Shown here: one piece after another, positions 1-35,836 of the stretch
Position numbering within the stretch: the stretch's first letter is position 1
Layout of the letters: each line of letters opens with the position of its first letter
DNA from: Bacteroidales bacterium
GTDB lineage: Bacteria; Bacteroidota; Bacteroidia; Bacteroidales; UBA10428
DNA: 35,836 bases
Direction of reading: 5' to 3'
NCBI GenBank assembly: GCA_016931575.1
Contig: JAFGEO010000166.1
Location: 1-35,836, forward strand
Notes under the pieces: model-generated
Database searches by the model: none
The model's input: the letters and a program-made list of their open reading frames with translations, nothing else
What the model was told of the DNA's origin: nothing
Position numbers and translations under genes: made by a program

Positions 1-203
1 GATTTGGGCACGCCTATCGGCAAGTAAGCTGGTAGCGCATCCTGAACAGATAGCGGGTCTCAGCCCTATACACGGTTTGTTGGGCTGCGATGAGCTACCC
101 CTGCAGGGTGGGCAGAGCGGATTTGGACACGCCTATCGGCAAGCAAGCTGGTAGCGCATCCTGAACAGATAGCTGGTCTCAGCCCTATACACGGTTTGTT
201 GGG
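1..203. repeat. Tandem 119-bp-period repeat with hairpins
   Basis: Positions 1-84 recur at 120-203 with only three mismatches that I can see, giving a period of 119 bp. Between the copies, at 98-109, lies a C-rich palindrome built around CCCTGCAGGG (99-108). Each copy also carries a degenerate hairpin ATCCTGAACAGAT (39-51 and 158-170). The same two-hairpin arrangement recurs further on at 884-960 and 1893-1975, so this looks like a doubled copy of an interspersed REP-like element. The left end is cut by the window edge, so more copies may lie outside. Confidence 0.85.
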
Positions 204-226
204 TTATAGGATAATGGGTTTTCGGC

Positions 227-365
227 GTCCTGAAAGGACAGCTCATCTATTGTGCAATCCGATTGAAATACAATTAAGATCAAAGTGCAATAGAATTGCA
301 CTACTAAGCCTTATATTTATCAGCGTTGAATTATTGAAAAAGAGAATAATCCGTCCTGAAAGGAC
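227..365. repeat. Pair of identical GTCCTGAAAGGAC hairpins upstream of the transposase
   Basis: The 13-mer GTCCTGAAAGGAC occurs at 227-239 and again at 353-365. Each is a perfect 4-bp stem (GTCC/GGAC) with a TGAAA loop. The second copy ends 18 bp before the transposase start codon at 384. They are sharper versions of the ATCCTGAA..GAT hairpins in the neighbouring elements and are the kind of short palindrome that IS200-like/REP-associated tyrosine transposases recognise. The DNA between them (240-352) shows nothing else that I recognise. Confidence 0.65.
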
Positions 366-383
366 AAGTTATCAGGAATAAAA

Positions 384-839
384 ATGGCTCAATCCTTATC
401 CAAACTCTATGTCCATCTTACTTTTCATATAAAAAGTGATTCACCTCTAATCCTAAAAAAGGATAGACAATCACTCTATGCCTATATTGGATCAATAATC
501 AGGGAGAACAATTCCTCTCCAATCCGAATAAATGGTGTCTCAAACCATATACATATATTCTTTGTGATATCAAAAAACATCTCCCTTATGCAAATAACCA
601 AAGAAATAAAAAGGCATTCCAGCAGATGGATAAAATCACTGGGGATACACTATTCCAAATTTGCCTGGCAGGGAGGTTATGGTGCCTTTTCAGTAAGCCC
701 CTCGGTAGTTGAAAGAACGAAAAGGTATATTGAAAACCAGGAAAATAGGCATAAAGAACATGGCTACCAGGAGGAACTTCTGATACTTTTAGAGGCGTAT
801 AAAATTGATTATGACCCAGCATTTTTATTTAATGACTGA
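384..839 (+). CDS. IS200-like / REP-associated tyrosine transposase (Y1 family)
   Basis: A 151-residue single-domain Y1 transposase of the IS200/IS605 superfamily, about the usual TnpA length. It carries the HUH metal motif as NHIHIFF (H55, H57) and a candidate catalytic tyrosine, Y115, in RYIENQ followed by RHKEH. The segment WQGGYGAFSVS (95-105) is typical of the Bacteroidota members of the family. Such enzymes nick single-stranded DNA through a covalent phosphotyrosine link. There is no accessory TnpB gene. The gene is flanked by several short hairpin repeats rather than by clean IS ends, so it resembles a domesticated RAYT-type gene more than an active IS. The reading frame is intact. The start is the first ATG after the hairpin at 353-365. 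Confidence 0.88.
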   Translation: MAQSLSKLYVHLTFHIKSDSPLILKKDRQSLYAYIGSIIRENNSSPIRINGVSNHIHIFFVISKNISLMQITKEIKRHSSRWIKSLGIHYSKFAWQGGYGAFSVSPSVVERTKRYIENQENRHKEHGYQEELLILLEAYKIDYDPAFLFND

Positions 840-840
840 C

Positions 841-960
841 GAGCTGCCTCATCAGGGCGCGGTATAGCTCCGCGATATTTATTCCCCTATGGGGTTAGCA
901 TTCCCCATTATTTTCTGTTTGATGGCAATTCACCCGACTAGCTCATCCTGATAGCATATC
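841..960. repeat. REP-like two-hairpin element, copy B
   Basis: It starts directly after the transposase stop codon. A GAGCT...AGCTC imperfect hairpin spans 841-870. CCCCTATGGGG (884-894) is a perfect 4-bp stem, and exactly 61 bp after its start comes the half-hairpin ATCCTGATAGC (945-955), which has lost its right arm. The order and spacing match copy C (1893-1975), and are within 1 bp of the copy at 98-170. Confidence 0.65.
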
Positions 961-975
961 CTGTCTTTAGTTATT

Positions 976-1821
976 CTAATTCCTGATGATTTGCCTGGTT
1001 TCGGAAAGCTTCCTTTCGCTTGAAATAACCCATAGAATGTACATCCCGGATTGAATACCGGTCAGATCGACCTGTTCATGCGCTGTATTGAGTTCACCTA
1101 TCATGATCATTTTCCCTTCCATATTGAAGAGTTGGTATTTCAGATCGTCGCTGTAATTAGAAACTTCGATATTCAGAATATCTGTCACAGGATTTGGTAA
1201 AGCTCTGAATTCGATCCCTGATTGAGGTTCAGGAATTACTGGTACTTTTTCCTTGCTCTTTTTTTCATTTACTTCAGAATTTATTGGGGCAATATTTTTG
1301 CTTTTCCCGTTCGCGTCCAATGAAAAAGCAATGGGAAGAGTATAGCGAACTGAAATCGGTCTATTCCTCTGCATCCCGGGTTTTTCCCATTTTGGCATAC
1401 TCTCAACCACTCTTACACATTCCTCATCAAGATCAGCTCTCAACCCTCTTACAATTTTGACATCCCCGACAGATCCATCCCTGAAAACCGTAAATTGAAC
1501 AAATACCTGCCCTTCAATACAATCATTTACGGCAGTTTCCGGGTAGACAAGATTTTGTGAGACATATTCACTGACACCATCCGTACCTCCATTCCTGAAT
1601 TCAGGTAGTGTTTCAAGGGTAAGCATACAGGCAAACTCCTCCACTGCTTCATCGTCTGGTTTCGGAGTGTCCTCCGCGTCTGAAAATGAATCTTTGAAAA
1701 AATCGAAGGTGTCGGACACTGCTTCCGTTGTGTCATTTTCATGTTGCTGTTCATTTTCAGCATGCTGGCTAAAACTGAAGCCTGATAAGCTAATCAGCAG
1801 AAGGCATAGTATGTTTTTCAT
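976..1821 (-). CDS. Secreted TonB C-terminal domain protein with T9SS sorting domain
   Basis: 281 residues. An N-terminal signal peptide (MKNILCLLLISLSGFSFS) is followed by an acidic linker, a TonB C-terminal-like domain (about 65-170: EGQVFVQFTVFRDGSVGD, VVESMPKWEKPGM, ISVRYTLPIAF) and, at about 205-281, a type A T9SS C-terminal sorting domain (ALPNPVTDILNIEV, YQLFNMEGK, GMYILWV). A normal TonB is held in the inner membrane by an N-terminal helix and contacts receptors from the periplasm. This protein lacks such an anchor beyond a cleavable signal and carries an export tag instead, so it is probably moved to the surface or medium. Its role is unknown; the TonB_C fold may serve as a peptidoglycan- or protein-binding module. 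It sits between two REP-like elements. Confidence 0.8.
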   Translation of the reverse strand: MKNILCLLLISLSGFSFSQHAENEQQHENDTTEAVSDTFDFFKDSFSDAEDTPKPDDEAVEEFACMLTLETLPEFRNGGTDGVSEYVSQNLVYPETAVNDCIEGQVFVQFTVFRDGSVGDVKIVRGLRADLDEECVRVVESMPKWEKPGMQRNRPISVRYTLPIAFSLDANGKSKNIAPINSEVNEKKSKEKVPVIPEPQSGIEFRALPNPVTDILNIEVSNYSDDLKYQLFNMEGKMIMIGELNTAHEQVDLTGIQSGMYILWVISSERKLSETRQIIRN

Positions 1822-1892
1822 GGCAGGAGGTTTTGCTTGTATTTTGCAAAATATATGCCAGACTGAATTGAACCTTACAAATTGATTAGCTG

Positions 1893-1975
1893 CCCCTGTG
1901 GGGTGAACTGCTCGGATTCGATCCCTTAAATGGTCAATTTAACCTGTTGGCTCATCCTAAAGGGATAGCTTTTCC
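1893..1975. repeat. REP-like two-hairpin element, copy C
   Basis: CCCCTGTGGGG (1893-1903) is a perfect 4-bp hairpin. 61 bp after its start lies ATCCTAAAGGGAT (1954-1966), a second hairpin within GGCTCATCC...GGATAGCT (1949-1970). This is the best-preserved copy of the two-hairpin element also seen at 98-170 and 884-955. The stretch GGATTCGATCCC between the arms resembles a tRNA T-loop, but no tRNA can be folded around it. Confidence 0.7.
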
Positions 1976-2011
1976 AGGTTCAGTACAAGGTGTTGACTGG
2001 AGTAAGGGGCT

Positions 2012-2416
2012 TTACGGCTGCGAAATAATCACTTTCGCCACAATCTCATCCGGGGTATAGGGATTATTGATGTCCGGATAGGGCGATAACTCCACGAAGG
2101 AGAAATTAAGGCCATTAATCAGGGAATCGGTGGTACCGAGGTTAATTTCGAAGGATTGAGAGTCTCCTTCAGAATCCGTAAAACTAAACCAGCCTGTTGC
2201 CATTCCTCCCCAGAAACACAATAATCCAATGGGGCAGCGGGAATCCTGGGTTGAATCCAGGCAAACAGCGTATTCCCCTCCGGGGTAGTTATAACAATCC
2301 TGAATTGAGAAGTACGTGGTATCATTCAGATCAACCTTCTCATAGGGATGTACACTTCTCAGGTTACATCCGGAGAACAGGAGTATCAGGAGCAGGGTAA
2401 GAGGTAGGTATTTCAT
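2012..2416 (-). CDS. Small lipoprotein of unknown function
   Basis: 134 residues from the chosen start (ATG 2416-2414); an in-frame ATG at 2437 would add seven residues. The chosen start gives a compact lipoprotein signal peptide (MKYLPLTLLLILLFSGC) with a clear lipobox LFSGC, so the mature protein should be lipid-anchored at Cys17. The mature part is rich in aromatic residues and acidic turns and has several Cys residues (YNYPGGEYAVCLDS, CPIGLLCFWGG) that could form disulfides in the periplasm. I do not recognise a family. The neighbour upstream on the same strand is a barrel protein 89 bp away, so co-transcription is possible but not shown. Confidence 0.7.
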   Translation of the reverse strand: MKYLPLTLLLILLFSGCNLRSVHPYEKVDLNDTTYFSIQDCYNYPGGEYAVCLDSTQDSRCPIGLLCFWGGMATGWFSFTDSEGDSQSFEINLGTTDSLINGLNFSFVELSPYPDINNPYTPDEIVAKVIISQP

Positions 2417-2505
2417 CAGAGAATGCTTTAACTGCAAGATGAGATCCGGCCAAAATGGTTGCTTGCAGGAATAATTTTAGTATGCCTGTCAGGGTAAAAA
2501 TTCGC

Positions 2506-3162
2506 CTACAAGCCGTATAAATAGGAAAATTTAAGTCCAATGACCTGATTTTGGGCTTTCGAATAGCCAAGGTCTCCTACTTCCGCAAACAGGTCGCTGA
2601 GTCCGTGGTTAATCCGGCATTCAAGCTGAAAAATCCCGATTTTCGTGAACGTATTTAAGCCAATGCCCAGAGCAATCCCTCCTTCCAGTCTGTTATCCAC
2701 TGGCAGGTTGTAATAAGTTTTCATCAAATCGTTATTCACATTAACAATCTCGGTACTTGATATCAGGTACGATATGGTTGGCCCGGCAGTAACAGAAAGA
2801 TGGATCTTTTTGGTTCCGGCATCGAAATGAGCCAGGAACGGGAATTCAAGATAGTCCAGGCGCCTGCGGTAAGAGCTTTCCGAATCGGGTGTTTCAGACC
2901 ATCCCCGGGAAGAGTAGTTCACCTCAAATTGTAAACCTTTCCGGGGTTCTGAGTAATAGATAAAAACGATTCCTCCGCCGTATGCTGATTCGAAGTGTTG
3001 GTCCGTAAAAGGATTGATGATCTCCTTAAAGTCCGTAGTTACATTCAGTCTGGAAGTTATCATACCTGAGTTTAATCCCAGGTAGAATTGCTTATTCGGC
3101 TCCTCCTGAGCAGAAGCAACAAAATAGGAAAATAACAGCAGGATAATACTAAGTTTCTTCAT
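2506..3162 (-). CDS. Outer-membrane beta-barrel protein (PorT-like fold)
   Basis: 218 residues from ATG 3162-3160. The frame stays open to an ATG at 3252, but the internal start gives a standard signal peptide (MKKLSIILLLFSYFVASAQ). The mature protein begins FYLGLNSGMITSRLN and alternates glycine turns with amphipathic aromatic strands (LQFEVNYSSRGWSE, FPFLAHFDAG, GIALGIGLNTF, FQLECRINHGL), ending in GLKFSYLYGL with an aromatic near the C-terminus. This is the pattern of the small Bacteroidota outer-membrane barrel family (beta-barrel domain related to PorT). The specific function is unknown. Confidence 0.75.
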   Translation of the reverse strand: MKKLSIILLLFSYFVASAQEEPNKQFYLGLNSGMITSRLNVTTDFKEIINPFTDQHFESAYGGGIVFIYYSEPRKGLQFEVNYSSRGWSETPDSESSYRRRLDYLEFPFLAHFDAGTKKIHLSVTAGPTISYLISSTEIVNVNNDLMKTYYNLPVDNRLEGGIALGIGLNTFTKIGIFQLECRINHGLSDLFAEVGDLGYSKAQNQVIGLKFSYLYGL

Positions 3163-3433
3163 TTGTCTGGTATGTCTGCCCTTGGTAGTCTTGTCATTTG
3201 AAGTATTAAACTCCGGGGCCTGCCGGCTTAATGCGTATGGCAACACCTCCAATAATTCTGCCCTGCAAAATACGTATTTTTTTGGTCTTCCTGCAAAGAA
3301 TGGTTCTCCTATGAAAGCACAAGCTTTGGGATCGTTATTCCCTCAAAGGTAAAATCGATTACTACCGGATGCTGTCATCACGGCCCGGATTATTCAAATA
3401 TTCCCTGAAAAATGATAGTTACCCTGATGAAAC

Positions 3434-4813
3434 CTATACCAATACAGGTTGCTGCACAACGGGTTTCACATATTTAGTCACATCAAAATCTACCGGTACA
3501 TCTGCCCGATTCCGCTGTACGGGCATGGCTGCACAATTTCGCTGTTGCTGGTTCAAAGCCCTGTTTACCGTAAAATACGCAAGAGCCTCCATGAATCCCA
3601 GCGAAGCATTGGGTAAAGCACGGTTCAGTATCGATCTTGTATTAAAGATCTCTAAACGGAATTTATTGAATTCCTCCCGCATCTTATCAGCGCTCATTTT
3701 TTTTGGTTCAACTGTGATATGCCAGGTGTCGAACTTGCTCCAGTCATCAGTAAGGATCCTTCCTTCTTCCCTTAATTTATTATATAATACCGTACCAGGA
3801 TAAGGCGTAATATTTGTCGGTTGAAAGAAGCCAACTTTCGATTTCTGAATAAATTCCCTGCTCAGATCGAAGCTCGCTTCGGTATCGGTATCCAGACCAT
3901 AGATAATAGCCGCCCAGGTCAGAATGCCATTGTCTCTTAAACTTTTCACTGCCTGAATATTATCATCAAGCGATTTCAGGGTTTTGCGATATTTCTGTGC
4001 CGCATCTTCCGTAAACGATTCAAAACCTATCAGCAACGCCCGGCAGCCCGACTTATGGGCCAGCTGCATTAATTCCTCATCTTTCGTAACATTGATGGAT
4101 GACTGACCGATCCAGGTCTTTTTCAATGGGGCAAGTTCCCTGAACAATTCTTTGGCATAGACTTTATTAAAGGTGATATTGTCATCGACAAAGAGCAATA
4201 CCTTTTCATCGCATTTCTCTGCTTCTTCGATCACAGCCCTTACAGATTTATGCCGCTGCTTGGTACCAAAATATTCGGATACGGAACAAAAATCGCATTT
4301 GTAGGGACATCCCCGGGAAGTCTCAATGGGAGCTACGGTGAATCTTCCTGATTTGCACTTTATCAGGTCACGCCTTGGAATGGGCTCAAAACGCAGATCA
4401 GGCCTGCATTCCAACTGGTAAAATGGTTGAATCCTGCGATACCTCACATCGTCAAGAATCTTTTTCCAAAGCTGGATATTCATTTCTCCAATACAGACTG
4501 CATCGCCAAACATGCTGGCCTCCTGAGGTCTTACACTTGCATGAATCCCCCCAAAAATCACAACCTTGTCGCGTTTTCTAAATTCATTGGCGATTTCATA
4601 ACCCCGGATGCTGGTTTGAGTCATCAGGCTAATCCCGATCATATCATAATCACCGTCGAAATCGACTTTCTCCCCTCCCACTTCTTCACAAATAGAGACT
4701 TCATGTTCTTCAGGAGTCATTCCGGCAATAAGCGGTAAGGTCAATTGTGGAAAAAACATAGATCCAGGTCTTTCCAAACCTTTTTGGCAAGGTGCCACTA
4801 AAAGTATTTTCAT
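3434..4813 (-). CDS. Radical SAM protein with N-terminal cobalamin-binding-type domain
   Basis: 459 residues. Residues 1-130 look like a Rossmann-type B12-binding domain (MKILLVAPCQKG; DYDMIGISLMTQTSIRGYEIA; VVIFGGIHASVRPQEA). The radical SAM core follows, with the CxxxCxxC cluster motif in SRGCPYKCDFCSV (C169, C173, C176), which binds a 4Fe-4S cluster and S-adenosylmethionine. The later segments LLFVDDNITF and LIGFESFTE are usual for this class. Members perform methylations or rearrangements on lipids, natural products or cofactors; the substrate cannot be read from the sequence. It lies 291 bp downstream of the saccharopine dehydrogenase gene on the same strand, with a hairpin between, so it is probably a separate unit. 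No DxHxxG cobalamin-ligand motif was seen. Confidence 0.85.
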   Translation of the reverse strand: MKILLVAPCQKGLERPGSMFFPQLTLPLIAGMTPEEHEVSICEEVGGEKVDFDGDYDMIGISLMTQTSIRGYEIANEFRKRDKVVIFGGIHASVRPQEASMFGDAVCIGEMNIQLWKKILDDVRYRRIQPFYQLECRPDLRFEPIPRRDLIKCKSGRFTVAPIETSRGCPYKCDFCSVSEYFGTKQRHKSVRAVIEEAEKCDEKVLLFVDDNITFNKVYAKELFRELAPLKKTWIGQSSINVTKDEELMQLAHKSGCRALLIGFESFTEDAAQKYRKTLKSLDDNIQAVKSLRDNGILTWAAIIYGLDTDTEASFDLSREFIQKSKVGFFQPTNITPYPGTVLYNKLREEGRILTDDWSKFDTWHITVEPKKMSADKMREEFNKFRLEIFNTRSILNRALPNASLGFMEALAYFTVNRALNQQQRNCAAMPVQRNRADVPVDFDVTKYVKPVVQQPVLV

Positions 4814-4879
4814 GAGTATTTTGGTTTTCCGGTTAGTTGGTTCATTAAGCGAATGAACAGTTGGATTAACTTATCTTCC

Positions 4880-4899
4880 GAATCTCCAGAAGGAGATTC
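4880..4899. terminator. Perfect 8-bp hairpin between operons
   Basis: GAATCTCC-AGAA-GGAGATTC forms a perfect 8-bp stem with a 4-base loop. On the plus strand it is followed by TTTTCTTT, so its terminator geometry faces plus-strand transcripts, although no plus-strand gene is nearby. On the minus strand it lies in the leader of the radical SAM gene, 67 bp before its start, and after the end of the lysine operon. It may be a boundary element or an RNA structure. Its function as a terminator is uncertain. Confidence 0.4.
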
Positions 4900-5104
4900 T
4901 TTTCTTTAATCAGTTCAAAATCAAATCGTTATATTTACTCTAGCTCATAGCCGAACTTTTAATGAGCAGGCTAATTTACATTTTTTTATTGAATATCAAG
5001 TGTTTGTTCACAAGGACAAGCACGGGTACTAAAGGTTGCACCCTCCCGGACGGGAATATGGAAACAGGAACAAATTGGGTCTGTGAAAAGGAATACCTAT
5101 CCTA

Positions 5105-6442
5105 TCAGCAAAAGTATTCTTTCTCAGTAAAGAATATGCCATGCTCTCTAAGCTCCTTCAGCACAGGTACATAGATTTCCTCAATGGTCGGAATACAGGC
5201 ACCGGTGGCTGTGATCCTTCCCTGAAGCATGAGTTTTGCTGCAATGGCCATGGGCAGGCCAACCGTTTTTGCCATAGCGGTATTCTCACGGTTCTCTCCT
5301 GTCACTCCCAAGGAAGAGGTCAGGCATCGTTGCCGTTCATCCCCTTCAACCCGGTAGTTGATCTTGTGCCACATTACTACCAAATCTCTGTCTGTGGGTT
5401 CAAGTTTCCATTTCTGATTCAGGATATGCTGCAAAATCTGGGCCGGTGTGGCATTTTTCAGCCCAATTCGGGTGTCATTGAATATTCCGAGCCATTCCAG
5501 TTTCTCGATAATGGGGGAATCCTGATCGATATGCATGTAATGGTAGAGTTTCAGTTCGACGGAATCGCGTTGGCTATAATAGAGGAAAGAGTTAATAAAC
5601 TCCCGATTGGTCATATTCTCTGTATTATCCATGATGTAGCTGTCATCTGTAGCTCCCAGCTGGACAAAAACATTCCAGGCACTGCAGAATCCGGGTCTTC
5701 GAAGGGTTCCCCGGTAGATTGTGGGAATACCATGGAGGTTATACTTCTCAATATATTTCATTGAATCACGGTTGGCATAGCCTTCGAATTTCCCGAAGGG
5801 TTCCACTTCGATTACCTCGGTACGCCGGAAGAGCCGGTTGTAGGGGATATACTTGATCTTTCCTTCCTGGATGAACTTTGCAGGACCGTCCGATCCTGCC
5901 CTGACCACCTTTTCCGGGTTCCAAGAAAACTTATAATGCCAGGGGTTATCATCGGACCCGGGTGCAACAAGCCCTCCGGTAAAGGATTCGAAACCGGCGA
6001 GTGTATGTCCCTGCTCCCTGATACGATTTAACAACTGCATCGCCGACATGTGGTCAATGCCCGGATCGAGTCCCATCTCATTCAGGATGAGGATTCCCTT
6101 TTCGCGGGCTTCAGCATCAAGGCTCCTCATGGCTTCCGATTCGTAGGACGCTGTGATCAGGGATTTTCCAAACTTCAGACAGGACCGTGCGACATGCAGG
6201 TGAAACTGAACCGGCAGCATGGAGATCACGATGTCGGCATTTTCAATAATGTGATCGCGCTGTTCCTCGTTCATTATATCAAGGGCCAGCGCTTCGGTCA
6301 TTACAGATGCCCTGGCTCTGGCCACCTGTATATCACGATCTGCCACTGTCAGTTTCCAGTTATTCTTCAGGCATTGATCTTCCAGGTATCGAATAAGTGA
6401 AATACTTGAGAGACCTGTTCCGATAATCAGTATTCTTTTCAC
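5105..6442 (-). CDS. Saccharopine dehydrogenase (glutamate-forming, Lys9/AASS C-half type)
   Basis: 445 residues, close to yeast Lys9 and to the dehydrogenase half of animal AASS. It opens with a dinucleotide-binding fold (MKRILIIGTGLSS) and has the family signature GLDPGIDHM (124-132), followed by FTGGLVAP and HYKFSWNPEKV. The C-terminal half has GYANRDSMKYIEKY and YRGTLRRPGF, also as in Lys9/AASS. The enzyme oxidises saccharopine to 2-aminoadipate 6-semialdehyde plus glutamate. It is the last gene of the eight-gene operon, 17 bp after the aldehyde dehydrogenase that would use its product. The lysine-ketoglutarate reductase that makes saccharopine is not in this window. In lysine biosynthesis the same enzyme runs in reverse, but pairing with an ALDH7 enzyme points to breakdown. 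Confidence 0.88.
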   Translation of the reverse strand: MKRILIIGTGLSSISLIRYLEDQCLKNNWKLTVADRDIQVARARASVMTEALALDIMNEEQRDHIIENADIVISMLPVQFHLHVARSCLKFGKSLITASYESEAMRSLDAEAREKGILILNEMGLDPGIDHMSAMQLLNRIREQGHTLAGFESFTGGLVAPGSDDNPWHYKFSWNPEKVVRAGSDGPAKFIQEGKIKYIPYNRLFRRTEVIEVEPFGKFEGYANRDSMKYIEKYNLHGIPTIYRGTLRRPGFCSAWNVFVQLGATDDSYIMDNTENMTNREFINSFLYYSQRDSVELKLYHYMHIDQDSPIIEKLEWLGIFNDTRIGLKNATPAQILQHILNQKWKLEPTDRDLVVMWHKINYRVEGDERQRCLTSSLGVTGENRENTAMAKTVGLPMAIAAKLMLQGRITATGACIPTIEEIYVPVLKELREHGIFFTEKEYFC

Positions 6443-6459
6443 GTGAGAAGTTTTGTGGA

Positions 6460-8007
6460 TTAAACATTAAACTCGATTCCCTGTGCCAGTGGCAGGTCAT
6501 TCCCAAAGTTGATGGTGTTTGTCTGCCTGCGCATGTAGGCTTTCCAGGCATCGGATCCCGATTCGCGGCCACCGCCCGTATCCTTTTCCCCTCCAAAAGC
6601 GCCCCCGATCTCAGCCCCCGATGTGCCGATGTTGATGTTGGCAATCCCGCAATCGGACCCCTCATGAGACAGAAAGCGTTCAGTCTCCATGAGGTTTGTG
6701 GAAAACATAGCAGATGACAATCCCTGGGGAACATGATTATGAATGGCAAGGGCTTCTTCCATCGAAGAATATTTTATCAGGTAGAGCAGCGGGGCAAAAG
6801 TCTCTTCCTGTACAATGGCGTATTCATTCTTCACCTCAGCGATACAGGGTACCACAAAGCATCCCGATTCATAGTCCCCACCGCTCAGGACTTCTCCACC
6901 GCAAAGGATCTTTCCGCCTTCCTTCTTCACTTTTTCAATGGCCTCCAAGAATACTTGGGCAGCGCCCCTGTCAATCATCGGTCCAACGAGAATCGATGGG
7001 TCCAGCGGATTCCCGATTTTAATGTTTTTATAAACAGCAACAAGCTTCTCCCTGAAACTGTTATAAACAGATTCATGAATGATGATCCTCCGGGTAGAAG
7101 TACAGCGCTGGCCGCAGGTTCCGACTGCTCCAAAGACAATGGCGCGCAGGGCCATTTCCTGATTGGCATCCGGAGTAACGATGATGGCATTGTTGCCCCC
7201 GAGTTCCAGAATAGCTTTTCCCAGTCTGCTTCCGATAAGTCCCCCGGCTTTCTTTCCAATGCGCGTGGAACCGGTAAACGATATCAGGGGGATATTTGGA
7301 TCGGTAAACATGTCATCCCCCAGGTATTTTGAGCTCGTGGCCACCAGGTTCAGCACACCTTCAGGTACGTTATTCCGTTTCAGGACCTCGGTTATAACAT
7401 GATGTACGGCAATCGCACACAGCAAGACTTTGGATGAGGGTTTCCAGACCACCACATCACCACAAACCAAGGCAATCATGGCATTCCATGACCATACAGC
7501 AACCGGGAAGTTAAAGGCTGAAACCACACCAACGATCCCCAGAGGATGGTACTGCTCGTACATCCTGTGTCGGGGGCGCTCAGAGTGCATGGTAAACCCG
7601 CATAGCTGACGTGACTGCCCGACAGCAAAATCACAGATATCGATCATTTCCTGGACTTCTCCATGGCCTTCCTGCAGAATCTTTCCCATCTCCCAGGAAA
7701 CAAGCTTCCCGAGAGGTTCCTTATACTTCCTGAGTTCCAGTCCGATCTGCCTGACTACCTCCCCCCTGTGCGGTGCCGGAACCATTCTCCACTGGGTGAA
7801 AGCAGACTTTGCGGTCTCAATTACCTGGCGGTAATCTTCCAGCGTTGCCTGCTGGATTCCGGCAATCTCTTTACCGTTGACCGGTGAAAAGGATTGCTGG
7901 ATATCTCCGGTGGTATCACCCCACCGGGTACCTGTACAGATCCCCGGGTTTAACTTTTCAATTCCTAATTCTTCAAGTGCTTTTTGAATGCCGTAATCCT
8001 GTATCAT
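6460..8007 (-). CDS. Aldehyde dehydrogenase, ALDH7/antiquitin type (aminoadipate semialdehyde dehydrogenase)
   Basis: 515 residues, full length for the ALDH superfamily. Catalytic Cys302 lies in GTCGQRCTSTRR and general-base Glu268 in LELGGNN. The NAD-site segments FNFPVAVWSWN, WKPSS and FTGSTRIGKK are intact. The ELGGNNAIIV, GTCGQRCTSTRR and FGGEKDTGGGRESGSDAWK segments are typical of the ALDH7 (antiquitin) branch, whose best-known reaction is NAD-dependent oxidation of 2-aminoadipate 6-semialdehyde to 2-aminoadipate. It sits between a hydratase gene (44 bp upstream, the widest gap in the operon) and saccharopine dehydrogenase (17 bp downstream), which fits that substrate. A betaine-aldehyde or other aldehyde specificity is less likely in this setting. 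Confidence 0.88.
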   Translation of the reverse strand: MIQDYGIQKALEELGIEKLNPGICTGTRWGDTTGDIQQSFSPVNGKEIAGIQQATLEDYRQVIETAKSAFTQWRMVPAPHRGEVVRQIGLELRKYKEPLGKLVSWEMGKILQEGHGEVQEMIDICDFAVGQSRQLCGFTMHSERPRHRMYEQYHPLGIVGVVSAFNFPVAVWSWNAMIALVCGDVVVWKPSSKVLLCAIAVHHVITEVLKRNNVPEGVLNLVATSSKYLGDDMFTDPNIPLISFTGSTRIGKKAGGLIGSRLGKAILELGGNNAIIVTPDANQEMALRAIVFGAVGTCGQRCTSTRRIIIHESVYNSFREKLVAVYKNIKIGNPLDPSILVGPMIDRGAAQVFLEAIEKVKKEGGKILCGGEVLSGGDYESGCFVVPCIAEVKNEYAIVQEETFAPLLYLIKYSSMEEALAIHNHVPQGLSSAMFSTNLMETERFLSHEGSDCGIANINIGTSGAEIGGAFGGEKDTGGGRESGSDAWKAYMRRQTNTINFGNDLPLAQGIEFNV

Positions 8008-8051
8008 TTTTATTAAGTTTTGGTCTAATGTTATGTCAGTGTTATAAGTTA

Positions 8052-9836
8052 CTAAATTTGTACCTCTTCACCTGAGCTGATCCAATTTACCAGTCCGCCA
8101 AGGTCTAAAATTTCCCGCAGCTTTTCAGGAAGCACCGGAATGGAAAACGAATGGTCGCCAACCCGGATCCTTCCCTCCTCAAGGTTTATGGAGATCTCAT
8201 CACCCGGCTGGTATGCTTTAACAGCATCAGGACAAACGAGAACCGGCAGGCCCTGATTGATCGCTGAGCGGAAGAATATGCGGGATACCGATTTTACAAT
8301 CACCGCCTCGACCCCGATAAAGGCGAGTCCTACCGAGGGATGCTCCCGTGAGCTTCCGCAGCCAAAGTTTTCCCCGCAGACCAGGATATCGCCATGCCGG
8401 ACATTTTCAGAGAAGGCTTTATCAAATCCCTTGAAAAGGTGCTGGACGATCTTCTCCGGTTCCGAGCTGTTAATCTCATAGGTCAGGTTACCGGCGAACA
8501 TCTGATCGGTATTCAGGTTGTCAGCATCCCTGTAATCCCACACCCTGCCTTTCCGACGGTCCTCACTCTCCGCTACCTCCACCGTTGGCGTTTGTTCTAT
8601 GCGATAGGGGTAGGTCTGATCGTTAGTTGCAGGTCCGGTAATCGCTCCCCGGATAGCTGATAATGCTACGGTTGCCGGTGATGCGAGGTAGATGGATGCA
8701 TTCCTGTTCCCCATTCTGCCAAGGAAATTCCGGTTAGCCGTAGAAATGACCACAGAACCATCGGCAGGGATGCCCTGTCCTGTTCCCAGACAAGGGCCGC
8801 ATGAGGGAGACAGAATATTGGCACCTGCCTCGAGGAATATTTGTATCAGGCCTTCCTGAATTGCCTGCAGGTAAATCTTTTTTGAAGCAGGAGCTATAAG
8901 AAGTTGGACGCTGCGGTCGACCAAGTGCCCATTAACAATAGCTGCTGCCACCCTCAAATCCTCCATACGCCCATTGGTACAGGTTCCGATGAGCGCCTGC
9001 ATAATTTGAGTGCCTTCCACTTCAGCAACGGTTTTCACGTTATCGACGTGGTGTGGGCATGCAACCATCGGAAAGACAACGCCCATATCAATTTCTATCT
9101 CCCGCCTATAGCTTGCATCGGGATCGGCCTCAATTCCGACATGCCCGTTCCACAGGTAATCCTTCAGCACCTCATCGTCAGGAAAAACGGCATTCTTTGC
9201 CCCCATTTCGGATGCCAGGTTAGCGATTGTCATACGATCTTCGATGCTGAGCCCCTTCAGTCCTTCACCATGGTATTCCACAGACATATAGTCGGCCCCT
9301 CCCGAACCGATCATTCCCATAATGTACAGGGCGACATCCTTGGCATATACCCCGGGATTCAGCTTCCCGGTAAGCGTGATCTTTATCGACTCCGGCACAC
9401 GGAACCAGGTTTCACCCTTCATCCAGAGTCCGGCAGTTTCCGTACGGTCAATACCTGCAGCAAAAGCATTGAAAGCTCCGGCGGTGCAGGTGTGGCTATC
9501 ACTGCCGACAATAATCATCCCCGGACGTGCGTAATCGGCCATAAGCTGGTGACAAATACCCTCGCCAACATCATGAAAGCGGCTAATCTTCTGCCCTGAG
9601 GAAAACTGACGGATCTGCTGATAATCGTTTGCCAGCTTACTGGTGGTCGGCGGGGCATTGTGGTCGAGCACCACCATGAGTTGCTCAGGATGGAGGACTT
9701 TCTCCCCCTTCATTTTTTTGAATATCTTCTCGATACTTGAGGTATTGTCATGAGAAAGAACAATATCCGGCTTTGCAAATACAATACTTCCGGCATCGGC
9801 CCCAAATATCTTTTCTGCGAATGTTTTTCCCGCCAT
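8052..9836 (-). CDS. Aconitase-family hydratase 2 (homoaconitase / isopropylmalate dehydratase-like, fused large and small domains)
   Basis: 594 residues. The large-domain cluster ligands are C286 (GTCTNGR), C346 and C349 (SPSCGPCLG), and the DSHT active-site motif is GSDSHTCTAG (111-120). The swivel (small) domain is fused at the C-terminus and starts near 430, with substrate-phosphate/carboxylate loop FGCGSSREHP (491-500). LeuC/LeuD and archaeal homoaconitases are normally split into two chains, whereas this one is fused. The family moves a hydroxyl group on a tricarboxylic or malate-type acid through a dehydrated intermediate. It follows hydratase 1 by 4 bp in the same operon. Homoaconitase activity is inferred from context only. 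Isopropylmalate dehydratase is unlikely because no leucine genes are nearby. Confidence 0.85.
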   Translation of the reverse strand: MAGKTFAEKIFGADAGSIVFAKPDIVLSHDNTSSIEKIFKKMKGEKVLHPEQLMVVLDHNAPPTTSKLANDYQQIRQFSSGQKISRFHDVGEGICHQLMADYARPGMIIVGSDSHTCTAGAFNAFAAGIDRTETAGLWMKGETWFRVPESIKITLTGKLNPGVYAKDVALYIMGMIGSGGADYMSVEYHGEGLKGLSIEDRMTIANLASEMGAKNAVFPDDEVLKDYLWNGHVGIEADPDASYRREIEIDMGVVFPMVACPHHVDNVKTVAEVEGTQIMQALIGTCTNGRMEDLRVAAAIVNGHLVDRSVQLLIAPASKKIYLQAIQEGLIQIFLEAGANILSPSCGPCLGTGQGIPADGSVVISTANRNFLGRMGNRNASIYLASPATVALSAIRGAITGPATNDQTYPYRIEQTPTVEVAESEDRRKGRVWDYRDADNLNTDQMFAGNLTYEINSSEPEKIVQHLFKGFDKAFSENVRHGDILVCGENFGCGSSREHPSVGLAFIGVEAVIVKSVSRIFFRSAINQGLPVLVCPDAVKAYQPGDEISINLEEGRIRVGDHSFSIPVLPEKLREILDLGGLVNWISSGEEVQI

Positions 9837-9840
9837 TATT

Positions 9841-11664
9841 CTAAAGTTTTAGTAAGTCTCCCCGTTGATAGATTTCTTGCTGAATCCCAGAGAAGGCATT
9901 TATTTGCATGCTTTTCCCGTTACGAAGGTTGGTTAAAAGGCCGGTTTCCAGCTCCATCCGGAGGGTATCCCGCTGCTTCAGATCCATCTCATCCAATGTA
10001 TCGTAAGTGAGTACAGGAAAGCCAGCATTGATCGCGTTGCGTTCGTAGATGGCCCCGAAGGATCGGGCCAGGATAGCTTGTGTGTTCAGAGCCCGGAAGC
10101 AATCCACTGCCTGCTGCCGTGAGCTCCCTGCACCAAAATTCCTGCCTGTTATAATGATGTCGCCTTTTTCCGACTTCCCGGGGTAGTCCTCCCAGCCCTT
10201 CAGGTTCCCGAAAGCAAATTGTCCCATTTCCTCGATGCGTGTCACCGAGAGGTGTTGGTTATGAAAGATCATATCGGTATCGATATTATCCTCGTTAACA
10301 AGCCAAACTTTACCTTCCAGCACCATCGGTTTCCCGTTGGGGGCATTTCCCATCCTGCCGGTGGTTGATTTTTGGGTCTGATCAATCCCCGGCATAAATA
10401 TGGATGGAACCTCCGGGATATCATCAGGAAGACATATATGACCCGCCACCGCCGAAGCAGCGGCAACAGCCGGTGATGCCAGGAATACCTCACCTTTTCC
10501 CTGCTTTCCTGCAAAATTCCGGTTCCCGGTACTGACGGTTTTTTCGCCCGGACCGTTCTGACCGATCTGCCCTGATGCACAACCCGCACAACCGGCATTC
10601 CCAACCAGTGCTCCGGCATCTTTAAATACTTTCAGCAAGCCTTCATCCAAACACTGTTTCCATATCTCATCTGTTGCCGGAACGATTTTAAGCATGACGG
10701 CGGGTGCCAGCTTTCTTCCCCGAAGGATTTCCGCCGTAAGCCGCAGGTCTTCCATCCTGCCATTCGTACAACTTCCGATAAATGCGGAGTCGATCTTGGT
10801 CCCTGTCAACTCTGCCACTGAAGCGATATGGTGAGGTTTTCCCGGCATTGACAAAGCCTGGAAGCCTTCTGAAATATGAAACACCAGCTTTCTTGCGTAG
10901 CTGGCACCGGAATCTGCTTCCACGGCCACACAGGTGCTGCCGGAGCGCTCAGAACAGTATGCCAGAATAGCTTCTGAAGGTTTCATAAGGATGGCGATGG
11001 CCCCCATCTCAGTGGCCATGGATGAAATGGTAATCCGCTCGTCGAGGCTTAGGTTGTCCACGACTTCCCCCTCCAGTTCTACGGCGTATCCCAGCAGGCT
11101 GTCGGCTCCAAAACGGTGCAGGAGGTTGAGAACAATGTCCTTGGCTGTGATGCCTTCGGGACGCTTTCCCAAAAGCGTAATCTTTATGGATTCGGGTATT
11201 TTAAACCAAACCGATCCGCGTGCCCATGCCGCAGCAATATCCCGGTCGCCCATGCCTTGTCCGAAGGCCCCGATGGCCCCGAGGATGTTTGCGTGGGAAT
11301 CTGTAGACACAAGGGTTGATCCCGGAATGGCCAAACCCTGATCAATGGCCAGGTGGGTACCGATGCCCATGTTGATATCAAAAACCGGTATTGCATGCTC
11401 ACGAGCATACAGGCGGCACAGCTGCTGGTTCGCAGCATATTTCTGATCAGATCCTGTCGGGTTACAGTCGAAAGTGAAGAATGTTTTTTGTGGATCGTCG
11501 GGCACCAGCATGTTATCCTGAAGGTTCTTCACTACGTTGGCACCCCCGAAATCACGTGCCAGCCGCACATCGATCCGGATGTCCACGATATCTCCCGGGA
11601 GCACCCTTTCCCTGTCGGAATGTGCTGCAAGGATTTTTTCAATGAGGGTCATTTCAATGCTCAC
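9841..11664 (-). CDS. Aconitase-family hydratase 1 (homoaconitase-like, fused large and small domains)
   Basis: 607 residues, the same domain order as its downstream neighbour but clearly a different subfamily. Cluster cysteines are C299 (GSCTNGR), C359 and C362 (NAGCAGCASG). The DSHT motif reads STDSHANILGA, with Ala in place of Thr. The swivel domain carries FGAGSSRQQAVDCF. The start codon overlaps the HD-gene stop as ATGA; a second Met at residue 5 is also possible. Two hydratases of different subfamilies in tandem would suit a path needing two hydration/dehydration half-reactions, for instance homocitrate/homoaconitate and homoaconitate/homoisocitrate. In fungi these halves are split between aconitase and homoaconitase. 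Substrate assignment is inference. Confidence 0.83.
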   Translation of the reverse strand: MSIEMTLIEKILAAHSDRERVLPGDIVDIRIDVRLARDFGGANVVKNLQDNMLVPDDPQKTFFTFDCNPTGSDQKYAANQQLCRLYAREHAIPVFDINMGIGTHLAIDQGLAIPGSTLVSTDSHANILGAIGAFGQGMGDRDIAAAWARGSVWFKIPESIKITLLGKRPEGITAKDIVLNLLHRFGADSLLGYAVELEGEVVDNLSLDERITISSMATEMGAIAILMKPSEAILAYCSERSGSTCVAVEADSGASYARKLVFHISEGFQALSMPGKPHHIASVAELTGTKIDSAFIGSCTNGRMEDLRLTAEILRGRKLAPAVMLKIVPATDEIWKQCLDEGLLKVFKDAGALVGNAGCAGCASGQIGQNGPGEKTVSTGNRNFAGKQGKGEVFLASPAVAAASAVAGHICLPDDIPEVPSIFMPGIDQTQKSTTGRMGNAPNGKPMVLEGKVWLVNEDNIDTDMIFHNQHLSVTRIEEMGQFAFGNLKGWEDYPGKSEKGDIIITGRNFGAGSSRQQAVDCFRALNTQAILARSFGAIYERNAINAGFPVLTYDTLDEMDLKQRDTLRMELETGLLTNLRNGKSMQINAFSGIQQEIYQRGDLLKL

Positions 11665-12206
11665 TTCAGTCGCTCTTTAAAAGGTAAAAAAGTCATAAAA
11701 TCGGCATGATGAACAATGTACGCTTCGGTAGTCCGCCTGATCATGTCACCCTCTCCGGCATGAGCTGCAATAATATGGCACACCTCGGGAGGGAGGCCGC
11801 ATTCTTCGGCCAGCGAGACCCCGGAAAAGGGATGACGAAGGTACTTGCCGTACTTTCCCTGAACGGCTTTTCCGTCAGTATCCAGTTCATATTCAAGTAA
11901 TTTACCTACATCGCAAAGAATAGCTCCTGCAAGCAGCGTATCCATATTAACGGGAAGTTCATCATTAAAAAACTCCCCGATCTTAAGGGCGCTTTCCCTG
12001 GCAATATGGACAACTGCCCGTTTATGGTCCATGAAGCTTACATTAAGGTCGGGACCACATAAAAGGGTGAAGGGTATCCTCCGAAGGTCTTCGGCGGTAA
12101 GCACGCTGCGTTCCAGGGCCAGCTTCCAGACCCTGCCTGTTTTCTCCCGCAGTTCCTTATCCTCTATCCATTCCAGTTCGGGCCAGAGTTGAAATACTTC
12201 TTCCAT
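11661..12206 (-). CDS. HD-domain protein with altered His-Asp motif
   Basis: 181 residues. The fold of the HD superfamily is visible: candidate first ligand H61 or H67 (MDHKRAVVHIAR), the helix with the doublet at 98-99, H125 (LRHPFSG), H144/H149 (CHIIAAHAGEGD) and a final HHADF (166-170). The usual HD doublet of this family (LLHDVGKLLEYE) here reads LCDVGKLLEYE: His is replaced by Cys98 while Asp99 is kept. Most HD proteins hydrolyse phosphate esters with a metal at this pair, so activity may be changed or lost. It starts 6 bp after the dehydrogenase gene and overlaps hydratase 1 by 4 bp, so it is firmly part of the operon. It may have a regulatory, repair or housekeeping role; the function is unknown. 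Confidence 0.8.
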   Translation of the reverse strand: MEEVFQLWPELEWIEDKELREKTGRVWKLALERSVLTAEDLRRIPFTLLCGPDLNVSFMDHKRAVVHIARESALKIGEFFNDELPVNMDTLLAGAILCDVGKLLEYELDTDGKAVQGKYGKYLRHPFSGVSLAEECGLPPEVCHIIAAHAGEGDMIRRTTEAYIVHHADFMTFLPFKERLK

Positions 12207-12212
12207 GGGGTC

Positions 12213-13400
12213 CTATTTTAATTTTTGAATAATAGCATCAGTCATCCGGACGGTTGAGGCCGCACCCTGTTTTATTACCTCGGGTTTACCCGGCATTTTC
12301 ATCATATCATAAGTTCTTACGCTGCCTTCAGCAATCACCTCAGCAACAGCTTTCCGGATACGTCCTGCAAGTTCATATTCGCCGAGGTGGTCCAGCATCA
12401 TGCAGGCGGATGCGATCATGGCTATCGGATTCACAATGGAAACTTCATAACCGGCATATTTTGGAGCTGATCCATGGGTAGGTTCGAACACGGCAACCTT
12501 TTCCCCCAGGTTGGCGCTGCAGGCGAAGCCAAGTCCGCCGATCAGTCCGGCAAAGCCATCGGACACAATATCTCCGAACATATTGCCGGCGACAATTACT
12601 CCATATTCTTCCGGGTTCTTTGTCAGCCACATCATCTGGGCATCGATGTTTGTATTCCAGAGCTCAATTCCCGGATATTCTTCGCGGATCTTCTTCGCCA
12701 TCCGGAACATCATCCCGGAGGTTTCGCGGATGACATTGGGTTTCTCGCAAACAGTTACCGACTTGTAGCCATACTGGTTTGCATGATTGAAGGCTGCCCG
12801 CAGGATGCGTTCAGTTGCCTTTTTGGTAAATATCCGGGTGGATATAGCCAGCTCTTCCGGCGGTACCCTGCCAAAATTCTTTACAAACTTTGGATGAGTC
12901 ATCAGCGCGTCGTGCACCTGTTTCCCGGGATTATGCCACTCAACGCCTCCATAAAGGCCTTCGGTGTTCTGCCGGAAGATCACCACGTCCACTTCCGGTT
13001 CCTCAACGATGCCTCCCCTGCCCCTGCGTATGAAATTCAGGGGATTCCCGGGGTAAGTCTTACAGGGACGGATACAGATATCCAGGTCGAAATGCTGGCG
13101 AAGCCCTACGATAGGACTGGAGTAAACCAATCCCTTACCCTGCAGTTCGGGGGACAGCTCGCTGGCCGCCTCTTCTTTAGGCTTGGAAGTAATGGCCCCG
13201 AAAAGCCCTACCTTATGTTTTTCCAGCAATTGAATGGTCCGGTCCGGTAAAGGGTTTCCCTCTTTAACCCAGAATTCCCATCCAATATCAGCTTCGATAT
13301 ATTCAGCCTGAAAGCCTGCAGCATCGAGTACACGGATAGCTGATTCCAGGACGACACGTCCGATTCCGTCACCAGGGAGATTTATGATTGTTCTGTTCAT
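12213..13400 (-). CDS. Isocitrate/isopropylmalate dehydrogenase family, probable homoisocitrate dehydrogenase
   Basis: 395 residues, a complete beta-hydroxyacid oxidative decarboxylase. It shows the N-terminal LPGDGIG, the substrate-arginine segment LRQHFDL..RP (R101, R111), RQNTEGLYGG (143-152), Lys221-type KPN (EKPNVIRETSG), metal-binding D253, D277 and D281 (NIDAQ; NMFGDIVSD) and EPTHGSAP near 306. The substrate loop reads YSSPIVGLR (93-101). True isocitrate dehydrogenases have a Ser-x-Asn there, and the Asn is missing here. As I recall it, fungal homoisocitrate dehydrogenase (Lys12) has a nearly identical YSSPIVALR. In the operon the reverse reaction, reductive carboxylation of 2-oxoadipate to homoisocitrate, would be needed. 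Isocitrate or tartrate as substrate remain alternatives. Confidence 0.82.
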   Translation of the reverse strand: MNRTIINLPGDGIGRVVLESAIRVLDAAGFQAEYIEADIGWEFWVKEGNPLPDRTIQLLEKHKVGLFGAITSKPKEEAASELSPELQGKGLVYSSPIVGLRQHFDLDICIRPCKTYPGNPLNFIRRGRGGIVEEPEVDVVIFRQNTEGLYGGVEWHNPGKQVHDALMTHPKFVKNFGRVPPEELAISTRIFTKKATERILRAAFNHANQYGYKSVTVCEKPNVIRETSGMMFRMAKKIREEYPGIELWNTNIDAQMMWLTKNPEEYGVIVAGNMFGDIVSDGFAGLIGGLGFACSANLGEKVAVFEPTHGSAPKYAGYEVSIVNPIAMIASACMMLDHLGEYELAGRIRKAVAEVIAEGSVRTYDMMKMPGKPEVIKQGAASTVRMTDAIIQKLK

Positions 13401-13415
13401 ACTATTAAATAGTTG

Positions 13416-14987
13416 TTAGTTGTTAGTTTGGTGCGGGGGTTGGATCTGGAATATGGTATCGATCACCGTTCCGTCCACCCACTTTACCACCGCCACGATC
13501 TTATCTGTGAACCTGGGTTTTTCGGGTTTACCACAGATCCTTTCGGCTTCCTCTTTCAGTTCGCCAATAGTTTTTATTGGCAGCGCTGAACCTTTAACAC
13601 GATCCAACAGATCCTTCCTGAGCGGATTGATCGCGATGCCACGCTCTGTGACAATTACGTCGATCAGCTCGCCGGGTCCGCAGAAGGTGGTCACCTCGTC
13701 CACGATCACCGGGATCCGGTCGCGGAAAAGCGGAACCGGAAGGATAACCGTTTTGCCGAAAAGGCAATTTTGCCACCCCCCGATGCCATGCAGAAGATAC
13801 CCATCCGAATGCGTAACGACGTTGGCATTATACTGCAGGTCAATCTCTGTGGCCCCAAGGATGACAATATCCACCATCCCGGCAAAGTTTCCTTTAGAAT
13901 GGTAGTTATAGCTGGTAAATGGACTGGTTGCTATATGCATAGGGTTTTCCCGCATCGATCTGATCCCTTCCAGGTCAAAGGTCTGGCCGTCGAGAATATA
14001 TTCCACCAGACCTTCCTCCATCATTTCCACCAGGAACTGGTTGCTTCCGGCACGGGCAAACCTGGCTTTAATGCCTTTCTCACGCATGATATCCCCGAAA
14101 TAGGTGCTGATAGCCAGGGACGTTCCGCCGGCACCGCTCTGAAAGGAGAAACCATCTTCCAGTAAGCCTACAGTCTCACAGAACTTAGCTGTAAGCTCAG
14201 CGATAAAGAGGCGGTCGGGACTCCTGGTAATCTGCGTAGTTCCTGAAACTATCTTCTCCGGAATGCCTATCTTGTCCTCAACCACTACAAAATCGACGTT
14301 GTTACCCTGGATCTGCCAGGGCACACAGGGAAAAGGCACCAGGTTATCGGTCACGATAATTACCCGGTCGGCATACTGTGAATCGGCAAGTGCAAAATTG
14401 AGGGATCCGCAGGCCGAAGGGCCCGACAGCCCATTGGCATTGCCGAATGTATCAGCAGTTGGTGCTGCGATCACGGCGATATCGATATGAACCTCCCCAT
14501 CCTGAATTGCCTGGTAACGGCCACCGTGCGAGCGCAGCACGCCGAACCCTTTCATGTTACCTTCCGAGCAGTACCTGCCCAGGGGGCCGTTCATGCTGCC
14601 TTCAACATGGTGAATCGTACCGTCCTCAAGGTAATCTATGAGTGGAGCATGACAGGGGAAAGATGCCGAAGGAAACCAAACCATATCTTTCAGTCCAAGT
14701 TCCCGGATGATGGCAAAAAGCCGGAGGGCAATCAAGTCGCCGTCCCTGAAATGATGATGGGTGGAAATCGTCATACCACTTTTTATACCGGCTTTCACCA
14801 GTGCCTCTTTCAGGTCTTTCACCTGCTTGTTGCCATCCCGGGGATAGTCGGCACAGCTTGCAACTGGCCGGGCGGCAAAAACTCCTTCGGGCTTATAGTT
14901 ATCCACTCCCTGGTATGGAATAGTCTTCCTTCCGTTTACCATTTCCGGGACCATTCTCCCGGCGGCATTTTTTATCATCTTAGTCAT
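13416..14987 (-). CDS. citF: Citrate lyase alpha subunit-like CoA/ACP transferase (proposed homocitrate-ACP transferase)
   Basis: About 523 residues from ATG 14987-14985, which overlaps the upstream stop as ATGACTAA; an in-frame ATG at 15014 would add nine residues. The whole length matches CitF: KNAAGRMVPEMVNGRKTIPY near the start, GMTISTHHHFRDGD, PTADTFGNANG, FSFQSGAGGTSLAIS and FCGPGELIDVIVTERGIAINP. CitF exchanges the acetyl group on the carrier subunit for the substrate acid, releasing acetate. The order D-E-F is the same as in classic citrate lyase operons, but citC, citX and citG are absent here. Next to saccharopine and aminoadipate genes, homocitrate rather than citrate is the suggested substrate. 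Confidence 0.87.
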   Translation of the reverse strand: MTKMIKNAAGRMVPEMVNGRKTIPYQGVDNYKPEGVFAARPVASCADYPRDGNKQVKDLKEALVKAGIKSGMTISTHHHFRDGDLIALRLFAIIRELGLKDMVWFPSASFPCHAPLIDYLEDGTIHHVEGSMNGPLGRYCSEGNMKGFGVLRSHGGRYQAIQDGEVHIDIAVIAAPTADTFGNANGLSGPSACGSLNFALADSQYADRVIIVTDNLVPFPCVPWQIQGNNVDFVVVEDKIGIPEKIVSGTTQITRSPDRLFIAELTAKFCETVGLLEDGFSFQSGAGGTSLAISTYFGDIMREKGIKARFARAGSNQFLVEMMEEGLVEYILDGQTFDLEGIRSMRENPMHIATSPFTSYNYHSKGNFAGMVDIVILGATEIDLQYNANVVTHSDGYLLHGIGGWQNCLFGKTVILPVPLFRDRIPVIVDEVTTFCGPGELIDVIVTERGIAINPLRKDLLDRVKGSALPIKTIGELKEEAERICGKPEKPRFTDKIVAVVKWVDGTVIDTIFQIQPPHQTNN

Positions 14988-16191
14988 GGTTCCCCTCCCT
15001 CCAGTTTGCAGCAAGCATCCCGCTTTTCACCGCATAAGTGATGATCCGCAGCGCCCGCTTTGCCACTGGTGGATCAATCATTTTCGTTCCCAGGGAGATA
15101 ACCCCCAGTTTATTTTTCTCCGCTTCCTCCCAGGCCAGCACGATCTTTTTTGCCCGGTCGATCTCTTCCTGATCAGGATCATAGCCCTTATTGATCGGAT
15201 CCACCTGCCGGGGGTGTATGCATCCCATTCCCGAAAATCCGAGAGCCTTTGAAGCGGCGATATTTGTCTTGAGACCTTCCCTATCCCCCACATCGGAGAA
15301 CACCGAATCGATGGCCTGAATACCCGCTGCTACGGCAGCATTAACAACAGAAGCGCGGGCATACAAAGATTCCCGGCCCTCTGTGGTCCGTTTCACACCC
15401 AGATCGGCTGTATAATCTTCGAGTCCAATGGCCAGGGCCACGACCCGTTTTGAAGCTGTTGCGATCTGATATGCATTTACCACGCCCAAAGCACTCTCGA
15501 TGATGGGCATCAGGTGTACAGGAAAACCAGCATCAGGTAAAAGCCGGTCCATGATTTTATCCACCTCAGCAAGCTGCGAGGCAGATTCGCATTTAGGGAT
15601 CAGGATAAGATTGGGCCGCTGGGGAAGGATGGCATTAAGGTCTTCCAGGCCCAAGGGCAACTGATTGATACGGACCATTCTTTCAGCACCACCAAAATCA
15701 AGCGAGCGAAGTGCATTTCTCACCAGGTATCGGGCTTCTGCCTTTTTATCGGGGGCCACGGAATCCTCCAGGTCAAGAATAATGCCATCAGCACCGTGAA
15801 TGCCTGCATTGATCATCAGTTTGGGCGAATTTCCGGGGATATACAGCCGTGACCTTCGCAGCCGGTCTTTGGCGGTTGGAGACTGTGAGCTGCCGGTCAT
15901 TTGAGGAAGGTATTCCCTGTCGCCCGGAAAGACTTGTTTCAGGGCAGCCTCAAGACGTGCAGCAAGCACAAAACCGAGGGCTCCCTGATCATCAATATGG
16001 ACAAGTGCATTCGTAATTCTAAAATAGGAGAAGATATCCAGGCACAAGCTGCGAATGGCATTTCCATACAATACTTCGACCTTACTTACCAAGCGGATAT
16101 CGATGCCGGGATCAGTTGCCGGCTCCACAGAAACGAAGCAGTCTGAACGAATAGAATCCCCGCAATTACCTGCAGTTCCTTTCATTTGCAT
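14980..16191 (-). CDS. citE: Fused citrate lyase acyl-carrier (CitD) and beta subunit (CitE)
   Basis: 403 residues. Residues 1-95 match CitD (SDCFVSVEPATDPGIDI, VLYGNAIRSLC, DDQGALGFVLAARLEAALKQV). Residues 107-403 are CitE of the HpcH/HpaI aldolase family (RRSRLYIPGNSPKLM, ADGIILDLEDSVAPDKK, MPIIESALGVV, ALAIGLEDYTADLG, GFSGMGCIHPRQV). CitE cleaves the acyl-carrier thioester of the acid into acetyl-carrier plus an oxo-acid. Most citrate lyases keep D and E as separate chains. The carrier serine of classic CitD (G-T-L-E-S) is not at the same place: the region reads SIRSDC, with Ser16 next to the expected site. It is the first gene of the operon, and ATG at 16191 or 16185 could be the start. 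Confidence 0.85.
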   Translation of the reverse strand: MQMKGTAGNCGDSIRSDCFVSVEPATDPGIDIRLVSKVEVLYGNAIRSLCLDIFSYFRITNALVHIDDQGALGFVLAARLEAALKQVFPGDREYLPQMTGSSQSPTAKDRLRRSRLYIPGNSPKLMINAGIHGADGIILDLEDSVAPDKKAEARYLVRNALRSLDFGGAERMVRINQLPLGLEDLNAILPQRPNLILIPKCESASQLAEVDKIMDRLLPDAGFPVHLMPIIESALGVVNAYQIATASKRVVALAIGLEDYTADLGVKRTTEGRESLYARASVVNAAVAAGIQAIDSVFSDVGDREGLKTNIAASKALGFSGMGCIHPRQVDPINKGYDPDQEEIDRAKKIVLAWEEAEKNKLGVISLGTKMIDPPVAKRALRIITYAVKSGMLAANWREGNHD

Positions 16192-16750
16192 ACAGGGTTA
16201 ATTGATTTAACGATACTATCGAATTGGGGGGACAATTACCATGATTTCTATCATGTAAGGAACAAGGCAAAAAGCTGAAGGTTGGTGCGTTTATGGTTGA
16301 TAGGTTTAGGTTTAAGTTTATAGGTTAATGGGGTGTTGATAGGATTGAGGAACTGAGGAACTGATGGGTTTGCCTTTGCTTGATTGGCAGGAAATCAGCA
16401 TAATGACAAGCCTGCCTAAATAACTTCTATTGTTGTTTATTTGTTTAGGTCTACTGTCTGAGAAAAATTGCCATGGGTTCGGAGGATGGACCGGATTAGT
16501 TTTTTTCTTGAAATGAGGATTTGGATTTACGGCAGTTGGTTATGCTGTTTGAGATTCCCGGATTGGAACAATGGCCTCGTTAAAGGAATGAAAAGATCAA
16601 ATCACATTAGCCTGCAATATATCGGCTAAACGGAGGATACTCCTTAAACAAAAGAAGTTCAGGGATATGTATCAGACGAAAAGAAATATTGATGGTAATT
16701 CTTAACAAGAAAAGGCACATGAGTATAAAAATCTTCAAACATAATTAAGC
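16192..16750. other. 559-bp gene-free region between operon and regulator
   Basis: No convincing coding sequence is present. The operon-proximal end is dense in palindromes: GTTAA-N5-TTAAC (16197-16211), CGATA-C-TATCG (16211-16221) and the FNR-type site (16240-16255). From about 16285 to 16375 it is G/T-rich with short reiterated words such as GAGGAACT repeated side by side. The rest, up to 16750, shows nothing that I recognise. Confidence 0.5.
16240..16255. promoter_or_regulatory. FNR/Crp-type palindrome upstream of the eight-gene operon
   Basis: CATGATTTCTATCATG is a perfect 6-bp inverted repeat with a 4-base spacer. It differs from the FNR consensus TTGAT-N4-ATCAA by one base per half-site (ATGAT...ATCAT). 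It lies 49 bp before the first start codon at 16191. A weak minus-strand promoter-like pair, TTG (16235-16233) and TATCGTTA (16215-16208), is 17 bp apart, so the site would overlap or abut the -33 region as for a class II activator. The promoter call is weak; the palindrome itself is certain. Confidence 0.55.
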
Positions 16751-17419
16751 TTAGCCAAGTTTACTTAGAATCTTTAAAAGGTCGATGCTCTTTAATGAAA
16801 CAAAGCGATCGTCAATTTCAATCATCTTGTCGTTTTTAAATTCAGTAAGCGTGCGGCTTACACTTTCTCTTGTCGAATAGACTAAATCGGCTAGCTCTTG
16901 TCTGGACAGGGGTAATTTAAAATCGTTCATACCATAAATTTCAGAAGAAAAAAAAAGTAATACTTCGGCAATCCTTCCGGGAAGCTGTTTCTTCGGCAAA
17001 TCGATGAGTTTATTAAATAAACTCACACCTTCTTCACTGAATTGCCTCATAAATTGCAGAGCAACACCACCGTTTTCTGTTAATACCTCAGCTAAAACCT
17101 GCAAATTTGTACAGATAACTTCAGAATCTTCTAATGCAACGGCAGAAAACGGGTAACGGGTTCCGCTGAAAGCAGAAAAAAGGCCCACATAACTTCCAGA
17201 GCCAACAATCTTGAGTATAGTAGATCTATTAGGAGCTTCGTTCTTGAAAATCTTTATTAAACCTTTCTGAAGATACATGAAGTGAGTGATCGGTTTATCC
17301 TCACTGTAGACAAATTCACCAATAGCATGCCTAACCACCAGACTGTTATCATTAATCCGGGCAAGCTGCTCAGCTGAGAGCATTTCGTAAGCCGGTAATT
17401 TGAAATCAACAGAGATCAT
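16751..17419 (-). CDS. Crp/Fnr-family transcriptional regulator
   Basis: 222 residues. An N-terminal cyclic-nucleotide-binding-type barrel (about 15-125: GEFVYSEDKPITHFMYLQKG, GSYVGLFSAFSGT) is followed by a long dimerisation helix and a winged helix-turn-helix (168-200: LSRQELADLVYSTRESVSRTL). The recognition helix reads R-E-S-V-S-R (E185, S188, R189), which matches the E-x-x-S-R pattern that FNR uses to read TTGAT, not the R-E-x-x-G-R of CRP. There is no N-terminal Cys cluster and only one Cys (C103), so it should not sense oxygen through a 4Fe-4S cluster. The effector is unknown. It is transcribed toward the operon from 560 bp upstream and may act on the palindrome at 16240-16255, though that is inference. 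Confidence 0.88.
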   Translation of the reverse strand: MISVDFKLPAYEMLSAEQLARINDNSLVVRHAIGEFVYSEDKPITHFMYLQKGLIKIFKNEAPNRSTILKIVGSGSYVGLFSAFSGTRYPFSAVALEDSEVICTNLQVLAEVLTENGGVALQFMRQFSEEGVSLFNKLIDLPKKQLPGRIAEVLLFFSSEIYGMNDFKLPLSRQELADLVYSTRESVSRTLTEFKNDKMIEIDDRFVSLKSIDLLKILSKLG

Positions 17420-17602
17420 TCAGTAATATTGTTCAATAACTTAACTATAAAAATAGCAAATTACTGCCGAGTAACTATATGGATATGAAAAAGCTTATTC
17501 ATTCAGCGAGTAAAAGCATAAAAAAAAAATCTTGTAGTAATACATTACTGTGTATTCTATTCTTTTATGTAATTTTAAATTTAATGCAATTTTTCCTTCA
17601 GG

Positions 17603-17971
17603 ATGAAAAAAAAGGGAATTCTTTGTATCGACGACTCAAATACAGCGCTTTTGGTGCTTGAATATGCTTTGGAAAAAGCGGGGTACAAGGTTTTTATCGC
17701 CGAGGGAGTCACAAAGGGCATTCAAATTATAGAAAAACAATCGATCGATCTGATATTCCTTGATCTAAGTATGCCGGCGATTTCGGGATATGATTTTTTA
17801 AAAATGAGAGATGAGCTGAAAATCCAGGATATACCTGTTATTGTTATCTCAGCTTTTGATTCAGATGAAACAAGATCTGTTGTTCGCAAGCTTGGAGCAA
17901 GCGATTTCATTTCTAAGCCGATAAATATTGAAATGATAATTGAAACGGTTAAAGAATATCTGAACAGATGA
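17603..17971 (+). CDS. Stand-alone response regulator receiver protein
   Basis: 122 residues and a single REC domain with no output domain. Acidic pocket D10-D11 (CIDDSN), phospho-acceptor D54 (IFLDLSMP) and the conserved Lys in ISKPIN are all present. It is CheY/DivK-like and probably relays phosphate to another protein. It is divergent from the Crp/Fnr gene (183 bp apart) and convergent with the secreted protein at 17991-18566, so no partner kinase is adjacent. The start is ATG 17603, just after an AT-rich stretch. Confidence 0.87.
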   Translation: MKKKGILCIDDSNTALLVLEYALEKAGYKVFIAEGVTKGIQIIEKQSIDLIFLDLSMPAISGYDFLKMRDELKIQDIPVIVISAFDSDETRSVVRKLGASDFISKPINIEMIIETVKEYLNR

Positions 17972-17990
17972 CCTGTTGTGATTAGTTGGG

Positions 17991-18566
17991 TCAGAGAATA
18001 TATCTGACACCAAGCTTTGCAATTGCTCCTAATCCATTGGTGCCTTCAATTTTTCCGGGAAATCTATCAGATTCCACCGGTTTTTTAATTGAACCGAGAT
18101 AGCAACCGTAACCTAAAGCTCCATGCACAGAAACTTGTCTTGCAAGCTTTACATTAAGTTCTATTCCTAAATGGTGCTCAAGCGATTTGTAGGTCCCGAT
18201 ATGAGATTCAGGAATCCCCTCACTTGATGTCTCATCAATTTTTGTTACCCTGTAAATCATATTGTAGAAAAGACTGATATCAGAACTTTCGTTAAAAAGA
18301 TTATTGATCAGGGTTCTTTCATGGTGAAACGTTACACTGGTAAATTTCTTACTTTCCGGACAAAAAGAGAGGCCAATGCTTAAATTTTTCATTCTATCCG
18401 GAATTACCGCAACAGACAGTGCTGTGCCAGTATTAAAGCCACTTTGCGTAAAATATTGACTAAGTTCCAGTGCGTATTTTGTTTTTCCACTAGTTTCATT
18501 GTCCTGGCTTTTTATTTCAATACTTATTATCAGGAATATAACTACTAGGATTAGGGAATTTTTCAT
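17991..18566 (-). CDS. Secreted/outer-membrane protein of unknown function
   Basis: 191 residues. A signal peptide (MKNSLILVVIFLIISIEIKSQ) leads a mature chain with alternating hydrophobic strands: YALELSQYF, LSIGLSFCPES, DISLFYNMIYRV, LGIELNVKLARQVSVHGALGYG. It ends LGAIAKLGVRYIL, like a small outer-membrane barrel. I do not recognise a family. The stop lies 19 bp from the end of the convergent receiver gene. Confidence 0.65.
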   Translation of the reverse strand: MKNSLILVVIFLIISIEIKSQDNETSGKTKYALELSQYFTQSGFNTGTALSVAVIPDRMKNLSIGLSFCPESKKFTSVTFHHERTLINNLFNESSDISLFYNMIYRVTKIDETSSEGIPESHIGTYKSLEHHLGIELNVKLARQVSVHGALGYGCYLGSIKKPVESDRFPGKIEGTNGLGAIAKLGVRYIL

Positions 18567-19181
18567 GATTGCTTTTTATTTAGTATTACGGAGGGTGCAT
18601 AAAGGTGTTAAGCCAAAGTCCTTGATGTGCATTCATAGTCTGTGTGATTTACATCGAATCAGACTTTGAGTATTGTTACGGGCTCCTGTGATCTTAATCA
18701 ATGCAAGCATCCTGTCTATGACAAAATGGGCTATTCATTGGTAATTTGTTTAAGGATAGAAGTAATCGTTTTTTTTTAGCCAAATTGATTAACTTTAATT
18801 TAACCAATGCGGCATGAAGGATTCAATAGATCAACAGGCCTTTAAACAGTTATATTAGACATAAAGGGGAAGGTTCTGTCTAATTCGTGGTGGAGGAAGA
18901 TATGCATGGACTTTCAAGGTGTTAATTCTGAAACTATCGGGAAAGTTCTCAGCTGGTAATAAGTGTTTTTGTGAACTATATAAATGATCGGGAATTATGG
19001 ATTGATATTCATTGGCACCATATTTTTCAACGCCTGTAAAGAGCTGAAGATTTTCCCGGAACTAACATAGGACTGGCAATGGCTGGCAAGGCACTGCAAA
19101 GGATGCACAAATGAGTATATGCTTCAAGTTTACTTGGGAAGGGTTCTGCTTTTTATCTTAAACAACCTAAAAATCAATACT
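18567..19181. other. 615-bp gene-free region
   Basis: There are stop codons in all frames and no recognisable gene remnant. An imperfect inverted repeat, ATTGATTAA and TTAACCAAT, is separated by a few bases near 18783-18809 (8 of 9 arm bases pair). The right part is the leader of the two-component operon that starts at 19182. A clear TAnnTTTG-type promoter was not found. Confidence 0.45.
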
Positions 19182-19610
19182 ATGCTAAGAGATAATTCAA
19201 ACAAACCTATTTTGATTGTGGAGGATAATCCTATCGACCTTGATCTGACCCTGAGGGCATTTGCTGCAAAAAAGCTTTCCAATCCAATCCAGGTAGCCAG
19301 AGATGGTGAAGAAGCTTTGGGCTATATGGAAAAATGGAAACAGTGTGAAACAAGGCCTGTGGTTATACTGCTCGACCTTAACTTACCGAAAATACATGGC
19401 TTGGATGTACTCAAAAAATTTAAATCTCATCCCGATTTTAAAGCCATACCGATCGTAATACTTACCACTTCCTCAGAATCCTCCGATCTGCAAGAAGCAT
19501 ATCAATCAGGGGCAAACTCTTATATTGTTAAACCAGTAGATTTCGGGAAATTTCTCGAAGTCGCAAATCATATCGACTTGTATTGGCGGGTAATTAACAA
19601 ACCCTTATAG
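19182..19610 (+). CDS. Response regulator, Rcp1-like receiver
   Basis: 142 residues from ATG 19182; the frame is open to an ATG at 19119, but the receiver fold begins at PILIVEDNPIDLD and the extra residues look non-coding. Phospho-acceptor D65 is in LLDLNLPK, with acidic E14-D15 and the Lys in YIVKPVD. The LNLPKIHGLDVLKKFK pattern and the long DGEEALGYMEK insertion are typical of Rcp1-type regulators, which pair with phytochrome-like or PAS hybrid kinases. It lies 34 bp upstream of the hybrid kinase and is probably its partner. Confidence 0.88.
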   Translation: MLRDNSNKPILIVEDNPIDLDLTLRAFAAKKLSNPIQVARDGEEALGYMEKWKQCETRPVVILLDLNLPKIHGLDVLKKFKSHPDFKAIPIVILTTSSESSDLQEAYQSGANSYIVKPVDFGKFLEVANHIDLYWRVINKPL

Positions 19611-19644
19611 TTTTGAGCAGCTTTTAATATAGTCATAAAGAGTT

Positions 19645-22368
19645 ATGAAAATTTTACTACTTGAAGACAATACCACTGATGCTGATTTAACAAAAAGAGG
19701 CATTATGGAGTCTCTTTTAGACTGCAATATTGAGCATGCCACCACGTTGGAACAAGCGAGAAATATACTTCAAATAGATTCTTCATTTGATGCTGCACTT
19801 CTTGACATGAGTTTACCTGATGGGAATGGCCTTGAACTGCTCGCAGAAATAAGGCAGCAAGAATTAAACTTCCCGGTCATAATGCTTACCGGGTCAGGAA
19901 ATGAAGATACAGCAGTTACGGCGCTTAAAACCGGCGCTGACGACTATCTTGTAAAACAGATCGGATATACTTCACACCTCCCTGATATAATTAATCTAAC
20001 CATTTCAAATTTTAAGGAGAATAAATTGTACAAATCAGATGTGATCAATGTTCTCTATATTGAACATCACACGGCTGATATAAACCTGACTATTCTTCAT
20101 CTTGCCAAACATGCACCTCATATTCATATTGAGGCTGTTTCAACAGCAGACGAAGCATTAGCACGCCTTGAAGTTGAACAAACAGAACGGCTCAACTATA
20201 ATGTAATCCTGATGGATTATCGTTTGCCGGGAATGGATGCGCTGGAATTGATAAAGACCCTTAGGCAAAGATTAAAACTATGCTTACCGATCATCATGGT
20301 AACTGGCCAGGGAAGTGAAGAGTTGGCTGTGCAAGCCCTGAAAATTGGGGCAAACGACTATCTTACAAAAAATAAAAATTATTTATACAGGCTTCCTTCT
20401 GTTATTTTGAATTCATATCAGCACTGCCAATTAAAACTTAAACAAGATACACTTATTGAAAATGAGAAAAAATACCGACTGCTTGCCGATAATTCCGGGG
20501 ATGTGATTTTCCTTCTGGATATGAATTTAAACTATACCTACATAAGCCCGGCTGTTAAAGCCCTGAGGGGATTTGAACCCGAGGAAGCGATGAAACAGAG
20601 ATTAAGTGAGGTATTAACACCGGCTTCATACCAAAAAGCAGAAAAAGCAATCTCTGATATTCTGACTGAAAATTTAAATAATCAGGAAAATCCTTTATTA
20701 CAGAAAACTTTAGAGTTGGAAATGATCCGTAAAGATAATACACCTATCTGGACTGAAGTAAAGGCTTCCCTGATTCTGGATGAAGACCGCCAGCCAGTAA
20801 GAATTTTGGGCGTTACACGAGATATTTCTGAACGGAAATCCATATCAGATGAATTAAGGAAACATTCCCGCGCAGTCGAACAAAGCCCTGACCTGATTAT
20901 AATAACTGACACTAAAGGAACCATCGAGTATGTTAATCCAAAGTTTACCGAAATAACCGGTTATTCATTAAAAGATGTTGCAGGCAAAAATGCAAGTATC
21001 CTTAAATCAGGATATACCTCCAAAACAGAATATGAAAAATTATGGAATACAATCACCTCAGGTTCTGAATGGAAAGGCGAATTTCAGAATAAACGAAAAG
21101 ATGGCACCCTCTATTGGGAGGAAGCTTCAATTTCAGCAATAAAAACTGATAAAGGAGAGATTACCCATTATCTGGCAGTAAAAACAGATATTACGGAAAA
21201 AAAGAAAATTCACGAAGAGTTAGTAAAAGCAAAGGAAAGGGCCGAAGAAAGTGATCGCTTAAAAACAGCTTTTTTGCATAACATTTCCCACGAAATAAGA
21301 ACACCATTAAACGGTATTACAGGATTTTCGGATATCATAATACAGCCTGATCTTTCGCCTGAAAAAAAGAAACAATTTACCCAAATAATTCGCGATAGCA
21401 GCAATCAGCTCATCTCAATTGTTGATGATATCATCAGCATGTCCACAATTGACGCAGGCCAGGAAATACTCATAGAGAGTGAAATAGATATTAATCTCCT
21501 CTTAGAGTTATTGGAAAGACAAAATAACCCCAACGCTCAAGCCAAAAATCTTTCTTTCTCCATCACGTCAACCCTAAGTGATAGGGAATCCCTTATCCTG
21601 ACCGATAAGAGTAAATTGCTGAATATACTTACTAACCTTATCAGCAATGCCATAAAATATACTTCAGAAGGGAACATTAACGTGAATTGCACACTGGAAG
21701 GGAATTCGGTCAAATTTACCGTTCAGGATACCGGCATTGGAATACCCCCTGAAATGCATAAAAAAATTTTCGATCGGTTTTTCCAAATCGATAACAGCGA
21801 TACCCGCCCCTACGGTGGCAATGGGCTAGGCCTTTCATTAGTAAAATCCTATGTCCATTTTCTGGGAGGTGAAGTTAGCCTAAATTCCACAGTAGGAATA
21901 GGTTCAGAGTTCAGTTTCTCACTGCCCTATCGTCCAGTAAAACAGGCTAAACCAATACCCGTTCCGGAACTGGAAAACAAAAGGCAGATCGAGAAGGTAA
22001 GCATTTTAATTGCGGAAGATGAAGAATTAAATTACTTGCTAATGGAAGCGATGCTTTCTGATTTAGATATTCTCACGCAAAGAGCATCAAATGGACAGGA
22101 AGTAATTGATATTTGCAAAAATAACAATGATATTGCTTTAATTCTAATGGATCTGAAAATGCCTGTAATGGATGGATTGGAAGCTACAAAACAACTAAGA
22201 AAATTCAGACCCGATTTACCAATAATCGTCCAGTCGGCTTATTCAACGGAAAAAGATAAAAACGAAGCATTTGCCCATGGGTGCAATGATTATATCACCA
22301 AACCCTTCAGCCAGGAGGTCCTTTTAAGTAAAATTACAGCTCAACTGAATAAGAAAAAATGGGAATAA
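19645..22368 (+). CDS. Hybrid sensor histidine kinase, REC-REC-PAS-PAS-HisKA-HATPase-REC
   Basis: 907 residues with no transmembrane segment, so cytoplasmic. Order: REC1 (1-125, D54 in LLDMSLPDG), REC2 (133-260, D191 in LMDYRLPG), PAS1 (about 275-400), PAS2 (about 405-525), HisKA with H549 in HNISHEIRTPLNG, HATPase (N-box NLISNAIKYT 664-673, DTGIGI 695-700, GGNGLGL 724-730) and C-terminal REC3 (785-905, D836 in LMDLKMP, K886 in ITKPFS). REC2 reads YIEHH where two acidic residues are expected, so its phosphorylation may be impaired. N-terminal receivers suggest that it takes input from another kinase, while REC3 suggests onward relay. It is co-transcribed with the upstream Rcp1-like regulator. 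The signal is unknown. Confidence 0.92.
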   Translation: MKILLLEDNTTDADLTKRGIMESLLDCNIEHATTLEQARNILQIDSSFDAALLDMSLPDGNGLELLAEIRQQELNFPVIMLTGSGNEDTAVTALKTGADDYLVKQIGYTSHLPDIINLTISNFKENKLYKSDVINVLYIEHHTADINLTILHLAKHAPHIHIEAVSTADEALARLEVEQTERLNYNVILMDYRLPGMDALELIKTLRQRLKLCLPIIMVTGQGSEELAVQALKIGANDYLTKNKNYLYRLPSVILNSYQHCQLKLKQDTLIENEKKYRLLADNSGDVIFLLDMNLNYTYISPAVKALRGFEPEEAMKQRLSEVLTPASYQKAEKAISDILTENLNNQENPLLQKTLELEMIRKDNTPIWTEVKASLILDEDRQPVRILGVTRDISERKSISDELRKHSRAVEQSPDLIIITDTKGTIEYVNPKFTEITGYSLKDVAGKNASILKSGYTSKTEYEKLWNTITSGSEWKGEFQNKRKDGTLYWEEASISAIKTDKGEITHYLAVKTDITEKKKIHEELVKAKERAEESDRLKTAFLHNISHEIRTPLNGITGFSDIIIQPDLSPEKKKQFTQIIRDSSNQLISIVDDIISMSTIDAGQEILIESEIDINLLLELLERQNNPNAQAKNLSFSITSTLSDRESLILTDKSKLLNILTNLISNAIKYTSEGNINVNCTLEGNSVKFTVQDTGIGIPPEMHKKIFDRFFQIDNSDTRPYGGNGLGLSLVKSYVHFLGGEVSLNSTVGIGSEFSFSLPYRPVKQAKPIPVPELENKRQIEKVSILIAEDEELNYLLMEAMLSDLDILTQRASNGQEVIDICKNNNDIALILMDLKMPVMDGLEATKQLRKFRPDLPIIVQSAYSTEKDKNEAFAHGCNDYITKPFSQEVLLSKITAQLNKKKWE

Positions 22369-22559
22369 TACTGACCTCCATCGGCACACGGGGTTATTGG
22401 AAACCCTTCCTGGCCATCAGCGAATTCCCGAAAGCAAAACGCAAAACTTTTTTCGTATCTTGCTGATCCAGGGTATTGCGATGCAAGCTGATTACTGGTT
22501 GGACGAACACCATTGCTCATCCCCGGATCATTGCCCGCATAAAACTCAGGTTGCATAGT

Positions 22560-22838
22560 ATGAAACAAACACTCTTTCTTAGCCTGATTCTGGTGCTGAT
22601 CGTTCCGTTCCGGACGCTGCATGCACAATCACGCAAACTGGAAACATGCATCGTACAGATCGTCAATGCTTTCCATACTGAAGATCCGGAACTGATCAAT
22701 CATTTCATCCACCATGATCATGGCCTGGTTGTCCTTTTTCGACGGGGCGTGATGGATGAATACATCACAACAGACAGATCCAAAGATGAAAGTCATGCTG
22801 CATGCGGGCTATTACGATCCGCGAAACACATTAGGTAG
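22560..22838 (+). pseudogene. Short secreted protein, probably truncated
   Basis: 92 residues from ATG 22560: a signal peptide (MKQTLFLSLILVLIVPFRTLHAQ) followed by LETCIVQIVNAFHTEDPELINHFIHHDHGLVVLFRRGVMDEY, which looks like the start of a larger periplasmic domain. After VMDEYITTDR the frame turns into a Ser/His/Arg-rich tail and stops, as after a frameshift or deletion. No continuation was found in the other frames. It could be an intact small protein, but truncation is more likely. Confidence 0.4.
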
Positions 22839-23088
22839 GAAGGCATCTGAGTGATGGAGGACATTATTTTTCTCCACAAATACAGCGCACCCAAAAAGAT
22901 CAATGAGAATGCAAAGCAAATTTTAGTAACTTGTACAAACATTGTAAGGTGATAAGTGCCAATGAAAAAGCAACATCTTCATTCCATTTTTCTGTCTGGT
23001 TGATAAGCAGAAAAAAATAATCATGAAGAGTGATATTCAGGAATGAACCAGGACATAAAGAACTTAACCAGTAACCAAATCCAAGCCT

Positions 23089-25170
23089 ATGAAAACGCAA
23101 CTAACTTTTTTAACGCTGTTACTTATCGTAATGAATGTTCCCATGTTACATGCCCAGGAAGCTGAGGATCCTTATTTATGGCTGGAAGATATTGAGGGTG
23201 AAAAATCCCTTGAATGGGTCAGGACCCAGAATGAACTATCTGAAAAGGTATTTACAGAAGCTCCCTTATTTAATTCCTTAAATAAGGCATTATTGGAAGT
23301 CTACGATGACGAGGAAAACATAGCCTACCCGGATCTGATCGGAAAGCATGTCTATAATTTCTGGCAGGATGCAGAACACGAACGGGGAGTCTGGCGTCGG
23401 ATGCTGAAAGAGAATTACCTTGCGAATGATACCATCTGGGAAATTGTCCTCGACCTGGATGCGCTGTCAGCCAAAGAAAATAAAAAATGGGTGTTTGGCG
23501 GAGCTAACTGGCTCGAGCCGGATTACAGGATCTGCCTTCTCTCATTATCGGATGGCGGTACGGATAAAAGCGAGCTCAGGGAATTCGATGTTACAAAAAA
23601 AGAATTTGTGGAAAACGGATTTTACCTCAAAGAATCCAAAGGTTCTGCAGGATGGATCGATGAGAACACCTTGCTTTTTACATCCGATTTCGGAGAGGGT
23701 TCTTTGTCATATGCCGGTTACCCGAGAATTGCCAAAGTATGGAAAAGAGGCACCCCTGCAGAAGATGCAAAAACAATCCTCGAGGTTGAGCCTGAAGTCG
23801 CGGGACTGTTTGGTGGCTCCTATTATTCAGAGGAGAAACTGCACACTATCGTTTTTAAGATGATCACTACCTTCGAGAGTGAAATCTATTATTATTCTGA
23901 CAGGAAGTTAAAAAAGCTGGATTTTCCGGCAGATGCAGAATTCAGAGGCAGTTATAAATCGGAGCTCCTCCTTATCCTGCAATCCGATTGGGAGGTTGAA
24001 AATAGTATTTTTCCTGCAGGCGCATTAGTAAGTTTAAACCTGGAAGATAATTTACAAGGGAAAAATACGGTTAAGCTTATCCATCATCCCAATTCAGAAT
24101 CCAGCATAACTTCCCTCCTTTCGTCAAAGGATTATATTGTTGTAAATATCCTGGAAAATGTCCGGAATAAACTGATCAAATACTCCCTTAAGGATGGCAG
24201 ATGGAAAGAGGAAGAAGTTAAAGGATTGCCTGGTTTTGGCGGAATAGACCTGATTACCTTCGATAAGTCGTCGAATGATTATTTTTTCCAGTTCAGTAAT
24301 TTCATCACTCCCCCGACCTTATATTATGCAAATGATCACCAGGTTGATATCGCCAGGAAACTAAAAGATTATTTTGACCCATCGGATCTGACAGTAGAAC
24401 AACATTGGGCCACTTCCAAAGACGGTACAAAAATCCCCTATTTTATCGTCTTTCGAAAGGATATTGAATTAAACGGCAGTAATCCCACCCTCGTAGATGC
24501 TTATGGAGGATTTAATATTTCAAGTCAACCCTTCTACAGTGCAACAATAGGGCTTGGCTGGCTGGAGCAGGGAGGTGTTTATGTTTTAGCAAATATTCGT
24601 GGAGGAGGGGAATTTGGTCCCGCCTGGCATCAGGCAGCGGTTAGGGAAAAACGACAAAACGCCTATGATGATTTTTATGCCGTAGCCGAAAACCTCATTG
24701 CACAAAAAATCACGTCACCCGGGCATTTAGGTATTTATGGCTGGAGTAACGGTGGCTTGCTGACAGGTGTAGCCTTTACACAGCGACCGGATCTGTACCA
24801 TGCCGCTATTGTGGGTGCCCCCCTGCTGGATATGAGACGGTATTCCAAAATGCTTGCCGGGGCAAGTTGGATGGCAGAATATGGTGATCCTGACAAACCG
24901 GAGGATTGGGCCTATCTCAAAAAGTTCTCCCCCTACCATAATCTGAAAAAGGAGGCTGAATACCCGAAAGTACTCTTTGTTACCTCCATCAAGGACGACA
25001 GGGTGCATCCGGGACATGCACGAAAAATGGCAGCAAAAATGGCCGATATGGGGCATCCCTTTTACTACTATGAGACTATTGAAGGAGGGCATGGGGCTGC
25101 CTCCACCAATGAGCAAAGTGCCAAAATGAATGCTCTGATCTATACGTATTTGAATGAGATGCTGAAGTAA
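23089..25170 (+). CDS. Prolyl oligopeptidase family serine peptidase (S9A), periplasmic
   Basis: 693 residues with a signal peptide (MKTQLTFLTLLLIVMNVPMLHAQ). The N-terminal DPYLWLEDIEG opening and a seven-bladed propeller (about 75-420) are typical of S9A. The C-terminal alpha/beta hydrolase domain carries the triad S553 (GWSNGG), D636 (KDDRVHPGH) and H668 (GGHGAAS). Length is close to the roughly 700 residues usual for the family. It cleaves short proline-containing peptides after Pro (or other residues in relatives), probably in the periplasm to feed peptide uptake. The nucleophile motif GWSNGG has Trp where GGSNGG is common. It stands alone, with 125 bp to the next gene. Confidence 0.92.
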   Translation: MKTQLTFLTLLLIVMNVPMLHAQEAEDPYLWLEDIEGEKSLEWVRTQNELSEKVFTEAPLFNSLNKALLEVYDDEENIAYPDLIGKHVYNFWQDAEHERGVWRRMLKENYLANDTIWEIVLDLDALSAKENKKWVFGGANWLEPDYRICLLSLSDGGTDKSELREFDVTKKEFVENGFYLKESKGSAGWIDENTLLFTSDFGEGSLSYAGYPRIAKVWKRGTPAEDAKTILEVEPEVAGLFGGSYYSEEKLHTIVFKMITTFESEIYYYSDRKLKKLDFPADAEFRGSYKSELLLILQSDWEVENSIFPAGALVSLNLEDNLQGKNTVKLIHHPNSESSITSLLSSKDYIVVNILENVRNKLIKYSLKDGRWKEEEVKGLPGFGGIDLITFDKSSNDYFFQFSNFITPPTLYYANDHQVDIARKLKDYFDPSDLTVEQHWATSKDGTKIPYFIVFRKDIELNGSNPTLVDAYGGFNISSQPFYSATIGLGWLEQGGVYVLANIRGGGEFGPAWHQAAVREKRQNAYDDFYAVAENLIAQKITSPGHLGIYGWSNGGLLTGVAFTQRPDLYHAAIVGAPLLDMRRYSKMLAGASWMAEYGDPDKPEDWAYLKKFSPYHNLKKEAEYPKVLFVTSIKDDRVHPGHARKMAAKMADMGHPFYYYETIEGGHGAASTNEQSAKMNALIYTYLNEMLK

Positions 25171-25295
25171 TCCGCCTGTATTATTACACCGATTATTATC
25201 CTCAGAAACTAATTTGGCAGTTTCATGTTTTCATCCTAATGCAACACATTCCCGGGGGAAGCCGTAGAAGGTCATATAATTTAAACGTCAGTCTA

Positions 25296-27926
25296 ATGAA
25301 AAAGATCGCTACCTCAATCATCATCCTAATTTCAGTGATTCTATCACTACAGGGACAAGCCTGGATACAAACCGATGAGACCTACCCGGAAGATTACATA
25401 TTCCACCTAGCAGATGAGTTTGGTTTTTCCATAGATGTGTCCGGTGATTATGCAGTTATTGGCGCACCCGGCACGAATGAGAAAAGTGACCGGGCCTATG
25501 CTTATGTTTTTCATATTAGTGGCGGTGAGTGGCAATTAACAGCCAAACTTACAACCTCATTGGAAGTTGATGCCCGGTTTGGAGCATCAGTTGGTATTTC
25601 CGGGGATGTGATCATTGTAGGGGCTTACCTGGACAATAAAGTGTATGTCTATGAAAAACCGGATGAAGGATGGGAGGATATGACGGAAACAGCTATCCTT
25701 AACAGAGGCGGGGGTAATCCTGATGATTATTTTGGACAGGCTCTCAGCATTGAGGGAAATACAATAGTAGTCGGAGCCGTAAATAAAGATAATGATTTCA
25801 CAGATGCCGGAATGGCTTTTGTTTTTGTGAAACCATCAGGTGGATGGATCAATATGTCCCCTACCGCTAAACTGACTCCTTCGGATAGATTTACCAGAGA
25901 CTATTTTGGAGCAGCCGTCGACATATCCAATGATTGTGTTGTTGTAGGCATGCCAAAAGGAAAAGATACAGTCTATGTATTTATGAAACCTTCAGCAGGC
26001 TGGTCAGATATGAACGAAACCGCAAAAATAGCAGCTCCTGAAGGTTCATCAGTGGGTGAGTTCGGACATAAAGTAGGCATAATTGGTGAGACCATTGCCA
26101 TTGGTGACTATACTGAAAACAAAGTCTATCTCTATCAGAAGTCTGGTACATACTGGACCAATGTTGATTACCTGGGGGTACTGACACCCTCCGATGGTGA
26201 ATCAGGTGACAAATTTGGCTTTACTCTGGATATGAATGATGAATATATCGTTGTGGGCTCAATCGGAAGTGCATCCCACAGCAATGATGCAGGCACTGCT
26301 TATGTCTATAAAAAGCCGGCCGAAGGCTGGGACGATGCAACAGAGAATGCCAGGCTTATGGCCGCCAACGGACTTCTGTCTGATGGTTTTGCACGTGCAG
26401 TGGCTATTCATGATTCCGGTATACTTTCGGGAGCATACCAGGCCAACAGTATTTCAGCTGGTAGCGGTCAGGCATACTTCTTTCCAAAATTGGGTGATTC
26501 CTATGGTAATATGGAAATGGAGCCGGGTATTTATCCTCCCGAATACCACTCCAATTCAGAGGATTCCTACGGTTGCTCTGTTGCTATTGACGGCGATTAC
26601 GCTGTTGTGGGTGCCAGAGGGCATAATGACCATAAGGGATGTGCTTATGTATATAAATATGAAGATGGTTTATGGAACAGTATCGCCAGGCTCTCAACTT
26701 CTAATAAAGGAGATGCCTTTGGGTGTTCAGTTGCCATATTGGATACTACTATTGTGATTGGAGCATGTTCTCACTATGTAGATAATTACATGAGTGGGGC
26801 AGCATATGTTTTTACTATGCCTCCGGGCGGTTGGAAAGATACAACAGAAACGGCCATCCTTTATAGCTCTGACGGAGACCATAATGATGGTTTTGGTTCC
26901 TCGGTAGCCATCGATACCAATGTGATTGTGGTTGGTGCGCCAACCACACAGAATGAATTGGGGTACTGGTGGGGGACCGCCTATGTATTTGAAAAGCCGG
27001 AGATGGGTTGGGTTAGTGCTACCGAAACCGCCCGGTTGATCCCGGATGATCAAATTATCCAACAACAATTCGGTCAATCCATAGCTATCAGGGATGATTG
27101 CATAGTTATTGGGGCTTTCAGAGACATGAATGAAACCGGGTCTGCGTATGTGTTCACCAAACCCGCTGAAGGATGGACAGACACTTCCCAAACCGCCAAG
27201 CTGACCGCCAGCGATGGAGCTGAAAATGATCATATTGGCTGGTCTGTTGATCTGTATGGAGACTACATCGTAGTGGGAACCTACGGTTGGAATGATAATG
27301 GTGCTGCCTATATCTTTAAGAAACCAGTAGGAGATTGGGAAGATATGACGGAAGTGGCAAAACTTAGTCCACGGTCAGGGGAAAGGAAATATTTTGGGTC
27401 ATCGGTTTCCATATATAAAAATATACTGGCGGTTGGCGCCATGGGGGCCGGCGACAGGGAAGGAGGAATAATTTGTATGTTCGAAGCACCAGAAATGGGA
27501 TGGACAGATGCGAATTCCATTTTTTCCATTCAACCTACCGATACCCGTTCAGTAGATCGGTTTGGATGTTCTGTAGACTTATGGGAAGAGCGGCTTGTCG
27601 CAGGCCTGAGCGATTCTGATGATGTTGCTGAGAATGCCGGTGCCGTCAAATTCTTTGAGAGGACTTTCCTGGAAGCTCTGGGTGAAAATTTCGACTCAGA
27701 GCGACATGCCTACCCGAATCCCACCGACGGGATCGTCTACATCCCGGTGGAAGATGGATCATTACAAATGGTACAGGTGTTTAATCTGAAAGGTGAAGTG
27801 GTCTTCCGGGAGGCCTGCCATTCCTTAAAAAACTATTTTGATTTACGCAACTTGCCAAAGGGGCTATATATCCTTGAATGGATCACAAAGGCTTCGACTT
27901 CCAGATCGGAGATTGTCATTTACTAG
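25296..27926 (+). CDS. FG-GAP repeat T9SS cargo protein
   Basis: 876 residues from ATG 25296; the frame is open from 25239, but the internal start gives a proper signal peptide (MKKIATSIIILISVILSLQGQA). The chain consists of about a dozen FG-GAP/integrin-propeller-like repeats, each with the pattern FGxSVxIxGDxxVVGA...GxAYVFxKPxxGW, often followed by TExAKLxxSDG. The C-terminal 75 residues are a T9SS sorting domain (YPNPTDGIVYIPV, VQVFNLKGEVVF, LPKGLYILEW). It is therefore a large surface or secreted protein, probably one or two beta-propellers for adhesion or glycan binding. The ligand is unknown. Repeats are similar enough that intragenic recombination could change their number. Confidence 0.87.
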   Translation: MKKIATSIIILISVILSLQGQAWIQTDETYPEDYIFHLADEFGFSIDVSGDYAVIGAPGTNEKSDRAYAYVFHISGGEWQLTAKLTTSLEVDARFGASVGISGDVIIVGAYLDNKVYVYEKPDEGWEDMTETAILNRGGGNPDDYFGQALSIEGNTIVVGAVNKDNDFTDAGMAFVFVKPSGGWINMSPTAKLTPSDRFTRDYFGAAVDISNDCVVVGMPKGKDTVYVFMKPSAGWSDMNETAKIAAPEGSSVGEFGHKVGIIGETIAIGDYTENKVYLYQKSGTYWTNVDYLGVLTPSDGESGDKFGFTLDMNDEYIVVGSIGSASHSNDAGTAYVYKKPAEGWDDATENARLMAANGLLSDGFARAVAIHDSGILSGAYQANSISAGSGQAYFFPKLGDSYGNMEMEPGIYPPEYHSNSEDSYGCSVAIDGDYAVVGARGHNDHKGCAYVYKYEDGLWNSIARLSTSNKGDAFGCSVAILDTTIVIGACSHYVDNYMSGAAYVFTMPPGGWKDTTETAILYSSDGDHNDGFGSSVAIDTNVIVVGAPTTQNELGYWWGTAYVFEKPEMGWVSATETARLIPDDQIIQQQFGQSIAIRDDCIVIGAFRDMNETGSAYVFTKPAEGWTDTSQTAKLTASDGAENDHIGWSVDLYGDYIVVGTYGWNDNGAAYIFKKPVGDWEDMTEVAKLSPRSGERKYFGSSVSIYKNILAVGAMGAGDREGGIICMFEAPEMGWTDANSIFSIQPTDTRSVDRFGCSVDLWEERLVAGLSDSDDVAENAGAVKFFERTFLEALGENFDSERHAYPNPTDGIVYIPVEDGSLQMVQVFNLKGEVVFREACHSLKNYFDLRNLPKGLYILEWITKASTSRSEIVIY

Positions 27927-28064
27927 GATCTGAATATGGTAAGTCCAGGTTTTTTAATCGATAATAGACCATGTCATGGCGCTTAACTCTGTCATTTAAG
28001 CTGGTCAGACTACAATCACAGCATCGTAGTTTTTGGTCACATGTAAATAAAGCAGCACACTCAT

Positions 28065-28649
28065 ATGAAAAAACTAATTACGTATACCCTTCTCACCATC
28101 GCTCTCATCTGGAGCTGTAATTCCGGTTCAGATAAACCAAAAGCAAGTGAACCACTAACCGATAAGATCATTGGCACCTATTTCAACGGATTGAATGAAT
28201 CCAATTTTAAAAAGATAGCATCCTGCATTTCTGATAGTCTTCTGACCATGGAAGGAGGATTTGTTTTAACGAAGAGCAGCAAAGATTATTACATACATTT
28301 TCAGTGGGATTCTGTTTTTTCTCCGACCTATCAACTTCTAAACTCAGAGAAAATTTCTGATAGTTCAATAGTAGTAACCATCTCCAAGATCTGCGACAGG
28401 ATCCGATATTTGCACGACACAGCCACAGTCTACAAAGCAAAAATTGATCTCACTGCTAACAGGATAACAAAAATTAATAACCTGGAATTAGTAGTATTTG
28501 ATACCTTAAAATGGGGAACCCGAAGAGATGCTTTAGTGGCCTGGATCAGAACAAATCATCCTGAACTGGATGGATTTATCATGGACCAAACCCCAGCTGG
28601 TGCAAAGCATTATTTACAAGCCATCGAATTATATACCAGCAGAAACTAA
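28065..28649 (+). CDS. Lipoprotein of unknown function
   Basis: 194 residues. The lipoprotein signal peptide is MKKLITYTLLTIALIWSC, with lipid attachment at Cys18. The mature part begins with a Ser/Lys-rich linker, then LTDKIIGTYFNGLNESNFKKIASCISDSL, which resembles the start of an NTF2-like (SnoaL-type) fold, and continues with long strands (STVYKAKIDL is the style, seen as TATVYKAKIDLTANRI). The NTF2-like call is tentative. It lies between the FG-GAP protein and the esterase, on the same strand, with 104 bp to the next gene. Confidence 0.68.
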   Translation: MKKLITYTLLTIALIWSCNSGSDKPKASEPLTDKIIGTYFNGLNESNFKKIASCISDSLLTMEGGFVLTKSSKDYYIHFQWDSVFSPTYQLLNSEKISDSSIVVTISKICDRIRYLHDTATVYKAKIDLTANRITKINNLELVVFDTLKWGTRRDALVAWIRTNHPELDGFIMDQTPAGAKHYLQAIELYTSRN

Positions 28650-28753
28650 ACTTAAAACCTCCAATAAGCTGCTTGAATTTATTTGCAAATGCTTTACTTT
28701 GCATATAAGTTATACACTGCTGTATTTCTAATTCTACTACTAATACTAAGCAA

Positions 28754-29599
28754 ATGAAAATTCACAGAATATCAGGACCTATACTATTCATCGGATTACT
28801 CATCTCGAATATGAACCTAAGTGCACAAAACCCAAACTTTTATATTTTCCTGTGCTTCGGACAGTCAAACATGGAAGGACAGGGCAAAATTGAAAAACAG
28901 GATACAACCGTGAATGATCGCTTTAAGGTCTTTCAGTCCCTCGATTGCCCAAACCTTAGCCGGTCAAGAGCACAATGGTATCCGGCAAAACCTCCTACCT
29001 GCCAGTGCCATTCAGAGCTCTCCCCTGCTGATTATTTTGGCAGGACCATGGTTGCCAACCTTCCTGACAGCATTACTGTGGGTATTATCAATGTGGCCAT
29101 CGGCGGTTGCGATATCCGGATATTCGATAAAGATATTTACCTGGATTATGATTCGACCTATACCGAAGAATGGTTTGCTCTCAAAGTAAAAGCCTATGGA
29201 GGGAATCCATACCAACACCTGGTCGACCTGGCTAAACTTGCACAAAAAGACGGGGTTATAAAAGGGATCCTGCTGCACCAGGGCGAAACCAATACCGGGC
29301 AAACCGAATGGCCGTTGTATGTAAAGAAGATTTACTCTGATATGCTTGCTGACCTCGCTTTGAGTGCCGAATCGGTACCACTCCTGGCCGGTGAAGTGCT
29401 GGCAACAGAAGGCAGCTGTTGTGCCAGCATGAACTCCATAATTAATACCCTCCCGGATGCTATCCCTACGGCACACGTCATCTCCTCGAGCGGGTGCACA
29501 GCCAAGGATTACGCACATTTCGATTCTGCAGGATACCGGTTACTGGGCAAACGATACGCGCTAAAGATGCTGGCGCTTATGGGAATTGAGGTTGGTTAA
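28754..29599 (+). CDS. SASA-domain carbohydrate esterase (sialate O-acetylesterase / CE6-like)
   Basis: 281 residues with a signal peptide (MKIHRISGPILFIGLLISNMNLSAQ). It has the nucleophile motif FGQSNMEGQG (S38), the second block GIINVAIGGCDI, the third block LLHQGETNTG and the final Asp/His pair D252 and H255 in KDYAHFDSAGYR. These are the SGNH-type blocks of the SASA family, which remove acetyl groups from sialic acids or xylan-type polysaccharides. The protein is periplasmic or secreted. No sugar-specific genes are adjacent that would settle the substrate. It is convergent with the beta-helix protein. Confidence 0.87.
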   Translation: MKIHRISGPILFIGLLISNMNLSAQNPNFYIFLCFGQSNMEGQGKIEKQDTTVNDRFKVFQSLDCPNLSRSRAQWYPAKPPTCQCHSELSPADYFGRTMVANLPDSITVGIINVAIGGCDIRIFDKDIYLDYDSTYTEEWFALKVKAYGGNPYQHLVDLAKLAQKDGVIKGILLHQGETNTGQTEWPLYVKKIYSDMLADLALSAESVPLLAGEVLATEGSCCASMNSIINTLPDAIPTAHVISSSGCTAKDYAHFDSAGYRLLGKRYALKMLALMGIEVG

Positions 29600-29695
29600 A
29601 AGGCAGAAGGCAGATAGTTGTCAATGCCTGAGAAATGTCGGCCGTTAATGACCGTCGCCGCAGCATACAACCCCCAGCCACTTACCTCCTTTCAC

Positions 29696-30616
29696 TCAAT
29701 CCACCGTAATCGCATCATACTCCTCCAGGATAGTATTTTCCTGCTCATCCACATTTTCAAAGCTGTAGGTATCTGATTCCCGCCGCTTAATAAAAGACTC
29801 CAGGTAATTGCCGGAAAATTTTGAATCGCTGACAACAAGATGGGATTCATGCAGGGAAAAAATGGCCTGGTGATCAACGGCAGTATTTTCGATCACATTA
29901 TTCTCCCAGATTGAATTCCGGATCTCCACCGATCCGCAGCCAATCAGGGATGAGAAATAATCTCTTGTTGTATTATCATGAAAATGGCAGCCATCAATGA
30001 ATGCCTTCCCGCATCCGTAAAGGTGAAAGGCTCCGCCGGTGCAATCCCAGATCTCGGAATTCTTACAGACAACTGTACTTGCACCATAGACCTCAAAACC
30101 ATAATATCCGGTACCATACATGCTGGTATTCGATAGCTGAATATGATCGCATTCCACAAAACTCAATACACCGCCAAAGCAGGATTCTGAGGGGGTGATA
30201 TGCCCCAGCCAGACATTCTCGATTTGCACATTCCTGCAATTCTCAAGGATCAGGACAATGGCATCGGCATCTTCCGAATAGATCTTAACATCCTCCGGCT
30301 TCCCTCCCATTCCCCGGATCCTGACATTCTCCATATTCTGCAGGATCAGCATGCTCTTTTCCCAGGCATAATCCTCGCCTTCAAGGTAGAAGGACCAGCG
30401 AAAATACTTGCTATACGCATTTGTATCCAGCTCGCTGACATTATACATGCCCGGCATAAGTTCAATAGTGCAATTATTTTCAAGGTTTTCCAGCAGTTCC
30501 TGAAGGCTTTGCACCCGGATCACATGATTTGCCGAATCGACCGGACTCCATTCGTCCTGTGCTGAAAGCAGGGAAAAAGAAATAAGAAGCAGGACAACCG
30601 TCAGTAACTTTTTCAT
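29696..30616 (-). CDS. Secreted right-handed beta-helix protein
   Basis: 306 residues from ATG 30616; an upstream in-frame ATG at 30661 would place 15 non-signal residues before the signal peptide (MKKLLTVVLLLISFSLLSAQ). The mature chain has short stacked repeats of the parallel beta-helix kind (ENVRIRGMGG, CRNVQIENVWLG, CDHIQLSNTSMYG, TVVCKNSEIWDC, KAFIDGCHFHDN, SVEIRNSIWENN, HLVVSDSKFSGN). Such proteins are polysaccharide lyases, hydrolases or binders. No lyase catalytic residues can be named with confidence. It may work near the esterase, but they are convergent and need not be co-regulated. Confidence 0.75.
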   Translation of the reverse strand: MKKLLTVVLLLISFSLLSAQDEWSPVDSANHVIRVQSLQELLENLENNCTIELMPGMYNVSELDTNAYSKYFRWSFYLEGEDYAWEKSMLILQNMENVRIRGMGGKPEDVKIYSEDADAIVLILENCRNVQIENVWLGHITPSESCFGGVLSFVECDHIQLSNTSMYGTGYYGFEVYGASTVVCKNSEIWDCTGGAFHLYGCGKAFIDGCHFHDNTTRDYFSSLIGCGSVEIRNSIWENNVIENTAVDHQAIFSLHESHLVVSDSKFSGNYLESFIKRRESDTYSFENVDEQENTILEEYDAITVD

Positions 30617-30705
30617 AGGACAGGTATTTTCATCAATATTAAATATTATGTTTCCATTCACAAAGTCTGTTTTTTGTAGCTTTAGAAAAATTCAAATGGT
30701 TTGAG

Positions 30706-30795
30706 ATGAAGAAATACATACTCCTTGCAGGATTGGTTCTCGTAATTGGCTGTTCGCAAAATAGCAGAAAAGGCCCCGCTAAACATAGAGGTTGA
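30706..30795 (+). pseudogene. Truncated lipoprotein gene fragment
   Basis: A 29-codon frame starting MKKYILLAGLVLVIGCSQ encodes a complete lipoprotein signal peptide with lipobox VIGC, then stops eleven codons after the Cys. This is what remains when a lipoprotein gene loses its body. A real 29-residue lipopeptide is possible but less likely. The rest of the 30617-30905 gap shows nothing that I recognise. Confidence 0.4.
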
Positions 30796-30906
30796 TCAAA
30801 CAACCATCGGGAAACATATGGAGAAGCTGGTTTGATGCTAAGCTTAGCAAAAAATAATTTAAGATGACACCAATTCGTTAGCAATAATCAAATTTATTAA
30901 CACCTA

Positions 30907-30937
30907 TTGCATATATTAACACTGTTAATTATATTTG
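30907..30937 (+). promoter_or_regulatory. Bacteroidota-type promoter of the TetR gene
   Basis: TATATTTG (30930-30937) is an exact match to the Bacteroidota -7 consensus TAnnTTTG, and TTG at 30907-30909 stands 20 bp upstream in the -33 position. Transcription should start near 30944, about 14 bases before the ATG at 30958. Confidence 0.65.
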
Positions 30938-30948
30938 CAGTGTTAATA
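30914..30948. promoter_or_regulatory. TetR-type operator (inverted repeat)
   Basis: TATTAACACTG (30914-30924) and CAGTGTTAATA (30938-30948) are perfect 11-bp inverted arms around a 13-bp spacer. The left arm also forms its own palindrome, TTAACACTGTTAA (30916-30928). The -7 box lies inside the spacer, so a repressor bound here would block the promoter, as expected for an autoregulated TetR gene. Confidence 0.7.
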
Positions 30949-30957
30949 ATATGAACG

Positions 30958-31629
30958 ATGAAAAACAAAGAGATACAAGAGAAAAGGATGAAAGGGTATT
31001 TCATCCAGGCTACCAAAGAAATTCTGAAAGGTGAAGGCCTGAAAGCAATAAGTGTTCGCAACATTGCAGACCAGGCAGGATACTCCTATGCGACGCTTTA
31101 TAATTACTTCAAAGATATTAATGATCTGGTATTTCTGTGCGTGAATGATTTTCAGGAGGAATGCGAATTATTTGTTTCAGATTTGACCAACAATGAACCA
31201 AAAGGAATCACGAAACTAAAAGCTTCCATCCTGGCCTATATCAAATACTTCGTAGAATATCCCGGCATTTTCGAGTTGTTTTATATTACACGGGGAGGCG
31301 ACTTTGGGAATAAGCCACAAATAATCAGTGTCATTAGTAATTCGTTGGATAATGCCTGCAAAAAAGATTGGGAATGCTGTTTAAAGCATAAATTAATTCC
31401 TGAAGCAGATACTGAAAAACTAAAGGCTCAGCTAAGGTATTCCATCATAGGTTTATTAAGCTTGTATCTAAACAGACTGACTCCCGCCACGTATTCCGAA
31501 TTTATTGACCGGGCAACGATGCTGATTGATTCAGTACTGGGAATAAAACCTGACATCAGAGATCATCTTAGTAAGAATGACGCTTCAACTATCCAGAATT
31601 CCCTAATTTCAGTAACCATAAAAAAATGA
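30958..31629 (+). CDS. TetR/AcrR-family transcriptional regulator
   Basis: 223 residues. The N-terminal DNA-binding domain (10-60) has the family helix-turn-helix ISVRNIADQAGYSYATLYNYFKD. The C-terminal ligand domain (about 75-200) is helical and not assignable to a ligand class. The intact operator-promoter arrangement directly upstream (30907-30948) points to autorepression. The usual divergent target (efflux pump or enzyme) is missing: on the other side are only a lipoprotein remnant and the beta-helix gene. The DUF6090-type gene downstream could be the regulated partner. Confidence 0.9.
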   Translation: MKNKEIQEKRMKGYFIQATKEILKGEGLKAISVRNIADQAGYSYATLYNYFKDINDLVFLCVNDFQEECELFVSDLTNNEPKGITKLKASILAYIKYFVEYPGIFELFYITRGGDFGNKPQIISVISNSLDNACKKDWECCLKHKLIPEADTEKLKAQLRYSIIGLLSLYLNRLTPATYSEFIDRATMLIDSVLGIKPDIRDHLSKNDASTIQNSLISVTIKK

Positions 31630-31634
31630 AAAGA

Positions 31635-31660
31635 ATGCCCGCTAAAAATGTAGCGGGTAT
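31635..31660. terminator. Hairpin directly after the TetR gene
   Basis: CCCGCTA (31638-31644) and TAGCGGG (31651-31657) form a 7-bp stem with loop AAAATG, extendable to 10 bp with one G-T pair (31635-31660). It lies 5 bp after the TetR stop. The following TATCGTTGT is only moderately U-rich, so it may be a weak terminator or an attenuating stem before the DUF6090-type gene. Confidence 0.4.
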
Positions 31661-31840
31661 CGTTGTAAACCAGTGGGCACGGATGGGTACCGGAATTGTA
31701 AAAGTGGCAGCTTTAATTTGCAGGAATAGTCAGCCTGTACCAGGAGTATTACAGATCGAAAAGTTTTGTATCTTGGACCTTAATTGTTTTTACGGGATGA
31801 ACGTCAGTGTCTCCAGTAAAAACAAAAGCTGACAAACGCC

Positions 31841-32509
31841 ATGAAATTCAGGATGAATAAAAACATTTCCGGAAAAGTATTCTATTACATTGGTGAAGTT
31901 ATCGTCGTAATTATTGGGATATTTATTGCATTCCAGTTAAATAATTTCAAGGAGAACATTCAAAGTGTAAAGGAGGAAACAAAAGCACTTAAGCGGATCT
32001 CTGCCGATTTGCAAACTGAAAAGTTTATCCTTCAAGACTATTTAACAAAAGTGAAATACAGCAGAAAATACCTGAAAGAAATTGTTTATGACGGTAAGAG
32101 AGACAACCTGGACTCTATTCTATTCCATCTTGGACAGACTTTTATTCATTATAAAATGAACTCGGAATACATTAACCTGAAGTACAGCGGACGATTAAAC
32201 CTCATTTCAAATGACACCCTGCGTTACAATCTCGTCCGCTTTTACGAAGGGTACTATACCATTTATGACGAACTGGCGCAAAGACATAAAAGCTATGTAT
32301 CTGAACATCTTGAGGAGTATTTCATCAATGAGTTCCCGAGTGACACCACGTATATAATTGACCCTAAACGTGTAAAAGATAAATTAGAGCAAGAGAAATT
32401 CAGGAACCTTATCATAGACCAGATGAGTTTTTATGGTGCCCTTAGCCAAACCATAAACATCGAAGTAGTTGACCAGCTTAATAAAATGGTCAGAAAGGAA
32501 TTTGAATGA
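31841..32509 (+). CDS. DUF6090-type membrane-anchored protein
   Basis: 222 residues. One transmembrane helix near the N-terminus (YYIGEVIVVIIGIFIAFQLNNF, about 15-36) is followed by a long charged helical domain. The sequence GEVIVVIIGIFIAFQLNN is the hallmark of the Bacteroidota family that I know as DUF6090; the rest (EETKALKRISADLQTEKFIL, YSGRLNLISNDTLRYNLVRFYEGY) fits it as well. The function of the family is unknown. It lies 211 bp after the TetR gene with a hairpin between them. Confidence 0.75.
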   Translation: MKFRMNKNISGKVFYYIGEVIVVIIGIFIAFQLNNFKENIQSVKEETKALKRISADLQTEKFILQDYLTKVKYSRKYLKEIVYDGKRDNLDSILFHLGQTFIHYKMNSEYINLKYSGRLNLISNDTLRYNLVRFYEGYYTIYDELAQRHKSYVSEHLEEYFINEFPSDTTYIIDPKRVKDKLEQEKFRNLIIDQMSFYGALSQTINIEVVDQLNKMVRKEFE

Positions 32510-32786
32510 GCCATGCAACTCATAAAAATCTAGTGAAGGATTCCTCGATATTCTAACATAAAGATGCTGATCCGGCCATCACCGTTTACGCGTGTGAATA
32601 TGCCGACACTCCGGTTTCGAACATCACTATAAACCATTATAGATTATTTGAGATGTCCCTGAAATTCACCATTCTTCGCCAAGAAGCACGATCATAATAT
32701 TGTCTACGATACCATCACAACGATATGCCAGGTAGTACGCTGATCGAATATTTACAGAGTATCCCCATTCTCCAGTAATCATGAGC
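32510..32786. other. 277-bp gene-free spacer
   Basis: This lies between the end of the DUF6090-type gene (plus) and the end of the phytase gene (minus). All frames are broken by stop codons and I saw no clear terminator or repeat. Confidence 0.4.
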
Positions 32787-33998
32787 TTACTTAAACGGTA
32801 AAGCCTTTAGCAAGCTGCCGAAGGGAATCAATTTGAAATTTTGGTTGATTAGTACACCATCGTCAAAATTATATCCATCCTGAACAACAAGGAGTCCCTG
32901 CGGGTATTTTTCATTGAAGAATGCCGTGCTGACTTCAAGCCCGTCTGTTTCCTCAGCGCCATCAATGGTAGTGCCATCCTCAATAATAAAACTGGAAATA
33001 TACCCTGCATGCTCTCCGAGCTTAAAAATGGCGTAGGAGAAATTTCCCTGAATCGAGGCCAGCAGGTATTCGCTACTGTCATAGCTAAACAGTGCCAGAC
33101 CTTCTATGTCATAGGCTATGTTGGAATTCAGGGAGTCACTTCCGTTCAGAAGGGTTATCTCCTCACTACTCTTCATATCAGTAGGTAATTTATAAATCCC
33201 CTTATCCTCGATACCCAGATAAAGCATTCCGTTCCGGTCGTCGGCCACCATTCCTTCCGGCTGACTTGGAAAGTTGATGGTGCGCACCATCTTCGCCTCT
33301 ATGCTCTCACCTCCGCTTAGCACCCACTGCTCTATTCTTCCTCCCTTACCGTTTACAAATACCTGGAAACTGTTTTCTTCCGGCTGATGATAAAGGCAAA
33401 TGCCATATACCTCATCAACTCCCGACCTGATATTTTTAATAGTATCTGACAATTCGCAGGTTTCGGGGTCGATGGTAAAAATTGAAATTGAATTGTTGCT
33501 GCGGTTACTCCCTGCCACGATCGTTACCTCCCTATTCTTATAGGTAAACCCATCCCGGAGATCGACGTTATTGATCCTGCCCACCTTTCGGAATTGGAGA
33601 ATCCGGCCATTCAGATCATAAGCATATAGTCCGGCGGTTTTATTTGTGCCCAGGATGAGACTTTTCCCGGGATTTTTTCTGTTTACCCATATGGCAGGAT
33701 CGTCAGCAGCATCTTCTCCGCTCTCAGATTCCACGGCTTGTGTCTCCCCCAGAGCCTGCATGCGTATCAGAAAGTTTTGTTGCATATCCAGAGACTCCAT
33801 CATCTCCAGAGAATCCTCCGAAGATTCCTCATACATCAGAAATTGTTCTGTCCTGCTTATCGAGGAAGAAGCATTTTTTTGCTCTGCCTGCTCCTTTGAT
33901 TTACAGGCCAACATGCTAAAAACTAGTAAAACAGGGAGCATTCTTATTAAGATTGACTTTGAGCTTTCGTAAATGGTTCGTGTAAGCATTATCTGCAA
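32787..33998 (-). CDS. Beta-propeller phytase (3-phytase), lipoprotein
   Basis: 403 residues from ATG 33998; ATG at 33989 is also possible. The N-terminal hydrophobic segment ends in FSMLAC with lipid Cys32, so it should be a lipoprotein. From about 95 on it follows the beta-propeller phytase fold: DDPAIWVNRKNP, GLYAYDLNGRILQF, GRINNVDLRDGF, GSNRSNNSISIF, VYGICLY, QPEGMVADDRNGMLYLGIEDKGIY, YDIEGLALF, ETDGLEV and LLVVQDGYNFDDG. The family releases phosphate from inositol hexakisphosphate with calcium ions in the central pore, and the acidic loops for these are present. It is the third gene of a minus-strand operon, 4 bp after the acid phosphatase. Confidence 0.88.
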   Translation of the reverse strand: MQIMLTRTIYESSKSILIRMLPVLLVFSMLACKSKEQAEQKNASSSISRTEQFLMYEESSEDSLEMMESLDMQQNFLIRMQALGETQAVESESGEDAADDPAIWVNRKNPGKSLILGTNKTAGLYAYDLNGRILQFRKVGRINNVDLRDGFTYKNREVTIVAGSNRSNNSISIFTIDPETCELSDTIKNIRSGVDEVYGICLYHQPEENSFQVFVNGKGGRIEQWVLSGGESIEAKMVRTINFPSQPEGMVADDRNGMLYLGIEDKGIYKLPTDMKSSEEITLLNGSDSLNSNIAYDIEGLALFSYDSSEYLLASIQGNFSYAIFKLGEHAGYISSFIIEDGTTIDGAEETDGLEVSTAFFNEKYPQGLLVVQDGYNFDDGVLINQNFKLIPFGSLLKALPFK

Positions 33999-34002
33999 GT
34001 TT

Positions 34003-34980
34003 TTAATCTATGAATTGTTTCATTGTGTAGAGCCTGGCACCGTCCTTCCTGATGAAATTCAGATACAGGGTATCGTGTTGAATAAATACCTGTGTAAAGC
34101 CCGGCTCGGAGAGGCTTATGATGGAATTTTCATTCACTGCGCAGGGCCTGACGGTTGCTCCTGTTCCTGTGACAACGTAATCTACAGTTGATCCTTCCGG
34201 CCTCAGATGCTGCATATCATGATCGTGCCCGCACAGGTACAGATCCACCCTGTATTTTTCAAAGAGCGACTGGAGTTTGGTTATCAGCTCTTCCGTATCC
34301 CCGTGCTTTTGACTAGCTGAATAAACCGGGTGATGACCTACCACAACAATCCATTCTTCCGTAGCTTCTGACAGGGTCCTGCGTATCCACTGCATTTGTT
34401 TGCCGGAATCCTGCAAGTGAGCATCCGGGTACTTTTCGGTTGACATCCTGTATGAACTGATCAGGGGTGGGGTATCAATGAAAAGAAAACGGATTCGGGT
34501 GCTGTCGTTTACAGGTTTCACAAGCGTGTAATAATGATCCTTCATGTTCCATCGCCTGCTGATCCCGGAATAATCGATCTGTGCCTGTGTAGATCCCTGA
34601 TAGTCATGATTTCCGAGCACAGGGTACCAGTCGGCTTCCAGTGAGGGATGTGTATAGATATTTTCATAGTTCCGCATCCATAAAGCATCCGACGTGCTGG
34701 CCACCCCATGTACCTGAAAGTTATCCCCGCAGGAAAGAATGAAATCCGGTGCCTCGATCGTCTCGGCAAAAATACCCATGCGTTCTGCAACCTCTTTCTG
34801 ATAAAAATAGCCATTTCTTCCCCAATCCGAGATGATGAAAAAGGAAATTTCAGATGAATCAGCTTTTTGAAGGATGCTGTCAATAGCGGGTTTTTTAGCT
34901 GCAGTTTCAGCATTATCCTTGCCGCAGCCAAGTAGAAATAATAATGTTAGCAGGGCTAAAGAATATTTTGAAAATCTCAT
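34003..34980 (-). CDS. Purple acid phosphatase-like metallophosphoesterase, lipoprotein
   Basis: 325 residues with a lipoprotein signal (MRFSKYSLALLTLLFLLGC, Cys19). The binuclear-metal motifs of the calcineurin-like superfamily are in order: ISDWGRNG (D52), CGDNF (D86), GNHDYQG (N124, H125), GHHPVYSA and GHDHDMQH. The DWG...GDN...GNHD spacing resembles tartrate-resistant acid phosphatases. It probably removes phosphate from the lower inositol phosphates or other esters left by the phytase. It starts 25 bp after the TonB receptor stop and ends 4 bp before the phytase start. Confidence 0.9.
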   Translation of the reverse strand: MRFSKYSLALLTLLFLLGCGKDNAETAAKKPAIDSILQKADSSEISFFIISDWGRNGYFYQKEVAERMGIFAETIEAPDFILSCGDNFQVHGVASTSDALWMRNYENIYTHPSLEADWYPVLGNHDYQGSTQAQIDYSGISRRWNMKDHYYTLVKPVNDSTRIRFLFIDTPPLISSYRMSTEKYPDAHLQDSGKQMQWIRRTLSEATEEWIVVVGHHPVYSASQKHGDTEELITKLQSLFEKYRVDLYLCGHDHDMQHLRPEGSTVDYVVTGTGATVRPCAVNENSIISLSEPGFTQVFIQHDTLYLNFIRKDGARLYTMKQFID

Positions 34981-35005
34981 GTGATTGATTTTTATAGTGA
35001 AAGAA

Positions 35006-35836
35006 TTATAAGTTTATTTTAATACCCACCCGGCTCCAGAAAGAGTAATACTCCTGTTGCTTGAAATATTCCCTGGAATTCATATAATACCGCAGGGGTT
35101 CATTGGTCAGGTTAGCGAGATCGGCAAAAATGGTAACCTGATCGCTAAGCTTGATTTTAGCTGTAAAATCCAGATGAAGACACTCATCATAATAAACATC
35201 CAGTCCACTGTCATTGCCTAATGCTGCCAGGAAAGGAGAATGATAATTGGCGGAAATTTTAATATACACTTTGTCGGAATCATAGAATAAAGCCAGGTTG
35301 GCAGTATGCTTTGCCTGTCCGGGCAAGCTTATAACTTCCATTTCTTCACTATTCGTAAAAAACTCAGAGGCGTAATCGTCATAACTATAAATTACGTCGT
35401 TTTCATTTTGTGGATAACGTTTACTGATATAGGCTTCCGACTCAGTAAACGTATAGGTTCCATAAAGACCAAAATCACTGAAAAAACCATCCAGGAAACT
35501 GAGTTTGAACTGTGTTTGCAATTCAGCTCCATACACAAAGGCTTCAATGCCATTTACCGGCATGGTGATCTCTTTTAGTCCGTACCGGTTGAAATTTGCC
35601 CCTTCGTGGGCACGACGTACAAATTTGAAGACAAAGTCATCAATTTTCTTATAGAACAAGCCGCCGGAGATTATTCCATTATCCGATAAATAGGTTTCAG
35701 CTAACAAGTCGAGGTTAAGTGCGAAGGGAAAATTCAATGTCGGGTTGCCTTTTTTAATATCACCGTCTTCGTTTTCGATCCGGTATGGCAAAATATCCTC
35801 AAAGCCTGGACGGGAATAGGTATAGGTAGCAGCTGC
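35006..35836 (-). CDS. TonB-dependent receptor, C-terminal part (cut by window end)
   Basis: 276 codons to the stop at 35006, with the frame open to the window edge at 35836, so the plug domain and most of the barrel lie outside. What remains is typical barrel: LDLLAETYLSDNGIISGGLFYKKIDDFVF, GAELQTQFKLSFL, DFGLYGTYTFTES, LPGQAKHTANLALFYDS, VTIFADLANLTNEPLRYY, and it ends FWSRVGIKINL. It transports a substrate across the outer membrane with energy from TonB. Its place directly before an acid phosphatase and a phytase suggests inositol phosphate (or metal-phytate) uptake. There is no SusD-like partner. Confidence 0.88.
   Translation of the reverse strand, partial: AAATYTYSRPGFEDILPYRIENEDGDIKKGNPTLNFPFALNLDLLAETYLSDNGIISGGLFYKKIDDFVFKFVRRAHEGANFNRYGLKEITMPVNGIEAFVYGAELQTQFKLSFLDGFFSDFGLYGTYTFTESEAYISKRYPQNENDVIYSYDDYASEFFTNSEEMEVISLPGQAKHTANLALFYDSDKVYIKISANYHSPFLAALGNDSGLDVYYDECLHLDFTAKIKLSDQVTIFADLANLTNEPLRYYMNSREYFKQQEYYSFWSRVGIKINL

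Follow-up and report, generated by a model that had tools for sequence, protein, structure and literature searches.

Lysine degradation through saccharopine (AASS, ALDH7A1, 2-oxoadipate dehydrogenase, glutaryl-CoA) proceeds past 2-aminoadipate by oxidative decarboxylation, and nearly all lysine routes in MetaCyc are described as ending at glutaryl-CoA (PMC5653290). Aminoadipate lysine biosynthesis passes through homocitrate, homoaconitate, homoisocitrate and 2-oxoadipate, starts from homocitrate synthase and employs a dehydrogenase with an NAD-type motif. In fungi, lysine synthesis uses homoisocitrate dehydrogenase, homoaconitase, saccharopine dehydrogenase (SDH) and lysine-ketoglutarate reductase (LKR). 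The homocitrate–homoisocitrate step of fungi needs two aconitase-family enzymes (PMC3556520). Two systems acting on citrate are also close: the citrate lyase CitCDEFXG (e.g. of Enterococcus durans, L290), and the half-module of the reductive TCA cycle in which 2-oxoglutarate is converted to isocitrate and citrate and then cleaved.

The window (the whole stretch of 35,836 nucleotides analysed here, from a Bacteroidales bacterium) contains an operon at 5105-16191 on the minus strand with eight co-directional ORFs, whose families were confirmed by HMM:

14980..16191, minus strand, CitD-CitE fusion (CitDE), 403 aa, PF06857 and PF03328
13416..15014, minus strand, CitF-like transferase, 532 aa, PF04223
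12213..13400, minus strand, NADP-type beta-decarboxylating dehydrogenase, 395 aa, PF00180
11661..12206, minus strand, HD-fold protein, 181 aa, PF01966
9841..11664, minus strand, hydratase 1, fused LeuC-LeuD-type aconitase family, 607 aa, PF00330 and PF00694
8052..9836, minus strand, hydratase 2, fused LeuC-LeuD-type aconitase family, 594 aa, PF00330 and PF00694
6460..8007, minus strand, ALDH7, L-piperidine(piperideine)-6-carboxylate / aminoadipate semialdehyde dehydrogenase, 515 aa, NF050084
5105..6442, minus strand, SDH of the glutamate-forming type, 445 aa, PF16653

The ORF coordinates and HMM matches agree with the earlier note, which had described eight minus-strand genes of these families with junctions of at most 44 bp. 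CitDE and CitF overlap by 35 bp by their ORF coordinates; the listed start of CitF is a TTG that may lie too far upstream, and the Pfam CitF match begins at residue 62. The gaps are 15 bp (CitF/dehydrogenase), 6 bp (dehydrogenase/HD protein), 4 bp (hydratase 1/hydratase 2), 44 bp (hydratase 2/ALDH7) and 17 bp (ALDH7/SDH), and the HD protein and hydratase 1 overlap by 4 bp. Among the ORFs of the compared stretches, the flanking radical SAM gene (3434-4813) had, besides itself, one match (30%, in L049), and the flanking Crp/Fnr-type gene (16751-17419) had none. Since the flanking genes were scarcely matched, the conserved unit looks like just the eight operon genes.

The operon is likely to encode a lysine-degradation pathway that proceeds via homocitrate cleavage, and we infer the substrate choice, direction and CoA mechanism of this route from sequence. 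LKR (whose gene belongs to the cluster of four relatives but lies elsewhere in the window's genome) and SDH would carry lysine by the saccharopine route to 2-aminoadipate semialdehyde, which ALDH7 would oxidise to 2-aminoadipate, and a putative aminotransferase would convert this to 2-oxoadipate. The NADP-type dehydrogenase would carboxylate 2-oxoadipate to homoisocitrate, and the two hydratases, each responsible for one half of the isomerisation, would form homoaconitate and then homocitrate. CitF, as an acetyl-CoA:homocitrate CoA-transferase, and CitDE, as a homocitryl-CoA lyase, would split homocitrate into 2-oxoglutarate and acetate, with free acetyl-CoA and homocitryl-CoA in place of the covalently bound CoA-like group. 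The net reaction would be lysine + 2-oxoglutarate + CO2 + H2O -> 2 glutamate + acetate, with no net redox change; the near redox neutrality proposed earlier is borne out arithmetically, as the stoichiometry balances.

Compared with saccharopine degradation, the route has the LKR, SDH and ALDH7 families in common, but oxidative decarboxylation would be replaced by carboxylation and cleavage. With aminoadipate biosynthesis it would share the four intermediates named above and two aconitase-family enzymes (PMC3556520); it would run backwards, however, a lyase taking over from homocitrate synthase, and its dehydrogenase is of the NADP type. The half-module of the reductive TCA cycle has the same chemistry and families, one carbon shorter. 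The earlier note knew of no description of such a route, and in our literature search no lysine breakdown via cleaved homocitrate was found described, nor any paper under the enzyme name homocitrate lyase.

The lysine genes were assigned as follows. SDH matched PF16653 (252.9 bits) and PF03435, and its residues 2-441 matched the SDH domain of human AASS (E=6e-65) and also fungal saccharopine reductase, which identifies it as a glutamate-forming saccharopine dehydrogenase, although no NCBIfam model matched. ALDH7 exceeded the cut-off of the aminoadipate semialdehyde dehydrogenase equivalog NF050084 (787.7 bits against 730), as did the ALDH7 of all five relatives scanned, among which is a chromosome from Anaerolineales whose module is rearranged. 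In L075, ALDH7 seems to be fused to FtsH, but the fusion crosses a masked stretch and was treated as an artefact; only its ALDH7 part was used. A search for LKR elsewhere in the window's genome, as the earlier note had advised, found it at L019, outside the operon, where the AASS LKR domain matches over residues 6-397 (E=3e-36); a genome devoid of LKR, which the note would have counted as a refutation, is thus not the case here. LKR was present in 302 of 395 sampled genomes of the class (E <= 1e-40), and its mere presence is therefore uninformative. Co-occurrence of LKR and the dehydrogenase was likewise rejected as statistical support, there being only four close dehydrogenase matches in the same 395 genomes (the window's genome, G000, and three others); within the window's own order, none of the 14 further genomes in the sample gave an LKR or dehydrogenase match at E <= 1e-40. 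The eight genes include no 2-oxoadipate dehydrogenase or ferredoxin oxidoreductase and no glutaryl-CoA dehydrogenase. They also include neither homocitrate synthase nor an ATP-using aminoadipate reductase, which makes lysine synthesis of the aminoadipate type very improbable, even though homoisocitrate dehydrogenase, homoaconitase, SDH and LKR are all common to fungal lysine synthesis; moreover, ALDH7 works oxidatively and a citrate-lyase-type complex favours cleavage.

Linkage in relatives was analysed with the dehydrogenase. At least 582 stretches of genome_contigs matched the peptide patterns and encoded a relative of it, and the best 80 of these were the loci examined. At 4 of the 80 loci (L020, L024, L068 and L090) the window's gene order recurs with one addition, LKR between ALDH7 and SDH, on one strand with gaps of up to 266 bp, so the eight-gene arrangement is not due to chance; the possibility raised earlier, that related genomes might never link SDH and ALDH7 to the first six genes, is thereby removed. 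Two of the four belong to cultured bacteria, Prolixibacter denitrificans DSM 27267 and Carboxylicivirga linearis, which carry the whole cluster including LKR. At L166, the lysine genes and citDE-citF-IDH-HD-Hyd1-Hyd2 lie on one stretch, broken up by other genes, and ALDH7 alone is linked to the module in the Anaerolineales genome. Lysine genes were found at 7 of the best 80 loci (9 with further stretches), and only lysine genes recurred as partners of the complete module. SDH was 61-64% identical in all 10 other linked or probably linked genomes having one; in six Bacteroidota-type genomes whose module is unlinked (G172, G277, G299, G407, G408 and G409) the best SDH was 33-51% identical, and no ALDH7 was found in the stretches read around SDH, LKR or CitF, which weighs against the route. 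In the dehydrogenase tree, the 11 linked rows, counting L050 with its putative link, required 6 changes; shuffling gave a mean of 10.5, and none of 500 shuffles was as low. Thus, the linked rows are clustered, but do not form one clade.

No lysine gene was found at the remaining 73 of the best 80 loci, many of whose stretches stop at contig ends, nor beside the module in six of 19 searched genomes. These 73 loci, and the homology of all module enzymes except the HD protein to citrate-cycle or citrate-lyase enzymes, are consistent with a C6 module, in which carboxylation of 2-oxoglutarate would give isocitrate, and cleavage by way of citrate would then release oxaloacetate and acetate. The lysine genes would then be co-transcribed only because saccharopine breakdown yields glutamate, and 2-aminoadipate would be removed through the usual 2-oxoadipate/glutaryl-CoA route, with its genes at another place in the genome. 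We consider this unlikely, given that relatives link the module to ALDH7, LKR and SDH, and the Anaerolineales genome links it to ALDH7 without the other two; besides, the conversion between citrate and isocitrate needs no two distinct hydratases. Homology does not fix the choice between C6 and C7 substrates, and a C7 preference of the enzymes is predicted.

The citrate-lyase-like complex also bears on this choice. CitDE, an acyl-carrier-like domain joined to a barrel of the citryl-CoA lyase type, matched PF06857 at residues 15-86 and PF03328 at residues 113-327 and scored 282.5 bits with TIGR01588, under the cut-off of 443.4; CitF matched PF04223 (E=4.5e-136) and was just over the cut-off of TIGR01584 (504.2 against 501.45 bits). 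Both thus have the Pfam families of the CitE and CitF subunits of citrate lyase (EC 4.1.3.6). The CitE and CitF of citrate lyases such as that of E. durans are 40-44% identical to those of the operon (40-41% for CitDE against two canonical CitE, 41-44% for CitF against two canonical CitF), and CitF is 62-76% identical to the module-type CitF of relatives, except in L040 (53%). In contrast to citrate lyase, CitD is fused to CitE, and Arg15 of the window's CitD aligns with Ser14, the prosthetic-group serine of E. durans CitD, a position at which, of 31 rows (window included), 27 have R and 4 have K. Neither CitG nor CitC had a match in the window's genome. CitG was absent from the matches in 16 of the 19 searched genomes, and CitC in 15; CitG was found in three, and CitC in the same three plus one marginal match. 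These are the three that also carry a second, canonical citrate lyase (canonical CitF and its own CitD, CitG and CitC), which argues against the C6 module. Judged by these features, the lyase of the operon does not count as an ordinary citrate lyase, and its predicted activity is that of an acetyl-CoA-dependent homocitrate lyase. Because CitD is without the prosthetic-group serine and no CitG or CitC was matched, free acetyl-CoA and homocitryl-CoA probably serve as catalytic intermediates. The earlier proposal of a lysine route through reversed homocitrate formation therefore stands only in part: it gains from an LKR that is present in the genome and linked in four relatives, and from the separate isocitrate dehydrogenase (IDH) and aconitase described below, whereas its claim that no CoA esters are needed is probably wrong.

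The best NCBIfam models of the dehydrogenase were the homoisocitrate dehydrogenases AksF2 and AksF, with scores under their equivalog cut-offs (278 against 540 and 259.1 against 500 bits); the best IDH models were also under theirs (235.2 against 510 and 226 against 509 bits). K314-Y315 and S95-P96-I97-V98 were invariant in 82/82 rows, the K-Y pair being of the NADP type, as against D-I in solved homoisocitrate dehydrogenases. Ser95 is retained at the position of E. coli IDH Ser113, in agreement with a C6 substrate, but the loop Asn of the genome's own NADP-IDH is replaced by Ile in all 82 rows. This separate NADP-IDH (743.8 bits against an equivalog cut-off of 490) and a mitochondrial-type aconitase pass the equivalog cut-offs that the operon dehydrogenase and hydratases miss; the operon enzymes are paralogous to, rather than replacing, the ordinary pair, which again counts against the C6 module. 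The predicted fold of the dehydrogenase (mean pLDDT 76.7, shallow alignment) was too weak for pocket reading.

I97 in the pocket loop is aliphatic, as in isopropylmalate (IPM) dehydrogenase. It would suit a module that reverses the chain elongation of another 2-oxo acid (e.g. 4-methyl-2-oxopentanoate via isopropylmalate) or a promiscuous one with lysine as one substrate, as would the branched-chain-type aminotransferase adjoining the dehydrogenase in G172 and G277 (family checked for G172) and the absence of an LKR match in three searched genomes carrying the module (G404, G405 and G406). Such a module is nevertheless improbable: separate LeuB- and LeuC-like genes lie on contig C45 of the window's genome, homoisocitrate rather than isopropylmalate models score highest, and the recurrence of lysine genes alone beside the complete module at the best 80 loci points elsewhere. 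In G299, a 2-oxoacid:ferredoxin oxidoreductase adjoins the dehydrogenase, which weighs against the lysine route.

Many relatives have a dehydrogenase-HD pair without other module genes nearby, from which the idea of a housekeeping IDH arose. It was rejected, as a verified separate IDH was found in 12 of the 19 searched genomes, a non-random set (4 from the class sample and 15 chosen among the 80 loci, most of them for having lysine or module genes). Nine have a verified NADP-IDH (G000, G172, G299, G399, G401, G402, G404, G405 and G406) and three a monomeric IDH (G396, G403 and G407). No verified second IDH was found in the other seven: an additional, unclassified Iso_dh homologue occurs in G395, G397 and G400, where it gave no match in a follow-up search, and weakly in G409, and G277, G398 and G408 had no such homologue.

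Both hydratases belong to the aconitase/homoaconitase family by their swivel domain (PF00694) and invariant cysteines, C299, C359 and C362 in 29/29 rows of hydratase 1 and C286, C346 and C349 in 17/17 rows of hydratase 2, which we take to be Fe-S ligands. Among the models listed (25 of 26), neither passed an equivalog; hydratase 1 passed only the subfamily model NF001614/PRK00402 (400.7 against 385), and hydratase 2 passed PRK00402, TIGR02086, TIGR02087 and the homoaconitate hydratase family TIGR01343 (487.4 against 385.7). Some of these subfamily models are common to IPM dehydratase, and the substrate-loop residues match none of the homoaconitase or IPM isomerase loops considered.

On balance, we lean towards a wider role, in which a widespread module, present in more than one phylum, would convert 2-oxoadipate to 2-oxoglutarate and acetate by running homocitrate formation backwards through a prosthetic-group-free, acetyl-CoA-dependent homocitrate lyase, avoiding glutaryl-CoA. 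If the lysine route is correct, it would be a new, CO2-fixing, redox-neutral degradation pathway that has glutamate and acetate as its end products and bypasses glutaryl-CoA; it would add a new enzyme activity, homocitrate lyase, and assign a role to a conserved family of dehydrogenases (at least 582 stretches) and to the accompanying hydratase and lyase genes. Annotation would name the module genes isocitrate dehydrogenase, aconitase and citrate lyase, and a module miscalled as citrate cleavage may lead to false predictions of a reductive TCA cycle. The route is directly testable, because the cultured P. denitrificans DSM 27267 and C. linearis carry the full cluster with LKR.

The HD protein matched PF01966 (41.3 bits), and its family profile had no match among PDB sequences. 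The best match of its predicted fold (pLDDT 92.7), among HD-domain proteins, was YhaM (9h3f; E 4.8e-5, TM 0.68), the sole structure at E <= 0.001; these matches point to no particular function. The HD motif lacks its second His, the doublet His being A, C or I in 70/70 rows. As it directly follows the dehydrogenase at 54 of the best 80 of at least 582 loci, the HD protein is a putative partner of the dehydrogenase.

All eight genes that the earlier note had described in the operon were found as open reading frames, and their families were assigned by HMM scans.

Genes of the operon (5105-16191, all on the minus strand; families by HMM scan)
CitD and CitE domains in one protein (CitDE), 403 aa
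CitF
Iso_dh family dehydrogenase
11661-12206, HD protein
Hydratase 1, 607 aa, LeuC-like and LeuD-like parts in one protein
Hydratase 2, 594 aa, LeuC-like and LeuD-like parts in one protein
Aldehyde dehydrogenase (ALDH7), passing the L-piperidine-6-carboxylate dehydrogenase equivalog (787.7 bits against a curated cut-off of 730)
Saccharopine dehydrogenase (SDH), with the saccharopine dehydrogenase C-terminal domain

Residues 2-441 of the SDH match the SDH domain of human aminoadipic semialdehyde synthase (E 6e-65). Elsewhere in the window, one protein (976-1821) has a Por secretion tail after its TonB C-terminal domain, a pairing that looked unusual.

In the proposed route, lysine, 2-oxoglutarate and NADPH would give saccharopine, which with NAD(P)+ would yield glutamate and aminoadipate semialdehyde, the latter being converted with NAD+ to 2-aminoadipate. 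2-Aminoadipate and 2-oxoglutarate would then give 2-oxoadipate and glutamate, 2-oxoadipate would be carboxylated with CO2 and NADPH to homoisocitrate, and homoisocitrate would pass through homocitrate to 2-oxoglutarate and acetate. By arithmetic, the proposed sum (lysine + 2-oxoglutarate + CO2 + H2O -> 2 glutamate + acetate) is balanced for all four elements (C, H, N, O) with no net redox change; the bookkeeping of the earlier note was correct. Almost all annotated lysine pathways finish at glutaryl-CoA, according to a passage of PMC5653290. Neither lysine degradation by homocitrate cleavage (judged on titles and the opening of abstracts, in two cases among the best 20 of 1,670 and of 49 matches) nor the term 'homocitrate lyase' was found in the open PMC literature, outside which lie most subscription papers and all preprints.

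The lysine-ketoglutarate reductase (LKR) that was to be sought elsewhere in the genome of the window (G000) was found as a protein of 404 aa (locus L019, 1486-2700), one of four AlaDh_PNT_N matches in this genome. Its residues 6-397 match the LKR domain of human AASS (8dda; E 3e-36) more strongly than the protein matches lysine-forming saccharopine dehydrogenase (2q99 and others), and its downstream neighbour lies on the opposite strand. LKR-like genes are widespread in the class (302 of 395 sampled genomes) but gave no match in the 14 other genomes of the window's order in this sample. G000 also encodes a PH1688-like protein (L001, 1405-2628) matching 3abi (E 2e-67), which we take to be a lysine dehydrogenase; it is a possible second entry to piperideine-6-carboxylate.

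When the 395 class genomes were searched with the dehydrogenase (E <= 1e-40), eight matched: G000 itself, three at 72-77% identity (G172, G277 and G299) and four at 44% or less. An alignment of the dehydrogenases of G000 and these three, scanned against genome_contigs, detected at least 582 relatives, from which 80 loci (identity 74-80%) were retained; their records name Bacteroidota, Chloroflexota, Neomarinimicrobiota, Calditrichota and others, and ORF calling recovered the dehydrogenase in 79. Co-occurrence of the module (citDE-citF-IDH-HD-Hyd1-Hyd2) with the lysine genes was borne out in four of the 80 loci, where the order continues with ALDH7-LKR-SDH on a single strand with gaps of up to 266 bp (L020, Prolixibacter denitrificans; L024, Carboxylicivirga linearis; L068; L090). 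At least one lysine gene is present in seven of the 80 stretches (these four, L034, L061 and L075). G402 (L070) is also linked via a further stretch (L166), in which the row is interrupted by other genes, as is G400 (L067), whose contig C234 starts with Hyd2-ALDH7-SDH (L288). The lysine link is found in a minority of loci; CitF was seen in 31 of the 80 stretches and an HD protein in 66 (immediately after the dehydrogenase in 54), many stretches ending at contig ends. L075, on an Anaerolineales chromosome, holds a rearranged module with ALDH7 over the equivalog cut-off (760.1 bits vs 730), and a search of that genome for LKR gave no match. An apparent ALDH7-FtsH-like fusion there (14575-17220) was taken as an artefact, its frame crossing a masked stretch.

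Several results count against the proposed lysine route, including the minority of linked loci and the commonness of LKR given above. On a quick dehydrogenase tree, the linked state takes 6 changes for 11 linked rows (including L050, whose contig stops short of the lysine genes), against a shuffled mean of 10.5, with 0 of 500 shuffles as low. The best SDH match per genome has 61-64% identity in each of G395 to G403, and is more distant where the module is unlinked (G407 51%, G277 37%, G409 36%, G408 35%, G299 34%, G172 33%); the sole SDH-search match of G405 and G406 is lysine-dehydrogenase-like (26-27%), and G404 gave weak matches. ALDH7 did not turn up in the sequence examined near SDH, LKR and CitF of G172, G277, G299, G407, G408 and G409. 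The dehydrogenase pocket residues are identical in linked and unlinked rows, so that either one reaction is shared and its genes are scattered, or the module is not lysine-specific. Also counted against the route was the branched-chain-type aminotransferase adjoining the dehydrogenase in G172 and G277, and likewise the G299 locus (L015, 6821-15407), in which a 2-oxoacid:ferredoxin oxidoreductase of two genes, one of them combining TPP and POR domains, stands in line with the genes for the dehydrogenase, the HD protein and the two hydratases. The oxidoreductase occupies the place of CitDE and CitF, which are located elsewhere in that genome (L203). The class IV aminotransferase genes lie directly upstream of the dehydrogenase (L013, 2783-3802, in G172, family confirmed; L014, 4992-6011, 76% identical), and are candidates for the missing transamination step.

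All 82 dehydrogenase rows share the pair K314-Y315 and the loop Y-x-S95-P-I97-V98-x-L/M-R101, in which position 100 is L (79 rows) or M (3). The corresponding places of the NADP-IDH of G000 read RSLNVALR and APKYA, whereas solved homoisocitrate dehydrogenases have APDIA at K314-Y315. The cofactor pair is thus NADP-like, and Ile stands where the isocitrate loop has Asn, which would fit a reductive, carboxylating role rather than prove a substrate.

Paralogues were searched in 19 dehydrogenase-bearing genomes (four belonging to the class sample and 15 selected by hand from the 80 loci). G000 has a separate NADP-IDH that clears the cut-offs of two equivalogs (743.8/490 and 705/567.3 bits) and a separate aconitase passing aconitase_mito (1151/825.35), and its contig C45 holds LeuB- and LeuC-like matches. 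In the operon, by contrast, the dehydrogenase and both hydratases fall below every IDH and aconitase equivalog cut-off among the models listed, the hydratases passing subfamily models only. A separate IDH was verified in 12 of the 19 genomes (9 by NCBIfam, 3 monomeric), an unclassified homologue was seen in 4 others (weak in one of them), and none was found in 3. Further aconitase-family matches beyond the LeuC and operon types (open frames 551-930 aa) occur in 17, and were classified as aconitase in G000. Module-type CitF is present in all 19, and a second, canonical CitF, together with free-standing CitD, only in G396, G403 and G407. The canonical citrate lyase operons, in two Carboxylicivirga genomes and Labilibaculum (L196, L197, L198), encode CitD as a free protein and CitG within a protein of about 470-490 aa, and exist beside module-type genes located elsewhere.

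The module lyase is not a normal citrate lyase. Canonical CitD carries an attachment Ser, at position 14 of the annotated Enterococcus durans protein and likewise in three sequences from Carboxylicivirga and Labilibaculum, whereas the module CitDE carries Arg (27) or Lys (4) in all 31 rows covering the site, with Ser (30 rows) or Ala (1) following. According to PMC5534430, the group is borne by Ser25 in the related carrier protein of malonate decarboxylase. The CitDE rows were ORFs >250 aa, two of which repeat a locus already counted; one more, its domain missing at a contig end, was left out of the 31. CitG makes the prosthetic-group precursor and CitC is the ligase. CitG was found in 3 of the 19 genomes, namely those with canonical citrate lyase, and CitC in the same three plus one marginal match in G409. 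One published title reportedly offers a precedent for operation with free CoA esters. From the replaced Ser, the mostly missing CitG and CitC and this precedent, we infer that CitF may be an acetyl-CoA:homocitrate CoA-transferase and CitE a homocitryl-CoA lyase; the first two points also make the earlier claim of a path with no CoA esters probably wrong. By sequence, the closest solved structures to the CitE part are the mitochondrial citrate-lyase-beta-like protein (5vxc) and malyl-CoA lyase (5ugr).

Three cysteines are in their usual places in hydratase 1 (29 of 29 rows) and hydratase 2 (17 of 17). Conversion of homocitrate to homoisocitrate takes two aconitase-family enzymes, one per half-reaction, according to PMC3556520 (fungal enzymes, Thermus aconitase), which offers a rationale for the operon's pair of hydratases. 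An MmgE/PrpD family protein lies near the dehydrogenase in nine loci (L039, L040, L042, L049, L058, L064, L075, L085 and L097; assignment confirmed for L075), and perhaps stands in for one hydratase. In the HD family, the motif's second His is replaced in all 70 rows (A in 55, C in 11 and I in 4), and H61, D99, H125, H144, H149, H166, H167 and D169 are kept in all 70.
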